Shown: positions 1 through 64,000 of the stretch, one piece after another
Numbering within the stretch: the stretch's first letter is position 1
How the letters are laid out: each line of letters begins with the position of its first letter
NCBI GenBank assembly: GCA_900470775.1
Contig: UCBZ01000010.1
Span: 73,515-137,514, forward strand
DNA length: 64,000 nt
Source: Hyphomicrobiales bacterium
Lineage (GTDB): Bacteria > Pseudomonadota > Alphaproteobacteria > Rhizobiales > Beijerinckiaceae
Direction: 5' to 3'
Translations under genes and position numbers: made by a program
Notes under the pieces: model-generated
The model's input: the letters and a program-made list of their open reading frames with translations, nothing else
Databases searched by the model: none
Told to the model about the DNA's origin: nothing

Positions 1-26
1 TCGGCCCCTGGACCAGTGAATCTCCT

Positions 27-100
27 GTCATTCTCGGGCAAAGCGAAGCGCAGACCTGTGAATCTCGATCGGAGATGCTCACGTCGACCGCGAGCATGAC
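27..100. repeat. Paired-hairpin dispersed repeat (GTCATTCTCGGG type), degraded copy
   Basis: The element runs from GTCATTCTCGGG to GAGCATGAC. It resembles the copies at 2307-2381 and 20845-20919, with a first hairpin around the loop CAAAGCGAAGCGCAGA and a second hairpin closed by ATGCTC/GAGCAT. Both stems carry mismatches here, so this copy looks older. It is intergenic. Confidence 0.75.
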
Positions 101-110
101 GCGGATAACG

Positions 111-158
111 GCCGACCCCTCACCCTGCCCTCTCCCTACGGGAGAGGGTTCCCCACGC
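111..158. repeat. CCCTCTCC hairpin repeat upstream of a binding-protein gene
   Basis: The core is CCCTCTCCC-TAC-GGGAGAGGG, a perfect 9-bp stem, flanked by CCCCTCACC on one side and TTCCCC on the other. Two related copies lie between phnD and phnE (30085-30245). There the stem is CCCTCTCCT/AGGAGAGGG, so one base pair has changed on both sides. It lies about 45 bp upstream of the first gene and may sit in its leader. Confidence 0.7.
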
Positions 159-201
159 AAAATCTCTTGATCCAGTGCCGTCCCTGACGCCAGATGCCGG
201 C

Positions 202-1035
202 ATGACGCGCCGCCTAGCTGCTCTGTGGGTCCTGCTCGCAATCCTTGTCCCGCAAGCCGCGCAGGCGCAATCGCGCGTCACCGTGCCCAACTTCTGGGAC
301 CAGCGCATCCGGCTCGATCGGCCCGAGCCCGGCCCTGCCCGCGTCATCCGCTTCCTGACCGACGACGACTATCCGCCGCTGCACTTCGCCGGCCCCGATG
401 GCGGGCTTACCGGCTTCTCGGTCGAGCTCGCGCGTGCCGCCTGCGAGAAGCTCGGCTGGACCTGCACCGTGCAGGCGCGACGCTTCGACACGCTGCTGGA
501 TTCGCTTGCCGAGGGGCGCGGCGACGTGCTGGCGGCGGCGATCAACCTGAGCCCGCAGATCCGCGCGCGCTTCGCCGCGAGCCATCTCTATTTCCGCAGC
601 ACCGCCCGCCTCGCCACGACGCGCGGCAACGCGCAAGCCGAGCTCGACACGCGCAGCCTGCAGGGCAAGCGCATCGCCGTCGTCGGCGGCACGGCGCATC
701 AGGCTTTCCTCGAGCGGCTCCTGCCTTTCGTCCAGCGCCGCGAGACCGGCACGCTCGCAGGCGCGATCACGGCGCTGCGCAGCGGCGATGCAGAGTTCGT
801 CTTCGCCGACGGCGTCGCGCTGTCGCTGCTGCTGGCTGGCACAAGCGGCAGCGAACTCGCCTTCACCGGCGGCCCCTTTCTCGAAAGCCACTATTTCGGC
901 GAGGGCGTCGGCTTCCTCATCCGCAAGGACGAAGCCCCGCTCAAGCGCGCCCTCGACTACGCGCTGCAATCGCTCTGGGACGACGGCACCTATGCCAGGC
1001 TCTATCTGAGGTTCTTCCCGGTGAGCCCGTTCTGA
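202..1035 (+). CDS. Periplasmic solute-binding protein, family 3 (polar amino acid type)
   Basis: The 277-residue product begins with a clear Sec signal peptide (MTRRLAALWVLLAILV, likely cleaved after AQA near residue 22). A family 3 solute-binding fold follows, with the opening segment IRFLTDDDYPPL and the later block LQGKRIAVVGGTAH typical of the second lobe. Such proteins deliver amino acids or small organic acids to an ABC permease, but no permease or ATPase gene is adjacent, so this is an orphan binding protein. The ATG at 202 is preferred over an in-frame GTG at 175 because it puts the signal peptide at the N-terminus. The substrate cannot be read from the sequence. Confidence 0.85.
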   Translation: MTRRLAALWVLLAILVPQAAQAQSRVTVPNFWDQRIRLDRPEPGPARVIRFLTDDDYPPLHFAGPDGGLTGFSVELARAACEKLGWTCTVQARRFDTLLDSLAEGRGDVLAAAINLSPQIRARFAASHLYFRSTARLATTRGNAQAELDTRSLQGKRIAVVGGTAHQAFLERLLPFVQRRETGTLAGAITALRSGDAEFVFADGVALSLLLAGTSGSELAFTGGPFLESHYFGEGVGFLIRKDEAPLKRALDYALQSLWDDGTYARLYLRFFPVSPF

Positions 1036-1063
1036 GGCATCGCAAGGACGGTGAGGCGGCCCT

Positions 1064-2227
1064 TCAGCCCTGCGCGGCCGGAGCGTTGGCGCTGAGCGCC
1101 GCCTTCGCCACCGCCGCCAGCCATCCCGACGCGGCCGGCAGGATCGCGTCGTTGAAGTCGTAGCGGTCGTTGTGGAGTTCGCCGCCGTCGCGGACCGGCC
1201 CGTTGCCGATCCAGACATAACAGCCCGGCAGGCGCTCAAGGAAATAGGCGAAGTCCTCGCCGGTGGTGCTCGCCTTTAGGTCGCGCCGGACGGGTAGGCC
1301 GGCGGCCTCGCCCGCAGCAGCGGCCAGCTCCTCCTCCGCGGCGGAGTTGACCGTGGCGACGCCGTGCATCGTCTCGACCTCGGCTTTCATCTCGAAGGTC
1401 GCGGCGATGTTGCAGGCGATTGCCCCGATCCGCGCCAGCACCCGCTCACGCACGGCCGGGATGAAGGTCCGGAAGGTGCCTTCGATGAAGACGCTGGTCG
1501 GGATTTGGTTCGAGGCAAGCCCACCATGCACCTGCCCGATCGAGACCACCGCCGACTCCATCGGGTCGACATTGCGCGAGACGATCGTCTGAAGCGCGAC
1601 GATGAGATGTCCCATGGCGACGATCGGATCGCGCGTCGTCTCAGGCAGGGCGGCGTGGCCCGCCGTGCCGGTGAGCGTGATCTTGAAACGGCCCGGCTCG
1701 GACATCACCGGCCCGCGATGCACCGCGATCGTGCCGGGTTCCAGCCCCGGCCAGTTGTGCAGGGCGAAGATGCGCTCCATCGGGAAGCGCTCAAGCACGC
1801 CGTCGGCAAGCATCGCCTGCGCGCCGCCGGCCCCTTCCTCCGCCGGCTGAAACAGGAAATGGATCGTGCCGCTCCAACTTTCGTCCTTCGAAAGAAGCTC
1901 GACTGCCCCCAGCAGCGCGGTGGTGTGCCCGTCATGGCCGCAGGCATGCATCACGTTCGGCGTGCCCGATCTGTAGGACAGGTCGTTAGCCTCCGCGATC
2001 GGCAGCGCGTCCATGTCCGCGCGCAGGCCCACGGACCGCTCGGAGCCGCCACGCCGCAGCGTCGCCACCACGCCGTAGCCGCCGACGCCGGCCGTGAACG
2101 GAACGCCGAGTTCGGTCAGTTTCTCCTGCACGAACGCACTGGTCGCCTTCTCATGCCGTCCGAGTTCGGGATGGGCGTGGAGGTGGCGTCGCCAGGCGGT
2201 CAAGGTGTCGTGCAGGTGGCGATCCAA
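1064..2227 (-). CDS. M20 family amidohydrolase (hippurate/N-acyl-amino-acid hydrolase type)
   Basis: The product is about 387 residues long and belongs to the M20D metallopeptidase/amidohydrolase family, which removes acyl groups from amino acids in the cytoplasm. Visible metal-binding motifs are HACGHDGH, FQPAEEGAGG (the glutamate pair), the HNWPGLEPG histidine, and a late LHND histidine. The start chosen is the TTG at 2227 because AGAAGGA lies 8 bases upstream. An in-frame TTG at 2245 would add six residues. The gene is convergent with the binding protein and divergent from lysK. The exact substrate (hippurate, indole-acetyl conjugates or others) is not determinable. Confidence 0.85.
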   Translation of the reverse strand: MDRHLHDTLTAWRRHLHAHPELGRHEKATSAFVQEKLTELGVPFTAGVGGYGVVATLRRGGSERSVGLRADMDALPIAEANDLSYRSGTPNVMHACGHDGHTTALLGAVELLSKDESWSGTIHFLFQPAEEGAGGAQAMLADGVLERFPMERIFALHNWPGLEPGTIAVHRGPVMSEPGRFKITLTGTAGHAALPETTRDPIVAMGHLIVALQTIVSRNVDPMESAVVSIGQVHGGLASNQIPTSVFIEGTFRTFIPAVRERVLARIGAIACNIAATFEMKAEVETMHGVATVNSAAEEELAAAAGEAAGLPVRRDLKASTTGEDFAYFLERLPGCYVWIGNGPVRDGGELHNDRYDFNDAILPAASGWLAAVAKAALSANAPAAQG

Positions 2228-2306
2228 GGCAGGCGTCCTTCTCAAGGCATGTCGACGGGCAGCCTATACCCGGCACGCCATTCGACAACCTCTCTCAACG
2301 CATTCC

Positions 2307-2381
2307 GTCATTCTCGGGCGAAGCGTAGCGCAGACCCGAGAATCTCTTGCCGGAGAGGCTCGGGCCGAGTCCGGACATGAC
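2307..2381. repeat. Paired-hairpin dispersed repeat between the M20 gene and lysK
   Basis: The element runs GTCATTCTCGGG to ACATGAC. The first hairpin is intact (ATTCTCGGG / CCCGAGAAT around a 16-base loop CGAAGCGTAGCGCAGA). The second is decayed. It lies in the divergent promoter region, about 80 bp upstream of the M20 start and 95 bp upstream of lysK. Confidence 0.8.
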
Positions 2382-2476
2382 GGGCAGGTGACGCGCCGCA
2401 TTGACGCCCCCCTTCGCAATCTGCGAAAGCCCGTCCTCGCATTTTTTCGTAGGACCTGGAGAGGACACCACCCCAA

Positions 2477-4186
2477 ATGCCCGTTTTCGACCCCGCCCTT
2501 GTGGACGCCGCCCAGCGTTCGGCCGCCTGGCCGTTCGAGGAAGCTCGCAAGCTCGTCGCGCGGATCGAGAAATCGGGCAAGCAGGAGGTCATCTTCGAGA
2601 CCGGCTACGGCCCCTCGGGCCTGCCCCATATCGGCACCTTCGGCGAGGTCGCGCGCACCTCAATGGTCCGCCACGCCTTCCGCGTCCTTACCGGCAACAC
2701 GATCAGGACCCGCCTGATCGCCTTCTCCGACGACATGGACGGCCTGCGCAAGGTTCCCGACAACGTCCCCAACAAGGAACTGCTCGCCGCCAATCTCGGC
2801 AAGCCGTTGACAGAGGTGCCCGATCCCTTCGGCACGCATGATAGCTTCGGCCGGCACAACAATGCGCGCCTGCGCGCCTTCCTCGACCAGTTCGGCTTCG
2901 ACTACGAGTTCAAGTCCTCGACCGACAGCTACCGCGCCGGCGAGTTCGACGCGACGCTGCTGAAGATGCTGTCGCGCTACGATGCCGTGATGAAGATCAT
3001 GCTGGCGACGTTGCGCGAGGAGCGCGCCGCGACCTATTCGCCGTTCCTGCCGATCCACCCGTTGACGCGCATCGTCATGCAGGTGCCGATCGACGAGGTC
3101 GATATCGAGACCGGCACCATCGCCTGGGCCGATCCGGTGTCGGGCGAGCGCTTCGTCACGCCCGTCACCGGCGGCCACGTCAAGCTGCAATGGAAGCCCG
3201 ACTGGGCGATGCGCTGGGTCGCGCTCGGCGTCGACTACGAGATGGCCGGCAAGGACCTGATCGACTCGGTCAAGGTCTCCTCACTGATCGCGCGCGCCAT
3301 CGACGGCACGCCGCCGGAGGGCTTCAACTACGAGCTCTTCCTCGACGAGCAGGGCCAGAAGATCTCGAAGTCCAAGGGGAACGGCCTGACGATCGAGGAC
3401 TGGCTCGAATACGGACCGCAGGAGAGCCTGGCGCTCTACATGTTCCAGCGTCCGCGCGAGGCCAAGAAGCTGCATTTCGACGTCATTCCGCGCGCGGTCG
3501 ACGAGTATCTGCAGTTCCTCGGCGGCTATGAGAAGCAGGACTGGAAGAACCGCCTCGGCAATCCGGTCTGGCATCTCCACAATGGCGAGCCACCGGAGCC
3601 CGAGATTATCGCGACCGGCGAAGGCGAGAATGCCTCGCGCGCGCAGATCACCTTCGGCCTGCTGATGAACCTCGTCGCGGTGGCGAACTCCGAGGACAAG
3701 GCCGTGCTCTGGGGCTTCCTCCAGCGCTATGCGCCGGGCATCTCGCCGCAGACCCATCCGCGCCTGGATGCGCTGGTCGGCTACGCGATCGCCTATTTCC
3801 GCGACTTCGTGAAGCCGGCAAAGCATTACCGTCTCGCCGACGACACGGAAGCCGCGGCCTTCCTCGCGCTCGACGCCGCGATCGCCGCGCTGCCGACGGA
3901 CGCGAGCGCCGAGATGGTGCAGGACACCGCACTCGACGTGGCGCGCGCCGTGCCGCGCTATCAGAACCTCACCGCCAAGAACGCCACGCCCGAGCGCCCC
4001 GGCGTCTCCGGCGACTGGTGGAAGGCGATCTACCAGGTCCTGTTCGGCGAGGATCAGGGCCCCCGCTTCGGTTCCTTCGCCGCGATCTACGGCCTGCCCA
4101 ACACCCGCACCCTGATCGCCAAGGCGCTGGCCGGCGGGCTGGTGAGCGAGCACGCCGCCTTCGTCGAGACGCGCAAGGCCGGATGA
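2477..4186 (+). CDS. lysK: Lysyl-tRNA synthetase, class I
   Basis: The 569-residue enzyme charges tRNA-Lys with lysine using ATP. It is the class I form, common in archaea and alphaproteobacteria, and not the class II LysS/LysU of enterobacteria. The HIGH-type motif is GLPHIGT (residues about 48-54) and the KMSKS-type loop is KISKSKG (295-301). Both sit at the spacing expected for the family, followed by the helical anticodon-binding region. GGAGAGGA lies about a dozen bases upstream of the ATG. The stop overlaps an ATG at 4183, but the next gene probably starts later. No second lysine synthetase is seen in the window. Confidence 0.96.
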
Positions 4187-4196
4187 CATCCTCTCC

Positions 4197-4239
4197 GTCA
4201 TTACCGACAAGCCGCGAAGCGGCGCTGATCCGGAATGAC
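4197..4239. repeat. Short palindromic repeat (GTCATT...AATGAC)
   Basis: A 43-bp imperfect palindrome has ends GTCATTaCCG and CGGAATGAC and a central CCGC-gaa-GCGG stem. It fills the gap between lysK and the nitroreductase. It is open in the nitroreductase frame, so a start at 4183 would translate it. Confidence 0.65.
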
Positions 4240-4257
4240 GACGTGAAGGGACCGTAT

Positions 4258-4941
4258 GTGACGACACCAGCCCAAGCCGTCGAACACGCGATCACCTCGC
4301 GCCGCGCGACCCGTGCCTTCCTGCCAACCCCCGTCGATCCCGTGCTCGTCCGCCACTTGATCGAGGTCGCCGCGCAAGCGCCCAGCGGCACCAACATGCA
4401 GCCCTGGAAGCTGCGCGTCATCGGCCCGCAGACGCGCGAGCGGCTGGAGACGGCGCTGATCGCGGCGCTGGATTCGCCCGATCTGCCGGCCGAGGAGGAG
4501 TACCGCTACTATCCCGAGCGCTTCCGCGAGCCCTATCTCTCGCGCCGCCGCAAGGTCGGCTGGGATCTCTACGGCCTGCTTGGCGTGACCAAGGGCGACA
4601 CCGCCGGGATGAAGCGTCAGAGCGCCGCCAATCTGCGCTTCTTCGGCGCGCCGGTCGCGCTGATGCTGACGATCGACCGCGATCTCGAAATCGGCTCCTG
4701 GCTCGATCTCGGCATGTTCGTCCAGAACCTGCTGGTCGCCGCCCAGGGCCACGGCCTCGATTCCTGCCCGCAGGCGATATTCGCGCGCTTCCACCCGGTC
4801 GTGCGGCGCGAACTCGCCATCCCCGAGAGCGAGGTCGTGGTCTGCGGCATCGCCATCGGCCATGCCGACCCCGGCGCGCCACAGAACAGCCTCGTGCCCG
4901 AGCGCGAGCCGGTCGAAAACTTCACCACCTGGCTCGATTGA
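4258..4941 (+). CDS. Nitroreductase family protein (FMN-dependent)
   Basis: This is a 227-residue flavin oxidoreductase of the nitroreductase superfamily. The N-terminal RRATRAFL motif binds the FMN phosphate, and APSGTNMQPW is the usual flavin-contact loop. The C-terminal half has SWLDLGMFVQNLLVAA and the CGIAIGHAD strand. The substrate could be a nitroaromatic, a quinone or another electron acceptor. The GTG at 4258 is chosen because GAAGGG lies 7 bases upstream. The longer frame from ATG 4183 overlaps the lysK stop, but would encode 25 extra residues from a palindromic repeat. It is convergent with the DUF808 gene. Confidence 0.85.
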   Translation: MTTPAQAVEHAITSRRATRAFLPTPVDPVLVRHLIEVAAQAPSGTNMQPWKLRVIGPQTRERLETALIAALDSPDLPAEEEYRYYPERFREPYLSRRRKVGWDLYGLLGVTKGDTAGMKRQSAANLRFFGAPVALMLTIDRDLEIGSWLDLGMFVQNLLVAAQGHGLDSCPQAIFARFHPVVRRELAIPESEVVVCGIAIGHADPGAPQNSLVPEREPVENFTTWLD

Positions 4942-4954
4942 GGGCCGATAAAGC

Positions 4955-5914
4955 CTAAGCGGGCTTGCGCACGCGCTTCAGCACCGGCGCGACGGCGTAG
5001 TGCATCGCCACGATCGCGATGCCGCCGACGATCAGGCCGAAGATCGCCGAGAACACCGCCCCCACGAGCCATTCGACGATGCCGCCCAGCGGCACCATCG
5101 CCGCGGCCGAGACCGCAAGCGCATGGCTGGCATGGCCGATTGCGCTCAGGCCGAACTCTTCCAGCCCGTGGATGATGATGCCGCCGCCGACCCAGAGCAT
5201 CGCCGCCGTGCCGACCGCGCCGAGCGCGGCGAGAAAATATGGCATACCTATCACGAGTCCTCGGCCCAGCAGGCGGACCGGCGCAAAGCTGCGCTGCGCC
5301 AGCGCGAGCCCGGCATCGTCGGCCTTCACGATCAGCGCGACGACGCCGTAGACGAGGACGGTGATGCCGACGCCGACCACGGCCAGAACCACCGCCTGCA
5401 TCTGGAAGGAAGAGGTCGAAACGGAGGCGAGCGTGATCGCCATGATCTCGGCCGACAGGATGAAATCCGTCTTGATCGCCCCGGCGATCTTCTGCTCCTC
5501 GAGCAGCTTGGGATCGAGCACGGCCGTGCCCGCCTCCTCCTGTGTCGCGGCCGCATGCGGCACGACAAGTTCGAGGACTTTCTCGGCGCCCTCGTAGCAG
5601 AGATAGACGCCGCCGGCCATCAGCAGCGGCGTGATCAGCCAGGGCGCGAGGAGAGCCAGGATCAACGCGCCCGGCAGCAGAAAGAGCAGCTTGTTCTTCA
5701 GCGAACCGACCGCGATCCGCCAGACGATCGGCAGTTCGCGCGCCGCCGCAAAGCCGACGGCATAGCGCGGCGTCACCGCGGCATCGTCGATGACGATGCC
5801 GGCGGCCTTGGTGCCGGCCTTGGTGGCCTGCGCCACGACGTCGTCCACCGATGAGGCGGCAACCTTGGCGATGCCGGCTATGTCGTCGAGCAGCGCGAAC
5901 AATCCAGAGGCCAA
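4955..5914 (-). CDS. DUF808 family inner-membrane protein (YedI-like)
   Basis: The 319-residue protein has the DUF808 signature start (MASGLFALLDDIAGIAK) and then several hydrophobic helices, among them LLFLLPGALILALLAPWLI, AVVLAVVGVGITVLVYGVVALIV and VFSAIFGLIVGGIAIVAM. The loop LLMAGGVYLCYEGAEKV is typical of the family. The function is unknown. It is convergent with the nitroreductase, with 13 bases between stops. Confidence 0.88.
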   Translation of the reverse strand: MASGLFALLDDIAGIAKVAASSVDDVVAQATKAGTKAAGIVIDDAAVTPRYAVGFAAARELPIVWRIAVGSLKNKLLFLLPGALILALLAPWLITPLLMAGGVYLCYEGAEKVLELVVPHAAATQEEAGTAVLDPKLLEEQKIAGAIKTDFILSAEIMAITLASVSTSSFQMQAVVLAVVGVGITVLVYGVVALIVKADDAGLALAQRSFAPVRLLGRGLVIGMPYFLAALGAVGTAAMLWVGGGIIIHGLEEFGLSAIGHASHALAVSAAAMVPLGGIVEWLVGAVFSAIFGLIVGGIAIVAMHYAVAPVLKRVRKPA

Positions 5915-6001
5915 GATTCATCTCCATGCTGCATGGCTGCGATGCAGCAAGCTATCGTCCGCCAGCGCGTCGTGACAATGACACAGCCAAGCCGATTTGG
6001 T

Positions 6002-7189
6002 TCAACCCTGGTTGATCTCGAACAGCCCCGCGCAGCCCATGCCGCCGGCGACGCACATGGTCACGACCACGTAACGCGCCTTGCGGCGGCGGCCTTCCAG
6101 CAGCGCATGGCCGACGAGGCGCGCCCCGCTCATGCCGAAGGGGTGCCCGATCGCGATCGCCCCACCATTGACGTTGACCTTGTCGGGATCGATGCCAAGC
6201 GTGTCGCGGCAATAGATCGACTGCGAGGCAAAAGCCTCGTTCAGCTCCCAGAGATCGATATCGGCGACGGTGAGACCGTTGCGTTCCAGCAGGCGCGGCA
6301 CGGCGAAGACGGGACCGATGCCCATCTCGTCGGGCTCGCAGCCGGCCGAGGCGAAGCCGCGGAAGATGCCGAGCGGCGACAGCCCACGCCGCGCCGCCTC
6401 GTCGGCCGACATCACGACGCTGGCGGCCGCACCGTCGGAAAGCTGGCTGGCATTGCCGGCAGTGATGAACTGGTCCTCGCCGCGCACCGGCTTGAGCTTG
6501 AGCAACCCGTCGAGCGTGGTCTCGGGCCGGTTGCCCTCATCCTTCGACAGCGTCACCTCCTGCTGGCTGACCGCGCCGGTCGCCTTGTCGGTGACCGCCA
6601 TCACCGCGCTCATCGGTACGATCTCGTCGTCGAACAGCCGGCGCTGTTGGGCGGCAGCCGTGCGCTGCTGGCTCTCCAGCGAGAATTCGTCCTGCGCCTG
6701 CCGCGAGATGCCGTAGCGCTGCGCGACATTGTCAGCCGTCTCGATCATCGAGGTGTAGATCGTCGGCTTGTTGGCCATCAGCCAGTCGTTCTGGGTCAGG
6801 TCGCGCCGCACTACCGGCTGGACGAGAGAGATCGACTCGACTCCGCCCCCGACCGCGACCGGCACGCCATCCATCACGACACGCCGCGCCGCATGGGCGA
6901 TTGCCTCCAGCCCCGAGGCGCAGAAGCGGCTGACCGTGACGCCGGCCGACTGCACGGGCAGGCCTGCGACCAGCGCCGCATGGCGCGCGACATTGCCGCC
7001 GGTCGCCGCCTCCGGATAGCCGCAGCCCATCACCACCTCCTCGACCGCCTCGGGTTCGAGATTGGCGCGCAGCAGCGCGTGCCGGATCGCATGCGCCGCC
7101 ATATCGGCCCCGCGAACCTGGTTGAAGGCACCACGATGGGCCTTGCCGATCGGCGTGCGGGCGGTGGAGACGATCACGGCTTCGGTCAT
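6002..7189 (-). CDS. Acetyl-CoA C-acyltransferase (thiolase)
   Basis: This 395-residue thiolase catalyses the last step of beta-oxidation (3-ketoacyl-CoA + CoA to acyl-CoA + acetyl-CoA) or the reverse condensation. Cys90 in VSRFCASGL is the acyl-carrying nucleophile. The later [14 protein letters not shown] supplies the base histidine, and [10 protein letters not shown] supplies the second cysteine. It lies 46 bases downstream of the fused hydratase/dehydrogenase on the same strand, so the two form an operon for the second half of the fatty acid cycle. Chain-length preference is not determinable. Confidence 0.92.
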
Positions 7190-7235
7190 GGACGCTTCAT
7201 CCCTATTGTCGAATTCAAGGTCTGCTTCGGCGAAA

Positions 7236-9317
7236 CTAGGCGGTCGTCGCCTTCAGATCGGCAAATCCCTTGCCCTTGGCCGCGAGCCGGCGCAACAGCG
7301 GCGCCGGTTCGAGCGCCTTGTCGCCGGTCTCCGCCGCTTGCGCTTCGAGCCGCGCGACGATGGCGCCAAGCCCGATCGTATCGGCCCAATGCATCGGCCC
7401 GCCGCGCCAGGCCGGCCAGTTATAGCCGTTGAGCCAGATCACATCGATATCGCCCGGCCGCGCCGCGATGCCCTCCTCCAGGATGCGGGCGCCCTCATTG
7501 ACCATCGGGTCGAGCAATCGCGAGAGGATCTCGTCGGCCGAGAAGCTGCGCCGCGTCACGCCCTTCTCCTGCGAGACCCGCGCGATCAGCGCCTCGACCT
7601 CCGGGTCGCGCTGGCCGGTGCGTGCGCCGTCCGGATAGAGGAAATAGCCGCGCCCGGTCTTCTGGCCGAACCAGCCGGCCTCGCAGATCGCATCGGCCAC
7701 GGCGGCGCTCTGGCCGCGCGCCTTGCGCGAGCGCCAGCCGATATCGTTGCCGGCGAGATCGGCCATGGCGCAGGGCCCCATCTTGAAGCCGAAGCCGGTC
7801 AGGGCAGCATCGACCTCATGCGGCAGCGCACCGGCGACGAGCAGGCGCTCGGTGGCGCGGGTGCGGGCCTCCAGCATGCGGTTGCCGACGAAGCCGAAAC
7901 CGTTGCCGACCACGACCGGCACCTTGCCGAGCTTTCGCCCCAGCGCCATCGCGGTGACGATCGCATCGTCGGCGACGCCGTCCGGCCGGACGATCTCGAG
8001 CAGCTTCATCACATTGGCCGGGCTGAAGAAATGCATCCCCAACACGTCCTGCGGACGCTTCGTCGCGGCAGCGATGGTGGGCACGTCGAGATAGGAGGTG
8101 TTGCTGGCAAGAAGCGCGCCCGGCTTCGCGATGCCGTCGAGCGCCCCGAAGATCTGCTGCTTGACGCCCATCTCCTCGAAGGCCGCCTCGATGACGATGT
8201 CGGCGTCCGCCGCAGCGCCGAGCCCGACGGCCGGCGTGATCAGCGCCAGGCGCTCATTGCGCTTTTGGGGCGTCAGCGAGCCGCGCGTCACCGACATCTC
8301 GTAGATCGCCGCGACGCGGTTCATGCCATTGTCGATCTGCGCCTGTTCCTGCTCGATCAGGGTCACCGGAATGCCGGCATTGGCGAAGCACATCGCAATG
8401 CCGCCGCCCATGGTGCCGGCCCCGATCACGGCCGCTTTCGCAATCGGGCGCGGCTTCACGGCGCCGTCGATGCCCGGCACCCGGGCGATCTCGCGCTCGG
8501 CGAAGAAGACATGGCGCAGCGCCTTCGAGCGCGGATCGGCCAGCAGCGTCATGAACAAGGCGCGTTCGGTCGCCAGACCCTCAGTGAAAGGCAGGGTGAA
8601 GGCAGCCCGCACCGCCTCGATCAGCGCCATCGCATTGGGCATGTCACCGGACTTGTTGGCGGCTTCAGTCGCCAGCGCCTCGAACGCCTCCCGATCGGCC
8701 GCTGTCAGCCGACCCGGTCCGTCGCTCCCATCCTCCGGTGCCCCCCCTGCGACCAGTGTCTGCGCCAGTGCGACCGCCGCCGCGACGATATCCCCGCCCG
8801 TGACCTCGTCGACGAGCCCAAGCTCCAGCGCCTTGCCGGCGGAAACCGGCTCGCCCGACAGCATCATCGGGAATGCCTTCGCCGCGCCGATCAGGCGCGG
8901 CAGCCGCTGCGTGCCGCCGGCGCCCGGAATCAGGCCGAGCTTGATCTCGGGCAGGCCGAGCATGGCCGATGCCGACGCCACGCGACCATGGCAGGCAAGC
9001 GCGACCTCGAGCCCGCCGCCCAGCGCCGCACCCTGGATCGCCGCGACGACCGGCTTCGTGCAGGTCTCGATGGCGTCCAGCACATCGGGCAGGAACGGAG
9101 CGACCGGCGGCTTGCCGAACTCGCTGATGTCGGCGCCGGCGATGAAGGCGCGGCCCGCCGCCGCGATCACGATTGCCGCGACGCTCGGGTCGGAACCCGC
9201 ATCAGTGATGACGCGGGCAAGGTCGGCGCGCAGGGCCTGACCAAGTGCGTTGACCGGCGGGTTGTCGATCGTGGCGATCGCGATCTCGCCAAGGCGGGCG
9301 AGCCGGACGGTCTCCAT
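7236..9317 (-). CDS. Bifunctional enoyl-CoA hydratase / 3-hydroxyacyl-CoA dehydrogenase (FadJ-like)
   Basis: The 693-residue fusion hydrates 2-enoyl-CoA and then oxidises 3-hydroxyacyl-CoA with NAD. Residues about 1-190 form the crotonase domain, with the oxyanion segment [10 protein letters not shown], the [12 protein letters not shown] helix, and LPEIKLG followed by PGAGGTQ carrying the catalytic glutamates. From about residue 293 the Rossmann motif [12 protein letters not shown] starts the dehydrogenase, with the catalytic histidine in [18 protein letters not shown]. Two C-terminal 3HCDH repeats follow. The length matches the monofunctional-thiolase-partner class. It is the first gene of an operon with the thiolase. 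The 261-bp region to the divergent hydratase holds both promoters and shows no clear operator. Confidence 0.92.
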
Positions 9318-9578
9318 CAGCGCATATCCTTAGGCTTGCCGACCCTCCGGGCCTGGCCGTTGAGGGCGAAGGAGGAAGTCTGCCGGCCGGCTTTTGTCAA
9401 GCCGGTGCGGCCCAACGGCATGCTGTCACAAGGGCGTAAGCCCCCCGTCGCGGCCCCCGCCTTGACCCTCGGTGAAAGGCCATGCCAAGCCTCGTCCAAC
9501 GCAATCACGAGCCCCAGGCCGGCACCGCGAAAAGCGTGCCGGACCATCGATCGGGGCCGCAGGGACGAGGATTTGCCG

Positions 9579-10322
9579 ATGACCGCCGCCGTTCTGATCG
9601 AAACCGTCGCGCCCGGCGTCAGCCAGATCACGATGAACCGGCCGGAGCGCAAGAACGCGCTGGACCGTGCCAGCTATGTCGGGCTGATCGAGGCCTTCGC
9701 CACCGCCGAGGCCGATCCGCAGATCCGCGCCATCGTCATCACCGGCACCGGAGGCTGCTTCACCAGCGGCAACGACATCCGCGATTTCGCGGCTTCAGCC
9801 GGCGACGGCGCCCGCATCGCCATGGATTTCCTGACCACGATCTCGACCGCGACCAAGCCCGTCGTTGCCGCTGTCGAGGGCTTTGCGGTCGGCATCGGCA
9901 CGACGATGCTGCTGCATTGCGATCTCGCTTTTGCCGGCGACAGCGCGGTCTTCCGCATGCCCTTCGTGGCGCTCGGCCTCTCGCCCGAGGGCGCCTCATC
10001 CTATCTGCTGCCGCTGGTCGCGGGCTCCAAGCGGGCCGCCGAACTGCTGATGCTGGGAGAGGCCTTCGGGCCGCAGCAGGCGCTGGATGCGGGCCTCGTC
10101 AACGCCGTCGTCGCGGAAGGTGGCGCGCTGGCGGCCGCGCTCGACAAGGCGACCGCTCTCGCAGCCCTGCCGCCGCAATCCGTCGCGCTGACCAAGCTCC
10201 TGCTGAAGCGGGGACAGGCGGCCAGCGTTGCCGAGACGCTCGCGACCGAAGCCCGGCATTTTGGCGAGCGCCTGCGCTCGGAAGAGGCGCAAGCCGCGTT
10301 CGCGGCGTTCCTGAAGCGATAA
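9579..10322 (+). CDS. Enoyl-CoA hydratase/isomerase family protein
   Basis: This 247-residue crotonase has the oxyanion-hole segments [10 protein letters not shown] and [21 protein letters not shown], and the catalytic-glutamate region [17 protein letters not shown]. It probably acts on enoyl-CoA esters in the same pathway as the divergent FadJ-like/thiolase pair. The start at 9579 follows the purine-rich AGGGACGAGG. Longer in-frame openings upstream have no crotonase similarity. Its stop is one base from the stop of the converging small membrane protein gene. Confidence 0.88.
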
Positions 10323-10323
10323 G

Positions 10324-10518
10324 CTAGCCCGGCTCGCGATCCGAGCCGCCCAGCAACTGCTTCACCGCGCCGATAAAGCCGATGACACAGCCGGCGAGGA
10401 TGATCCATTGCAGCACGGAGAGCGCCATGCTCGGCGTCTCCCGTGCGGTCGCCATGTCATAGGCCAGCCACGCACCGGCAGCGCCGGTCAGCAAGGCCTG
10501 GACCTTGGGATTCCCCAT
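10324..10518 (-). CDS. Small membrane protein downstream of the tct genes
   Basis: This 64-residue hypothetical starts MGNPKVQALLTGAAGAWLAYDMA. It has a hydrophobic helix at residues about 34-53 (VLQWIILAGCVIGFIGAV) and possibly a weaker one near 9-21. GGGAGAGG precedes the ATG. It lies 104 bases downstream of tctA on the same strand. That position suggests an accessory subunit or a bystander of the transporter. I do not recognise a family. Confidence 0.6.
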   Translation of the reverse strand: MGNPKVQALLTGAAGAWLAYDMATARETPSMALSVLQWIILAGCVIGFIGAVKQLLGGSDREPG

Positions 10519-10622
10519 CGCAGCCTCTCCCCTGTTGCAAGCTCCCTTGCTGCAAGTCGGGGACAATCGCACGCCACGCGAACCCGCTGCATCATGCGAA
10601 TGCAGGGGATCGCCTGACGAGC

Positions 10623-12128
10623 TCAGGCGGTCTGTGCCCGCCCTCCCCGCATCTTCTCCACGCCCCAGGAAAACACCGGCCAGAGCAGCGCGGCGAAGGT
10701 CATCGCGGCCAGTACGCTCGCGACCGGCCGGCTGAAGAACGGCAGGATCGAGCCGTCCGACTTGATCAGCGAGGTCACGAAGCTCTGCTCCACCATCGTG
10801 CCCATCACGATGCCCAGCACCATCGCCGCGACCGGATAGCCGTTCTTCTCCATGACGAAGCCCACCAGACCGAACGCAGCGACGCAATAGACAGCGAACA
10901 GGTTGTTTCCGGCCGTGGCGAAAGCGCCGACGGCGCAGAACACCATGATGACCGGCATCACGGCCGAGCGCGGCGCCCCCACGATCCGGCTCGCCAGCCG
11001 GATCATGAGGATACCCAGCGGGATCATGATGATGTTGCCGAGAATGAAGATGATGTAGAGCGCATACATGCTCGACGCCTGCTCGGTGAACAGTGTCGGG
11101 CCAGGGTTGAGCCCCTTCATGTAGAGCACGCCGATCGCGATCGCGGTGATCGTGTCGCCGGGAATGCCGAACAGCAGCGCCGGCACCCAACCCGATGCGA
11201 GCGAGGCGTTGTTGCTCGCGCCCGCCTCGATCAGCCCCTCGGGATGGCCCGTACCGAACTTCTCCGGCGTCTTCGAGAAGCGCTTCGACATCGCATAACT
11301 GACCCAGGCCGCCATATCGGCGCCAGCACCCGGCAGCACGCCGATGATGATGCCGACGATGTTCCCGCGCGTCTGCTGCTTGGGATATTGCTTGGTCAGT
11401 TCCCACTGCCCTTTCAGGATGCTGCCGAGCCGCTTGTGCTCGAGTCTCGGCGGTTCGCGTTCGGTCAACGCCCGCATCACCTCGGCCAGCGCGAAAACGC
11501 CGACCAGCGCCGGGATGACCTCGATACCCCCCAGCAGATCGGTCGAGCCGAGGGTGAAGCGCGCCACGCCGCCGGGGTTGTCGATGCCGATGCAGGTGAT
11601 CAGCAGCCCGAGCAGCATCGAGGCGATCGCCTTGATCGGCGAGGAGCGCGCGACCAGCGTCGCGCACATCAGGCCGAGCATGGCGAGCCAGAAATTCTCA
11701 TAGGTCGAGAAGGACAGCGCGAACTCGGCCAGGACGGGTGCGAGCACCATCAGCGAGAGCGTGCCGGCGATGCCGCCAAGCGCCGAGAACCACAGGCAGA
11801 TGCCGAGCGCGGTCTCCGCCTGCCCCTTGCGGGTCATCGCATAGGCTTCGTCGGTATAGGCGGCCGAGGCCGGCGTGCCGGGAATGCGCAGCAGGCAGCC
11901 GGGAATGTCGCCGGAGAAGATCGCCATGGCCGATGCCGTGATGATCGTCGCCACGGCCGCGATCGGCGACAGATAGAATGTCACGGGCACGAGCAGCGCC
12001 GTCGCCATGGTGGCCGAGAGGCCGGGCAACGAGCCGATGACCAGCCCGTAAATAGCCGAGCACAGGATCGCGAGCAGGACATCGGGCGCGAAGACGAGTC
12101 CGAAGGCCTGAATGATGGTGTTCGTCAT
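10623..12128 (-). CDS. tctA: Tripartite tricarboxylate transporter, large permease TctA
   Basis: The 501-residue polytopic membrane protein is the large transport subunit of a tripartite tricarboxylate transporter, which takes up carboxylates using the ion gradient and a periplasmic binding protein. Family features are the early GSLPGLSATMATALLVPVTF loop and the second, internally repeated GVLPGAGADMAAWVSYA motif. There are about a dozen hydrophobic segments. tctB ends seven bases upstream, so the two are translated together. The substrate (citrate, tartrate, aromatic acid or other) is unknown. Confidence 0.94.
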   Translation of the reverse strand: MTNTIIQAFGLVFAPDVLLAILCSAIYGLVIGSLPGLSATMATALLVPVTFYLSPIAAVATIITASAMAIFSGDIPGCLLRIPGTPASAAYTDEAYAMTRKGQAETALGICLWFSALGGIAGTLSLMVLAPVLAEFALSFSTYENFWLAMLGLMCATLVARSSPIKAIASMLLGLLITCIGIDNPGGVARFTLGSTDLLGGIEVIPALVGVFALAEVMRALTEREPPRLEHKRLGSILKGQWELTKQYPKQQTRGNIVGIIIGVLPGAGADMAAWVSYAMSKRFSKTPEKFGTGHPEGLIEAGASNNASLASGWVPALLFGIPGDTITAIAIGVLYMKGLNPGPTLFTEQASSMYALYIIFILGNIIMIPLGILMIRLASRIVGAPRSAVMPVIMVFCAVGAFATAGNNLFAVYCVAAFGLVGFVMEKNGYPVAAMVLGIVMGTMVEQSFVTSLIKSDGSILPFFSRPVASVLAAMTFAALLWPVFSWGVEKMRGGRAQTA

Positions 12129-12135
12129 CGCGGCC

Positions 12136-12627
12136 TCACCACGGGAAGGGGAGAATACCGCCCGGCAGAGGCACGCGCAGCAGCTTGAGGAAGATCAGAT
12201 TGATGATGAAGGGCGCGATGATCGCGAGCGGGATCGCCAGCTTGGGTTTGGCGCCGAAGGCGAAGCTCGCGGCAGCGACCATGATCGCTGCTGTCGGCAG
12301 GAAGCCGAGCGGCTCGGATGCCAGCGCGTAGAACAGCACCAGCGCCGGCGGCAGCAGCGCCAGCCAGTTCCGCCACGCCGGCAACGGCTCCAGCAGTTCG
12401 GGCGCGGTGTGGCTCGCCATGTCCGCCTCCGCCACCTCCTCGAAATGACGCCCGATGCCGAAGACGATCAGCGCGCCGCAAATGACCAGCCCGGCGCCGA
12501 CCGCCATCGGAAAGGCGGAGGGACCGACCTGCTGGCCCGGAACCGGCGGCAGCTTCGAACCATAGAAAAAGGCGGCTGAACCGAGCGCCGCTATGGCGCC
12601 ACCGGTCAGGCGATCGGACAGTTGCAT
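12136..12627 (-). CDS. tctB: Tripartite tricarboxylate transporter, small membrane subunit TctB
   Basis: This 163-residue four-helix membrane protein is the small subunit of the transporter. Hydrophobic stretches include TGGAIAALGSAAFFYG, AVGAGLVICGALIVFG, WLALLPPALVLFYALA and LAIPLAIIAPFIINLIFLKLL. The start at 12627 (MQLSDRL) puts the first helix at the expected place. A longer frame adds ten charged residues. It lies between tctC and tctA. Confidence 0.88.
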   Translation of the reverse strand: MQLSDRLTGGAIAALGSAAFFYGSKLPPVPGQQVGPSAFPMAVGAGLVICGALIVFGIGRHFEEVAEADMASHTAPELLEPLPAWRNWLALLPPALVLFYALASEPLGFLPTAAIMVAAASFAFGAKPKLAIPLAIIAPFIINLIFLKLLRVPLPGGILPFPW

Positions 12628-12709
12628 CGGGGCAACCTCATCATCTCGAACACGCAAAGACGACGACGCCGGAGAGCCGAAGCCCTCCGGCGCCGGTGAA
12701 GCGGAAACG

Positions 12710-13705
12710 TCAGGCCTTGGCCAGGCCGGCCGCCTTCATCGCGGACGCCATCGCCTTGTCGCTCTCGTCCATGAACTTCGCGAAGCCCGCGCCGTCGGCG
12801 AACTTCATGCCGAAGCCGCGCGAATTCATGAACTCGCTGTATTCCTTGGCCTCGAAGGCCTTCTTCAGCGAGGCGGTGACCTTGGCCTGGATCTCGGCCG
12901 GCATGCCCTTGGGCCCGCCGATGCCGCGCCAGGCGCCCACGGAGTAGTTGATGCCGAGGGTCTCGTTCAGGGTCGGCACATCCTTGAACATCGGATTGCG
13001 CGCCTCGGCCATGATGGCGAGCGCCTTCGCCTTGCCGGCGTCGATCATGGCGCGCGCTTCCGGCACCGAGCAGGTGACGATGTCGATGCCGCCGGCCGCC
13101 AGATCCTGCATGCCGGGCGCAGCGCCGTTGGACGGCACCCAGGCGACATGGTCAGGCTTCAGGCCCATGGCGACGAGCCAGCCGATCAGTGCCAGATGCC
13201 AGATGCCGCCCTGCCCGGTGCCGGACGCCTTCATCTTGCCGGGAGGCGCAGCCTTGATCGCATCGGCCAGCGCCTTGATGTCCTTGTAGGGGCTCGACGC
13301 AGAGACCTGCACACCCGGCGGATCCTCGTTCATCAGGCCGAGCGCCGCGTAGTTGGTCGGCTTGAGCTCGGTCAGGCCCTGATGGTGCATCATGGCGATC
13401 TCGACCGTCAGCATACCGATCGTGTAGCCGTCGGGCGCCGCGGTGGCGATCGCCGAGTGCCCGACGACGCCCGAGCCGCCGGTACGGTTGACCACGTTGA
13501 AGGGCTGGCCGAGCTCCTTCTCCATGAGCTGGGCGACGATGCGCGCCGTCGCATCCGTGCCGCCGCCCGCGCCCCAAGGGCAGATCATCGTGACGGGCCG
13601 CGTCGGCCACTGCGCCTGCGCGATGGCCGGCTTCGCGATCAGGCCCGCCGCACCGATGGCAGCCGTCCCTTTGAGGACGCCACGCCTGCTGATGATGTCG
13701 TTCAT
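12710..13705 (-). CDS. tctC: Tripartite tricarboxylate transporter substrate-binding protein (Bug/TctC family)
   Basis: The 331-residue periplasmic binding protein has a twin-arginine type leader (SRRGVLKGTAAIGAAGLIA, ending near AQA), suggesting folded export by Tat. The mature part begins WPTRPVTMICPWGAGGGTD, the Bug-family ligand loop, and includes NRTGGSGVVGHSAI, typical of the first lobe. It is the first gene of tctCBA. The 81-base gap to tctB is wider than the tctB-tctA gap, which fits higher expression of the binding protein. Confidence 0.93.
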   Translation of the reverse strand: MNDIISRRGVLKGTAAIGAAGLIAKPAIAQAQWPTRPVTMICPWGAGGGTDATARIVAQLMEKELGQPFNVVNRTGGSGVVGHSAIATAAPDGYTIGMLTVEIAMMHHQGLTELKPTNYAALGLMNEDPPGVQVSASSPYKDIKALADAIKAAPPGKMKASGTGQGGIWHLALIGWLVAMGLKPDHVAWVPSNGAAPGMQDLAAGGIDIVTCSVPEARAMIDAGKAKALAIMAEARNPMFKDVPTLNETLGINYSVGAWRGIGGPKGMPAEIQAKVTASLKKAFEAKEYSEFMNSRGFGMKFADGAGFAKFMDESDKAMASAMKAAGLAKA

Positions 13706-13830
13706 TGTCGTTCCTCTCCCTAAATCGATTTAGCGTTGAGCGCTCCTCGTGCTGAAACGGGGCGCTCTTGTGCAGACAGCCGTATCTGAGCCGATTGTCG
13801 CGGCGGAGACAACTGGGCTTTCGGAGATTC

Positions 13831-15279
13831 CTACAATCCGCAGACGATCGGCAGGACGGATTTGGCGACCTTGTCGACCACCGCCCCTGTGCTGAGATCG
13901 GGACCCGCCACGGCGACGGCCGGCGTGAACCCGGCACGGCCCAGAACGCCCTGCAAGGCCGCCCCATCCGCAACCGCATAGGAGCGCTGCGGCGCGACGC
14001 CAGCGATCAGCACCTTGTCGGACGGGTTGGCGGTGACGACCCCCGCGAGCCGGCCCTGGCGGTCGAAGAGAGGGCTGCCGGCCTGCCCCGGCTGAAGCGG
14101 TGCGAACACCGCCGCATTGGCGCCGATACGCACGCCCTGCCCGGGCAGCGCGACGGCGGCGCGCTTGCCGCTTTCGTCGCCAAAGGCGACGAGTACGAGC
14201 TGTTCACGTTCACCCGGCGTCTCGGCGCGGACACCCGGCGCCACAAAGGCCGGGCCACCCTCGACATCGAGCAAGGCGAGCCCGCCCTCCGCCGCTCCGC
14301 GCAACCTGGCCGTGCGGCCGCTGACGCGCAGCGACCGGCAGCCCTCGACGCCCGAGGCCGCCGTCACCACGACGCGATCGGCCACCGCGAGCCCGACGCC
14401 GTAGCGCTCCGTGACCCGCGCCGGCACGGTCGGCACGATCGCGGCCGGCGTGGATGCGGAGGATAGCGCGGACGCGATCGCCGATGCAGCCGGCATCGGC
14501 CCGGTCGGGAACGGATCGAAACTCGACGCGATGGCGATCACCAGCTTGTCGACCGCGCCCGACAGCGCCTTGTCGTATCCGATCGAGAAGCCGCGCAGGC
14601 CAGACGGCCCGGCCGCCAGCCGGCGGTAGAACTTGCCCGTCGGGGTCTCGCCGGTGACGACGAAGAAATCCGGCCGCAGCAGCTTGTAGGTGATCTTTCG
14701 CGTCGGATTGTTCGGGGTCGGCACTGTGGCCTTCTCGAAGACGGCCTCCAGCGTCTCTCCGGGCGGCGTCGACGAGGTATCGAGCGTGACCTTGCCGTCC
14801 TCGCTCTGCCAGCGGCTGCCGGACGGTGAGACGTCGCGCTTCGGCAGGATTTTCGCGGGTATTCCGATGCGCACGCCGGTCTTGTCGTCGGCCTGCAGCC
14901 GGAAACCTGCCGCATCGCGCGATGCTTGCGCCGCCTGCGCCAGACCGCGCCGCTCGGCTGGGTTCAGCATGCCGTCGGGCGCGCCCCGCGCGGCGGCCTT
15001 GAGCGCGTTGATGGCCCGGAAGGTCAGAGGACCATAGGAGCCGCTCGCCGCGCCGTTGAAATGGCCGGTCCAGATCAGATCGGTCTGGATCGCCTTGCGC
15101 TCCGCTTCGGGCAGGCTCTCGAAACTCGCCTGCGCGGCCGCGAGCTGGGGATTGAGCGCGGCCGCGGGCACTGGAGCCTGGGCCTGCGCGTTTGCGAGCG
15201 GTACGCCCAACAGAGCAAGCGCCAACGCGACGGCACGGACCTGCTTGGTGCGGGAATGAGGCAGACGGGCGCGCAACAT
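13831..15279 (-). CDS. Exported protein with degenerate peptidoglycan-binding-like and trypsin-like domains
   Basis: The 482-residue protein has a signal peptide (hydrophobic core VALALALLGVPLA, cleavage near AQA, residue 33). Residues about 55-120 look like a peptidoglycan-binding-like module (IWTGHFNGAASGSYGPLTFRA). The middle is a beta-rich region. Residues about 290-450 follow the outline of a trypsin-like protease, but the catalytic positions are lost: the TAAH site reads VTAASGVEGC (Ser309), the DLALL aspartate is Gly333, and GNSG reads GQAG (Ala400). It is therefore probably a binding or regulatory pseudoprotease in the periplasm. It is divergent from the macroglobulin gene. The ATG at 15279 follows GAGGA at 8 bases. 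Confidence 0.75.
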   Translation of the reverse strand: MLRARLPHSRTKQVRAVALALALLGVPLANAQAQAPVPAAALNPQLAAAQASFESLPEAERKAIQTDLIWTGHFNGAASGSYGPLTFRAINALKAAARGAPDGMLNPAERRGLAQAAQASRDAAGFRLQADDKTGVRIGIPAKILPKRDVSPSGSRWQSEDGKVTLDTSSTPPGETLEAVFEKATVPTPNNPTRKITYKLLRPDFFVVTGETPTGKFYRRLAAGPSGLRGFSIGYDKALSGAVDKLVIAIASSFDPFPTGPMPAASAIASALSSASTPAAIVPTVPARVTERYGVGLAVADRVVVTAASGVEGCRSLRVSGRTARLRGAAEGGLALLDVEGGPAFVAPGVRAETPGEREQLVLVAFGDESGKRAAVALPGQGVRIGANAAVFAPLQPGQAGSPLFDRQGRLAGVVTANPSDKVLIAGVAPQRSYAVADGAALQGVLGRAGFTPAVAVAGPDLSTGAVVDKVAKSVLPIVCGL

Positions 15280-15541
15280 GGGTTTCGTCCTCGAAGTTGG
15301 GCGAAGCGGCGCCATTGAGCGTCAGAACGGCCCGCGCCGCAACTGCGGATGCTGAGATTCGCGCGGCGATAGGATCCGCAACGCCGATCTCGCAACGACC
15401 TTCATTCGCATGACTTGAACGCGCGCGACGCAGTGATAGCCTGCCGCCCGGTCTCACCCCGTGATGATGGGCTGATGCGTTGTCCGCCGACGCCGTCGGA
15501 CGGACCCGACGCAGAGGCGGACCAGACCTAGAGGAACGACG

Positions 15542-18500
15542 ATGACCCTGCTCGCCCGTCTTGCGCTCCTCCTCGGCCTCACCCTCGCAGCACATCCGGC
15601 CCTGGCCCAGAAGGCGTATGTCCGCAACGATCTCGCCGCCGACGGGCAGCGGCTCGAAGAGCGCCTCAAGCGCGAGGTCTCGAGCACCCGCCCCGCCGCG
15701 GACGCCCTGCGCGCTGGCGAGGCGGCTCTCGCCCGCGGCGATGCCCGCGCCGCCCTGCCCCAGGCCAATGCCGCCGTCGTCGCAGAACCCGCCAACGCGG
15801 CCGGCTGGCGCCTGATGGCGCGCGCCGCCAACGCGATCGAGCCGCGCGACTATCGCGAGCGCTGGGAGCTGCGCGAGCGCGCCATCAGCGCCGCCTACCT
15901 CGCCTATCAGCGCTCGACCAGCCGCAACGACGAAGCCGGCTCACTGGGGGTACTCGCTCGCCTTTTCGAGAAGAACGAACTCTGGCGCCCGGCGCTGACG
16001 ACCTACCGGCTCAGCCTCGACCTCGTCGACAACGCCTCGCTGCGCACCGCCTATGAGGAATTGCGCGGTCAGCGCGGCTTCCGCCTGACCGGTAACAAGG
16101 TCGATGCTGACGCGGCCTCGCCGCGTGCCTGTTTCGAATTTTCCGAACCGCTGGCGCGCGGCCGCGTCGATTTCGCGCCTTACGTCGCCATCTCCGGGGG
16201 AAAAGGCGACTTCGCCGTCAGCGCCGAGGACAAGCAGATCTGCGTCGACGGCCTGCGCCATGGCGAGCGCTACGCCTTCGTCATCCGCCAGGGGGTGCCC
16301 TCCGCGATCCCCGATGAGAAGCTGCTGAAATCGGCCGATTACGAGGTCTATGTCCGCGACCGCACGCCGTCCGTCCGCTTCACCGGCAAGAACTACGTCC
16401 TGCCGCGCACCGGCCAGCAGGGCGTGCCGGTCGTCTCGGTCAATGCCGACCGTCTCGACCTCGAGGTCATGCGCATCGGCGACCGCAACCTGATCAACTC
16501 GGTCCATTCCGACGACTTTCTTGGCCAGCTCGGCGCCTATCAGTCGAAACAGATTGCCGCCGACAAGGGCCAGAGCGTCTGGACCGGCTCGATGGAGGTG
16601 AAGTCCGAGCTCAACAAGGACGTCGTCACCGCCTTCCCGGTGGTCGAGGCGGTCGGCAGCTTGAAGCCCGGCGTCTATGTGATGTTCGCCAAGCCGACCG
16701 GCGGCAAGGCCGCCGCGCCCGTCTCCGATGGTGACGGCGATGGCGACTATGGCGACGGCACGACGCGGGCGACGCAGTGGTTCGTCGTCTCCGATCTCGG
16801 CCTGACCTCGTTCTCCGGCCCCGATGGCGTGCATGTGCTGGTGCGCTCGCTCGCCGATGCCTCGCCCGTCGCCAATGCCGAACTGCGCCTGGTCGCCCGC
16901 AACAACGAGGTGCTGGCGACCATCCGCTCCGACGCCAACGGCTATGCCCGTTTCGATGCCGGGCTCGCCAAGGGCCAGGGCGGCAATGCGCCAGGCCTCG
17001 TCACAGCTGGGCTGGGTGAGGATTACGGCTTCCTCGATCTGAAGCAGACGGCGTTCGATCTCTCGGATCGCGGCGTCAAGGGCCGCGTCGCCCCCGCCGG
17101 GCTCGATGCCTTCCTCTACACCGAGCGCGGCGTCTATCGCTCGGGCGAGACCGTCTACCTCACCGCCCTGTTGCGCGATGCGCGCGGCGCCGCCGTGACC
17201 GGCCTGCCGCTGACGCTCTCCGTCAAGCGCCCCGACGGCGTCGAATATCGCCGCCGCCAGGTCGAGGACCAGGGCGCTGGCGGACGGGCTCATTCGATCC
17301 CGCTTCTGTCGGGCGCCGCGACCGGGACCTGGCGGGTCCAGGCCTATGCCGACCCGAAGGGCCCGGCGATCGGCGAGGTCTCCTTCTTGGTCGAGGACTA
17401 TGTCCCCGAACGTCTCGAACTGACGCTGGCGCCCAAGGCGCCCGTGCTCCAGGCGGGCGAGCCGGCCGAGATCAACGTCACCGCCCGCTATCTCTATGGC
17501 GCGCCGGGCTCAGGCCTCGACGTCACCGGCTCGATGACGATCCGCGCCGCCGGACAGTCGGCCATTCCCGGCTTTGCCGGCTATCAGGTCGGCCTGACCG
17601 ACGAGGACTTCCAGCCCGTCCAGTCGGAATTCGAGGAGAGCACCACGACCGACGCCGCCGGCAAGGTCACGGTGAGCAACCCGGTCGCGCAGCCCGAGAC
17701 CAACCGCCCGCTCGAGGCCGAATTCACCATCCGCGTCGGCGAACCCGGCGGTCGCGCCATCGCCCGCTCCGTGACCATGCCGATCGTGCCCAAGGGCGCC
17801 GCCATCGGCGTCCGGAAGGCATTCAAGGACGGCGAGATCGGCAACGGCCAGACCGCGACCTTCGACGTGATCATGGCGAATGGCGACGGCCGGCGCCTCG
17901 CACGGCCGGGCGTGAAATGGACCCTGTCCAGGGTCACCCGCAACTACCAGTGGTTCTTCCAGGACGGGCGCTGGAACTTCGAGGGCGTGAAATCGACCCG
18001 CCGCGTCGCCGATGGCGAGGTTGCGGTGACGGAAGCCGCTGTGGCCCGCATCGCCGCGCCGGTGCAATGGGGCAATTACCGCCTCGACGTCGCCGCCGAC
18101 GGCCCCGATTCGACCGAGACCTCGGTCTCCTTCAGCGTCGGCTATGAGGCCGACAAAACAGCCGATACGCCAGACGTGCTCGACGTCGCCCTCGACAAGG
18201 GATCTTACGCCGATGGCGAGAGCCTGCAGGTGCGCCTCGCGCCGCGCTTCGCCGGCAAGGCGACGCTGGCCGTGATCAGCGACCGCGTCACCGATATCCG
18301 CACCATCGACATCGCGCCCGGCGGCACCACCGCCAGCATCCCGGTCAAAGCGGAATGGGGCGCCGGCGCCTATCTCGTCGTGCTCGCGCACCGCCCGATG
18401 GACACCGCAGCCCAGCGCCTGCCCGGCCGCGCCATCGGCCTGTCCTGGTTTGCGATCGGCAAGGACAGCCGCACGCTGGCGCTCGATCTCGGCGCACCCA

Positions 18501-20797
18501 ATCTGGTGCGGCCGCTCTCGACCTTGTCGCTTCCGGTCAAGGTCACCGGCGCGCGTGCCGGCGAGGAGGCTTTCGTCACGGTCGCGGCCGTCGATGTCGG
18601 CATCCTCAACCTGACCCGCTTCGAGAGCCCCGATCCGAGCAAATTCTTCTTCGGTCAGCGCCAGATCGGCCACGAACTGCGCGACCTCTACGGCTATCTG
18701 ATCGACGGCATGCAGGGCGTGCGCGGCGCGATCCGCACCGGTGGCGATGGCGCCCCCGCGCTCGAAGGCGAGAAGCCGACGCAGGAGCCGGTCGCGCGCT
18801 ATTCCGGCGTGGTCAAGGTCGGCCCCGACGGCGTCGCCAAGATCGATTTCGCACTGCCGGCCTTCAACGGCTCGCTGCGGGTCATGGCGGTCGCCTGGTC
18901 GGCCGGCCGTACCGGCCAGGCCAGCACCGACGTGATCGTGCGCGATCAGGTCGTGGCGCAGGCGACGCTGCCGCGCTTCCTCGCCATCGGCGACCAGTCG
19001 CGCTTCCATCTCGCCATCGACAATGTCGAGGGTCCGGCTGGCGCTTACGTCGTCGATCTCGACGTGCGCGGCCCTGTCCTGGTCGCCGCCGATGCGACGC
19101 GGCGCACGATCCAGCTCGCGGCCGGCGCCAAGGCGCAGATGACGATCCCCGTCACCGCGGCAGGCCTGGGCCGCGCCGAGTTCGATGTCCGTATCACCGG
19201 GCCGGGCGGCGTGGGCACCGTGCAGAACCTGGCTGTCCGCGTGCAGCCTTCCGCCAACACGATCGCTCGCCGGATTGTGCGGCCGATCCCCGGCAATGGC
19301 GGCGCGATCACGATCTCGTCCGACCTGATGGCCGATCTGGTGCCGAACTCCGGCCAGGTCTCCGTCTCGGTCTCGCCGCTCGCCTCGCTCGACGTGCCGG
19401 CTCTGCTCCAGGCGCTCGACCGCTACCCCTATGGCTGCACCGAGCAGACGGTGAGCCGCGCCCTGCCGCTATTGCACGTCAACCGGCTCGCCTCGCTCGA
19501 ACATCTGGCGCTCGACGCCAATGCCGACGAGCGCGTCCAGAACGCGATCGAGCGCGTCCTGGGACGGCAGGGTGCCAACGGCTCCTTCGGGCTCTGGGGT
19601 GTCGGTGGCGACGATCTCTGGCTCGACGCCTTCACCGCTGACTTCCTGACCCGGGCCCGCGAGCGCCAGTTCGCCGTGCCGCAGACGGCCTTCAACCTCG
19701 CGCTCGACCGCTTGCGCAACCAGGTCGTCAACACCGGCGAGATCGTCAAGGAAGAAGCGGCCGGCATCGCCTATGCGCTCTATGTGCTGGCCCGTAACGG
19801 CCGGCCGGTGATGGGCGATCTGCGCTACCTCGCCGACAACAAGCTCGCCGATTTCGGCACGCCGTTGGCCCGCGCCCAGATCGGCGCGGCGCTCTCGGCG
19901 CTGGGCGATCGCGGTCGCGGCCGCGCCGCCTTCACCAGCGCGCTCGCCGGCCTGCAGGAGCGCGGCGACGACAGCCTGTCGCGGCCCGACTACGGCTCGC
20001 GCCTGCGTGACGGCGCGGCCGTGCTGGCCCTGATCGCCGAATCCTCGGGCGAGCGTGCCGACATCACCCGCGCCGCCGCCGTGCTCGACAGCGCCCGCAA
20101 CAGCTCGCGCTACACCTCGACGCAGGAGCAGATGTGGATGGTGCTGGCGGCGCAGGCCATGGCGAAGGATGCCGAGGGCATGTCGCTGACTGTCGATGGC
20201 GCCGAGCGCAAGGGTCCGCTTTACCGCACGATCTCCGCCGAGGCGCTGGAGGGCAAGCCGCTCACCGTCGCCAATCCCGGCGCGGCCAGCGCCCAGGCGG
20301 TCATCACCGTGTCGGGCATCCCGACGAGCCCCGAGCCCGCCCTGAATCAGGGCTTCGGCCTCGAGCGGGTGATCTACACGATGAAGGGCGAGCGGGCCGA
20401 TCCCGCCCGCCTGCGCCAGAACGAGCGCTATGTCGTGGCGCTCACGGTGACGGAACCCACGAGCCGCTATGGCCGCCTGCTGCTGGTCGATCCTGTCCCC
20501 GCCGGGCTCGAGATCGAGAACGCCAAGCTTACCGAAGGCGCCACGGTCGCCGGGCTCGACTGGCTGAAGCAGGAGGTCTACCCGGTCCATACCGAAGCGC
20601 GCGACGACCGCTATGTCGCGGCCTTCGAGCGGCTCGGCGGCTCCAGCCAGAAGCTCGTCTATACGGTCGCCTATATCGCGCGCGCCGTCTCGCCCGGCCG
20701 CTATGTCGCGCCGGCCGCCGTGATCGAGGACATGTACCGGCCTGACAAGTTTGGGCGGACGGCGTTCGGCACGGTCGATATCGCGTCGGCGCGGTGA
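15542..20797 (+). CDS. Bacterial alpha-2-macroglobulin (thioester protease trap)
   Basis: The 1751-residue periplasmic protein is a bacterial alpha-2-macroglobulin, which traps foreign proteases covalently. It has a Sec signal peptide (MTLLARLALLLGLTLAAHPALAQ), N-terminal tetratricopeptide-like helices (about 40-180), and a long run of macroglobulin beta domains. The thioester motif is intact as YGCTEQ (Cys1299 to Gln1302), followed by the helical thioester domain and a C-terminal receptor-like domain. There is no lipobox cysteine after the signal, so unlike the Escherichia coli protein it should be soluble or anchored otherwise. It is followed by pbpC, the usual partner, which repairs peptidoglycan after damage. 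AGAGGAAC precedes the ATG. Confidence 0.93.
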   Translation: MTLLARLALLLGLTLAAHPALAQKAYVRNDLAADGQRLEERLKREVSSTRPAADALRAGEAALARGDARAALPQANAAVVAEPANAAGWRLMARAANAIEPRDYRERWELRERAISAAYLAYQRSTSRNDEAGSLGVLARLFEKNELWRPALTTYRLSLDLVDNASLRTAYEELRGQRGFRLTGNKVDADAASPRACFEFSEPLARGRVDFAPYVAISGGKGDFAVSAEDKQICVDGLRHGERYAFVIRQGVPSAIPDEKLLKSADYEVYVRDRTPSVRFTGKNYVLPRTGQQGVPVVSVNADRLDLEVMRIGDRNLINSVHSDDFLGQLGAYQSKQIAADKGQSVWTGSMEVKSELNKDVVTAFPVVEAVGSLKPGVYVMFAKPTGGKAAAPVSDGDGDGDYGDGTTRATQWFVVSDLGLTSFSGPDGVHVLVRSLADASPVANAELRLVARNNEVLATIRSDANGYARFDAGLAKGQGGNAPGLVTAGLGEDYGFLDLKQTAFDLSDRGVKGRVAPAGLDAFLYTERGVYRSGETVYLTALLRDARGAAVTGLPLTLSVKRPDGVEYRRRQVEDQGAGGRAHSIPLLSGAATGTWRVQAYADPKGPAIGEVSFLVEDYVPERLELTLAPKAPVLQAGEPAEINVTARYLYGAPGSGLDVTGSMTIRAAGQSAIPGFAGYQVGLTDEDFQPVQSEFEESTTTDAAGKVTVSNPVAQPETNRPLEAEFTIRVGEPGGRAIARSVTMPIVPKGAAIGVRKAFKDGEIGNGQTATFDVIMANGDGRRLARPGVKWTLSRVTRNYQWFFQDGRWNFEGVKSTRRVADGEVAVTEAAVARIAAPVQWGNYRLDVAADGPDSTETSVSFSVGYEADKTADTPDVLDVALDKGSYADGESLQVRLAPRFAGKATLAVISDRVTDIRTIDIAPGGTTASIPVKAEWGAGAYLVVLAHRPMDTAAQRLPGRAIGLSWFAIGKDSRTLALDLGAPNLVRPLSTLSLPVKVTGARAGEEAFVTVAAVDVGILNLTRFESPDPSKFFFGQRQIGHELRDLYGYLIDGMQGVRGAIRTGGDGAPALEGEKPTQEPVARYSGVVKVGPDGVAKIDFALPAFNGSLRVMAVAWSAGRTGQASTDVIVRDQVVAQATLPRFLAIGDQSRFHLAIDNVEGPAGAYVVDLDVRGPVLVAADATRRTIQLAAGAKAQMTIPVTAAGLGRAEFDVRITGPGGVGTVQNLAVRVQPSANTIARRIVRPIPGNGGAITISSDLMADLVPNSGQVSVSVSPLASLDVPALLQALDRYPYGCTEQTVSRALPLLHVNRLASLEHLALDANADERVQNAIERVLGRQGANGSFGLWGVGGDDLWLDAFTADFLTRARERQFAVPQTAFNLALDRLRNQVVNTGEIVKEEAAGIAYALYVLARNGRPVMGDLRYLADNKLADFGTPLARAQIGAALSALGDRGRGRAAFTSALAGLQERGDDSLSRPDYGSRLRDGAAVLALIAESSGERADITRAAAVLDSARNSSRYTSTQEQMWMVLAAQAMAKDAEGMSLTVDGAERKGPLYRTISAEALEGKPLTVANPGAASAQAVITVSGIPTSPEPALNQGFGLERVIYTMKGERADPARLRQNERYVVALTVTEPTSRYGRLLLVDPVPAGLEIENAKLTEGATVAGLDWLKQEVYPVHTEARDDRYVAAFERLGGSSQKLVYTVAYIARAVSPGRYVAPAAVIEDMYRPDKFGRTAFGTVDIASAR

Positions 20798-20833
20798 CAA
20801 CGAAGGAATAGCCGAAGCGTGTTCAGGAAGCGC

Positions 20834-23011
20834 ATGGGACGGGCGTCATTCTCGGGCGAAGCGCAGCGCAGACCCGAGAATCTCGATCAGGAGATGCTCG
20901 GGTCAAGCCCGAGCATGACGGCGCGACCTTACCGCTTCCGCAAGCTGAAGATCGCCGCCGCATCCTGCGCACTGCTCGTCACCGCTGCCACTGCCGCCCT
21001 CCTCCACTATGCCTCGACCCTTCCCCCGCTCGACCTCGCCGCCGCGACCGACCGCTCCACCGTCGTGCTCGACCGTGAGGGCCGGCTGCTACGCCCCTTC
21101 CTGACGCGGGACGGACGCTGGAAGCTCCCTGTCGGCGTCGATGATGTCGATCCGCGCTATCTCGCCATGCTCAAGGCCTTCGAGGACAAGCGCTTCGACG
21201 GCCATGCCGGCATCGATCCGCTTGGCCTCGCCCGCGCCGCCGGCCAGATGCTGCTGAACGGCCGCGTCGTCTCGGGCGGCTCGACGCTGACGATGCAGGT
21301 CGCACGCCTGCTGGAACCGCGCGAGGAGCGCAACCTCGCGGCCAAGCTGAGGCAGGCGGTCCGTGCCATCGAGCTGGAGCGCCGGTTCACGAAGCCGCAG
21401 ATTCTCGACCTCTACCTGACGCTCGCCCCCTTCGGCGGCAATCTCGAAGGTGTGCGGGCCGCGAGCTTCGCCTATTTCGGCAAGGAGCCGAAGCGGCTCT
21501 CGGCCGCCGAAGCGGCACTGCTCGTCGCCTTGCCGCAATCGCCGGAGACGCGCCGGCCGGATCGCTTCAACGAGTCCGCCCGCAAGGCGCGCGACCGCGT
21601 GCTCGCTCGCGTCGAACGGGCAGGGCTCGCCACCGCATCCGAAGTCGCCGCAGCGCGTGAGGAGCCGCTGCCGAACGCGCGCAAGCCCTTCCCCAATCTC
21701 GCACCGCATGTCGCCGAGCAGGTCGTCGCCGAGGCGCCTGCTACGCGCCGCCACCGGCTCAGCATCGATGCCCGCCTGCAGACCGGCCTCGAAGGTCTCG
21801 CCCGCGAGCGCAGCCTGGGCCTCGCCCCGCAGGTCTCGATCGCCATTCTTGCCGTCGACAACGAGACCGGCGAGATCAGGGCCTCGGTCGGCGGCGTTGA
21901 CTACTTCGCCGCCGAGCGGGCCGGCTCGCTCGACCTGACACGGGCCCTGCGCTCGCCCGGCTCGGCGCTCAAGCCCTTCATCTATGCGCTCGCCTTCGAC
22001 AACGGCATCGCCCATCCCGAGACGATGCTGGAGGATCGGCCGGCTCGCTACGGCATCTATGTGCCCGAAAATTTCGACATGACCTTCCAGGGCATGGTCT
22101 CGGCCCGCAAGGCGCTGCAGTTTTCGCTCAATGTCCCCGCCGTCGAACTGCTCTCGGCACTCGGGCCACAGCGCTTCCTGTCGCGCCTGCGCGATGCCGG
22201 CGTCGCCATCGCCATGCCGAAGGAGGGCGGCGCACCCGGCCTCGCCGTCGGGCTCGGCGGGCTCGGCATCACCTTGCAGGATCTGACGCGGCTTTATGTC
22301 GGGCTCGCGCGCGGCGGCGAGGTGCCGGAACTGAGGGTCAGGATAGATGACAGCCGCGACCGCGCGCCCTCGCCCCGCCTCGTGGAGCCGGTTGCAGCCT
22401 GGTACCTCGCCGACACCCTGCTCGGTGCGCCGCCGCCGCTCAATGCCGTCCCGGGCCGCATCGCCTACAAGACCGGCACCTCCTATGGCTATCGCGATGC
22501 CTGGGCGGTCGGATTCGACCGCAAGCACACGATCGGCGTCTGGGTCGGTCGTGCCGATAACGGCGCCGTGCCGGGGCTGGTTGGACGCAGCGTCGCGGCG
22601 CCGATCCTGTTCGATGCCTTCGCCCGGCTCGGGCTCGATCCGCGCCCGTTCCCGCAACCGCCCGACACCATCGTCGCGACATCGGCGCATCTGCCGCCGC
22701 CACTGCGCCACTTACGCCAGGATGTGCCCAAGACGGCTGCCGCGATGGCGACGCCGACGCTCAAGCTCGCCTTCCCGCCCGAAGGCGCCAGGATCGACCT
22801 CGGCGCCTCGGCGGCGGAGGGGCAGACGCAGCTCAACCTCAAGGTCGCTGGCGGCGTGGCGCCTTATACCTGGCTGGTCGATGGGACGCCGGTGCTGGCG
22901 CCGACGCGGCGGCGCGAGGCCGCCTGGCAGCCGCCGGGCAAGGGCTTCATGCGGATTTCGGTGATCGACGGAACCGGCGCCAGCGAAAGCGTTTCGGTGC
23001 GGCTGCAGTAG
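20834..23011 (+). CDS. pbpC: Penicillin-binding protein 1C (transglycosylase/transpeptidase)
   Basis: The roughly 725-residue bifunctional class A penicillin-binding protein has a membrane anchor at about residues 38-60. The GT51 domain has FEDKRFDGHAGID (catalytic Glu near 117) and SGGSTLTMQ. The transpeptidase domain has SPGSALKP (nucleophile in SALK), FSLNVP (SxN) and YKTGTSYGYRD (KTG). A C-terminal BiPBP_C beta domain completes it. Start choice is uncertain. ATG 20834 has AGGA at 5 bases, but then about 27 N-terminal residues are encoded by a dispersed repeat. ATG 20915 lies in the repeat and has no ribosome site. GTG 20819 is also open. It works with the upstream macroglobulin. Confidence 0.9.
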   Translation: MGRASFSGEAQRRPENLDQEMLGSSPSMTARPYRFRKLKIAAASCALLVTAATAALLHYASTLPPLDLAAATDRSTVVLDREGRLLRPFLTRDGRWKLPVGVDDVDPRYLAMLKAFEDKRFDGHAGIDPLGLARAAGQMLLNGRVVSGGSTLTMQVARLLEPREERNLAAKLRQAVRAIELERRFTKPQILDLYLTLAPFGGNLEGVRAASFAYFGKEPKRLSAAEAALLVALPQSPETRRPDRFNESARKARDRVLARVERAGLATASEVAAAREEPLPNARKPFPNLAPHVAEQVVAEAPATRRHRLSIDARLQTGLEGLARERSLGLAPQVSIAILAVDNETGEIRASVGGVDYFAAERAGSLDLTRALRSPGSALKPFIYALAFDNGIAHPETMLEDRPARYGIYVPENFDMTFQGMVSARKALQFSLNVPAVELLSALGPQRFLSRLRDAGVAIAMPKEGGAPGLAVGLGGLGITLQDLTRLYVGLARGGEVPELRVRIDDSRDRAPSPRLVEPVAAWYLADTLLGAPPPLNAVPGRIAYKTGTSYGYRDAWAVGFDRKHTIGVWVGRADNGAVPGLVGRSVAAPILFDAFARLGLDPRPFPQPPDTIVATSAHLPPPLRHLRQDVPKTAAAMATPTLKLAFPPEGARIDLGASAAEGQTQLNLKVAGGVAPYTWLVDGTPVLAPTRRREAAWQPPGKGFMRISVIDGTGASESVSVRLQ
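20845..20919. repeat. Paired-hairpin dispersed repeat at the 5' end of pbpC
   Basis: This is the best-preserved copy of its type. Hairpin one is ATTCTCGGG / CCCGAGAAT (20848-20856 and 20873-20881, 16-base loop). Hairpin two is ATGCTCGGG-TCAAG-CCCGAGCAT (20894-20916). The ends are GTC and GAC. It overlaps all plausible starts of pbpC. Confidence 0.88.
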
Positions 23012-23026
23012 ACTCGCCGCTCTGCC

Positions 23027-23117
23027 GTCATGGTCGGGCTTGTCCCGACCATCCACGTCTTTCGTCCTCGAGCGCTACGGCCAAGACGTGGATGCTCGCC
23101 ACAAGGGCGAGCATGAC
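23027..23117. repeat. Paired-hairpin repeat with 35-bp inverted arms
   Basis: The arms at 23027-23061 and 23083-23117 are inverted copies of each other over 35 bp. Each arm folds on its own: ATGGTCGGG-CTTGT-CCCGACCAT on the left, and ATGCTCGCC-CTTGT-GGCGAGCAT when the right arm is reversed. All six differences between the arms fall in three base pairs, each changed on both sides. It sits between the converging pbpC and RND pump genes, where it could also act as a bidirectional transcript end, although there is no T-run. Confidence 0.9.
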
Positions 23118-23139
23118 GGGAAGGTCTCCGCTTCAGCCA

Positions 23140-26100
23140 TCACTCCGCTGCCTGCGGATGCGCTCCGTGTGCCTCATGTGCGACAGGGCCGCGGCTGCCA
23201 TGCTTGGTCCGCGCGAGATAAGAGTAGGCAACCGGCACCACGTACAGGGTCAGCAGCGTACCGAAGCTCATGCCGCCGACGATGACCCAGCCGATCTGCG
23301 AGCGGCTTTCGGCACCGGCGCCATGAGCCAGCGCCAGCGGCACGGCGCCGAGCACCATCGCGCCCGTCGTCATCAGGATCGGCCGCAGGCGAAGCTCGGC
23401 AGCATCGACCAGCGCCTCGATCATCTCCACGCCCTCTTCCCGAAGCTGATTGGTGAACTCCAGGATCAGGATGCCGTGCTTGGTGATGAGGCCGACGAGC
23501 GTGATCAGGCCGATCTGGCTGTAGACGTTCATCGTGCCGCCGGTGAAGTAGAGCGCGGCCAGCGCCCCGGTGAGCGAGAGCGGCACCGAGACCATGATCA
23601 CGACGGGGTCGACGAAGCTCTCGAACTGCGCCGCGAGCACGAGGTAGATGAAGCCCAGCGCCAGCAGGAAGACGATCGCGATCGAGGCGCCCGACTGCTT
23701 GAATTCGCGGCTCTGGCCGGAATAGTCGATCTGCACCGTCTTCGGCAGCACCTTGGCCGCAGCCTGATCCAGAACCGCCAGCGCATCGCCGAGCGAATAG
23801 CCCGGCGCCGGGACGGCCGTAATCGTCGCGGAACGCAGCTGGTTGAAGCGGATCAGCTCCTTGGGCGCCACGGTCTCCTCGATCTGAACGACGCTCGAGA
23901 GCTGCACGACCGCACCGCTGCGCCCCATCAGATAGATCGACTGCAAGGCCTGCGGCGTATTCCGATCCTCACCGCCGACCTGGATGACGACATCATACTG
24001 CTCGCCGTTCATGTTGAAGCGCGTGACCTGGCGGCCGCCAAGCAACGTCTCCATGGTCCGGCCGATCACATCGACGCCCACACCGAGATCGGCGGCGCGC
24101 TGCCTGTCGATCGAGACCTTGATCTGCGGCTTGTCGAGAATGAGGTTCGACTCGACATTGGTCAGCACCGGCGAGCCGGCGACCTCCGCCAGAACGGCGT
24201 CGACATAGTCCTTGATCTGGGCATAGGATTCCGACGAGCGCAGCACGAATTCGACCGGCTTGCTGTTGGCGCCACCCTGCCCGAGCGAGGGCGGGTTGGT
24301 GGCAAACATCCGGATACCGGGGATCTGCGACAGGTTTCGGTTGATGTCCGCGACCATGTCCTGCTGCTTGATGGCCCGCTGCTCCCACGGCTTCAGCCGG
24401 GCGAAGGCGATGGCGCGGGTCACGTCCGGAAAGCCGACGATGACAAGATTGGTCTCCACATCCGGGTATTTCTTGAAGAACTCCTCGGCCCGCCGCGCAT
24501 ATTCGGAGGTGAAGGCCATGGTCGCCCCTTCGGGAGCCACGCCGATGACCGTGAAGCTGCCGCGATCCTCGACCGGCGCAAGCTCCGAGCGCAGATTCGT
24601 GAAGAAGTAATAGCTCCCGCCGGCGACGCCGACTGCCAGCAGAACGATCAGCGGACGCACGGACAGCGCGCCCCGCAGCGAGGCCCTGTAGCCGCGCGAC
24701 AGCCCGTTGAAGCCCGCCTCGAAGACATTGTAGAGCCAGCCATGCGAACTCTCGTGCTTGAGCAGCTTGGCGCACATCATCGGGGTCAGGGTGAGCGCGA
24801 CGAAGCCCGAGACCAGCACAGCCCCGGCGAGCGTCAGCGCGAACTCGATGAAGAGCTTGCCCGTGCGGCCGGTCGAGAAGGCCATCGGAGCATAGACAGC
24901 AACCAGCGTCAGGGTCATCGCGATGACGGCAAAGGCGATTTCGTTGATGCCCTTGATCGCCGCTGCGTTGGCCTCCATCCCATCCTCGATATGGCGGTGG
25001 ACGTTCTCGAGCACGACGATGGCATCGTCGACGACGAGACCGATCGCCAGCACCATGGAGAGCAGCGTCAGCGTGTTCACGGTGAAGCCCAGCGCATACA
25101 TCAGTGCGAACGAACCGACGAGCGAGACCGGAATCGTGACCAGCGGGATCAGCGTTGCGCGGACCGAACGCAGGAAGATGAAGATGATCAGGACGACGAG
25201 CAGAACCGCCTCGAGGATCGTGCTGTAGACGGCCTGGATCGAGCGGTCGATGAACACGGAGCTGTCGTAGGAGGTCGCGATGGTCATGCCATCGGGCAGA
25301 TCCTCGATGATCTCCGGGAGCGCGGTGCGGATGCCGTTGGAGACGTCGAGCGGGTTAGCGGTCGCCTGCTTGACGATACCGATGGTCACGGAAGGATTGC
25401 CGGAGAACCAGGCGGCATTGCGCTCCGCCAGGGCACCGAGTTCGACCTTGGCGACGTCGCTCAGCTTCACGGGAAAGCCGCTGACATCCTTGACGACGAT
25501 TTTTTGGAACTGCTCCGGCGTCGTCAGGCCCGTCTGCGAGAGGACCGTGAACTCGCGATTGTTGCTCTCGATGCGGCCGGATGGGATCTCGACGTTCTGG
25601 GCGCGAACCGCCGCCTCGATCTCCTGAACCGTGATGTTATAAGCCGACATCCGGGCCCGATCGAGCCAGATTCGCATCGCATAGCGCCGCTCGCCGCGGA
25701 TCTGCACCTCGGCGACGCCGGTGATGTTCTGCACGCGGTCGGTGATGAAGCGGTCGGCGAAATCGGTCAGCTCGAGCGGGCTATGCCGCGAACTGACCAG
25801 GGACAGAAACAGGATCGGCTGGGCGTCCGCCTCGACCTTGGCGATGATCGGCTCTTCGATCTCCGTCGGCATGCGGCCGCGCACACGGCTGACGCGGTCG
25901 CGCACGTCGGAAGCCGCGACATCGGGATCGACATCCGGCCGGAAGCGGACGGAGATGAAGCTGCGTTCCTGCCGGCTGGTCGAGGAGATGATCTCGATGC
26001 CTTCGATGCCCGCGATCGAATTCTCGAGCACCTGGGTGACCTGGGTCTCGATGATCTCCGCGCTGGCGCCGGTGTAGTCCGTCCGCACCGAGACGATCGG

Positions 26101-26226
26101 CTCGTCGATGTTGGGGTATTCTCGCACCGTCAGCCGCGTATAGGACACCGCGCCGATCAGCAGGACGAGCAGGCTCAGCACCGTCGACAGGACGGGGCGA
26201 CGAACGAAGAGTTCGAACAGGCTCAT
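23140..26226 (-). CDS. RND efflux pump inner-membrane transporter (HAE1/AcrB type)
   Basis: The 1028-residue transporter exports drugs or other amphiphiles by proton exchange. It starts with an N-terminal transmembrane helix (VLSTVLSLLVLLIGAVSYTRL). A first large periplasmic loop follows, and then the helix with the paired aspartates of the proton relay (GLVVDDAIVVLENVHR). The second half repeats the plan (ALYFTGGTMNVYSQIGLITLVGLI). The short C-terminal tail is histidine-rich. It overlaps the adaptor gene by four bases. No outer-membrane channel gene is present, so a shared channel is likely. The substrate is unknown. Confidence 0.95.
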   Translation of the reverse strand: MSLFELFVRRPVLSTVLSLLVLLIGAVSYTRLTVREYPNIDEPIVSVRTDYTGASAEIIETQVTQVLENSIAGIEGIEIISSTSRQERSFISVRFRPDVDPDVAASDVRDRVSRVRGRMPTEIEEPIIAKVEADAQPILFLSLVSSRHSPLELTDFADRFITDRVQNITGVAEVQIRGERRYAMRIWLDRARMSAYNITVQEIEAAVRAQNVEIPSGRIESNNREFTVLSQTGLTTPEQFQKIVVKDVSGFPVKLSDVAKVELGALAERNAAWFSGNPSVTIGIVKQATANPLDVSNGIRTALPEIIEDLPDGMTIATSYDSSVFIDRSIQAVYSTILEAVLLVVLIIFIFLRSVRATLIPLVTIPVSLVGSFALMYALGFTVNTLTLLSMVLAIGLVVDDAIVVLENVHRHIEDGMEANAAAIKGINEIAFAVIAMTLTLVAVYAPMAFSTGRTGKLFIEFALTLAGAVLVSGFVALTLTPMMCAKLLKHESSHGWLYNVFEAGFNGLSRGYRASLRGALSVRPLIVLLAVGVAGGSYYFFTNLRSELAPVEDRGSFTVIGVAPEGATMAFTSEYARRAEEFFKKYPDVETNLVIVGFPDVTRAIAFARLKPWEQRAIKQQDMVADINRNLSQIPGIRMFATNPPSLGQGGANSKPVEFVLRSSESYAQIKDYVDAVLAEVAGSPVLTNVESNLILDKPQIKVSIDRQRAADLGVGVDVIGRTMETLLGGRQVTRFNMNGEQYDVVIQVGGEDRNTPQALQSIYLMGRSGAVVQLSSVVQIEETVAPKELIRFNQLRSATITAVPAPGYSLGDALAVLDQAAAKVLPKTVQIDYSGQSREFKQSGASIAIVFLLALGFIYLVLAAQFESFVDPVVIMVSVPLSLTGALAALYFTGGTMNVYSQIGLITLVGLITKHGILILEFTNQLREEGVEMIEALVDAAELRLRPILMTTGAMVLGAVPLALAHGAGAESRSQIGWVIVGGMSFGTLLTLYVVPVAYSYLARTKHGSRGPVAHEAHGAHPQAAE

Positions 26227-27338
26227 TGTTGGGCGCTCGTCGTCGCGCCGGGCAGCGCACTCGTCTGCACCGGAGCCTGCGCGTTCTTGATCGAGACGAT
26301 CGAGCCGTCGCGCAGCCGCATCTGTCCGGAGCTGACGACGATCATCTGCGGCGTCAGGCCCTTGACGATCTCGACCTTGCCCGGCAGGCGCTTGCCGAGC
26401 ACGACGGCAACGCGCTTCGCCTTGCCGTTCTCGACGATGTAGACGATCTTGCCGATGCCGTCGGGCACGACAGCCGATTCAGGGATGAGCATCGCGTTCT
26501 CGCGCCGGTCGACGACGATGGTGACACGGGCGAACAGACCCGGCTTCAGCACCAGATCGGCATTGGGAACGGTGGCCCGCAGCCTGATCGCACGACCGTT
26601 GACATCGACCACCGGATCGACGGCGAAGATCCGGCCCTGGAAGTCCCGGCCCGGGACGGCATCCACCTTGAGGCTGATCGATTGTCCCAGTTTGACCTGG
26701 GCGAGAAAGATTTCGGGAACACGGAAATCGACCTTGATCGGGTCGATATTGGTCAGCGTGATCAACGTCTTGCCCACGGAAACATAATCGCCGACGCTGA
26801 CCGAGCGCAGGCCGACGACGCCGTTGAAGGGTGCCATCATCGCCGACTGGGCCAGCTTAGCCTGCGAGAGCTGCACGCGCGCCTCGGCGGAAGCGAGCTT
26901 TGCGGTCGCCTCATCCAATGCGACCTGAGTGCCGACGCCGCGCTGGCTGAGTGAGCGGTTCCGCTCGAACGTGTCCCTGGCCAGGTTGAGATCGGCCTGG
27001 AGCTGCTTCAGCTCCGCATCGAGGATGGCCGTGTCCAGCTTGACCAGAAGCTGGCCCTTCTCGACGCGCTCACCCTCCTTGAAACCGAGCGCGATGACGC
27101 GGCCAGCGATCTCAGGCGCGATCACGACGGACTCGTCGGCCGCCAGGGTGCCCAGCGCCTCGACCTCCTCATTGACTGTTGCGCGCTCTATTTTCGCGAC
27201 CTCGACGGGGACGCCGGCAGCGCGCGGCGCCGGCACGGCAGCTTGCGCCGGGGCGCTTGTCTGCTTGAAATGGCGATAGCCGTAATAGCCACCGCCCGCC
27301 AGGCCGATGATCAGGAGCAGATAGACAAACCGCTTCAT
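26223..27338 (-). CDS. RND efflux pump periplasmic adaptor subunit
   Basis: The 371-residue membrane-fusion protein starts with an uncleaved or signal-type helix (MKRFVYLLLIIGLAGGGYYGYRHF). It has the biotinyl-lipoyl half-motifs (VVIAPEIAGRVIALGFKEGERVEKGQ and later MMAPFNGVVGLRSVSVGDYVS) on either side of an alpha hairpin with coiled-coil character (residues about 110-165). A beta-barrel and membrane-proximal domain follow. It links the pump to an outer-membrane channel. The start at 27338 gives the standard N-terminus. The upstream region contains an operator shared with the divergent TetR gene. Confidence 0.94.
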   Translation of the reverse strand: MKRFVYLLLIIGLAGGGYYGYRHFKQTSAPAQAAVPAPRAAGVPVEVAKIERATVNEEVEALGTLAADESVVIAPEIAGRVIALGFKEGERVEKGQLLVKLDTAILDAELKQLQADLNLARDTFERNRSLSQRGVGTQVALDEATAKLASAEARVQLSQAKLAQSAMMAPFNGVVGLRSVSVGDYVSVGKTLITLTNIDPIKVDFRVPEIFLAQVKLGQSISLKVDAVPGRDFQGRIFAVDPVVDVNGRAIRLRATVPNADLVLKPGLFARVTIVVDRRENAMLIPESAVVPDGIGKIVYIVENGKAKRVAVVLGKRLPGKVEIVKGLTPQMIVVSSGQMRLRDGSIVSIKNAQAPVQTSALPGATTSAQQ

Positions 27339-27374
27339 AGAACTGGACGCTCCGGAGTTGCTTGGGTACTTTAG

Positions 27375-27389
27375 ACTGGACGGTCCAGT
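27375..27389. promoter_or_regulatory. Palindromic operator between efflux operon and TetR gene
   Basis: ACTGGAC-G-GTCCAGT is a perfect 15-bp palindrome centred at 27382. It lies 37 bases from the adaptor start and 15 bases from the regulator start. An extra half-site ACTGGAC occurs at 27342-27348. The position predicts that the TetR protein represses both the pump and itself. This is inference from position and symmetry. Confidence 0.8.
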
Positions 27390-27404
27390 TTGATAAGGGG
27401 CTCG

Positions 27405-28082
27405 ATGGGCGGCAACATGACAGTAACGGCCGCGGCAATTTCCGCGACAGCGGCGACGGATGCAAGACGCTTGCCGTCCGACAAGTCTCGTCGCGACAAG
27501 CATCATGCGATCACGCAGGCCGCCTCTGACATGTTCCTCGCAGAAGGTTTCGATCGCGTCACCCTGGACCAGATCGCCCAGCGCGCCGGCGTCTCCAAGC
27601 AGACGATCTACAGCCACTTCGCCGACAAGGAAGCGCTGTTCAAGGCGATCTGCAGCGAACTCACTGAAAGGCTTACGATTCCGCTGCGTAAATCAGCGGC
27701 CGAAGGCGATCTCCGAAGCACGTTGACTCGGCTTGGCGATGATGCGCTGGCGATGATGCTGCATCCTGCCTCACTGGATCTCCACCGCCTCGTGATAAGC
27801 GCCGCCGTACGCTTTCCGGAACTCGGCCATGTCGCCTACGAGGCCGGGGCCATGCGTATGATCAACGACCTTTCGACATTGCTGGTGCAGCGTTCACGAA
27901 TCGGTGATGGCATTGCGAAGCCTGTCGATGATGAACGTGCGCGCATCCTGGCTGAGCAATTCATCGGCATGCTGCGCGGCTTCCATCAGGTTCGCGGCCT
28001 GTTGAGCATCAAGCCGGCGACCCCGTCCGGCCGCAGCGCCTATGTTCGCGCCTGCGTCGACCTTTTGCTGCGCGGCGCCTGA
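27405..28082 (+). CDS. TetR/AcrR family transcriptional regulator of the efflux pump
   Basis: The 225-residue repressor has an N-terminal helix-turn-helix of TetR type (FDRVTLDQIAQRAGVSKQTIYSHFADKEALF, about residues 49-79) preceded by a low-complexity Ala/Thr stretch. The C-terminal ligand domain contains HRLVISAAVRFPELGHVAYEAG, resembling the AefR-like C-terminal family. It is divergent from the RND operon over a palindromic operator. The start may be 27405 (AAGGGG just upstream) or 27417 (MTVTAA). An inducer cannot be named. Confidence 0.9.
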   Translation: MGGNMTVTAAAISATAATDARRLPSDKSRRDKHHAITQAASDMFLAEGFDRVTLDQIAQRAGVSKQTIYSHFADKEALFKAICSELTERLTIPLRKSAAEGDLRSTLTRLGDDALAMMLHPASLDLHRLVISAAVRFPELGHVAYEAGAMRMINDLSTLLVQRSRIGDGIAKPVDDERARILAEQFIGMLRGFHQVRGLLSIKPATPSGRSAYVRACVDLLLRGA

Positions 28083-28124
28083 AGCAGGCCGCCGACTACG
28101 GCAGCGCGAGACCACAGGCCTGGT

Positions 28125-28142
28125 CTGTCACCGGCCTGTCAT
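28125..28142 (+). promoter_or_regulatory. Pho box upstream of phnC
   Basis: CTGTCAC-CGGC-CTGTCAT is two 7-base direct repeats spaced 11 bases apart, the arrangement bound by phosphorylated PhoB. It ends 99 bases upstream of the phnC ATG, suitable for activating the phnCDE transport genes under phosphate limitation. It is seen directly. PhoB binding is inferred. Confidence 0.8.
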
Positions 28143-28185
28143 CTGCACTGGCTAGCTCTCCAGCATGAAACAGCATGAACCCGGC

Positions 28186-28199
28186 GGCAGCATGCTGCC
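28186..28199. promoter_or_regulatory. 14-bp palindrome in the phnC leader
   Basis: GGCAGCATGCTGCC is a perfect palindrome about 42 bases upstream of phnC, near repeated CAGCATGAA words (28171-28188 area). It could be a regulator site or a leader hairpin. No known binding family is claimed. Confidence 0.4.
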
Positions 28200-28241
28200 T
28201 CGGGACCATATTCATGCTCGTCCCGCAAGCGAGAAGCCATC

Positions 28242-29060
28242 ATGCTGCGCATCGAAGGCCTGACCAAGCGCTTTGGCGGAAATGCCGCCGTCGACAAGGT
28301 CACGCTCTCCATCCCAAAGGGTGAGATGGTCGGCATCATTGGCCGATCTGGAGCCGGCAAATCGACGCTGCTGCGCATGCTCAACCGCCTCTCCGATCCC
28401 AGCGAGGGCCGCATCGTTTCGGGCGACCGTGACGTCACCGCGCTCAAGGGTGCGGCCCTGCGCGGCTGGCGCCGCGACACGGCAATGATCTTTCAGCAGT
28501 TCAACCTCGTCGGCCGGCTCGACGTCTTGACCAACGTCCTGCTCGGCCGGCTGAACCACCGTTCTGCCGCGCTGACGCTGGTCAAGAGCTTTTCACGCGA
28601 CGACAAGATCCGCGCCATCGCCGCGCTGGAACGGCTCGACATGGGCCATCTCCTGGCGCAGAGGGCCGAGACCCTGTCAGGCGGCCAGCAGCAGCGCGTC
28701 GCTATCGCCCGCGCACTGGTCCAGGAACCGCAGATCATCCTGGCCGACGAGCCGATCGCCTCGCTCGACCCGCGCAACACGCAGGTCGTGATGGATGCCC
28801 TGTTCCGGATCAACCGCGAGGACGGCATCACCGTCGTCTCGAACCTGCACCATCTCGATATCGCGTCGAAATACTGCGACCGCCTGATCGGCATGGCCGG
28901 CGGCAAGGTCGTCTTCGACGGCCCGCCTCACCAGCTCACCAGCGAGGTCGCGGCGAAGCTCTACGGCATCGAAGCCCGGGACGCCGGCGCCGAAGCGCTC
29001 GACCAGCTCGACGCCATCGCCAGCGAAGAAGCCCAGCGCGCCAAGCAGAACGTCGCCTGA
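28242..29060 (+). CDS. phnC: Phosphonate ABC transporter ATP-binding protein
   Basis: The 272-residue ATPase powers uptake of phosphonates (and often phosphite or phosphate esters). Walker A is [15 protein letters not shown], the signature is [13 protein letters not shown], and Walker B is [12 protein letters not shown]. The pattern [40 protein letters not shown] is characteristic of PhnC. It is the first gene of phnCDE1E2, preceded by a Pho box. The ATG follows GCGAGAAG. The C-terminal tail past residue about 250 is Ala/Glu-rich and variable. Confidence 0.96.
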
Positions 29061-29141
29061 AGCCCGTCCCCAGTCCGCTGGGGGCATTCGACACCACCCA
29101 GACCTTTCAAACGAAGACCATCGTAACACCAGGAGCACACC

Positions 29142-30059
29142 ATGCTGACCCGTCGTCATACCCTGACGCTCGCCACTGCGGCCCTCGCCGCCTCGCTCGC
29201 GGCCCCGGCCTTCGCCCAGGACTGGAAGGCGAAATATCCCGAGATCGTCTTCGCCATCATTCCCGCCGAGAACGCCTCGGGCGTCGTCGAGCGCTACACC
29301 CCCTTCGTGAACTATCTCGCCAAGGAACTTGGCACCAAGGTCACGCTGCGCATTGCTAGCGACTATGCCGCCCTGATCGAGGGCCAGCGCGCCGGCAACA
29401 TCCATATCGGCATGTACGGCCCCTCCTCCTTCGCCCGCGCGCTGATGACCGGCGCCAAGATCGACGCCTTCGCGATCGAGACCAATATCGACGGCACCAA
29501 GGGCTACTATTCGGTCTTCTATGTGAAGAAGGACTCTCCCTATCAGAAGATCGAAGACCTGAAGGGCAAGAACCTCGGCCTCGTCGATCCCAATTCGACC
29601 TCGGGCAACAACGTCCCGCGCTTTGCGCTCGACGGCATGAAGATCGAGCCCGAGACCTATTTCGGCAAGGTCGTCTACACCGGCAGCCACGAGAACGCCG
29701 TCATAGCGCTCGGCCAGGGCACCGTCGACGTCGCCGCCAATTGGTGGAACGACGAGCAGGAATCCAACCTCCTGCGTATGGCCCGCAAGAACATGGTCAA
29801 GGCCGAGGATTTCCGGATCATCTACAAGTCCGAGCAGATCGTGAACTCGCCGATGGCCTATCTCTCGGACATGCCGACCGACCTCAAGACCAAGATCCGC
29901 GACACCGTCCTGAACCTCGCCACCAAGGACAAGGTCGCCTTCGACAAGATCTATGAAGGCAAGCAGGGCCCACTCGTCGCCGTCGACAACAAGGCCTACG
30001 ACCCGATCATCGAACTCAACAAGTTCGTCGACGCACTGCGCAAGAAGAAGTCCTCGTAA
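29142..30059 (+). CDS. phnD: Phosphonate ABC transporter substrate-binding protein
   Basis: The 305-residue periplasmic binding protein has a signal peptide (MLTRRHTLTLATAALAASLAAPAFAQ; the RR pair could allow Tat export). The mature chain has the family landmarks IIPAENASGVVERYTPFVNYLAKELG, GMYGPSSFARA and LGLVDPNSTSGNNVPRFAL, the last forming the phosphonate-binding loop with Ser/Thr residues. It is separated from phnC by 81 bases and followed by a strong inverted repeat before phnE1, which may raise its mRNA level relative to the permeases. Confidence 0.95.
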   Translation: MLTRRHTLTLATAALAASLAAPAFAQDWKAKYPEIVFAIIPAENASGVVERYTPFVNYLAKELGTKVTLRIASDYAALIEGQRAGNIHIGMYGPSSFARALMTGAKIDAFAIETNIDGTKGYYSVFYVKKDSPYQKIEDLKGKNLGLVDPNSTSGNNVPRFALDGMKIEPETYFGKVVYTGSHENAVIALGQGTVDVAANWWNDEQESNLLRMARKNMVKAEDFRIIYKSEQIVNSPMAYLSDMPTDLKTKIRDTVLNLATKDKVAFDKIYEGKQGPLVAVDNKAYDPIIELNKFVDALRKKKSS

Positions 30060-30084
30060 GCTCTCGCCTCGCTTGCCGAACGCC

Positions 30085-30245
30085 GCGCGGGGAACCCCTC
30101 TCCTGTAAGGAGAGGGTAGGGTGAGGGGTCGGCCATCTGACGGTTGATCCGAAGCCCACCTCCCCCACCATGTTGGCAATCCGCTGGTCCAACGACCTAC
30201 ACCTCACCCCTGCCCCTCTCCTTACAGGAGAGGGGTTCCCCGCGC
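30085..30245. repeat. Inverted pair of CCCTCTCC hairpin repeats between phnD and phnE
   Basis: The arms at 30085-30116 and 30214-30245 are perfect 32-bp inverted copies, and similarity continues inward for about 15 bp. Each arm contains CCCTCTCCT-gta-AGGAGAGGG, so the RNA can form either two small hairpins or one long stem. It may act as an attenuator or mRNA-stabilising structure inside the phn transport operon. A related copy is at 111-158. Confidence 0.9.
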
Positions 30246-30271
30246 CCGGTCGGCAACGGACTTTCATTCCC

Positions 30272-31153
30272 ATGACCCTCGCGATCGAGCGCGACGACCC
30301 CGCCATTCGCGCCCATGCCGCGACCTATGCCGCCGCGATGGCGAGCAAGCGTCGCCAGACGCTGATCGGCGTCGCGGTTCTCGCCGCGCTCGTCTGGCTT
30401 TCGGCGCTGGGCTCGGAGGTCGATCCCGGCAAGTTCATCGAGAACGCCTGGCGCTTCCCGAAATACATCATCGAGACCATGCCGGTTCTGCGCTGGAACA
30501 GCTTCCGTGCCGACATGGCCGAATGGTTCTGGGGCTGGAAGGGCTGGCTCAAGCTGCTCTGGCAGACGATCCTGATCGCCTATACCGGCACCATCCTCGG
30601 CGCGCTTGGCGGCTTCCTGCTCTGCTTCGTCGCCGCCGCCAATCTCGGCCGATCGGGCTGGCTGCGCTTCGCCGCCAAGCGCTTCCTCGAATTCTGCCGC
30701 ACCGTCCCTGAGATCGTCTTCGCGCTGATCTTCGTCATCGCCTTCGGGCTCGGCCCGCTGCCCGGCGTGCTCGCCATCGCGATCCACACCATGGGCGCGA
30801 TGGGCAAGCTCTTCTCCGAGGTGGTCGAGAACATCGACATGAAACCGGTCGACGGCCTGACCGCAACCGGCGCCGGCTGGTGGCAGACCATCCGCTTCGC
30901 GGCGGTGCCGCAGGTTCTCTCCAACTTCGCCAGCTATTCGCTACTGCGCTTCGAGATCAACGTGCGCGGCGCCTCGATCATGGGCTTCGTCGGCGCCGGC
31001 GGCATCGGGCAGGACCTGATCGAGGCCATCCGCAAATTCTACTTCACCGATGTCAGCGCCATCCTGCTGCTGATCATCGCCGCCGTGATGCTGATCGATT
31101 ACGGCACCGAGCGTCTGCGCCATTCCCTCATCAGCCTGGAGCACGGCAAGTGA
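30272..31153 (+). CDS. phnE: Phosphonate ABC transporter permease (first PhnE)
   Basis: The 293-residue inner-membrane permease has about six helices: one near residue 30 (TLIGVAVLAALVWLSALG), then the transport core with TILIAYTGTILGALGGFLLCFVAA. The coupling loop EIVFALIFVIAFGLGPLPGVLAIAIHTMGAMGKLFSE contacts PhnC, and GFVGAGGIGQDL is typical of PhnE. The ATG at 30272 gives MTLAIERDD. The longer frame back to 30170 would translate the inverted repeat. It overlaps the second phnE by four bases. Confidence 0.94.
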   Translation: MTLAIERDDPAIRAHAATYAAAMASKRRQTLIGVAVLAALVWLSALGSEVDPGKFIENAWRFPKYIIETMPVLRWNSFRADMAEWFWGWKGWLKLLWQTILIAYTGTILGALGGFLLCFVAAANLGRSGWLRFAAKRFLEFCRTVPEIVFALIFVIAFGLGPLPGVLAIAIHTMGAMGKLFSEVVENIDMKPVDGLTATGAGWWQTIRFAAVPQVLSNFASYSLLRFEINVRGASIMGFVGAGGIGQDLIEAIRKFYFTDVSAILLLIIAAVMLIDYGTERLRHSLISLEHGK

Positions 31154-32004
31154 GCCTCGCTTTGTCCCCCACCGATCAGGCCGCGCTCGTCAGCCGCCAT
31201 CAGGCCGCCATCGACGGCTCGCTGAAGACGAAGCTGACCACCATCGCCGTCGTCGCAGCCATGGTCGGCCTCTTCTGCTACGGCGTCAGCACCTTCGAGG
31301 TCACGCTCTGGCGCATCCTGTCGGGGCTCAGTAATCTCGGCACCTTCGTCGTGCTGATGCTGCCGCCCGATCCCGGCTCCTTCGCCCGCGCCATCATCTT
31401 CGTGAAGGCATTGTTCGAGACGATCGCCATCGCCTTCCTCGGCACGATCCTGGCGGCGATCCTGGCCTTCCCGCTCGGCTTCATCGCCGCGCGCAACGTC
31501 GTCGCCAACAAGATCGTGCATTTCCTCGCCCGCCGCTCGCTCGACACGGTGCGCGGCGTCGATGCGCTGATCTGGGCGCTGATCTGGATCAACGTCGTGG
31601 GGCTCGGCCCCTTCGCCGGCATGCTGGCGATCATGACCAGCGATATCGGCGCCTTCGGCAAGCTCTACTCCGAGGCGATCGAATCCGCCGACCGCAAACC
31701 GGTCGAGGGCGTCACCTCGCTGGGCGGCGGCAAGCTCCATGAAATCCGCTTCGGCCTGGTCCCGCAGGTGCTGCCGGTGATCGCAAGCCAGGTGCTCTAC
31801 TACATCGAGTCCAACACCCGCTCCTCCACGATCATCGGCATCGTCGGCGCCGGCGGCATCGGGCTCTATCTGGCCGAGACCATCCGCACGCTCGAATGGC
31901 AGCAGGTCTCCTTCCTGATCCTGTTGATCCTGGCCGCGGTGACCGCGATTGACTTCCTCTCCAGCAAGCTGCGCTTCGCCATCATCGGCAAGCGGGCGGT
32001 GTGA
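31150..32004 (+). CDS. phnE: Phosphonate ABC transporter permease (second PhnE)
   Basis: The 284-residue second permease subunit starts with GTG overlapping the previous stop (GTGA). It has the same core (TIAIAFLGTILAAILAFPLGFIAARN, GVDALIWALIWINVVGLGPFAGMLAI and GIVGAGGIGLYLAE). Two different PhnE proteins probably form a heterodimer, as is common in Hyphomicrobiales phn loci. It is the last gene of the Pho-box transcription unit and converges with the alpha/beta hydrolase gene. Confidence 0.94.
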   Translation: MSLALSPTDQAALVSRHQAAIDGSLKTKLTTIAVVAAMVGLFCYGVSTFEVTLWRILSGLSNLGTFVVLMLPPDPGSFARAIIFVKALFETIAIAFLGTILAAILAFPLGFIAARNVVANKIVHFLARRSLDTVRGVDALIWALIWINVVGLGPFAGMLAIMTSDIGAFGKLYSEAIESADRKPVEGVTSLGGGKLHEIRFGLVPQVLPVIASQVLYYIESNTRSSTIIGIVGAGGIGLYLAETIRTLEWQQVSFLILLILAAVTAIDFLSSKLRFAIIGKRAV

Positions 32005-32046
32005 CGACAGGCAGGCGCCGGGTTCACCGGCACCAACCTCTCATTC

Positions 32047-33126
32047 TCAGTTGCCGGCCGGCCGCTTCGGCACACCCGCCAGCCAGGCACCCAGATCCTT
32101 CGCCCAGAATTTGGCAAGCCCCGTCGTGCCGTGGCCGCGCGTATCGACGCTGGCCGGGATCACGAGCAGCCGCGCGCTGCCGAGGCGCTTCAACTCGCGC
32201 TCCATGATACCGGTCTCGGGCGGGTTGCGCTCGTCATCGGCTGCGTTGATCGCCAGCACCGGCGCCTTGATCGCGTCGAGCTTCGGTGACGGATTGTAGT
32301 CGCGCGAGGAATCCCACTGGTAGAGGAAGTCGTTCGCATCGGCGTTGAACGCGGCCTTCAGCCGCTCGTCGAGCAGCTTGTCGGCGGCCTCGCGTGTCGG
32401 CGCCATCTGCTGGTAGGCGAGCGAACCGCCATTGGTCGCGATGCCGAAGAAGACATTGGCGATGCGGAACGCCGGCGGCTGGGCCGTATAGTCGCCGCCC
32501 TTCCACTCAGGGTCGGTGCGGACGGCGTCGATGATCATCCGCCGCATCATCCAGTTGCGGCTCGACATCTCCGTCGGCTGCGACGCCATCGGCACCAGCG
32601 CATCCATGAAATCGGGGTATTTCACGCCCCACATCCAGGTCTGCATGCCGCCCATCGAATTGCCGAGCACGAGCCGGACATGGCGGATGCCGAGGCCTTC
32701 GCTCACCAGCTTGTACTGTGCCGTGACCATGTCCTCGTAATTATAGCGGGGGAACTTCGCCTTCATCCCGTCGGAGGGCTTCGAGGACGCGCCCGCGCCG
32801 AGCGCGTCGGGGATGATGATGTAGTATTTGCTGGCATCGAGCGGCTGGCCCGCCCCGAACAGCTCGCCGGCAAAGATCGGCGTCAGCATGCTGGCGGCCG
32901 AGCCCGCCGTGCCGTGCAGGATCACCACCGGCTCGCCCGTCGGCTCGCCGACCGTGGCATAGCCGAGCTTCAGCTCCGGAAACGTCTCGCCGGTGCTGAA
33001 GCGGAAATCCTTGGCAACCCAGACGCCGCGCTTGGGCCCGGGGTAATCCGCCGCCAGCGCGAGGTTCGCGATGCCGCAGGACGCAATGAGAACGGCCGCG
33101 CGCAGCAGCCCGATGACAGGATTCAT
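32047..33126 (-). CDS. Exported alpha/beta hydrolase (MetX-like fold)
   Basis: The 359-residue protein has a signal peptide (LLRAAVLIASCGIANLALAADY). An alpha/beta hydrolase domain related to homoserine O-acetyltransferases follows. Ser157 in GNSMGGMQ is the nucleophile, an Asp lies in NAADDERNP, and the histidine is in DTRGHGT near the end. The oxyanion segment is ILHGTAGSA. Because it is exported it is not a methionine enzyme; an esterase or acyl hydrolase is more likely. It sits between the two phn units, convergent with phnE2 and upstream-adjacent to phnF. That raises but does not show a role in releasing phosphonates from esters. Confidence 0.8.
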   Translation of the reverse strand: MNPVIGLLRAAVLIASCGIANLALAADYPGPKRGVWVAKDFRFSTGETFPELKLGYATVGEPTGEPVVILHGTAGSAASMLTPIFAGELFGAGQPLDASKYYIIIPDALGAGASSKPSDGMKAKFPRYNYEDMVTAQYKLVSEGLGIRHVRLVLGNSMGGMQTWMWGVKYPDFMDALVPMASQPTEMSSRNWMMRRMIIDAVRTDPEWKGGDYTAQPPAFRIANVFFGIATNGGSLAYQQMAPTREAADKLLDERLKAAFNADANDFLYQWDSSRDYNPSPKLDAIKAPVLAINAADDERNPPETGIMERELKRLGSARLLVIPASVDTRGHGTTGLAKFWAKDLGAWLAGVPKRPAGN

Positions 33127-33233
33127 GACAGCATTCTCCTCGGATCGGTTTCCGCGCGATCTTGATGTCGCGTGTTCCCGTCCGAAGCATCGCGCCGAAG
33201 CCTCGCCGGCACAAGCTGCGCCGACATCACGAG

Positions 33234-33983
33234 CTAGCGTGTCTCCTCGCTGAACGGCTCGACCAACATCTCCATGCGCTCGCCGGCAAAGACGCTGGTG
33301 ACGAGGTGAATGGGGGTCAGGTCCGGCAGCGCATCGACCGCCACCGACACCATCACCGGCGCACCGGGCTCGATCCGCAGCAGCACCGCCTCACGCTCGC
33401 TGGCGAGGCGGGCGGTGAGGCGCGTCGAGAGGCGCACGTAATCGGTGACGCCGCAGACCTTCAGCGCCGCCGTCATCGAGCCCTCCGCCGCGCGATAGGC
33501 TTCGTCGAAGGCGGGGAAGCGGTCCACTGAAAGCCAATGCGTGCCCGTGCCCATCGGCGTTCCATCGGCGAGGCTCAATCCCTCGAGCCGCCACAGCGCC
33601 GCGCCAGGCTCCAGTCCGAGCACCTCGCAGGTCTCGGGTTCACCGATGATCTGCTCCTGCGACAGGACCGTGCTCGACCCGACGATGCCGATCCGGCCGA
33701 GATTGGCGCGCATGCTGACCCGCCGGCCGATCGGATAGGGCACCCGCCTTTCGCTGACCTGCGTGCCGCGTCCGCGCGAGACCGTCACCAGCCCCTGCTC
33801 GGCGAGATGCCGGAAGGCCTGCCGCACCGTGTGGCGATGCACGCCATAGTGCTCCGCCAGCGCGGTCGCGGCCGGCAGCGTGTCGCCCGCGGCGTAGTCG
33901 CCCTTGCCGATCGCGCTGGCGAGGTCGTCTGCGATCCGGCGCCAGACCGTGCCGGCATCGGCGGGAGCCTCTTCCGCAGTCAT
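33234..33983 (-). CDS. phnF: GntR/HutC family regulator of phosphonate genes
   Basis: The 249-residue regulator has an N-terminal winged helix-turn-helix (ALAEHYGVHRHTVRQAFRHLAEQGLVTVSRGRGTQV, about residues 43-80). A UTRA ligand domain of the HutC group follows, with LEGLSLADGTPMGTGTHWLS and the closing PIHLVTSVFAGERMEMLVEP. It is divergent from phnG. Two GT(A/C)TAGAC sites occur in the intervening 82 bases. PhnF proteins usually repress phn genes. The start at 33983 (MTAEE) is preferred to an upstream TTG/ATG-poor extension. Confidence 0.92.
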   Translation of the reverse strand: MTAEEAPADAGTVWRRIADDLASAIGKGDYAAGDTLPAATALAEHYGVHRHTVRQAFRHLAEQGLVTVSRGRGTQVSERRVPYPIGRRVSMRANLGRIGIVGSSTVLSQEQIIGEPETCEVLGLEPGAALWRLEGLSLADGTPMGTGTHWLSVDRFPAFDEAYRAAEGSMTAALKVCGVTDYVRLSTRLTARLASEREAVLLRIEPGAPVMVSVAVDALPDLTPIHLVTSVFAGERMEMLVEPFSEETR

Positions 33984-34001
33984 CAAAGTTTCATGCAAAA
34001 T

Positions 34002-34042
34002 GTATAGACCTTTCCTCACAGCAGGCCTATCATAGTCTAGAC
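34002..34042. promoter_or_regulatory. Candidate PhnF operators between phnF and phnG
   Basis: GTATAGAC (34002-34009) and GTCTAGAC (34035-34042) share GT.TAGAC and lie 33 bases apart, three helical turns. The second is a perfect 8-bp palindrome. Sites of the form GT-N-TA-N-AC are typical for HutC-group GntR proteins. The first is 18 bases from the phnF start and the second 23 bases from the phnG start. Binding is inferred. Confidence 0.65.
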
Positions 34043-34065
34043 ATTAGCGAACGACCAGACGGCGG

Positions 34066-34527
34066 ATGACGATGACGACAGACACCGCGCAGAAAAGCGA
34101 GACAACGCAAAGGCAGCGCTGGATGGCGGTGCTCGCCCGCGCCTCGCGCGCCGAGATCGCGGAACTCATCGGCCCCGACCTTCCGCGCCACGACATCCTC
34201 AAGGCGCCGGAGACCGGCACCGTGATGGTCGAGGGCCGCGCCGGCGGCGCCGGCCGCCGCTTCAATCTGGGCGAGGCGACCGTGACCCGCTGCATCGTGC
34301 GCCTCGACGACGGCGCCATGGGCTTCTCCTATGCGCTGGGCCGCGATGGCCGCAAGGCGCGCCTCGCCGCCGTTCTCGACGCCAGGCTGCAGGCCGAGGC
34401 GCCCGGCGCCGCGCTGCATCGCGCCGTCGACGCCCTTGCTGATCGCCAGAGCGCGGCGCGGGTCCTCGCCTCGCGCAAGGCCGCCGCGACCAAGGTCGAT
34501 TTCTTCACTCTGGTCAGGGGCGCGTGA
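34066..34527 (+). CDS. phnG: C-P lyase subunit PhnG
   Basis: The 153-residue subunit belongs to the PhnGHIJ core complex, which with PhnI attaches phosphonate to ribose in place of adenine. The typical segment RWMAVLARASRAEIAEL opens the protein, then the TGTVMVEGRAGGAGRRFNLGEATVTRC strand and GYALG-type loop (SYALGRDGRKARLAA). It is the first gene of the catalytic unit and overlaps phnH (TGATG). The start is ATG 34066; an ATG two codons later is also possible. Confidence 0.95.
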   Translation: MTMTTDTAQKSETTQRQRWMAVLARASRAEIAELIGPDLPRHDILKAPETGTVMVEGRAGGAGRRFNLGEATVTRCIVRLDDGAMGFSYALGRDGRKARLAAVLDARLQAEAPGAALHRAVDALADRQSAARVLASRKAAATKVDFFTLVRGA

Positions 34528-35129
34528 TGGCAACCGACACGCTGATCGGCCCGGGCTTCTCCGACCCGGTCTTCCAGTCGCAGGGCGCCTTCCGCGCGCT
34601 TCTGGCGGCTCTCGCCGAGCCCGGCACGCGCCATGTCGTCAGTGGCGCGGTCGTGCCGCCCAAGGGCCTGCATGCCGCGACCGCCACCGCGCTGCTGACG
34701 CTCGCCGATTACGAGACCCTGATCTGGCTGCCCGCCGCGCTGCGCGACGGCGCAGCCGGCGCTTGGCTGCGCTTCCATTGCAGCGCCGCGCTGGTCTCCG
34801 ATCCCGCCAGGGCCGCCTTCGCCGTCATCGACGCCGGCTCTCCGGAACCCGCTTTGTCAGCCTTCGACAGCGGCAGTGACCAGTTCCCCGACCGCTCGAC
34901 GACGCTGATCGTGCAATGCACCGCGCTCGAAGGCGGCGAGGCGGTGACGCTGACGGGGCCGGGCATCGCCACCTCCCGCGTGATCGCGCCCGCCGGCCCG
35001 CGCGCCGGTTTCTGGGCCGAGGTCGCCGCCAACAACGACGCCTATCCGCTTGGGATCGATCTCCTGCTCAGCCATGCGGATGCCGTCTTCGGCCTGCCGC
35101 GCTCCACGCGGATCGGGGAGGTCTACTGA
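34527..35129 (+). CDS. phnH: C-P lyase subunit PhnH
   Basis: This 200-residue core subunit has the opening GPGFSDPVFQSQGAFRALLAALAEPGT, characteristic of PhnH, and ends FGLPRSTRIGEV. PhnH stabilises the PhnGHIJ complex and has a pyridoxal-transferase-like fold without the cofactor. The ATG at 34527 overlaps the phnG stop. Its own stop overlaps the phnI ATG. Confidence 0.95.
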   Translation: MATDTLIGPGFSDPVFQSQGAFRALLAALAEPGTRHVVSGAVVPPKGLHAATATALLTLADYETLIWLPAALRDGAAGAWLRFHCSAALVSDPARAAFAVIDAGSPEPALSAFDSGSDQFPDRSTTLIVQCTALEGGEAVTLTGPGIATSRVIAPAGPRAGFWAEVAANNDAYPLGIDLLLSHADAVFGLPRSTRIGEVY

Positions 35130-36322
35130 TGTATGTCGCGGTCAAGGGCGGCGAGGCCGCGATCCTCGCCACGCATGATCTGGTCGCCGAAGCGCGGCGC
35201 GGCGACGAGGCCGTGCCCGAAATCTCGGTCGCGCAGATCCGCGAACAGCAGGGCCTCTCCTGTGCCCGTGTCATGAACGAGGGCTCGCTCTACGACGCCG
35301 ATCTTGCCGCGCTGGCGCTGAAACAGGCGCAAGGCGATGTCATCGAAGCCGCCTTCCTGATGCGCGCCTACCGCACGACGCTGCCGCGCTTCGGCTCGTC
35401 GGAGCCGGTCGATACAGCCCGGATGGCGATCCGCCGCCGCGTCTCGGCGACCTACAAGGATCTGCCCGGCGGACAGGTGCTCGGCCCGACCTATGACTAC
35501 ACCCACCGGCTGTTCGATTTCGCGCTGATGGACGATGCCAAGAGCGTCATGGTCGGGCTTGACCCGACCATCTCGGGCCGCGAAGGGCGCCCCTCGACAG
35601 CGCCTCATTCTGCCGGAGATGCTCGGGTCAAGCCCGAGCATGACGTCGCGCCCCTCGACACCCACATGCCCCGCGTGCCCGATATCCTCGGCGCCGAAGG
35701 CCTGATGGAGCCCGAGACACCACCCGTGGGCGACCCCCGCCCCTTCGACCTGACCCGCGAGCCGGTCTCCTTCCCCGCCGATCGCGATGTCCGCCTCCAG
35801 GCAATGGCGCGCGGCGACGAGGGCTTCCTGCTCGGGCTTGGCTATTCCGTCCAGCGCGGTTTCGGCGGCAACCACCCCTTCGTCGGCGAAATCCGCGTCG
35901 GTGAGGTCTCGGTCGAATTCGTGCCCGAGGAGCTCGGCTTTGCGGTCGATCTCGGCGACATCACCCTGACGGAATGCCAAATGGTCAACCAATTTGCCGG
36001 CTCCAAGGATGTCGCACCGCAGTTCACGCGCGGCTACGGCCTGAGCTTCGGCCATAGCGAGCGCAAGGCGATGTCGATGTCGCTGGTCGACCGGGCTCTG
36101 AAATGTCGCGAATTCGGCGAGGCGGCTGAATACCCGGCGCAGCAGGACGAGTTCGTGCTCTACCACTCCGACAATGTCGAGGCGGCCGGCTTCGTCGAGC
36201 ACCTGAAGCTGCCGCACTACGTCGATTTCCAGGGCGAGCTCGAACTGATCCGCCGCATCCGGGCCGAACGCGAACAGCGCCTTGCCGGTGAAAACGAAGT
36301 CCTGCCGGAGGCCGCGGAATGA
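35129..36322 (+). CDS. phnI: C-P lyase subunit PhnI, with a repeat-encoded insert
   Basis: The 397-residue subunit is the nucleosidase-type core that, with PhnG, H and L, makes ribose-triphosphate phosphonate from ATP. The start MYVAVKGGEAAI, SYSVQRGFGGNHPFVGEIRVGEV-type core (near 240-262) and EFVLYHSDNVEAAGFVEHLKLPHYVDFQGEL end are standard. Residues 140-172 are encoded by a 99-bp dispersed repeat inserted in frame; without them the length (364) is normal. The insert falls between FDFALMDDAKS and the APLDTHMPRVPDIL linker, a spot where the family varies in length, so function is probably kept. Confidence 0.95.
   Translation: MYVAVKGGEAAILATHDLVAEARRGDEAVPEISVAQIREQQGLSCARVMNEGSLYDADLAALALKQAQGDVIEAAFLMRAYRTTLPRFGSSEPVDTARMAIRRRVSATYKDLPGGQVLGPTYDYTHRLFDFALMDDAKSVMVGLDPTISGREGRPSTAPHSAGDARVKPEHDVAPLDTHMPRVPDILGAEGLMEPETPPVGDPRPFDLTREPVSFPADRDVRLQAMARGDEGFLLGLGYSVQRGFGGNHPFVGEIRVGEVSVEFVPEELGFAVDLGDITLTECQMVNQFAGSKDVAPQFTRGYGLSFGHSERKAMSMSLVDRALKCREFGEAAEYPAQQDEFVLYHSDNVEAAGFVEHLKLPHYVDFQGELELIRRIRAEREQRLAGENEVLPEAAE
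35546..35644. repeat. 99-bp paired-hairpin repeat inside phnI
   Basis: Arms of 27 bp (35546-35572 and 35618-35644) are inverted copies with two differences. Each arm is itself a hairpin (ATGGTCGGG-CTTGA-CCCGACCAT on the left; ATGCTCGGG-TCAAG-CCCGAGCAT on the right). The two differences between arms form one compensated base pair. The element is 33 codons long, open in the phnI frame, and has the same GTCATG/CATGAC ends as the intergenic copies. Confidence 0.93.
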
Positions 36323-37263
36323 CCATGCATCAGGCACTGCCGGGCGACGACACTCATTCTGTCGATAGCACCCGCCCCGCCTACAATTACGCCTATCTCG
36401 ACGAGCAGACGAAGCGGATGATCCGTCGCGCCCTGCTCAAGGCTGTCGCGGTGCCCGGCTATCAGGTGCCGTTCGGCTCGCGCGAAATGCCACTGGCCCG
36501 CGGCTGGGGCACCGGCGGCATCCAGGTCACGGCGGCGATCATCGGGCCCGACGACACGCTCAAGGTCATCGACCAGGGCGCCGACGACACTACCAACGCC
36601 GTCTCGATCCGCCGCTTCTTCGAGAAGACGGCCGACGCCCGCACCACCGAGGCGACGGAACAGGCGACGATCATCCAGACCCGCCACCGCATCCCCGAGG
36701 CGCCGCTGACGGCCGGCCAGATCATGGTCTACCAGGTCCCGCAGCCGGAGCCGCTGCGCAAGCTTGAGCCGCGCGAGGCCGAAACCCGCAAGATGCACGC
36801 CTGGGCCGAATACGGGCTGATGCAGGTCAAGCTCTACGAGAACATCGCCCGCTTCGGCGAGGTGACGACGACCTATGACTACCCGGTGATGATCAATGGC
36901 CGCTACATCATGGCGCCCTCGCCCATCCCGAAATTCGACAATCCCAAGATGCACATGTCGCCGGCGCTGCAGCTCTTCGGTGCCGGCCGCGAAAAGCGCA
37001 TCTACGCCCTGCCCCCGCATACCAGCGTGAGAAGCCTCGATTTCGAGGACCATCCCTTCCGCATCCAGAGCTGGACGCAGCCCTGCGCGCTCTGCGCCGC
37101 GAGCGACTCCTATCTCGATGAGGTCGTGATCGACGACCAGGGCTCGCGCATGTTCGTCTGCTCCGACAGCCATCATTGCGAGACGCGGCGGGCCGATGGC
37201 CATCGCGGCACGATGCTCGGCGACGCCACGGCAAGCGGGCTGGTCGAGGAGAGCAAGTCATGA
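36319..37263 (+). CDS. phnJ: Carbon-phosphorus lyase core PhnJ (radical SAM)
   Basis: The 314-residue enzyme breaks the C-P bond of ribosyl phosphonates by radical chemistry, giving the alkane and 5-phosphoribosyl 1,2-cyclic phosphate. The cluster cysteines are at 256, 259, 281 and 287 (CALC ... CSDSHHC), the same spacing as in Escherichia coli PhnJ. The N-terminal YNYAYLDEQTKRMIRRALLKAVAVPGYQVPFGSREMP block and RGWGTGGIQVTA, which includes the glycine-rich active loop, are intact. It is about 30 residues longer than the enterobacterial protein, mostly at the two ends. The ATG overlaps the phnI stop, and its TGA overlaps the phnK ATG. Confidence 0.97.
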   Translation: MTMHQALPGDDTHSVDSTRPAYNYAYLDEQTKRMIRRALLKAVAVPGYQVPFGSREMPLARGWGTGGIQVTAAIIGPDDTLKVIDQGADDTTNAVSIRRFFEKTADARTTEATEQATIIQTRHRIPEAPLTAGQIMVYQVPQPEPLRKLEPREAETRKMHAWAEYGLMQVKLYENIARFGEVTTTYDYPVMINGRYIMAPSPIPKFDNPKMHMSPALQLFGAGREKRIYALPPHTSVRSLDFEDHPFRIQSWTQPCALCAASDSYLDEVVIDDQGSRMFVCSDSHHCETRRADGHRGTMLGDATASGLVEESKS

Positions 37264-38066
37264 CCGTCCACGCCTCTCTCCCCGACACCGCGCTCGATCC
37301 CGCCCCGCTGCTCTCCGTCGCCGGCGTTTCGCGCTTCTATGGCGAGCGCGTCGGCTGCAAGGACGTCTCCTTCGACCTCTGGCCGGGTGAGGTGCTCGGC
37401 ATCGTCGGCGAATCCGGCTCGGGCAAATCGACGCTGTTGCGCTGCCTCGCCGGTATCGACCAGCCCGATGCGGGCGAGGTGCTGTTCCGCGGCCTCGACA
37501 CCCCGCTCGACATCTACTCCGTGCCCGAGCAGGAGCGCCGCAGATTGATGCGCACCGCATGGGGCATCGTCCACCAGAACCCGCGCGACGGCCTGCGCAT
37601 GGACGTCTCGGCCGGCGGCAATGTCGGCGAGCGCCTGATGGATCGCGGCGACCGGCATTACGGCCAGATCCGCGAGCGCGCCCTCGACTGGCTTTCCCGC
37701 GTCGAGATCTCGGGCTCGCGCATCGACGACCGGCCGCGCCAGTTCTCCGGCGGCATGCAGCAGCGTCTGCAGATCGCCCGCGTGCTGGTCTCGGAGCCGC
37801 GCCTCGTCTTCATGGACGAACCGACCGGCGGACTGGACGTCTCGGTCCAGGCCAAGCTGCTCGACCTGCTGCGCGTGCTGGTGCGCGATCTCGGCCTCGC
37901 CGCGATCATCGTCACGCATGATCTCGCGGTGGCGCGCCTTCTCACCGACCGGCTGATGGTGATGAAGGACGGCCATGTCGTCGAGCAGGGCCTGACCGAC
38001 CAGGTGCTGGACGACCCGCATCACGCCTATACGCAGCTGCTGACATCCGCGGTGCTCAGCGTATGA
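37260..38066 (+). CDS. phnK: C-P lyase ATP-binding protein PhnK
   Basis: This 268-residue ABC-type ATPase docks on the PhnGHIJ core and is not a transporter. Walker A is VGESGSGKSTLLR, the signature is FSGGMQQRLQIAR, and Walker B is LVFMDEPTGGLD. The segment RTAWGIVHQNPRDGLRMDVSAGGNVGERLM is specific to PhnK. It overlaps phnJ. It is followed by an unusual 196-base spacer before phnL. Confidence 0.95.
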   Translation: MTVHASLPDTALDPAPLLSVAGVSRFYGERVGCKDVSFDLWPGEVLGIVGESGSGKSTLLRCLAGIDQPDAGEVLFRGLDTPLDIYSVPEQERRRLMRTAWGIVHQNPRDGLRMDVSAGGNVGERLMDRGDRHYGQIRERALDWLSRVEISGSRIDDRPRQFSGGMQQRLQIARVLVSEPRLVFMDEPTGGLDVSVQAKLLDLLRVLVRDLGLAAIIVTHDLAVARLLTDRLMVMKDGHVVEQGLTDQVLDDPHHAYTQLLTSAVLSV

Positions 38067-38262
38067 GCGGCTTCGTCCACCCTCCCTGGTCGGGCTTTTC
38101 CGGCCCCGCCCCCTCCGCACCCGACAAGGCGGACGGTTCCCGGCAGAGGCCCGGGCATGAGGTGGACCGCGTCGTTCTTGGACGCGCTTCTGCTTGGCAG
38201 GCGGTCGCGCCGCCCCTCCCCGTCACACCCGCGTCACCGCGCCCGGACAAGGCACTGATCCC
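38067..38262. other. Spacer between phnK and phnL, possibly a decayed repeat
   Basis: This is the only sizeable gap among the seven genes phnG to phnM. It has GTCCAC near its start (38075-38080), GTGGAC at 38162-38167, and a CCCGGGCATGAG segment, suggesting a worn paired-arm repeat. No gene is supported here. A short frame from 38063 has no recognisable product. Confidence 0.4.
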
Positions 38263-38961
38263 ATGACCACGATGATTCGCGTTGAGAACGTCGCCAAGGC
38301 CTTCACCCTGCACAATCAGGGCGGCGTCCGGCTGCCCGTCTTCGGCGACGTCAATTTCTCGGTCGAGGCCGGCGAGGCCCTGGTGCTTGCGGGCGCCTCC
38401 GGCGCCGGCAAGTCCAGCCTCCTGCGCATCCTCTACGGCAATTACCGGCCGACCTCGGGCACCATCCACATCACCCATGGCGGTAAGCCCGTCGACATCG
38501 TCGCAGCTGTGCCGCGTACCGTGCTCGACATCCGCCGCCGCACGCTCGGTTTCGTCTCGCAGTTCCTGCGCGTCATCCCGCGCGTCAGCGCGCTCGACAT
38601 CGTGCGCGACCCGCTGCTGGCGCGCGGCGCCACGCCGGAGGACGCCAGCGAGCGGGCGAAGGCGATGCTCGCCCGCCTCAACCTGCCGCAGCGGCTCTGG
38701 AACCTCGCACCCGCGACCTTCTCGGGCGGCGAGCAGCAGCGCGTCAACATCGCCCGCTCCTTCGTCGATCCCTCGGCGATCATGCTGATCGACGAGCCGA
38801 CCGCCTCGCTCGACGCCGCCAACCGCGACGTCGTGGTCGAGCTGATCGCCGAGGCCCGTGCTAAAGGCTCCGCCATCGTCGGAATCTTCCACGACGAGGC
38901 CGTGCGCGAGACGGTCGCGACCCGCTATCTCGACATCACCGATTTCCGGAAGGCCGCCTGA
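38263..38961 (+). CDS. phnL: C-P lyase ATP-binding protein PhnL
   Basis: The 232-residue second ABC-type ATPase of the pathway helps PhnGHI form the ribosyl phosphonate and binds the core with PhnK. Walker A is [13 protein letters not shown], the signature is [13 protein letters not shown], and Walker B is [12 protein letters not shown]. PhnL hallmarks are [27 protein letters not shown] and [16 protein letters not shown]. The start is ATG 38263, with ATG 38272 as an alternative. Its stop overlaps the phnM ATG. Confidence 0.95.
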
Positions 38962-40100
38962 TGCAGACCGTTCTGACCAATGCCCGGCTGATCCTCGAAG
39001 ACGAGATCGTCACCGGGACGATCGCCTTCGACGAGACCGGCATCACCGCCGTCGATCAGGGCTTGTCGTCCCTGCCCGGCGCCATCGACGCCGGCGGCGA
39101 CTATGTCGCGCCGGGCCTTGTCGAGATGCACACCGACAATATGGAAAAGCACTTCATGCCGCGGCCCAAGGTCTTCTGGCCGAACGGGCTGGCGGCCGCG
39201 CTGGTCCATGACGCCCAGATGGCGGCAGCCGGCGTCACCACGGTCTATGACGCGATCTGCGCCGGCACGCCCTTTTCGGCCAAGGACTACCGCAAGGACA
39301 TCTTCGCCGACGTTATGCTGGCGCTGGCCGAGGGGCGGCGCGAGGGCGTCTTCCGCATCGACCACCGCATCCATATGCGCTGCGAACTGACCAGCCCGGA
39401 CCTTCTGGCGGATATCGAACCCTACCAGAACGACGAACTGGTCCAGCTCGTCTCGCTGATGGACCACACGCCGGGCCAGCGCCAGTGGCGCAATCTCGAA
39501 CACCTCAAGACCTATGCGGTCGGCAACGGCAAGAGCGTGGCCGAGTTCGAGGAAGACGTCGTCGTGCGCCAGCAGGAGGGCGCCGCCAATGTCGGCCGCA
39601 ACTGGAGCGCCGTCGTCGAGCTGTTCCGCGCGCGCGGCATCCCGATCGCGACCCATGACGACACCACGGTCGAGCATGTCGAGGAGGGCATTGCGTCCGG
39701 CGCCGTGATCTCCGAATTTCCGACCACGGTCGAAGCCGCCCAGGCCGCCAAGCAGCGTGGGCTCGCCACCGTCGCAGGCGCGCCCAATGTCGTGCGCGGC
39801 GGTTCGCATTCGGGCGGCGTGTCGGTGTCGGAACTGGCAGAGAAGGGCCTGCTCGACGGACTCTCCTCGGACTACGTGCCCGCCAGCCTGCTCCAGGCGG
39901 TCCTGAAGCTGCATGCCGATCACGGTCTCGGGCTGCCCGACGCGATGGGTATGGTGACCTGGAAGGTGGCGGATATCCTCGGGCTGAAGGATCGCGGCCA
40001 TCTGCGCACCGGCCTGCGCGCCGATCTGGTCCGGTTCAAGGTGTTGGGCCCGACGCCGGTCCTCGCCGCCGTCTGGTCGCAAGGGGCGCGCGCCTTTTGA
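38961..40100 (+). CDS. phnM: Alpha-D-ribose 1-methylphosphonate 5-triphosphate diphosphatase
   Basis: The 379-residue amidohydrolase-fold enzyme removes pyrophosphate from the ribosyl-triphosphate phosphonate, giving the PhnJ substrate. Family motifs are VEMHTDNMEKHFMPRP (metal ligands), IDHRIHMRCE, ATHDDTTVEHV and GAPNVVRGGSHSGGVS. The C-terminal RTGLRADLVRF is standard. The ATG overlaps the phnL stop, and its stop overlaps a TTG start for the DUF1045 gene, so translation is coupled. Confidence 0.96.
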   Translation: MQTVLTNARLILEDEIVTGTIAFDETGITAVDQGLSSLPGAIDAGGDYVAPGLVEMHTDNMEKHFMPRPKVFWPNGLAAALVHDAQMAAAGVTTVYDAICAGTPFSAKDYRKDIFADVMLALAEGRREGVFRIDHRIHMRCELTSPDLLADIEPYQNDELVQLVSLMDHTPGQRQWRNLEHLKTYAVGNGKSVAEFEEDVVVRQQEGAANVGRNWSAVVELFRARGIPIATHDDTTVEHVEEGIASGAVISEFPTTVEAAQAAKQRGLATVAGAPNVVRGGSHSGGVSVSELAEKGLLDGLSSDYVPASLLQAVLKLHADHGLGLPDAMGMVTWKVADILGLKDRGHLRTGLRADLVRFKVLGPTPVLAAVWSQGARAF

Positions 40101-40795
40101 GCACACCGCGCTACGCCCTCTATTACGCGCCCGCCTCCGACAGCCCGCTCTGGCGCTTCGGCTGCGCGACGCTGGGCTATGACGCCTTCACGGCGCAGGA
40201 TGTCGCCTTCGCGGTCCCCTCCGGCTGCGATGCAGACGGTTGGCCGCAAGCCACCGCCGAGCCGCGCCGCTACGGCTTCCACGCCACGCTGAAGGCGCCC
40301 TTCAGCCTGGCCAACGGCCGCAGCGAGGGCCAGTTGCGCGCCTTCGCCCATCAGATCGCGGCCGGCCTCGCGCCCGTGCCGCTCGCCGGCCTGACCGTCA
40401 CCGCTCTCGGCCGCTTCATTGCGCTGACGCCGGCGGAGCCGAGCCCGGCCCTGCAGAAGCTCGCCTTCGACATGGTCCAGGTCTTCGAGCCCTTCCGGGC
40501 GCCGCTGGGTGCGGCCGATCTGGCGCGCAGGCTGGCAAGCCCGCTGACCCCGGCGCAGCGCGCCTATCTCGAAGCCTATGGCTATCCGTATGTCGGCGAC
40601 GCCTTTCGCTTCCACATGACGCTGACCGGCTCGTTGCCGCCGGACGATGTCGCCGGCACCGCCGCGGCCCTCGCCACCACCTATGCCGCCGCCGTCCCGG
40701 TCGAACCCGTCGCGATCGACCGGCTTGCCCTGTTCAGGCAGCCCGACCGCGAGGGCCGCTTCCACCTGCTCGACAGCTTCGTGCTCGGCCGCTGA
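40097..40795 (+). CDS. DUF1045 phosphonate-operon protein (2H phosphoesterase superfamily)
   Basis: The 232-residue protein carries the two histidine motifs of the 2H superfamily, HATL in YGFHATLKAPF and HMTL in FRFHMTLTG. It also has the family ending RLALFRQPDREGRFHLLDSF. 2H enzymes act on cyclic phosphates and related esters. The PhnJ product is a 1,2-cyclic phosphate and no phnP is present, so opening of that ring is a plausible job; this is inference. The TTG start at 40097 overlaps the phnM stop (TTGA), which supports membership of the operon. Confidence 0.88.
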   Translation: MSTPRYALYYAPASDSPLWRFGCATLGYDAFTAQDVAFAVPSGCDADGWPQATAEPRRYGFHATLKAPFSLANGRSEGQLRAFAHQIAAGLAPVPLAGLTVTALGRFIALTPAEPSPALQKLAFDMVQVFEPFRAPLGAADLARRLASPLTPAQRAYLEAYGYPYVGDAFRFHMTLTGSLPPDDVAGTAAALATTYAAAVPVEPVAIDRLALFRQPDREGRFHLLDSFVLGR

Positions 40796-40830
40796 GCCAC
40801 GCAACCGCGCGAGACCTCGGAGACAACGAC

Positions 40831-41457
40831 ATGGCGTCCAAGAATCTGGGCCTTCAGCCTGCGATCCATCCGACGGCGAACGTGCGGGATGCCACGCTGG
40901 GGCGCTACACCGAGATCGGCGCGCGAACCTCCTTCATCGAGTCGACGATGGGCGACTACTCCTATGTCGTGAACGATTCCAACATCATCTACACGACCAT
41001 CGGCAAGTTCTGCTCGATCGCGGCAATGACCCGGATCAACCCCGGCAACCACCCGATGCAGCGCGCCAGCCAATCGCATTTCACCTATCGCGCCAGCGCC
41101 TATTTCACTGACGCGGAGGATGATGCCGCCTTCTTCGACTGGCGACGCTCGACCCCCGTTATCATCGGCCATGATGTCTGGATCGGCCATGGTGCGATCA
41201 TCCTGCCCGGCCGCAGCATCGGCACCGGTGCGGTCGTGGCCGGCGGCACGGTCGTCACCAAGGACGTCGCGCCCTACACCATTGTCGGCGGCAACCCGGC
41301 CCGGCCGATCCGCCGCCGCTTCTCGGAAGACATTGCCGAACGGCTCCTCGCGCTGGCCTGGTGGGACTGGGAGCATGACCGCCTGCGCGCCGCGCTGGAG
41401 GATTTCCGTGCGCTCTCCGTCGAGGCTTTTCTTGAGCGCCATGAGACGGAGGCTTGA
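40831..41457 (+). CDS. Hexapeptide-repeat acyltransferase of the phosphonate operon
   Basis: The 208-residue left-handed beta-helix acyltransferase resembles xenobiotic/chloramphenicol-type acetyltransferases. It matches the transferase group often found in phn clusters. Repeats run from IHPTANVRDATLGRYTEIGARTSFIE to VIIGHDVWIGHGAIILPGRSIGTGAVVAGGTVVT, with the loop NPGNHPMQRASQSHFTYR. It may acetylate aminoalkylphosphonates, as PhnO does with a different fold, protecting the cell or preparing the substrate. It lies 35 bases after the DUF1045 gene and is the likely last gene of the unit. Confidence 0.85.
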   Translation: MASKNLGLQPAIHPTANVRDATLGRYTEIGARTSFIESTMGDYSYVVNDSNIIYTTIGKFCSIAAMTRINPGNHPMQRASQSHFTYRASAYFTDAEDDAAFFDWRRSTPVIIGHDVWIGHGAIILPGRSIGTGAVVAGGTVVTKDVAPYTIVGGNPARPIRRRFSEDIAERLLALAWWDWEHDRLRAALEDFRALSVEAFLERHETEA

Positions 41458-41601
41458 CCCGACAGCCGTCGAGTGTGCAACGCACAACCATCCCGTGTTT
41501 ATTTCACACGAAGCAACTGTCGTATTCATTGGAAGTTAACCAAACAGGCGCCTTATCGGTTCCGGCGCCCAAGTTCGGCGTTGCGGGCCTTGGAGCCTCA
41601 C

Positions 41602-43113
41602 ATGTCGTCTTCGGATCACCTCGACAGCCGCCGGTCATTCATGCAGCTCGATGCACGGGCGCTCGAACGGATCAATGGCATCCATGGCGACGTCGTCGCT
41701 GCCCTGCCTGGCGCGCTCGAAGCCTTTTACACGCAGCTCAGGAACTGCCCGGAAACACGGCGCTTCTTCAGCAGCGAGCAACACATCGATTCCGCGAAGC
41801 GGCGCCAGTCCTCGCATTGGGACCGCATCGCGAGGGGCCAATTCGATCAGGACTATGTCGCCGCCGTCACAACGGTCGGAGAGATCCATGCCCGCATCGG
41901 GCTGGAGCCGCGATGGTATATCGGCGGCTATGCCCTGATCCTCGAGAAGATCATCACCGATGTACTCGCGGCCCGCTGGCCCAAGCATCGCTTTGGCGGA
42001 AAGGTCGATGGGGCAGCCGATCGCGCCGCCGAGATCAGCGCGATCGTCAAGGCGGCGCTGCTCGACATGGACTATGCCATTTCGGTCTATCTCCAGGCGT
42101 CGGAAGCCGCCCGCCTCAAGATCGAAGATCAGGCGAAAGCCGTCGAGCGGGCGCTGGCCAGCGAACGCGAAAAGGCCGTTGGCTATGTCAGTGAAGGCAT
42201 GGCCGCGCTCGCCAAGGGCGACCTGACCTTCCGCATCGGCCAGGATATTCCGCAGGAATACGGCTTGATCCGCGACAATTTCAACGATGCCATGGACCGC
42301 CTCGAGCAGATGGTCGCGACCATCAAGACGAGCTCTGCCGCCATCGCCGCCTCTTCACAGGAAATCAACTCCGGTGCCGACGACCTGTCCTTGCGCACCG
42401 AGCAGCAGGCCTCGGCGCTCGAGGAAAGCGCCGCCACGACCGAGCAGCTGGCCGCATCGGTCAAGACCTCGGCCCAGGCCTCGCGCCGCTCCGTGGCTCT
42501 TGCCGACGACGCAACCCGGATCGCCCGCACCGGCGGCACCATCGTCAAGGATGCGACCGAAGCCATGGCGCGCATCGAGGAAGCCTCGAAGAAGATCTCC
42601 GAGATCACCGGCGTCATCGACGGCATCGCCTTCCAGACCAATCTGCTGGCACTGAATGCAGCCGTCGAGGCCGCCCGCGCCGGCGATGCCGGGCGCGGCT
42701 TCGCAGTCGTCGCGGCGGAAGTCCGCGCGCTCGCGCAGCGTTCCTCGGACGCGGCCAAGGACATCACGGGGCTGATCGCATCCTCCGACGCGGAGGTGAC
42801 GGAAGGCGTCAAGCTCGTTCGGCTGGCCGGCGACACCCTGGAACAGATCGTCGATGCCTCGGCCGCGGTTTCCACCACCGTCGAGGAAATCGCCAGCGCC
42901 TCCACCGAACAGGCCAACGGCATCGACGAGATGAGTCAAACAGTCAGCCACATGGACGAGATCACCCAGCAGAATGCGGCACTGGCAGAGCAGAGCGCCG
43001 CCTCCGCCCGCACGCTGCTCGACCAGATCGCGCAGCTCAATGGGCTGATCGCGACCTTCCGAACGCAGGATAGCCGTGTTGCAACGATTCCCGCTGCCCG
43101 CCGCGCAGCCTGA
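41602..43113 (+). CDS. Globin-coupled methyl-accepting chemotaxis protein (HemAT-like)
   Basis: The 503-residue cytoplasmic receptor has no transmembrane segment. Residues about 15-165 form a sensor globin; His96 in [17 protein letters not shown] is the expected haem ligand. A coiled linker ([27 protein letters not shown]-like) leads to the signalling hairpin, whose tip is [35 protein letters not shown]. Oxygen sensing for aerotaxis is the known role of such proteins. It starts 144 bases after the acyltransferase, with its own promoter region. No other chemotaxis genes are near. Confidence 0.92.
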
Positions 43114-43143
43114 TGCTGAGACCGGCTGAAGCCACAGCCTCGT

Positions 43144-43806
43144 CTATGGCGTCAGCCGCCAGACGCAACTCTGCTTGATCTCGGCATCCTCCAGCGAGCG
43201 CGTCACCGGCACCTCATAGGAAGCCAGCCTGTCGAGCTTGTCCTTCGGCAGGTAGCTGCGGCCGGGATCGCCGATCAGCACCTGCGTTCCCCGGCCCGAG
43301 AGCTCGCTCAGCCAGGCGATCACGCTTTCCGCCATCGTCCGCTCGTAGCAGACGTCCCCGGCGCAGACGACGTCCCAGCCCTCGTCGCGGCCGACGAGAT
43401 CGGCGAGGCGAACCGTGACCTGCACACCATTGGCGGCCGCGTTCAGCGCGATCGCCTCAGCCGCGAAAGCGTCGATGTCACAGGCTTCGACGGAAGCCGC
43501 ACCGGCCTTCATTGCCGCGATGGCGACGAGCCCCGAACCGCTGGCGAAATCGAGCACGCGCAGCCCGCGCACGGTCTCTGGCGCATCGAGCAGGTAGCGC
43601 GCGAGCGCCTGCCCACCCGCCCAGGCGAAGGCCCAGAACGGCGGCGGCAGCCCGATTGTCGCCAGTTCGTCCTCGGTCTTCTGCCAGAGTTCGGTCGCCT
43701 CCTGCGCGACATGCACGCTGATCTCGGGCGCATGCGGCACTGGCAGAAGCTGGGTGTGCTCCAAGATAAAGCCGCGCCGGTCGAGCTCCGCGACCAGTCC
43801 GCTCAC
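43144..43806 (-). CDS. Class I SAM-dependent methyltransferase (protein-lysine type)
   Basis: The 220-residue methyltransferase has the AdoMet motif I LRVLDFASGSGLVAIAAMKAGA, the acidic loop ACDID, and the post-motif AGDVCYE. The N-terminal PEISVHVAQEATELWQKTEDELATIGLPPPFWAFAWAGGQALARYLLD resembles enzymes that methylate lysines of the electron-transfer flavoprotein beta subunit, and the PrmA relatives. Target assignment is tentative. The GTG start at 43806 overlaps the glycosyltransferase stop. Confidence 0.8.
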   Translation of the reverse strand: MSGLVAELDRRGFILEHTQLLPVPHAPEISVHVAQEATELWQKTEDELATIGLPPPFWAFAWAGGQALARYLLDAPETVRGLRVLDFASGSGLVAIAAMKAGAASVEACDIDAFAAEAIALNAAANGVQVTVRLADLVGRDEGWDVVCAGDVCYERTMAESVIAWLSELSGRGTQVLIGDPGRSYLPKDKLDRLASYEVPVTRSLEDAEIKQSCVWRLTP

Positions 43807-44957
43807 GCCGCGACATCCGTGGTCGGACGGCTGAGCATGGACCGGTACAAGCCTTTGACGGCGTTCATCACGTCGCGCTCGGTATGGCCGTCGATCAGCC
43901 GAGCCCTGGCGCTGGCGCCCATCCGCTCGGCCAGCGCCGGTGCGCGCGCAAAGACGATCAGCGCCCGCGCCAATGCCGCGGCATCGTCGACCGGAACCAC
44001 CATGCCGTCCTGGCCGTCGCGCACGAAGCTGCGGCAGCCCGGTACGTCCGTCGTCAGGATCGGGCGTCCACAGGACGCCGCCTCCAAGATGGTGCGCGGC
44101 AGTCCCTCGCCGCCACGCGAGGGCAGGATGCAGAGATGATGGTTTCGCCAAACACCCTCGATATCGCGCGTCGGCCCGGCCCAGGTGATGCCCGGCCGCG
44201 ACGCCCACTGCTTCAGGGTATCCTCGGGGATTGCCTTGGGGTTGGACGGGTCGGGCGCGCCATGAATAGTCAGCTCGACCCGCGCGCCCTCGGCCTGCGC
44301 CAGCCTGATGGCCTCGACCGCGAGATCGACGCCCTTCGACCAGAGCATGCGCGCCACCAGCGCGACCTTGAGCGGCGGCGTCGCCGGCATCGGCTCCGGC
44401 ATCAGGATCAGCGGATCGACACCGGCTCCGCCGACGATCGCGACCTTGGCCGTATCCGTGGGATCAAGCCCGAGCGTCACCGGATCGTCTGGATTCTCGA
44501 ACAGGAATCGCACCTGCGGGCCGTCGATCGCGCCGCGCAGCCAGAGGGTCGCCGCCAGCCGCGCGGCCCCCGCGACAAAGCCCTGCCGCGCACCAAGGAA
44601 GCCCAGGCCCGTCAGCGCATAGACCCGCCGCTCGATGCCAGCGAGCCGGCCAGCGAGACCCGCAAGCGCGATCGGCTTCAGCGCGATGCAATGCAGGATA
44701 TGCGGCCGCTCGGCCTCGATCAGCCGCCTCAGCGTCACGACCTGGCGATACAGCGCGCGCGGATCGAGGCTGCGGCGCTCCGCCTCCAGCGCGATCAGCC
44801 GCGCACCCGTCGCCTCGATGATGCGGCGATGCTGCCGTTCGCGCGCGATCACCGTGACCTCGAAATCGAGTTCGCGCGCGGCCCGCACCATCGGCAGGAA
44901 ATGCGAGGCGAAGAACCAGTCTTCGGTCGCAACGAAAAGAAGTCTCGGGCGGGCCAT
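43803..44957 (-). CDS. Glycosyltransferase family 4
   Basis: The 384-residue GT-B fold transferase has an N-terminal acceptor domain opening RLLFVATEDWFFASHFLPMVRAAREL. The C-terminal donor domain has KVALVARMLWSKGVDLAVEA and the nucleotide-sugar motif PSRGGEGLPRTILEAASCGRPILTTDVPG. It probably adds a hexose or N-acetyl sugar to a surface polysaccharide or lipid carrier at the inner membrane. No other polysaccharide genes are near. It is in an operon with the downstream methyltransferase. Confidence 0.88.
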   Translation of the reverse strand: MARPRLLFVATEDWFFASHFLPMVRAARELDFEVTVIARERQHRRIIEATGARLIALEAERRSLDPRALYRQVVTLRRLIEAERPHILHCIALKPIALAGLAGRLAGIERRVYALTGLGFLGARQGFVAGAARLAATLWLRGAIDGPQVRFLFENPDDPVTLGLDPTDTAKVAIVGGAGVDPLILMPEPMPATPPLKVALVARMLWSKGVDLAVEAIRLAQAEGARVELTIHGAPDPSNPKAIPEDTLKQWASRPGITWAGPTRDIEGVWRNHHLCILPSRGGEGLPRTILEAASCGRPILTTDVPGCRSFVRDGQDGMVVPVDDAAALARALIVFARAPALAERMGASARARLIDGHTERDVMNAVKGLYRSMLSRPTTDVAA

Positions 44958-45079
44958 GGCGCGACATCAGTCCGATGCGGCGCGGAAGGTCAAGCGGCCA
45001 ACGCATGGAAACCCGCGCATACAGGCGTTGATCGACCGGGCCGCCGGCATGCTAGCCTCTCAGCTTCACGGAGGTAGGC

Positions 45080-45547
45080 ATGGACGGATCATCGAAACTG
45101 CCGGCGGCGGAAGCGTTCCCAGCGGCCTTGGCGACGCTGCGCGAGGCGCTCGCCCATGTCGCCAATGGCGATGTCGGGCCGATCAAGGCGTTCTATTCCC
45201 ACGCGGACGATGCGACCAGCATGTATGGCTGGGGCGGCTATGAGAAAGGCTGGGAGGATATTTCGCGGCGCTGGGACTGGGCGGCGCAGCAGTTCAGGGG
45301 CGGCACCGTCAGCCATGAGAACGTCACGACGATCGTCGGGACCGAACTCGCCTACACCACCGACATCGAGACCTTCGACGTGATCCTGCCCGGCACGGAG
45401 CAGCTGACGCAATGGACCAACCGCGTCACCCATGTCTTCCGCTTCGAGGAAGGCGGCTGGCGGCTGCTGCATCGCCACGCCAACCGGCTGGAGGGGCAGT
45501 ACGAGCCGGCACAGCGCCTGGCCGGCAACGCCAAGGCGACGGCGTAG
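45080..45547 (+). CDS. SnoaL-like / nuclear transport factor 2 fold protein
   Basis: The 155-residue protein has the cone-shaped SnoaL/NTF2-like pattern. A helical start is followed by FYSHADDATSMYGWGGYEKGWEDISRRWDWAA, the strands NVTTIVGTELAYTTDIETFDV, and the closing WTNRVTHVFRFEEGGWRLLHRHAN. It is common as a ketosteroid-isomerase-like or DUF4440/DUF3225-type protein of unclear function. CACGGAGGTAGGC gives a strong ribosome site upstream. It converges with the subtilase gene, with 4 bases between ends. Confidence 0.8.
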   Translation: MDGSSKLPAAEAFPAALATLREALAHVANGDVGPIKAFYSHADDATSMYGWGGYEKGWEDISRRWDWAAQQFRGGTVSHENVTTIVGTELAYTTDIETFDVILPGTEQLTQWTNRVTHVFRFEEGGWRLLHRHANRLEGQYEPAQRLAGNAKATA

Positions 45548-45551
45548 GCCC

Positions 45552-46946
45552 CTAGGGCCGTGAGGCGGTCAGCGGCAGGGCTCGCGCCAGCGCCGCGGCC
45601 GCATCGATGCGGCCCGCGCCATAGACCGGGTCCCGCCCCTTCGAGCCGAGATCGACCGCGCTTTCCGTCAGCAGCCGGCGGACGCCTTCGAGATCGAGGT
45701 CCGGACGCTTCTCCAGCACCAGTGCGACCAGCCCGGAGACATGAGCGGCGGCAATCGAAGTGCCGGACGAGAAGGCATAGCGCCCCTGCGGCTCGGCCGC
45801 GAGCACATCGACGCCCGGCGCGGCCACCGCGATATAGGACCCGCGATTGGCGCGCGGAAAGATCCTGTCGTCGGCATCGGTCGCCGTGACGGCGATCACG
45901 CTCGGGTCTGCCCCCGGGAAAAGCGGTGCGGCAGTGGGCCCGCCATTGCCGGCTGCGGCGACGGCGATCACGCCCTTCGCCGCAACCGCGGCGAGACCGC
46001 GCGAGAGCATGCGATCCTCCGGACCGGCGAAGCTGAGATTGATCACGCGGGCGCCCTGGCTGACCGCCCATTCGATCGCGGCCAGGATGTGCAGGCTGGT
46101 GCCGCTGGCCGAGGCCGAACTGGCGCGCCCCGAAAAGGCCCGTGCCACCAGGAGCCGCGAGGCCGGCGCGATGCCTTGCAGCTGGCCCTGCGCGACCATT
46201 GCCGCCGCCATGGCCGTGCCATGGGCGTGGGGGACGAACTCCTCGGAAAGCGAATCGAAATGCCCGGCGATCGCGCCGCGCAACTCGGGATGGCCGATAT
46301 CGACGCCTGAATCGATCACGGCGACCCGAATCGTCGCGCCGCGCGCCAGCTTGTGCACATCGAGCAGGCGCAGTTTGTCGACAACATACTGCGTCGGCAG
46401 CTCGCGGCGTGGTACGGGTGTGGCTCTTGCCGCGGCCGGATCGGACAACCTGAGCGTCGGAACACCGCCCGAAGCCGTCGTGCTGACCGGCCGGGCCATC
46501 TCCTGCTGGAGTTCATAGAGGAAATTCGGCTGCGCCCCCGCGATGGCGATGTCATCGGCCATCTGCACCAGCACGGCGCGCAGGTCCCGCCCGGCCTCGA
46601 GCCGCGCCCGGATGATCGTGGTGCCGGCAAGCTCGACGCGGCGGCTGGTGATCAGGGTTGCTCCGTAGCGCCGCAGCACGGTCTCGGCCAGCGCGTTCGG
46701 AGCGAGTTCGAACAGGATCTCGTCGGGCACGAAGCGGGTCTCGCTCGCCGCGGGAACGACCGTGCGGGATGGACGTGGCGCAACCCGCATGGAACGATCA
46801 GCCTGCCCGACCGCAGGCGTACCGACTGTCGGCTGCTGCGCGAGCGCCGGCGCCGCGCCGAGAGCGAGCATGAGGGCAAGACTGCCAGCGCCGGCCAACC
46901 GCAGGACCGGGCCGGCGCGATGATGCTGAAGGCGGGGCAACGTCAT
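45552..46946 (-). CDS. Subtilisin-like serine peptidase (S8), exported
   Basis: The 464-residue peptidase has a signal peptide (hydrophobic core AGAGSLALMLALGAAPALAQ). Residues about 73-146 form a propeptide-like beta-alpha-beta unit (EILFEL to FLYEL). The S8 domain has Asp212 (VIDSGVDIGHP), His242 (HAHGTAMA), Asn334 (AAGNGG) and Ser397 (SGTSIAAAHVSG), so it should be active. The ATG at 46946 follows GGGAGAG at 8 bases. It is the third gene after the ECF sigma and anti-sigma genes on the same strand, 94 bases behind the anti-sigma gene. That suggests it is either regulated by the sigma factor or part of its signalling. Confidence 0.9.
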   Translation of the reverse strand: MTLPRLQHHRAGPVLRLAGAGSLALMLALGAAPALAQQPTVGTPAVGQADRSMRVAPRPSRTVVPAASETRFVPDEILFELAPNALAETVLRRYGATLITSRRVELAGTTIIRARLEAGRDLRAVLVQMADDIAIAGAQPNFLYELQQEMARPVSTTASGGVPTLRLSDPAAARATPVPRRELPTQYVVDKLRLLDVHKLARGATIRVAVIDSGVDIGHPELRGAIAGHFDSLSEEFVPHAHGTAMAAAMVAQGQLQGIAPASRLLVARAFSGRASSASASGTSLHILAAIEWAVSQGARVINLSFAGPEDRMLSRGLAAVAAKGVIAVAAAGNGGPTAAPLFPGADPSVIAVTATDADDRIFPRANRGSYIAVAAPGVDVLAAEPQGRYAFSSGTSIAAAHVSGLVALVLEKRPDLDLEGVRRLLTESAVDLGSKGRDPVYGAGRIDAAAALARALPLTASRP

Positions 46947-47040
46947 GATGCGCTCTCCCGATGCACGCTGGTGCAGCCACGGAATATCAGAATGGCGCCG
47001 ATCCGTCGCCGCGTCCATGGCTGTCACCGCGAATGTGGCC

Positions 47041-47733
47041 TCAGGGCGCCGGCGCGACGAATCTGACGATGGCCGCTTCCGATTTCATCCGCGCCGCGAT
47101 CGCGTCGACCTGCGCTTGCGTCAGCGAGGCGTCACCGACGCGAACCTTGAAGAAGCCGTTGGCGCGGGGGCCATCGACCACGGAGGCGTCGAAGCGCTTG
47201 AAGAACGAGGCGATGTCGCCGGCCCTGGCATCCGAGGCGAAGCTCAGCAGCACATAGCGTTCGGAGGAGAGCGACGGAGCCGACGCCGTCTCGTAGCCGG
47301 TGGTTTCCCGCAAGGCGAAGCTGGTCAGTGCAAGGCCCTGGATCGCGATCAGGGCGCAGGCCGCAGCCCCCGCATAGGCAAGCCGACGCGGCGGCTGCGC
47401 GGCGAGCAGATTGCCGAGCCAGGCCAGGAAACCTCCACTGACAAAGCCGCCCTTGGCAGTCGCGAGAAGGCCGAGCTGGCGCGGCTCGGCATCCATGCCC
47501 GCCATCAGCCGGTCGAGGACACGCGGCGAGGGCGCGCCGAGGCTCTCATTGAGCAGCGTCGTCTCGGCCATGTCGTCACGGATGATGTCGAGTCGCTGGG
47601 CGAGCTCCGGATCAGCGGCCAGCGCCGTCTCGATACGGGCCTTGTCGGCCGCCGAGATCCGGCCATTGGCGTAGAACGGCAGAAGCTCCTCGAGCTCCGA
47701 GCGCTTCGGATCGGTCGCGATGGTGTCGGTCAT
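47041..47733 (-). CDS. Membrane-bound anti-sigma factor
   Basis: The 230-residue protein has a cytoplasmic N-terminal part with ELEELLPFYANGRISAADKARIETALAADPELAQRL, typical of anti-sigma domains without zinc ligands. One transmembrane helix follows at about 117-140 (LAYAGAAACALIAIQGLALTSF), then a periplasmic tail. The tail (about 159-230, RYVLLSF to AIVRFVAP) predicts as beta-alpha-beta-beta-alpha-beta, the topology of subtilase propeptides. It lies 99 bases downstream of the ECF sigma gene, its likely target, and upstream of an exported subtilase. The start is ATG 47733 with GGGAGC upstream. Confidence 0.82.
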   Translation of the reverse strand: MTDTIATDPKRSELEELLPFYANGRISAADKARIETALAADPELAQRLDIIRDDMAETTLLNESLGAPSPRVLDRLMAGMDAEPRQLGLLATAKGGFVSGGFLAWLGNLLAAQPPRRLAYAGAAACALIAIQGLALTSFALRETTGYETASAPSLSSERYVLLSFASDARAGDIASFFKRFDASVVDGPRANGFFKVRVGDASLTQAQVDAIAARMKSEAAIVRFVAPAP

Positions 47734-47832
47734 GACTGAGCTCCCAAATCGCTCGCTGGCTGAAGACGGCTCGGTTGATGGCAAGAAGGCATCGGCAGAT
47801 CGTGATGGTCCCGGTCCGGGGCCGGGCCGGCC

Positions 47833-48393
47833 TCAGGGCCAGCCCCGGTCGATACCGGCGGTTTTAAGCAGTTCGCCCAGCTTCTTGCGGGCATGAAACA
47901 GGCGTGTCTTGACGGTGTTCTCGGGAATGCCGACGATTTTCGCGACCTCCTCGACGGAACCTTCGTGATAATAGACGAGATCGATGACCTCGCGATGCTC
48001 TCGCGAAAGCTGGTTGAGGCAGGCGCGGATCGCGAGACCCTTGTCCTGCTTTTGCAGCACGATCTCCGGATCGTCGGCATCATCCTCGATGCTCTCGGCG
48101 AAGTCGTCGTCGAGAGCGGCGTCGCGGCGTTTGCGCAAGGCCGAATAGGACTTGTTGCGCGCGATGGTGAGCAGCCAGGTCGTGACCGAGGAACGTGCCT
48201 CGAAACGGTCGGCCTGACGCCACAGATCCATGAAGACGTCACCGGTCACATCCTCCGCCATCGTCTCGTCGCGCAAGAGGCGCAGCGCGAAACGATAGAC
48301 TCGCGTTTGATGCCGCGAAAACAGCACCTTCATTGCGAGCCGGTCCGCGCTAGCGATCCGCTTGACGAGTTCTTCGTCCGATTCCGTATGCAT
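47833..48393 (-). CDS. RNA polymerase sigma factor, ECF family
   Basis: The 186-residue sigma factor has region 2 (LFSRHQTRVYRFALRLLRDETMAEDVTGDVFMDLWRQADRFEARSSVTTWLLTIARN), an acidic linker (DDDFAESIEDDADDPE), and region 4 (LSREHREVIDLVYYHEGSVEEVAKIVGIPENTVKTRLFHARKKL). It directs transcription of a stress or envelope regulon and is probably held by the next gene's anti-sigma factor. The ATG at 48393 follows GAGGGC. A longer frame to 48456 adds 21 unlikely residues. The promoter region upstream shows no convincing self-recognition motif. Confidence 0.93.
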   Translation of the reverse strand: MHTESDEELVKRIASADRLAMKVLFSRHQTRVYRFALRLLRDETMAEDVTGDVFMDLWRQADRFEARSSVTTWLLTIARNKSYSALRKRRDAALDDDFAESIEDDADDPEIVLQKQDKGLAIRACLNQLSREHREVIDLVYYHEGSVEEVAKIVGIPENTVKTRLFHARKKLGELLKTAGIDRGWP

Positions 48394-48811
48394 TGCCCTC
48401 GAGGCCTGACATCCGGCTCGCAAGGGTTGGTCGCGGCGAGCAAGGAAATGGTTCAATCGGCGGAGAGATTAATCGGGCCGCCGCAATTCTCCATAGGTAA
48501 TCGACAGCCGTGGTCAACCGGAAGTGACGTAGCGTGCGTGGGAATGTGCGGTTCCGCGAAGCGTGCGCGACGGGAAGGGCTTGAATCAGCCGTTTCAAGC
48601 CGGATTCAGGCCAACCAGCCGACAGCCAGGCGTCGCGCGACATCCGCAAGGATCGTGCGCGTGTTCCCGCCGCACGCGAGGATGTGGCGACAACGACATG
48701 GTTTTGAGGAGGAGGGATCGCCAGCGGCGAGAGCCACGCGGAAAAAGCGGCCGCGCATGGCAGTTGGGCAGGTGACTGGCCGCCCACAGTTCGATGCGGG
48801 AGCCGGGACGC
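48394..48811. other. Intergenic region upstream of the sigma gene
   Basis: This is 418 bases without a supported gene. It should contain the sigma gene promoter (minus strand) and the 3' end of the neighbouring small-protein gene. Short frames here lack ribosome sites and recognisable products. An inverted GAATC/GATTC word occurs near 48583-48608, but no clear terminator is visible. Confidence 0.5.
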
Positions 48812-49138
48812 TCAGGCGACCGGCTTCTTCGCCTTGGCCTTCGCAGCCTTCTTGACCGCAGCGGCGGTCTTTGCCGTCTTGGCCGCGGCTTTCGCCTCGG
48901 CGATCTCGGCCTTGGCGCGGGCCTGCTCGGCTGCGACGATGGCCGCGGTCTCCGCGTCAGCCGATTCCTTGGCGAGGCGCAGCGCCTTCAGGCGCACGGT
49001 CTTCTGCAGCACGGCATCACGCTCGAGCTGCTCGGCTTCCATCGCGCGCGAGGCTTCCTGCTTGCGCGCATCGGCCTTGTCGAAGGCGAGCTGGGCGCGA
49101 CGCTTGATCTCGTCGGCGGAGAGTCCTCGCGTCGCCAT
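48812..49138 (-). CDS. Small Lys/Ala-rich coiled-coil protein, hypothetical
   Basis: The 108-residue protein starts MATRGLSADEIKRRAQLAFDKADARKQEAS. It is a nearly continuous charged helix ending in a strongly basic tail of AKTAKTAAAVKKAAKAKAKK type, like histone H1-like or nucleic-acid-binding tails. I do not recognise a named family. It is followed upstream (230 bases away) by the DUF6481-like gene on the same strand. The base composition is normal for the window. Confidence 0.7.
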   Translation of the reverse strand: MATRGLSADEIKRRAQLAFDKADARKQEASRAMEAEQLERDAVLQKTVRLKALRLAKESADAETAAIVAAEQARAKAEIAEAKAAAKTAKTAAAVKKAAKAKAKKPVA

Positions 49139-49368
49139 GGCGGCTCGCTCCGGATTTGCGGCGGGAGGTGGGTTCACGGTCCAGGCCGAACAGCCCGGAG
49201 CGACCCAGCTCCTCAAGGGAGACGTGTCACGCCAGCCACGACACACGCCTCACGGGGCATCTGCCTGGGCCGGAATCATCGACTGCAGAGCATCCTGCAG
49301 CCAAAGGCGTGCATGCGAAACCCCGTCAGCGGAACGCCGGGAACGATCGTGCCCGGCGTCGAAATTGT

Positions 49369-49749
49369 CTAGCGGCGACCGCCCTTGCCGGCAGCGCGCA
49401 TCTGCGCGTACTGCACGGCCTCAAGCAGAACCTTGCGCGGGCGCTCGGCGTCGCGCTTGGCCTGTTCGGCCTTGCGGGCGACCTCACGCGCGATTTCGGC
49501 GATACGCTCTTCCTCTACGAGGCGCAGGCGCTCGATCTCATCGAGGCGTTCCTGCTCGACGCGGGCAGCGGCCTTCTCGGCCTCGCGCTCGGCGCGGGCA
49601 ACCGCGACGGCTTCGCGTTCCGCGCGTCGCTGCTGCATGATCGGGTCATCCGGACCGGGCCGTGCCTTGAAACGCTCGAGGAGCGCCTTCTTGGCGGCCG
49701 CGGAATTGGCCTGACGATCAGTGAAGCTGCGGTCGGTCGGGTTCTTCAA
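49369..49749 (-). CDS. DUF6481-like charged helical protein
   Basis: The 126-residue protein starts MKNPTDRSFTDRQANSAAAKKALLERFKA. It then has alternating Arg/Glu/Ala helices (AEREAVAVARAEREAEKAAARVEQERLDEIERL), consistent with the DUF6481 group found in alphaproteobacteria. The function is unknown. The end GKGGRR is basic. It lies 84 bases downstream of rpsU on the same strand and may be cotranscribed, which would link it to translation or cold response. Confidence 0.72.
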   Translation of the reverse strand: MKNPTDRSFTDRQANSAAAKKALLERFKARPGPDDPIMQQRRAEREAVAVARAEREAEKAAARVEQERLDEIERLRLVEEERIAEIAREVARKAEQAKRDAERPRKVLLEAVQYAQMRAAGKGGRR

Positions 49750-49833
49750 GGCTGGCCTTCTCTCGGGTTGTCACGGGCGCTTTGCGGCCCGCGAGGGCGC
49801 AATAATCCAAAATGCGCCCGAATGGTATTGAAA

Positions 49834-50097
49834 TCAGCGCGGCGCAGGTGCGCTTCCAGCGCGGACCGGCTTCGGCTTGGGCTTCGGCGCGGCGATCAGG
49901 CCTTCGCGCTGCATCTGCTTGCGGGCGACCTTGCGGGCGCGGCGGATGGCATCGGCCTTCTCACGGACGCGCTTCTCGGACGGCTTCTCATAAGCCGAAC
50001 GGCGCTTCATCTCGCGAAACACGCCTTCGCGCTGCATCTTCTTCTTCAGGACCCGGAGGGCCTGGTCGACATTGTTGTCGCGAACGAGAACCTGCAT
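49834..50097 (-). CDS. rpsU: 30S ribosomal protein S21
   Basis: The 87-residue basic protein of the small ribosomal subunit helps start translation near the anti-Shine-Dalgarno end of 16S rRNA. It opens [25 protein letters not shown], followed by [30 protein letters not shown], the classic S21 body. The C-terminal Pro/Lys tail ([18 protein letters not shown]) is the alphaproteobacterial extension. GCAGGAG lies upstream of the ATG. A terminator hairpin sits only 25 bases before the start. Confidence 0.97.
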
Positions 50098-50122
50098 GTC
50101 TCACTCCTGCGGTTGGAGGATG

Positions 50123-50152
50123 AAAAAAGGGCCGGGCATTGGTCCCCGACCC
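50123..50152 (-). terminator. Rho-independent terminator between cspA and rpsU
   Basis: On the minus strand GGGTCGGG-gaccaatg-CCCGGCCC forms an 8-bp stem with one G-T pair, followed directly by six T (50128 to 50123). It lies 98 bases after the cspA stop and 25 bases before the rpsU ATG. Confidence 0.85.
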
Positions 50153-50250
50153 TTCGTCATGCCGCATCATCTAGGCTTGGAAATGGCGGGCGCCAGTACA
50201 TCCGTGGTCGCCCTTCCTGATCTCCTGGCCCGCTGACGCGGCTTGTCGTC

Positions 50251-50460
50251 TCACTCGGCGCGAAGCTGATCGGCCGACATCTTGCCCGAGCGCTTGTCCT
50301 GCGTCAGCTCATAGGAGATCTTCTGACCTTCCCTGAGATCGCGCATGCCGGCGCGCTCGACGGCGCTGATGTGGACGAACACGTCCTGGCCGCCATCATC
50401 CGGCTGGATGAAACCGAAACCCTTGGTAGAATTGAACCACTTAACTGTGCCGGCGCTCAT
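50251..50460 (-). CDS. cspA: Cold-shock protein
   Basis: The 69-residue single-domain RNA chaperone binds single-stranded RNA and DNA. RNP1 is KGFGFIQP and RNP2 is VFVHIS, with [15 protein letters not shown] at the start. Members of this family melt RNA structures at low temperature or in growth transitions. AAAGGG precedes the ATG, and a hairpin stands in the leader. It is divergent from proB and followed by a terminator and rpsU. Confidence 0.96.
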
Positions 50461-50488
50461 GACGAACCCTTTCTCAGCATATGTTGAA

Positions 50489-50510
50489 GCACGTGAAAGA
50501 ACTCACGTGC
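50489..50510 (-). promoter_or_regulatory. Hairpin in the cspA leader
   Basis: GCACGTG-agttcttt-CACGTGC on the minus strand makes a 7-bp stem 28 bases upstream of the cspA ATG. Leader structures often control cold-shock mRNAs. On the plus strand it is followed by T5, but no plus-strand gene reads into it. Confidence 0.5.
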
Positions 50511-50748
50511 CGATTTTTCGAATTTGAGCAGGAAGGTCGTCAGCAGGCGCATTCTCATGCGCGGGGCCACGTCGTTCGGCCTAAATATCGACTGGGCTCA
50601 TATGGGCGCTTGAAACCTCATTGTCAATGCAACTGTCGCGCGAATGCGCTGATCGCGTGCCCTCCCCCCGGTCCAGGCGCTTTACAACGGCGCACTTTTC
50701 GCCAACAGGCAGCTTATACCTATCATCAACCCCGACCGGTTCCTTCCC

Positions 50749-51876
50749 GTGCAGACGCCGTCGCTGAACCAGTTCCGCCGCATCGTCGTCAAGGTCGGGT
50801 CGAGCCTGCTCGTCGATCGCGACCGCGGCCGCCTGCGCCAGGCCTGGCTTGCGGCACTCGCCGAGGACATCGCCGAACTGCATCAGCGCGGCGCCGATGT
50901 GCTGGTCGTGTCCTCGGGCGCGATCGCGCTCGGCCGAACCGTTCTGGGACTGCCTTCGGGTGCGCTGCGCCTCGAGGAAAGCCAGGCCGCCGCCGCCGTC
51001 GGCCAGATCGCTCTGGCGCGAACCTGGTCCGAGGCGCTCGGCGCCCATGGCCTGACGGCCGGCCAGATCCTGCTGACGCTGGCCGACACCGAGGAGCGCC
51101 GGCGCTATCTGAATGCGCGCGCCACGCTCGGACGCCTGCTCGACCTGCGCGCCATTCCCGTCATCAACGAGAACGACACCGTCGCCACCACCGAGATCCG
51201 CTATGGCGACAATGATCGCCTCGCGGCCCGCGTCGCCACCATGGCCGGCGCCGATCTGCTGGTGCTGTTCTCCGACATCGACGGTCTCTATACCGCCCCG
51301 CCCGCCACCGACCCCGATGCCCGGCACATCCCGCTGGTCGAGCGCATCACGCCGGAGATCGACGCGATGGCCGGCGGCGCGGCTTCCGAGCTGTCGCGCG
51401 GCGGCATGCGCACCAAGATCGAGGCCGGCAAGATCGCAGCCGCCGGCGGCACCCATATGCTGATCGCCGACGGACGGCCGAAGAACCCGCTCGAGGCGAT
51501 CGTTGCAGGTGCGCGTTGTACCTGGTTCCTCACGGCCTCGACCCCCGCGACCGCGCGCAAGACCTGGATCGCCGGCTCGCTCGAACCGCGCGGCACGCTA
51601 CATGTCGACGCCGGCGCGGCGCGCGCGCTGCGCGGCGGCGCCAGCCTGCTGCCGGTCGGCGTCAGCCGCATCGAGGGTGAGTTCGCCCGTGGCGACGCCG
51701 TGCTGATCCGCGATGCCGAAGGCCGCGTGCTCGGGCGCGGGCTCGTCGCCTATGATGCAAGCGAGGCTGCGCTCGTGCTCGGCAAGGCGTCGCGCGACAT
51801 CGAGGCGATCCTGGGCTATGCCGGCCGTGCCGAGATGATCCATCGGGACGACATGGCGCTCGGCGTCGAAATCTGA
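50749..51876 (+). CDS. proB: Glutamate 5-kinase
   Basis: The 375-residue enzyme phosphorylates glutamate in the first step of proline synthesis. The kinase domain opens [13 protein letters not shown], has the SSGAIALGR loop and [25 protein letters not shown], and [19 protein letters not shown]. The C-terminal PUA domain ([30 protein letters not shown]) is present. The start is a GTG without a strong ribosome site; no better one is visible. A 53-bp palindromic repeat separates it from proA. The usual upstream obg gene is absent here. Confidence 0.95.
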
Positions 51877-51897
51877 ATCCGTCTCTCATCAAAGAGT

Positions 51898-51950
51898 TAG
51901 AACATGATGTCGTCCGAAAACCGGTTCCCACTTTTCGGCATCATGTTCTA
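51898..51950. repeat. Nested palindromic repeat between proB and proA
   Basis: The ends TAGAACATGATG (51898-51909) and CATCATGTTCTA (51939-51950) are perfect 12-bp inverted copies. Inside, CCGAAAA (51914-51920) pairs with TTTTCGG (51932-51938) around CCGGTTCCCA. A very similar element is widespread in Hyphomicrobiales genomes as an intergenic palindrome (recalled, not searched). Confidence 0.88.
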
Positions 51951-51984
51951 GGGTTGCACCGCAATGGCTTTTGGCAGGGTGGAA

Positions 51985-53328
51985 ATGACGAGCGAAAACG
52001 CTCTCCGCGTGGTCGCGAACGACGACGCGGCCCGGAACGGCGGGATGACGGGCAAAGACGATGCGACAGGCGACGTCGCCGCGCTGATGCTGGCGCTCGG
52101 CCGGCGTGCCCGTTGCGCTGCGCGCCGCATTGCGCTCGCCCCCGATAGCCAGCGCAATGCAGCATTGCGGGCCATGGCCGCCGCTTTGCGAGACCGCGCC
52201 GCATCGATCCTCGCCGCCAATGCGCAGGATTTGGCCGAAGCGCGGGCCAATGGCCAGAATGCTGCCTTCATCGACCGTCTGCTGCTCGACGCCGGCCGGC
52301 TCGACGGCGTCGCGGAGGCCGTCGCCGGCGTCGCCGATCTGGCCGACCCGCTCGGCAAAGTGCTCGCCTCCTGGACGCAGCCCAACGGCCTGCGCTTCGA
52401 GCGCGTCGCCACCCCGCTCGGCGTCATCGCGGTGATCTTCGAGAGCCGCCCGAATGTCACGGCCGATGCCGGCGCGCTCTGTCTCAAGAGCGGCAACGCC
52501 GCGATCCTGCGCGCCGGCTCCGACAGCTTCCGCACCGCGACTGAGATCGCCGCCGCCTTGCGCCAGGGTCTGGATGCCGCGGGCCTGCCCGGCGACGCGA
52601 TCCAGCTCGTCCCGACGCGGGATCGCTCCGCTGTCGGTGAGATCCTGAAAGGCCTCGACGGCACCGTCGACGTCGTCGTGCCGCGCGGCGGCAAGAGCCT
52701 GGTTGCCCGCGTCCAGAGCGATGCCCGCGTGCCGGTCTTCGCCCATCTCGACGGCAACTGCCATGTCTATGTCCACACCGCAGCTGATCTCGCCATGGCC
52801 CGCGAGATCGTCCTCAACGCCAAGCTCAGGCGTATTGGCGTCTGCGGCGCCGCCGAGACGCTGCTGGTCGACGAGGCCTGCGCCGCAACCCATCTCCAGC
52901 CGCTCGTCGCGGCGCTGCTCGATGCGGGCTGCGCGGTGCGCGGCGACGCCGCGACGCAAGCGCTCGATGCACGCGTGACGCCCGCGACCGAGGCCGACTG
53001 GGCGACCGAATATCTCGACCGGATCATCGCTGTGAAGGTCGTCGCCGGGCTCGACGCCGCGATCGACCATGTCGAGCGCTACGGCTCGCACCACACCGAC
53101 GCGATCGTCACCGACGACGCAGCCGCTGCCGCGCGCTTCCTGGCGGAGGTAGACTCGGCGATCGTGCTGCACAACGCCTCGACGCAATTCGCCGATGGCG
53201 GCGAATTCGGCTTCGGCGCCGAGATCGGCATCGCCACGGGCCGCATGCATGCGCGCGGGCCGGTCGGCGTCGAGCAGCTCTGCTCCTTCAAATACCGCGT
53301 CCATGGCAGCGGCCAGATCCGGCCGTGA
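51985..53328 (+). CDS. proA: Glutamate-5-semialdehyde dehydrogenase (gamma-glutamyl phosphate reductase)
   Basis: The roughly 447-residue NADPH enzyme makes glutamate semialdehyde from glutamyl phosphate, the second step of proline synthesis. The active cysteine is in [12 protein letters not shown] (about residue 287). [26 protein letters not shown] and the [11 protein letters not shown] segment are typical. The first about 25 residues ([20 protein letters not shown]) are unlike other ProA proteins. ATG 51985 has AGGG at 5 bases. ATG 51964 and ATG 52045 are also open. The stop overlaps the nadD start. Confidence 0.95.
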
Positions 53329-53987
53329 CCAAAGATACGGTGACCCATGATAGCGAGGCGACGCGCCCTCTTTCCGTGACCAACGAGCACCTGCGTCTGC
53401 CGCCGCATGCACCGGGCCTGCGCATCGGCCTGTTCGGCGGCACCTTCAACCCCGCCCATGACGGCCACCGCATGGCGAGCCTGACGGCGCTGCGCCGGCT
53501 CCAGCTCGACCGGGTCTGGTGGCTGGTGACGCCCGGCAATCCGCTGAAGGACAACGCCGCCCTGCCAGCGCTGGCGCAACGGGTGCGCTTCAGCCGCAAG
53601 CTCGCCGACCATTCGCGCATCCATGTCACCGGCATCGAGGCGATGCTGCGCACCCGCTACACCGCCGACACCCTGCGTGCGCTGAAGCGGCGCTGCCCCG
53701 GCGTCAATTTCGTCTGGATCATGGGTTCGGACAACCTCAAGAATTTCCACCGCTGGAACGAATGGCGCGCCATCGCCCGGATGATGCCGATTGCGGTGAT
53801 CGACCGGCCGGGCTCGACCCACTCATCCGTCGCCTCGCCGGCCGCCAACTGGTTGTCGCGCTGGCGGATTTCCGAGAGCCAGGGAGCCGCGCTCGCCGAT
53901 GCGAAGGCACCGGCCTGGATCTTCCTGCATGGCCGCCGCTCGGAGCTGTCTTCGACAATGTTGCGCGAACAGGCGCAGCACGATTGA
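53325..53987 (+). CDS. nadD: Nicotinate-nucleotide adenylyltransferase
   Basis: The 220-residue enzyme adenylylates nicotinate mononucleotide in NAD synthesis. The nucleotidyltransferase signature [18 protein letters not shown] holds the two histidines. [28 protein letters not shown] and the late SSTMLREQ (ISSTxIR-like) motif are in place. It begins with GTG overlapping the proA stop; a GTG at 53376 would trim a poorly conserved N-terminus. Confidence 0.94.
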
Positions 53988-54111
53988 ATTTTGGCCCGAT
54001 CCGGCGTATTTTTACCGGGTCGCGCCCTGAGCGCGTCGGACATGTGAGGATACGGAACTGAACCGTTCAACCCTTGGCGAAGCCGAGCCCAAGCCGCTTC
54101 CCCAGGCCGCT

Positions 54112-54468
54112 GTGCCGGAGAACCCCTCCGCCGATAGCGTAGCCCTCGCGCTGCACGTTCTCGAAGACATGAAGGCCGAAGACATCACTGTCATCGACCT
54201 GGTTGGCAAGACCTCCCTGGCGGACGCGATGATCATCGCGACGGGCCGGGTGAATCGGCATGTCGCCTCCATCGCCGATTCGCTGGTCGAGGCGCTCAAG
54301 GCTTCGGGCCTGCAGACCCCGAAAGTCGAGGGCATGCCTGCTTGCGACTGGGTGTTGATCGACACCGGTGACATCATCGTCCACATCTTCCGCCCGGAAG
54401 TGCGCCAGTTCTACAATCTCGAGAAGATGTGGGGCGCCGACCGGCCCAATGAGCGCCTCGTCAGCTAA
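54112..54468 (+). CDS. rsfS: Ribosomal silencing factor RsfS
   Basis: The 118-residue (or longer) factor binds L14 of the 50S subunit and blocks subunit joining under starvation. The core reads LHVLEDMKAEDITVIDLVGKTSLADAMIIATG, then CDWVLIDTGDIIVHIFRPEVRQFYNLEKMW. GTG 54112 is the first standard start and has no ribosome site. A CTG at 54058 has GAGGA at 7 bases and stays in frame, adding 18 residues, so it may be the true start. It lies between nadD and rlmH, the usual order. Confidence 0.92.
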   Translation: MPENPSADSVALALHVLEDMKAEDITVIDLVGKTSLADAMIIATGRVNRHVASIADSLVEALKASGLQTPKVEGMPACDWVLIDTGDIIVHIFRPEVRQFYNLEKMWGADRPNERLVS

Positions 54469-54483
54469 CGCTGATCGCGCGCA

Positions 54484-54963
54484 ATGCGCCTGGCTTTGAT
54501 CGCCGTCGGCCGTCTCAAGGACGGGCCGGAGCGGGAACTCTGCGAGCGCTATCGCGAGCGCGCCGCTACGCTGGGGCGCGGGCTCGGGCTGAGCGGCCCC
54601 GAGATCATCGAACTCCCCGAAAGCCGCGGCCGCAGGCCCGACGAACGCAAGCGCGACGAGGCCGCGGCCATTACGGCAAAGCTTGTGCCGGGTCTCGTGA
54701 TCGCGCTTGACGAGCGCGGCAGAAGCCAGGACAGCGAGGCCTTCTCGGCCCGCATCGCTGCCGCCCGGGACGCTGGCACGGCTTGCGCCAGCTTCGTCAT
54801 CGGCGGTGCCGACGGGCTCGCCGACGAGATCCGCGACGCGGCCGGACTGACGCTCGCCTTCGGTGCGCTGACCATCCCGCACCAGATCGTGCGGGTGCTC
54901 GTACTCGAGCAGCTCTATCGGACGATGACGATCCTGGCCGGACACCCTTATCATCGCTCATGA
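54484..54963 (+). CDS. rlmH: 23S rRNA pseudouridine1915 N3-methyltransferase
   Basis: The 159-residue SPOUT methyltransferase methylates pseudouridine 1915 in helix 69 of 23S rRNA. Motifs are VIALDERGRSQDSEAFSARIA, the knot segment SFVIGGADGL, and the C-terminal LTIPHQIVRVLVLEQLYRTMTILAGHPYHRS. It is 15 bases after rsfS, and its stop overlaps the EnvC-like gene. Confidence 0.96.
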   Translation: MRLALIAVGRLKDGPERELCERYRERAATLGRGLGLSGPEIIELPESRGRRPDERKRDEAAAITAKLVPGLVIALDERGRSQDSEAFSARIAAARDAGTACASFVIGGADGLADEIRDAAGLTLAFGALTIPHQIVRVLVLEQLYRTMTILAGHPYHRS

Positions 54964-56336
54964 GCCAGTTCCGGCCCCTGATTCGCGGCAAGACCTCAGC
55001 AGAGACGTTGGCCCGCCGGCTTCTCCTTGTCCTGATCTTGTCCTTCACCTGCTCTCCTGCATCGGCCCAGTCCCAGGCGCCCGACCCCGACGCACTGTCT
55101 CGCGAGGCGATGCAGAAGCTCGTTGAGAAGCAGGCCCGCGAGGCCGAACTGAAGGCGATCGAGCAGCGTCTGGCGGGGAATGCCGAGGCGCGCGCAAAGC
55201 TGGAGGCTGAGATCGCCGGCATCCGTGCCGACCGCGCCGCGCTCAACAAGGCCCTGCTCGATACCACCGCCCGGACGCAAGCCGCCGAGCAGCGCGTCAG
55301 TGCCCTCGAACAGCGCCTCGCGCTTCTGCAATCGAGCGAGGCGGCCATCCGTCGCTCCCTCGACGGCCGGCGCGGCCTGATCGGCGAGGTGCTGGCCGCC
55401 CTGCAGCGCATCGGCCGCCGCCCGCCGCCGGCCGTGCTGGTACGCCCCGAGGATATTCTCGAAGCGGTGCGGGCCTCGATGCTGCTCGGTGCTGTGGTTC
55501 CCGATCTGCGCCAGGAGATCGAGGTGCTCGGCACCGATCTCGGCGAACTCGTCCGCCTGCGCGAGAGCATCGGCAAGGAGCGCAGGGCCATCGCGACCGA
55601 GATGGAGCAGCTCGCCGGCGAACGCCAACGACTCGCCTCCCTGGTCGAGGCAAGGCGCGACCGGGAGACCAGCGCGACCAAGGATGCCGAAACCCAGCGC
55701 GGCCAGGACAGTGCACTCGCCGCCCAGGCCCGCAGCCTGCGCGATTTCGTCGAGCGGATGGAGAAGGAAATCTCGGTCGCCAACCGTGCAGCCGACGCCG
55801 CCCGCCAGTCCCTCGAAGCCGAGACCCGCGAGCAGCGCCAGCGCATGGCGGCACTCGCCTTCAAGGATCCGGCGCGGCTCGCCCCGAAGATCGCCTTCGC
55901 GGAAGCCAGGGGCTTGCTACCCCTGCCTGTGGCAGGATCACAATTGCGTGGCTTCGGTGATTCGGACGGCGCCGGTGGCTCCACCCGCGGAATTTCCATG
56001 GAGACGCGTCCGGGCGCCCTAGTTTCGGCGCCTTCGGACGCTTGGGTGGTTTATGCAGGTCCCTTCCGCTCATTCGGCCAACTCTTGATCCTGAATGCCG
56101 GCGGGGGGTATTATCTATTGCTAGCCGGCATGCAGCGGATCGATGTCGCGCTGAACCAGTTCGTCCTCGCGGGAGAACCGGTTGCGGTTATGGGCGAAAC
56201 GTCCGAAGCTGCTGCAACGATCATAGGTTCGGGAACCGGCCAGCCGGTTCTGTATATCGAGTTCAGAAAAGACGGCGTCTCGGTCGATCCGGGGCCGTGG
56301 TGGACGAAACCGCTTGGCGAAAAGGTTCGCGGATGA
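54960..56336 (+). CDS. EnvC-like murein hydrolase activator
   Basis: The 458-residue exported protein has a signal peptide (LLLVLILSFTCSPASAQ). A long coiled coil follows (about 45-310, rich in Glu/Arg/Ala heptads), then a C-terminal LytM/M23 domain. The zinc ligands of M23 peptidases are missing: the HxxxD site reads TRGISM, and the HxH strand reads YYLLLAGMQR. As in Escherichia coli EnvC, it likely activates amidases at the division septum and does not cut. The ATG overlaps the rlmH stop. It is followed by ctpA, a usual partner. Confidence 0.9.
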   Translation: MSQFRPLIRGKTSAETLARRLLLVLILSFTCSPASAQSQAPDPDALSREAMQKLVEKQAREAELKAIEQRLAGNAEARAKLEAEIAGIRADRAALNKALLDTTARTQAAEQRVSALEQRLALLQSSEAAIRRSLDGRRGLIGEVLAALQRIGRRPPPAVLVRPEDILEAVRASMLLGAVVPDLRQEIEVLGTDLGELVRLRESIGKERRAIATEMEQLAGERQRLASLVEARRDRETSATKDAETQRGQDSALAAQARSLRDFVERMEKEISVANRAADAARQSLEAETREQRQRMAALAFKDPARLAPKIAFAEARGLLPLPVAGSQLRGFGDSDGAGGSTRGISMETRPGALVSAPSDAWVVYAGPFRSFGQLLILNAGGGYYLLLAGMQRIDVALNQFVLAGEPVAVMGETSEAAATIIGSGTGQPVLYIEFRKDGVSVDPGPWWTKPLGEKVRG

Positions 56337-57664
56337 TGCGCAAGGTCTCTCTCGTTTTCGCCGGAGCCGTTCTCGGCGCGGGCCTGACCGGCATGGTCAC
56401 GCAGACGCGCCTGCTGACCTCCACCAGCGCGGTCGCGGCCTCGGCCGAGGTTTATCGCAGCCTGAACCTGTTCGGTGACATCTTCGAGAAGATCCGCACC
56501 GACTATGTCGAGAAGCCCGACGAGCAGAAGCTGATCGAGGCCGCCATCAACGGCATGGTCTCCTCGCTCGATCCGCATTCCTCCTATCTCGATGCCAAGT
56601 CCTTCCGCGACATGGACACCGACATGCGTGGCCAGTTTGGCGGCCTCGGCATCGAGGTCACGATGGATGACGGCGTCCTCAAGGTCGCCAAGCCGATCCG
56701 CGACACGCCCGCCTCCAAGGCCGGCATCCTGACCAACGACATCATCAGCCAGATCGACGGCCAGGAGGTGAAGGGCCTCTCCCTGACCCAGGCGGTCGAG
56801 AAGATGCGCGGCATCATCAACACCCAGGTCAAGCTCAAGATCGACCGCCCGGGCAAGCCCGAGCCGCTCGAATTCACCTTGACCCGCACCACGATCGTCG
56901 TGCCGGCGGTTGAGGAGCGCGTCGAAGGCGATGTCGGCTATGTCCGCATCGGCACCTTCAGCGAGCAGACCTATGAGGGCCTGCGCAAGGGCATCGAGAA
57001 GGTCAATGCCGATATCGGCATCGACAAGATCAAGGGCTACGTCATCGATCTCCGCAACAATCGCGGCGGCCGTCTCGACCAGTCCGTGCTGGTCTCCGAC
57101 GCCTTCCTCGAACGCGGCAAGATCGTCTCGACGCGCGGCCGTAATGCCGAGGAGACACAGGTCTTCAACGCCAAGGCGGGCGACCTGACCAAGGGCAAGC
57201 CGGTCGTGGTGTTGATCAACGGCTCGTCGGCCTCTGCCGCGGAGATCGTCGCCGGCGCCCTGCAGGACCACAAGCGCGCGACCATCATGGGCACGCGCTC
57301 CTTCGGCAAGGGCTCGGTCCAGACCGTGATCCCGCTCGCCGGCAATGGTGGCCTGCGCCTGACGACGGCGCGCTACTACACGCCGTCGGGCTCGTCGATC
57401 CAGGCCAAGGGCATCACGCCCGACGTCGAGGTCGTCCAGGACATCCCGCCCGAGCTCAAGGACAAGCTCGCCGAGAACAAGGGCGAGGCCTCGCTCAAGG
57501 GGCACCTCAAGACGGGCGACGGCAAGGACGAACAGTCGGGCTCGGGCTCCTATGTCCCCAGCGATCCGGCCAAGGACACCCAGTTGATCGCGGCGCTGAA
57601 CCAGATCCGCGGCGTCAAGAAGGACGCCGCCGCGCCCGCGACCGAAGCGCCGAAGCCGAACTGA
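56333..57664 (+). CDS. ctpA: Carboxy-terminal processing peptidase (S41)
   Basis: The 443-residue exported serine peptidase has a signal/anchor (VSLVFAGAVLGAGLTGMV). The PDZ domain spans about 95-180 (GGLGIEVTMDDGVLKVAKP), and the S41 core follows. Ser301 (GSSASAAEIV), Asp312 (LQDHKRA) and Lys326 (SFGKGSVQ) match the catalytic Ser-Asp-Lys spacing of Prc/CtpA. It trims cell-wall enzymes or lipoproteins. The C-terminal Lys/Gly-rich tail is variable. The ATG overlaps the EnvC-like stop. Confidence 0.95.
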   Translation: MMRKVSLVFAGAVLGAGLTGMVTQTRLLTSTSAVAASAEVYRSLNLFGDIFEKIRTDYVEKPDEQKLIEAAINGMVSSLDPHSSYLDAKSFRDMDTDMRGQFGGLGIEVTMDDGVLKVAKPIRDTPASKAGILTNDIISQIDGQEVKGLSLTQAVEKMRGIINTQVKLKIDRPGKPEPLEFTLTRTTIVVPAVEERVEGDVGYVRIGTFSEQTYEGLRKGIEKVNADIGIDKIKGYVIDLRNNRGGRLDQSVLVSDAFLERGKIVSTRGRNAEETQVFNAKAGDLTKGKPVVVLINGSSASAAEIVAGALQDHKRATIMGTRSFGKGSVQTVIPLAGNGGLRLTTARYYTPSGSSIQAKGITPDVEVVQDIPPELKDKLAENKGEASLKGHLKTGDGKDEQSGSGSYVPSDPAKDTQLIAALNQIRGVKKDAAAPATEAPKPN

Positions 57665-57816
57665 GCCCAGACCTGGCTGAAGTCTGCCGTTTGACGGGCA
57701 GGCGAAGAGCAACGGCGACACCGCAGCGAACTCTGTCTGATTCCATCCAAATCTGGCAGAGTCTCGCTTTGCGGCCACTGATTCGGGTCCGCTTCGCAAG
57801 CTGAGGACAGCTTCGC

Positions 57817-59043
57817 TTGGCCGAAATGCCGCTCACTGAGCTCAACCGGCCGCTGGGCCAGGATCATGCCGCGCCCCCTGGCAAGCCATGGGGCCGCTGG
57901 CTCGCCCTGTCGCTTGCAGGCGTGGTCGGTCTGGTTTGGGCATCGATCGCCCTGATTGTCGCCATTCGCCGCGATCCCGATGGCGGCGAACCGATGGTGA
58001 TCGCCCAGATCGAGAAGCGCGCCGCCCCAGTCCAGTCCGCGCCGACGACCTCCCAGCCAGGCACGGCCCAACCCGACACCACGCAGGTCGCGCGCGGCCA
58101 GTCGAGCGCCCGGCAGCTCGAAAACGAATCCGGCGTCAATGTCGTGCGCCCCGGCGCAGAGGCGCCGGGCGCCATCGTCATCACCATCCCCGACAGCGAA
58201 GCCACGGTCAGGCTGGCGCCGGCCCCCGACAGCCGGCTGGTCGAGCGCACCCGCTACGGGCTGCTGCCCAAGCTCGGCCCCGACGGATCGACGCCGGCGC
58301 AAATCTATGCCCGCCCGGCCGGTCCCGCACCCGCCGGCAAGATCGCAGGGCGCATCGCCATCCTGGTCGGCGGCCTCGGCATCAGCCAGAGCGGCACCGC
58401 CGATGCGATCACGCGGCTTCCCGGCGCCGTGTCGCTCGCCTTCGCCCCCTATGGGGCCGAGCTGGAACGCACCGTCCAGCGTGCGCGCGGCGAAGGCCAC
58501 GAGGTCTTCCTCCAGCTGCCGATGGAGCCGTTCGATTATCCCGACAACGACCCCGGCCCCCACACCCTGCTGACCGGCCCGAAATCGGCTGAGAATATCG
58601 ACCGGCTGAACTGGGCGCTCGGCCGCTTCACCGGCTATGTCGGCATCGTCAATTTCCTCGGCGGGCGCCTGACCTCCGACGAGGCCGCGCTCTCCCCGAT
58701 CCTGCGCGAACTCGCCGGCCGCGGGCTGATGGTGGTCGATGATGGCTCGTCCTCGCGCAGCCTGCTCGCTTCGTCGGCCAGCCGCGCGCAAATCCCGGCG
58801 ATGAAGGTCGATCGCGTCCTTGACAGCGTCGCCCGCCCCGACGCCATCGACAAGGAATTGGCGACACTGGAGGCCATGGCGCGCGAGCAGGGCGTGGTGG
58901 TGGCGAGCGCCAGCGCCTTACCCGTTTCAATCGAGCGGATCACGCGCTGGGCGCAATCGCTCGAAGGCAAGGGCCTCATGATCGTGCCGATGAGCGCGGC
59001 CCGCGGCCTGCGCAGCCCGAAAACCACCGGATCGCTACGATGA
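57817..59043 (+). CDS. Divergent polysaccharide deacetylase family protein (YibQ-like)
   Basis: The 408-residue protein is anchored by one helix ([21 protein letters not shown], about 29-49) with a Pro/Thr-rich linker. Residues about 165-400 follow the divergent deacetylase fold ([55 protein letters not shown]). Its role in the envelope is unknown. It lacks the usual histidine pair of active NodB enzymes as far as can be seen. The TTG at 57817 has GAGGA at 9 bases. It is coupled to rppH by a 4-base overlap. Confidence 0.86.
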
Positions 59044-59564
59044 CCGAAACGCTGATGACCGACATGGCGCCGGAGGGCTACCGCCCCTGCGTCGGGCTGG
59101 CGCTGTTCAATGCGCAGGGCCGCGTCTTCATCGGTCGGCGCGCCAACAGGTCCCAGCGCGAGCATGTCGACGATCAGCACACCTGGCAGATGCCCCAAGG
59201 CGGCATCGACAAGGGCGAGACGCCTCTCCAGGCCGCCACGCGCGAGCTGCAGGAGGAAACGAACGTCACCTCCGTTGCCCTGCTGGCAGAGGCACCGGGC
59301 TGGCTCGCCTATGATTTGCCCGACGATATCGGCAAGGAGGCCTGGAAGGGCCGCTGGCGCGGGCAGGCGCAGAAATGGTTCGCCTTCCGCCTGACCGGTC
59401 CCGACAGCGAGATCGACATCGAAACGCCGGCCGGCGGTCACAAGGCCGAATTCGACGCCTGGCGCTGGGAACGCCTCGACGCGACGCCAACGCTGATCAT
59501 CCCCTTCAAGCGGGACGTCTATCGCGAAGTCGCGGCGCTGTTTGCGCCCTTCGCCAAGGCCTGA
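59040..59564 (+). CDS. rppH: RNA pyrophosphohydrolase (Nudix)
   Basis: The 174-residue Nudix hydrolase removes pyrophosphate from the 5' end of RNA, opening it to RNase E. The Nudix box is [42 protein letters not shown] and AQKWFAFRL are typical of RppH/NudH. The ATG overlaps the YibQ-like stop. It ends the block of housekeeping genes. Confidence 0.95.
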
Positions 59565-59592
59565 TCCAGGGCGCGTCACCAGGGAAGCCGAC

Positions 59593-60345
59593 ATGCGGTC
59601 TGACGATCTCGAACCGGTCTCGCCGGCCTTGCGCGAGCGCCTCGCACCGGGCGGCACGCTGCGCGCCGGCATCAACCTCTCGAACTTCCTGCTGGTCTCC
59701 GCCCGCACGCACGATGGCGGCCCCGCCGGCGTCTCGCCCGATCTGGCGCGCGCGATCGCCGACCGGCTCGGCGTGGCCTTGCGCTATGTTCCTTACGCCT
59801 CCCCCGCCCTGCTGGCCGACGCGGCGATGCGCGACGAATGGGACATCGGCCTGATCGGCGCCGAACCCCAGCGCGCCGAGACGATCGCCTTCACGCCAGC
59901 CTATGCCGCAATCGAGGCGACCTATCTCGTACCCGCCGGATCGCCGCTGATCAGCGTGGCCGATGTCGATGCGCCCGGCGTGCGGATCGCGGTGACCGCG
60001 AAAACCGCCTATGGCCTCTGGCTCGACCGTAACATCAGCCGCGCCGAACTCGTCCGCACCGCCACCATGGACGAGACGCTGGCCGATTTTCGCGACAGGA
60101 AGCTGGACGCGCTCGCCGGCCTGCGCGCGCGATTGATCTCCGATGTCGCGCAACTGCCCGGCGCCCGCATCCTCGATGGCCGCTTCATGACGGTGCAACA
60201 GGCCATCGGCGTCGCCCGAAATGGGGATGCGCAGACCGATGCCGCCTTGGCCTGGCTCACCCGCTTCGTCGAGACGGCGAAGGCCTCCGGTCTGGTCGCC
60301 GAACTGATCGCCAAGCATGGCGTCGAGGGCCTGAGCGTCGCCTGA
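59593..60345 (+). CDS. Family 3 solute-binding-like protein without signal peptide
   Basis: The 250-residue protein has the binding-protein family 3 fold ([75 protein letters not shown]). The N-terminus ([21 protein letters not shown]) is charged with no signal peptide, and no in-frame extension supplies one. It may work in the cytoplasm, or the start is wrong. AGGGAAG precedes the ATG. There is no transporter gene nearby. Confidence 0.78.
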
Positions 60346-60475
60346 GTCGCGGAGCGGGGTTGATTCGCGCCGCCCGCCGGACCACCCTTCGCCAACCGAC
60401 TTGGAACCGGCGCCCGCCCGACGGGTTGCCGCAGCGGCCGCGCCAGCGGCCCAACGCATCGAACGGAGCTTCATC

Positions 60476-62101
60476 GTGCAGGATGAGATTTGGGCGCAGC
60501 TCGCCGACCATCGCGCTGCGACGAAAACGCGCCACCTGCGCAGTCTCTTCGCCGAGGATACCGCGCGCTTCAGTACCTTTTCGGCGAAGCTCGACGATCT
60601 GCTGCTCGACTGTTCCAAGACCGCCGTCACGGCCGAGACGCTGGCGCTGCTGCTCAAGCTGGCGGACGCCGCCGATGTCGCCGGCAAGCGCGACGCCATG
60701 TTCGCGGGCGAGGCGATCAACACCACCGAGAACCGCGCCGTGCTCCACACTGCACTCCGCGCACCCGCCGGTAGCCACGTCATGGTCGATGGCGCCGATG
60801 TGATGCCGGAGGTCCACGCCACGCTGGACAGGCTCTCGACCTTCGCCGAGGGCGTCCGCAGCGGTACGATCGCGGCGTCTGACGGCGCCCCCTTCACCGA
60901 CGTCGTCAATATCGGCATCGGCGGCTCCGATCTCGGCCCCGTCATGGCGACGCTGGCGCTGGCGCCCTATCACGATGGCCCCCGGCTGCACTACGTCTCC
61001 AATGTCGACGGCGCCCATATCGCCGACACGCTGAAGACGCTCGATCCGGCGCGCACCCTGCTGATCGTCGCCTCCAAGACCTTCACCACCGTCGAGACCA
61101 TGACCAATGCCGCGACGGCACGGCGCTGGATCGCCGGTGCGCTCGGCGAGGCAGCGGTCGCCAGCCATTTCGCCGCGGTCTCGACCGCGCTCGACAAGGT
61201 CGGCGCCTTCGGCATCGCGTCGGACCGCATCTTCGGCTTCTGGGACTGGGTCGGCGGGCGCTATTCGGTCTGGTCGGCGATCGGCCTGCCGGTGATGATC
61301 GCGATCGGCGCGGAGCATTTCCGCGCCTTCCTCGCCGGCGCCCATGCGATGGATGAGCATTTCCGCACTGCGCCGCTAGCCAAGAACCTGCCCGTTCTGC
61401 TGGGTCTCGTCGGCATCTGGCATCGCGATGTCTGCGGCCACGGTGCCCGCGCCGTCCTGCCCTATGATCAGCGCCTGCTGCGCCTGCCGGCCTATCTGCA
61501 GCAGCTCGACATGGAATCGAACGGCAAGCGCGTCCGCAAGGACGGCTCTCCGGTGACGCAGCCGACCGGCCCGCTGGTCTGGGGCGAGCCCGGCACCAAC
61601 GGCCAGCACGCCTTCTACCAACTCATTCATCAGGGCACCGACACCATCCCTTGCGAGTTCCTCGTCGCGGCGCAGGGTCATGAGCCGGAACTGACACAGC
61701 ATCACCGGCTACTGCTGGCCAACTGCCTTGCCCAAAGCGAGGCCCTGATGAAGGGCCGCACGCTGGAGGAGGCGCGCGAAATCCTCGCCAAACAGGGCAT
61801 GGCGCCCAATGCGATCGAAGCGCTCGCCCCCCACAAGGTCTTCCCCGGGAACCGTCCCTCGGTGACGATCGCCTATCGCAAGCTCGACCCGTTCACGCTC
61901 GGCCGCATCATCGCGCTCTACGAGCACCGCGTCTTCGTCGAGGCCGCGGTCTGGGGCATCAACGCCTTCGACCAATGGGGCGTCGAGCTCGGCAAGGAGC
62001 TCGCCACCGCCCTGCTCCCGGTGATCGAGGGCAAGGCGCCCGCGGATACGCATGATTCCTCGACCGCCGGCCTCGCCTGCTATCTCGCAGGCCAGGCCTG
62101 A
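60476..62101 (+). CDS. pgi: Glucose-6-phosphate isomerase
   Basis: The 541-residue enzyme interconverts glucose-6-phosphate and fructose-6-phosphate. Signatures are [39 protein letters not shown], the active Glu region [20 protein letters not shown], and FPGNRPS with the closing [19 protein letters not shown]. The GTG at 60476 has CGGAG upstream. A frame to 60401 adds 25 Ala/Arg-rich residues. Confidence 0.96.
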
Positions 62102-62189
62102 ATATGACGCGAAGCGGGCAGGTGGAGTCGTCGCTTGCCTCGAATGCAATCACTGCTTAATTTGCCATCAATGATGACGGAGCGCGGCG

Positions 62190-62438
62190 ATGGCGAGCAT
62201 GACGATCCGCAACATCGATGACCAGTTGAAGACACGCCTGCGAATGCGCGCGGCTTCCCATGGTCGCTCCATGGAAGACGAGGCCCGCGACATTCTGCGC
62301 GCGGCGCTCTCGACCGAAAAGCGCCCCTCGCGCAATCTGGCCGCGACGATCCGCGCGCGCATCTCGCAGACCGGCGGCGTGAAGCTGGACCTGCCGCCTC
62401 GCGAGCCGATCCGCGAACCGATCGATTTCGGCGGATGA
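62190..62438 (+). CDS. FitA-like ribbon-helix-helix antitoxin
   Basis: The 82-residue antitoxin opens MTIRNIDDQLKTRLRMRAASHGRSMEDEARDILRAAL, the ribbon-helix-helix of FitA/VapB proteins. A C-terminal tail that should wrap the toxin follows (LPPREPIREPIDFGG). It binds its own promoter with the toxin. The ATG has GGAG upstream, and its stop overlaps the toxin ATG. Confidence 0.9.
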   Translation: MASMTIRNIDDQLKTRLRMRAASHGRSMEDEARDILRAALSTEKRPSRNLAATIRARISQTGGVKLDLPPREPIREPIDFGG

Positions 62439-62860
62439 TCGTCCTCGATACCAATGTGATATCCGAAATGCTGACACCGGCGCCGAACGCGTCCGTCGAA
62501 GCATGGCTGGCCGCACAACCACCGGCATCGATTTTCACGACGGCGATCACGCAGGCGGAGATTCTTTACGGGCTCCGCCTTCTCCCGGACGGAAAGCGCC
62601 GGACCGACCTTGAGGCGGCGATCCGGCCCATATTCGCGGAGGATTTCGAAGATCGCGTCCTGTCCTTCGATCCGCAGGCCGCCGATATCTATGCAAGCAT
62701 CGCCGCCGCTCGTCGGCAAGCCGGCCGACCGATCAGCCAGTTCGATGCACAGATCGCGGCGATTGCCCTGTCGCGCGGCGCCGCCATCGCCACGCGCAAT
62801 GTCGCCGATTTTGCCGGCATCGGCCTGACGGTCGTTAATCCATGGGACTTCGCGGCATAA
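62435..62860 (+). CDS. FitB-like PIN-domain toxin
   Basis: The 141-residue PIN ribonuclease has Asp5 (MIVLDTN), the Glu of ITQAEILYGL, the later Asp in ISQFDAQIAAIA, and TRNVADF, the four-acid metal site of VapC/FitB toxins. It cleaves RNA when free of the antitoxin. It is complete and in frame, so the pair is probably functional. Confidence 0.92.
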   Translation: MIVLDTNVISEMLTPAPNASVEAWLAAQPPASIFTTAITQAEILYGLRLLPDGKRRTDLEAAIRPIFAEDFEDRVLSFDPQAADIYASIAAARRQAGRPISQFDAQIAAIALSRGAAIATRNVADFAGIGLTVVNPWDFAA

Positions 62861-63027
62861 GTCTCGCTCGGAAACACCGGCCGTCTCAGTGGTCTGTCGT
62901 GATCCGTGATGCCCGCCGGCATCGGCATGCGCTATGCAACACACCACGGGCTGACCAGCGATGCGCTTCACCCGCGCTTGCTTCGGCAACGACATCCCGC
63001 AAGGCCCTCAGGTGAGAATGAATCGAT

Positions 63028-64000
63028 ATGAGTGACGGCCTGACCGCTTTGCATTCCCCCCGGCTCACATCGCCACCCGACGATCCCCGCTCGCTCCGCC
63101 GCCGCGAGGACCAGCGCTTCCTGACCGGCCAGGGCGACTATCTCGACGACCGGCCTGTGACGGACGAACTCTTCGCCGCCGTGCTGCGCTCGCCGCATGC
63201 CCATGCCACGATCGTCTCGATCGATACGGCAGCCGCCGCAGCCTTGCCAGGCGTGCACGGCGTGTACACCTCAGCCGATCTCGACGGACTGGGTCCGCTG
63301 CCGTCCTACATCGTCGTCGCGACCGTTGATCCCTTGATCGTACCGCCGCGCCTGCCCCTAGCCCATGAGCGCGTCCGCCATGTCGGCGATCCCGTTGCTT
63401 TCGTCGTCGCCGACAGTGCGGCGCTGGCACGCGAGGCCTGCGAGCATATCGTCGTCGATTACGACATCCTGCCCTCGGTCACCGAGCTGCGCAGCGCGCC
63501 CGAGCCGGATGCGGCGCAGATCTGGCCGGAGGCGCCGGGCAATCTCTCCTATCGCTTCCATCGCGGCGATGCGGCCCCGGTCGCGAAGGCTTTCGCCGAG
63601 GCGGCGCATGTCGTCACCTGCGACCTCGTCAACAACCGCATCGTCGCCGCCGCGCTCGAACCGCGCATCGCGGTCGGGCATTTCGATCCGGAAACCGGCG
63701 TCTATCATCTCGAAATCAGCGGCGCCTCGGTCCACGCCATCCGCCGCGAGCTGGCGGAGGGCGTCTTCGGCCTGCCGCTCGACAAGGTCCAGGTCTCCTG
63801 CCCCGATGTCGGCGGCGGCTTCGGCATGAAGAACGTCACCTATCCCGAACATGCGCTGGTGCTCTGGGCCGCGCGCAAGCTCGGCCGGCCGGTGCGCTGG
63901 AGCGCCGAGCGCATCGAGGATTTCACCGGCGGTATTCACAGCCGCGACAATGTCAGCACGGCGAAACTCGCGCTCGACCGGAAGGGGCGCTTTCTCGCGC
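63028..64000 (+). CDS. Molybdopterin-binding hydroxylase large subunit, partial (xanthine/CO dehydrogenase family)
   Basis: The first about 324 residues of a large subunit are seen, cut by the window end. It opens DPRSLRRREDQRFLTGQGDYLDD, then LRSPHAHATIVSID, VRHVGDPVAFVVADS and the molybdopterin loop VGGGFGMKN, typical of the CoxL/xanthine dehydrogenase family. The substrate cannot be named without the rest and the FAD and FeS subunits. The start at ATG 63028 is weakly supported. A short frame from 63018 stops at once. Confidence 0.9.
   Translation, partial: MSDGLTALHSPRLTSPPDDPRSLRRREDQRFLTGQGDYLDDRPVTDELFAAVLRSPHAHATIVSIDTAAAAALPGVHGVYTSADLDGLGPLPSYIVVATVDPLIVPPRLPLAHERVRHVGDPVAFVVADSAALAREACEHIVVDYDILPSVTELRSAPEPDAAQIWPEAPGNLSYRFHRGDAAPVAKAFAEAAHVVTCDLVNNRIVAAALEPRIAVGHFDPETGVYHLEISGASVHAIRRELAEGVFGLPLDKVQVSCPDVGGGFGMKNVTYPEHALVLWAARKLGRPVRWSAERIEDFTGGIHSRDNVSTAKLALDRKGRFLA

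Follow-up and report, generated by a model that had tools for sequence, protein, structure and literature searches.

A paired-hairpin repeat of the CGTC-tagged type and other dispersed repeats in one linker of PhnI in the genus Bosea

The phnI gene of the Bosea genome analysed here, which encodes a subunit of the C-P lyase, contains a paired-hairpin repeat (family A) within an uninterrupted reading frame, and sequence comparison across the genus indicates that the same linker of this gene has received repeats from at least three dispersed families, and perhaps from five. We consider it likely that the element represents a CGTC-tagged REP dimer situated in a disordered PhnI linker, where it would be translated and tolerated, and that the repeat types occupying this linker have been inserted, deleted, overwritten and probably swapped.

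Structure of the phnI element

All positions refer to the window, the 64,000-nt stretch of DNA that was analysed, and the features are collected in Table 1. The element consists of two inverted arms (35545-35578 and 35612-35645) of 34 nt each, which are 91% complementary and separated by 33 nt. Each arm incorporates a hairpin with a 9-bp stem and a 5-nt loop, ATGGTCGGG-CTTGA-CCCGACCAT in the left arm and ATGCTCGGG-TCAAG-CCCGAGCAT in the right arm, with the CGTC tags of the two hairpins pointing outward. The initial annotation of this sequence described a paired-hairpin repeat with inverted arms, in frame and with a length that is a multiple of three; both points are borne out, the element being 99 nt in length and open within phnI. 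A search of the window with the 19-nt hairpin pattern (up to one mismatch) returned four matches against 0.03 expected, two of the four being located inside the phnI element.

Next to the element, neither a target-site duplication nor any direct repeat of at least 12 nt was observed, shorter repeats having been sought by eye and the exact ends of the element being uncertain. A 13-nt exact direct repeat (GCGCCCCTCGACA) is found in the spacer (35587-35599) and in the right flank within phnI (35648-35660), 61 nt apart, and may be the footprint of a spacer that arose in place. A spacer similar to that holding the window's copy of this repeat is also found in a distant phnI gene (L019). In one frame the palindrome encodes similar peptides on either strand, VMVGLDPTISG...RVKPEHD on the forward and MLGLDPSISG...RVKPDHD on the reverse strand, and an open frame would thus be available in either landing orientation.

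Table 1. Features of the phnI element and same-family hairpin units within the window.
Feature	Position	Strand	Basis
phnI (397 aa), C-P lyase subunit; insert at residues 140-172	35129..36322	+	Pfam PF05861; alignment to E. coli 4xb6/7z15
Family A paired-hairpin element, CGTC-REP-type, in frame, peptide VMVGLDPTISGREGRPSTAPHSAGDARVKPEHD	35546..35644	+	
CGTC tag of left hairpin	35545..35548	+	Sequence; class feature according to PMC3733652
Left hairpin, 9-bp stem and 5-nt loop	35549..35571	+	
47-nt spacer joining both hairpins, variable in length and sequence among strains	35572..35618	+	
Right hairpin, inverted, 9-bp stem and 5-nt loop	35619..35641	-	
CGTC tag of right hairpin (GACG on the + strand)	35642..35645	-	Sequence
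Same-family hairpin unit, early in a stop-to-stop frame and upstream of the penicillin-binding-protein domains of that frame	20899..20917	-	
Same-family hairpin unit, CTTGT loop subtype	23029..23047	+	

The PhnI protein and its linker

The translated phnI product matches the Pfam PhnI family at 6.5e-158 and has its protein family and fold in common with the C-P lyase subunit PhnI of E. coli (4xb6, 7z15, 7z17). Alignment with the E. coli protein (354 aa) covers query residues 1-139 and 180-382 and skips residues 140-179. The insert, which had initially been assigned to the enzyme core, is located outside it, in a variable linker between two conserved blocks. Bounded by the DF of THRLFDF and by MPRV, this linker comprises 48 codons in the phnI gene of the window and 21-25 codons in the 23 element-free Bosea alleles; between the same bounds, E. 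coli PhnI has approximately 20 residues as judged from the alignment, whereas Bosea linkers extend to 78 codons. The supposed addition of exactly 33 codons therefore holds for the length of the element, while the net gain in the linker is approximately 23-27 codons, and about 6-10 older linker codons would have been replaced or lost. Relatives without the element, which had been proposed as a check on insertion, were identified (23 of the 57 core Bosea phnI genes), but none has an exact empty site with rejoined flanking codons, because the linker of the element-free alleles is unrelated in sequence and mostly rich in Ala and Pro.

An AF2 model of PhnI was built with 71 sequences out of 80 proteins tried, nine being left out (L105, L110, L112, L115, L122, L147, L150, L151 and L154). 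The model is of mediocre quality (mean pLDDT: 71.8; pTM: 0.60), an earlier one being poorer (mean pLDDT: 61.6), and its top structure matches are E. coli PhnI 7z17_C and 4xb6_C (TM: 0.64 by query length; rmsd: 7.5). Residues 139-172, which coincide with the insert, have pLDDT values below 50 and contain no secondary structure longer than three residues, and the insert peptide is accordingly modelled as disordered. Other low-pLDDT stretches comprise residues 1-5, 119-128, 244-247 and 350-365. The accessible portion of PMC9947105 makes no mention of the PhnI linker.

Family A in the genome of the window

Family A was initially described as a mobile-looking repeat with copies elsewhere, and dispersed copies are indeed abundant, with 132 hairpin units in the genome of the window at up to two mismatches and 144 when the pattern is shortened by one base. 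The shorter pattern is present in all 67 genomes of the genus, with between 2 and 274 units in each, while the reversed control pattern gave no matches. The surroundings of the units were surveyed in 77 stretches around hairpins which, together with phnI, amount to 91 places and cover 110 of the 144 units (121 at up to three mismatches). A frame was considered coding-like if it ran without a stop for 50 codons or more on each side and showed a coding-like G+C content by codon position, with a second batch of 40 regions being judged by codon-position G+C alone. The phnI gene is the sole coding-like place among the 91 surveyed. The first 37 regions supplied 24 candidate frames for a Pfam search, which detected domains in three of them (CobO, a penicillin-binding protein and an amidohydrolase); in each of these three the element is located upstream of the domains, none of which spans it. 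We accordingly reject the view that this genome has many copies of the element inside genes, and the initial suggestion of spread into coding DNA does not describe the rule for family A here: within the places covered, phnI holds its sole copy inside a gene and the repeat is otherwise intergenic.

The 42 CGTC dimers listed for this genome (G000) fall into two spacer classes, CTC...GAG and CCACGTCTT...AAGACGTGG. The latter class has complementary ends and is seemingly associated with units of the CTTGT-loop subtype.

Linker types among Bosea phnI genes

A phnI match was obtained in 63 of the 67 genomes of the genus and none in the remaining four. In total 70 phnI loci were extracted (63 within the genus and seven outside it), of which 68 could be parsed, comprising 57 core Bosea loci and 11 outgroups; two loci from outside the genus (L070 and L071) failed start-motif parsing and are absent from all counts. 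The linkers of the 11 outgroups are 20-26 codons in length. Among the 57 core Bosea linkers, 16 carry family A, two an A remnant (L025 and L050), nine family B, one half of a B element (L030), one a B element with a nested family D element, one B', a repeat resembling B (L029), four family C, and 23 none, the classes being assigned by motif and the remnants, half B, B with D and B' by eye. The nested case (L046, genome G032) has a paired-hairpin element of family D placed inside B within the coding sequence, yielding a 78-codon linker that remains in frame. The B interiors, compared by eye, differ between L024/L046, L031/L032 and the remaining rows.

The reading frame is open in all 57 core phnI genes. 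There are nine distinct loop lengths among the 16 A rows, seven among the nine B rows and two among the four C rows, every one of which is a multiple of three, while all 16 A inserts share the same orientation and the same frame.

The other linker types also recur elsewhere in the genomes. With pieces and matches on either strand included, a B query gave 63 and 60 matches in two B carriers, 48 in G019, which has C and not B in phnI, seven in G040, six in the genome of the window and one in G057. With a C query, 20 and 17 matches were found in two C carriers and three in G040, and zero in the genome of the window, G062 and G057. Counting phnI, there are 21 places with family D in the D carrier and 11 with B' in the B' carrier, and neither repeat was found in the genome of the window.

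A profile search with PF01797 (Y1, RAYT-type transposase) gave no match in the genome of the window, which rules out a transposase of this type there, and none in G062, G029 and G004, the last of which carries C in phnI. Matches to this profile (L195-L199) were observed in G019 (three) and G032 (two), whose phnI types are C and B with D, respectively, and are clustered in each genome.

Entry, loss and exchange of linker types

On a phnI tree built with the linker removed, loop type, scored as five types, requires 24 changes (23-26 across 300 bootstrap trees), while 200 label shuffles on one bootstrap tree gave at least 25 changes, with a median of 30. Mixed types occur even within tight clades, one of which (support 100/100) comprises C, C, no element and B with D, and another (support 100/99) B, A, A, A and an A remnant. 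Such a scatter, which is almost random on the tree and for B (11 changes for 11 rows) and C (four for four rows) maximal, would be expected from many independent, recent insertions at a true hot spot with site-specific targeting. Carriers are also richer genome-wide in their own type (one-sided p: 0.01 for A, 0.0025 for B and 6e-6 for C), in a comparison made without correction for phylogeny and with the phnI copy included.

The copies of family A themselves, however, argue against a hot spot of this kind. With an A query from G005 and 40 candidates scored per genome in nine genomes, the copies in phnI from six further carriers (82-89%) rank above all other scored copies, although by a narrow margin in the case of the window's own phnI copy (90.6 versus 89.7 bits). 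The A copies in phnI of these seven carriers are thus more like each other than like the other scored genomic copies, so that repeated jumps of family A are not shown, and we reject 16 separate A insertions on the basis of this mutual likeness. For the B and C queries, the second-best match is likewise the phnI copy of another strain (89% and 87%, respectively, with one other carrier in each search). The orientation and frame shared by every A insert also run counter to independent insertion, and A against non-A requires 10-13 changes across the 300 bootstrap trees for 18 rows (16 A and two remnants). We regard recurrent targeted insertion as an unlikely source of the pattern, although B and C, given their full scatter, may each have been inserted more than once.

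Rather, the A copies in phnI are homologous between strains, and family A probably entered once or a few times and has since been lost, replaced or exchanged. The simplest reading of the family A distribution would be few entries, much loss and the exchange of linker alleles. An excess of same-type similarity is observed in two of 12 flank bins, both downstream (0-50 bp, 5/1000; 100-200 bp, 3/1000), and in none of the five upstream bins, by a test that takes no account of phylogeny or multiple testing; this faintly hints at recombination of loop types between strains.

Selection on the insert

The dN/dS ratio is 0.48 in the A insert versus 0.08 in the flanks, a pattern as for a translated, weakly constrained peptide. 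Synonymous divergence in the arms is low (pS: 0.137) in comparison with the flanks (0.360), where the lowest of 104 overlapping 19-codon windows has a value of 0.219. Between the arms, synonymous divergence across the 16 strains is 0.041 in the right arm (35618-35644) and 0.208 in the left.

The conserved arms could be explained if the hairpin were kept for a role in the phn mRNA, in its stability, in pausing or in tuning phnI against the downstream phnJ, with the peptide as a by-product. The RNA of the transcribed strand is predicted to form one long, very stable stem (-75.7 kcal/mol; z = -8.8; equal stability in 0/200 shuffles), and the invading repeats are inverted repeats, the linker loops containing them being more stably folded per base than those free of an element (medians of -0.46 to -0.59 versus -0.38, loop lengths differing between the groups). 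The absence of an element in 23 of the 57 core Bosea genes, however, speaks against such a role, as do the element-free loops (34, outgroups included), which fold like ordinary flank windows (-0.382 versus -0.392), and the stem pairs broken in five of the 16 strains (L013, L017, L019, L022 and L023). Homogenisation by the many genomic copies would likewise keep the arms alike, and could thus explain their conservation as well as a role of the stem could. We consider an mRNA function unlikely.

Stem-loop inserts that are skipped by the ribosome are known elsewhere, and removal of the insert before or during translation, by self-splicing or ribosome bypassing, would leave a PhnI protein of normal length. 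Neither process would need the several families and the nine, seven and two loop lengths of A, B and C to be multiples of three without stop codons, as all are, and no Rfam match is present in the window at gathering thresholds, which makes this explanation very improbable. An assembly or annotation artefact, with the element in reality outside phnI, can be practically dismissed, as the same structure is present in 16 genomes, including the single-contig assemblies G010 and G065, and in an isolate record (L078, Bosea sp. Root483D1).

Relation to known repeat classes

The available text of PMC3733652 defines CGTC-REPs by a CGTC (or TGTC/CCTC) tag at one end, a stem of 8 or 9 bp with complementary A,T first, a loop of 4 or 5 nt and a short tail, mostly CCA, and describes them as high-copy and mostly intergenic. 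They form inverted dimers, are frequent in alphaproteobacteria and have been reported within genes, and no dedicated or REP-flanked transposase had been found for them as of 2013 according to the same portion of that source. The phnI element has the tags, 9-bp stems beginning with ATG and 5-nt loops, and its family is present in high copy number (132-144 units) with 90 of the 91 surveyed places lacking a coding-like frame. Its tail is CTC rather than CCA, which is found in many of the 42 listed genomic dimers; the available text of PMC3733652 ascribes the CCA tail to "most" CGTC-REPs, and it is hence not an absolute criterion. On these sequence features the element fits the CGTC-tagged REP class. 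In the text available from PMC3733652, RPE-6 and RPE-4 of R. conorii are equated with CGTC-1 and CGTC-4, so that the class includes some Rickettsia elements and in-gene insertion as such is already known. The resemblance to the in-gene palindromes of Rickettsia that was noted in the initial annotation is in keeping with this assignment.

Rickettsia palindromic elements form in-frame fusions and enter many unrelated genes, as described in the accessible part of PMC10969869. The likeness to the phnI element, as judged from descriptions, is that a palindrome is inserted in frame in a gene while related strains are devoid of it. In contrast to those elements, however, family A of Bosea is located in a coding-like frame at one of the 91 places, while a single linker has been hit by several families. 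Different REPs at about the same site have been reported for recB in two Xanthomonas species (PMC3733652, available text), whereas in Bosea a single linker is occupied across the genus by several families, together with a nested one. The intragenic ERIC/RU elements (Delihas 2007, PMC2759123, available text) are small repeats with open frames inside annotated genes, but represent different repeats in different hosts, and a shared site is not mentioned in that portion of the source. Literature searches returned no report of such a repeat site in Bosea or phnI among the matches listed, and a search on Bosea repeats likewise nothing on such repeats among its listed matches. What is new is the site, with several repeat families in one phnI linker, in-gene palindromes being already known.

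Conclusions

We propose that the element is translated together with the rest of PhnI, which tolerates it. Each repeat type would have been inserted at the expense of some of the earlier linker sequence. Types would later have been deleted or overwritten, the nested element being one instance, and homologous recombination would probably have exchanged them between strains, while selection would act mainly for an open frame. More tentatively, the PhnI linker may serve as a natural landing pad, one coding site that tolerates inserts, where different palindromic families are taken up time and again, become nested, are shortened and pass between species through short-tract recombination. We hold this view to be possible rather than probable. 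If it is true, a core enzyme subunit would be continually given new disordered in-frame peptides of approximately 25 to 60 residues.

Rickettsia is the best-known source of in-gene palindromes, with scattered cases elsewhere. The Bosea linker provides a natural allele series in one multi-subunit enzyme, with empty alleles, three to five families, a half element, scars and a nest, in hosts that are free-living and include several named isolates. With this series one could test the effect of repeat-derived peptides on a protein, the route by which REP-like elements lacking a known transposase get into genes, and whether deletion or recombination removes the elements. The extra peptide encoded at this position of PhnI differs widely between related Bosea species.
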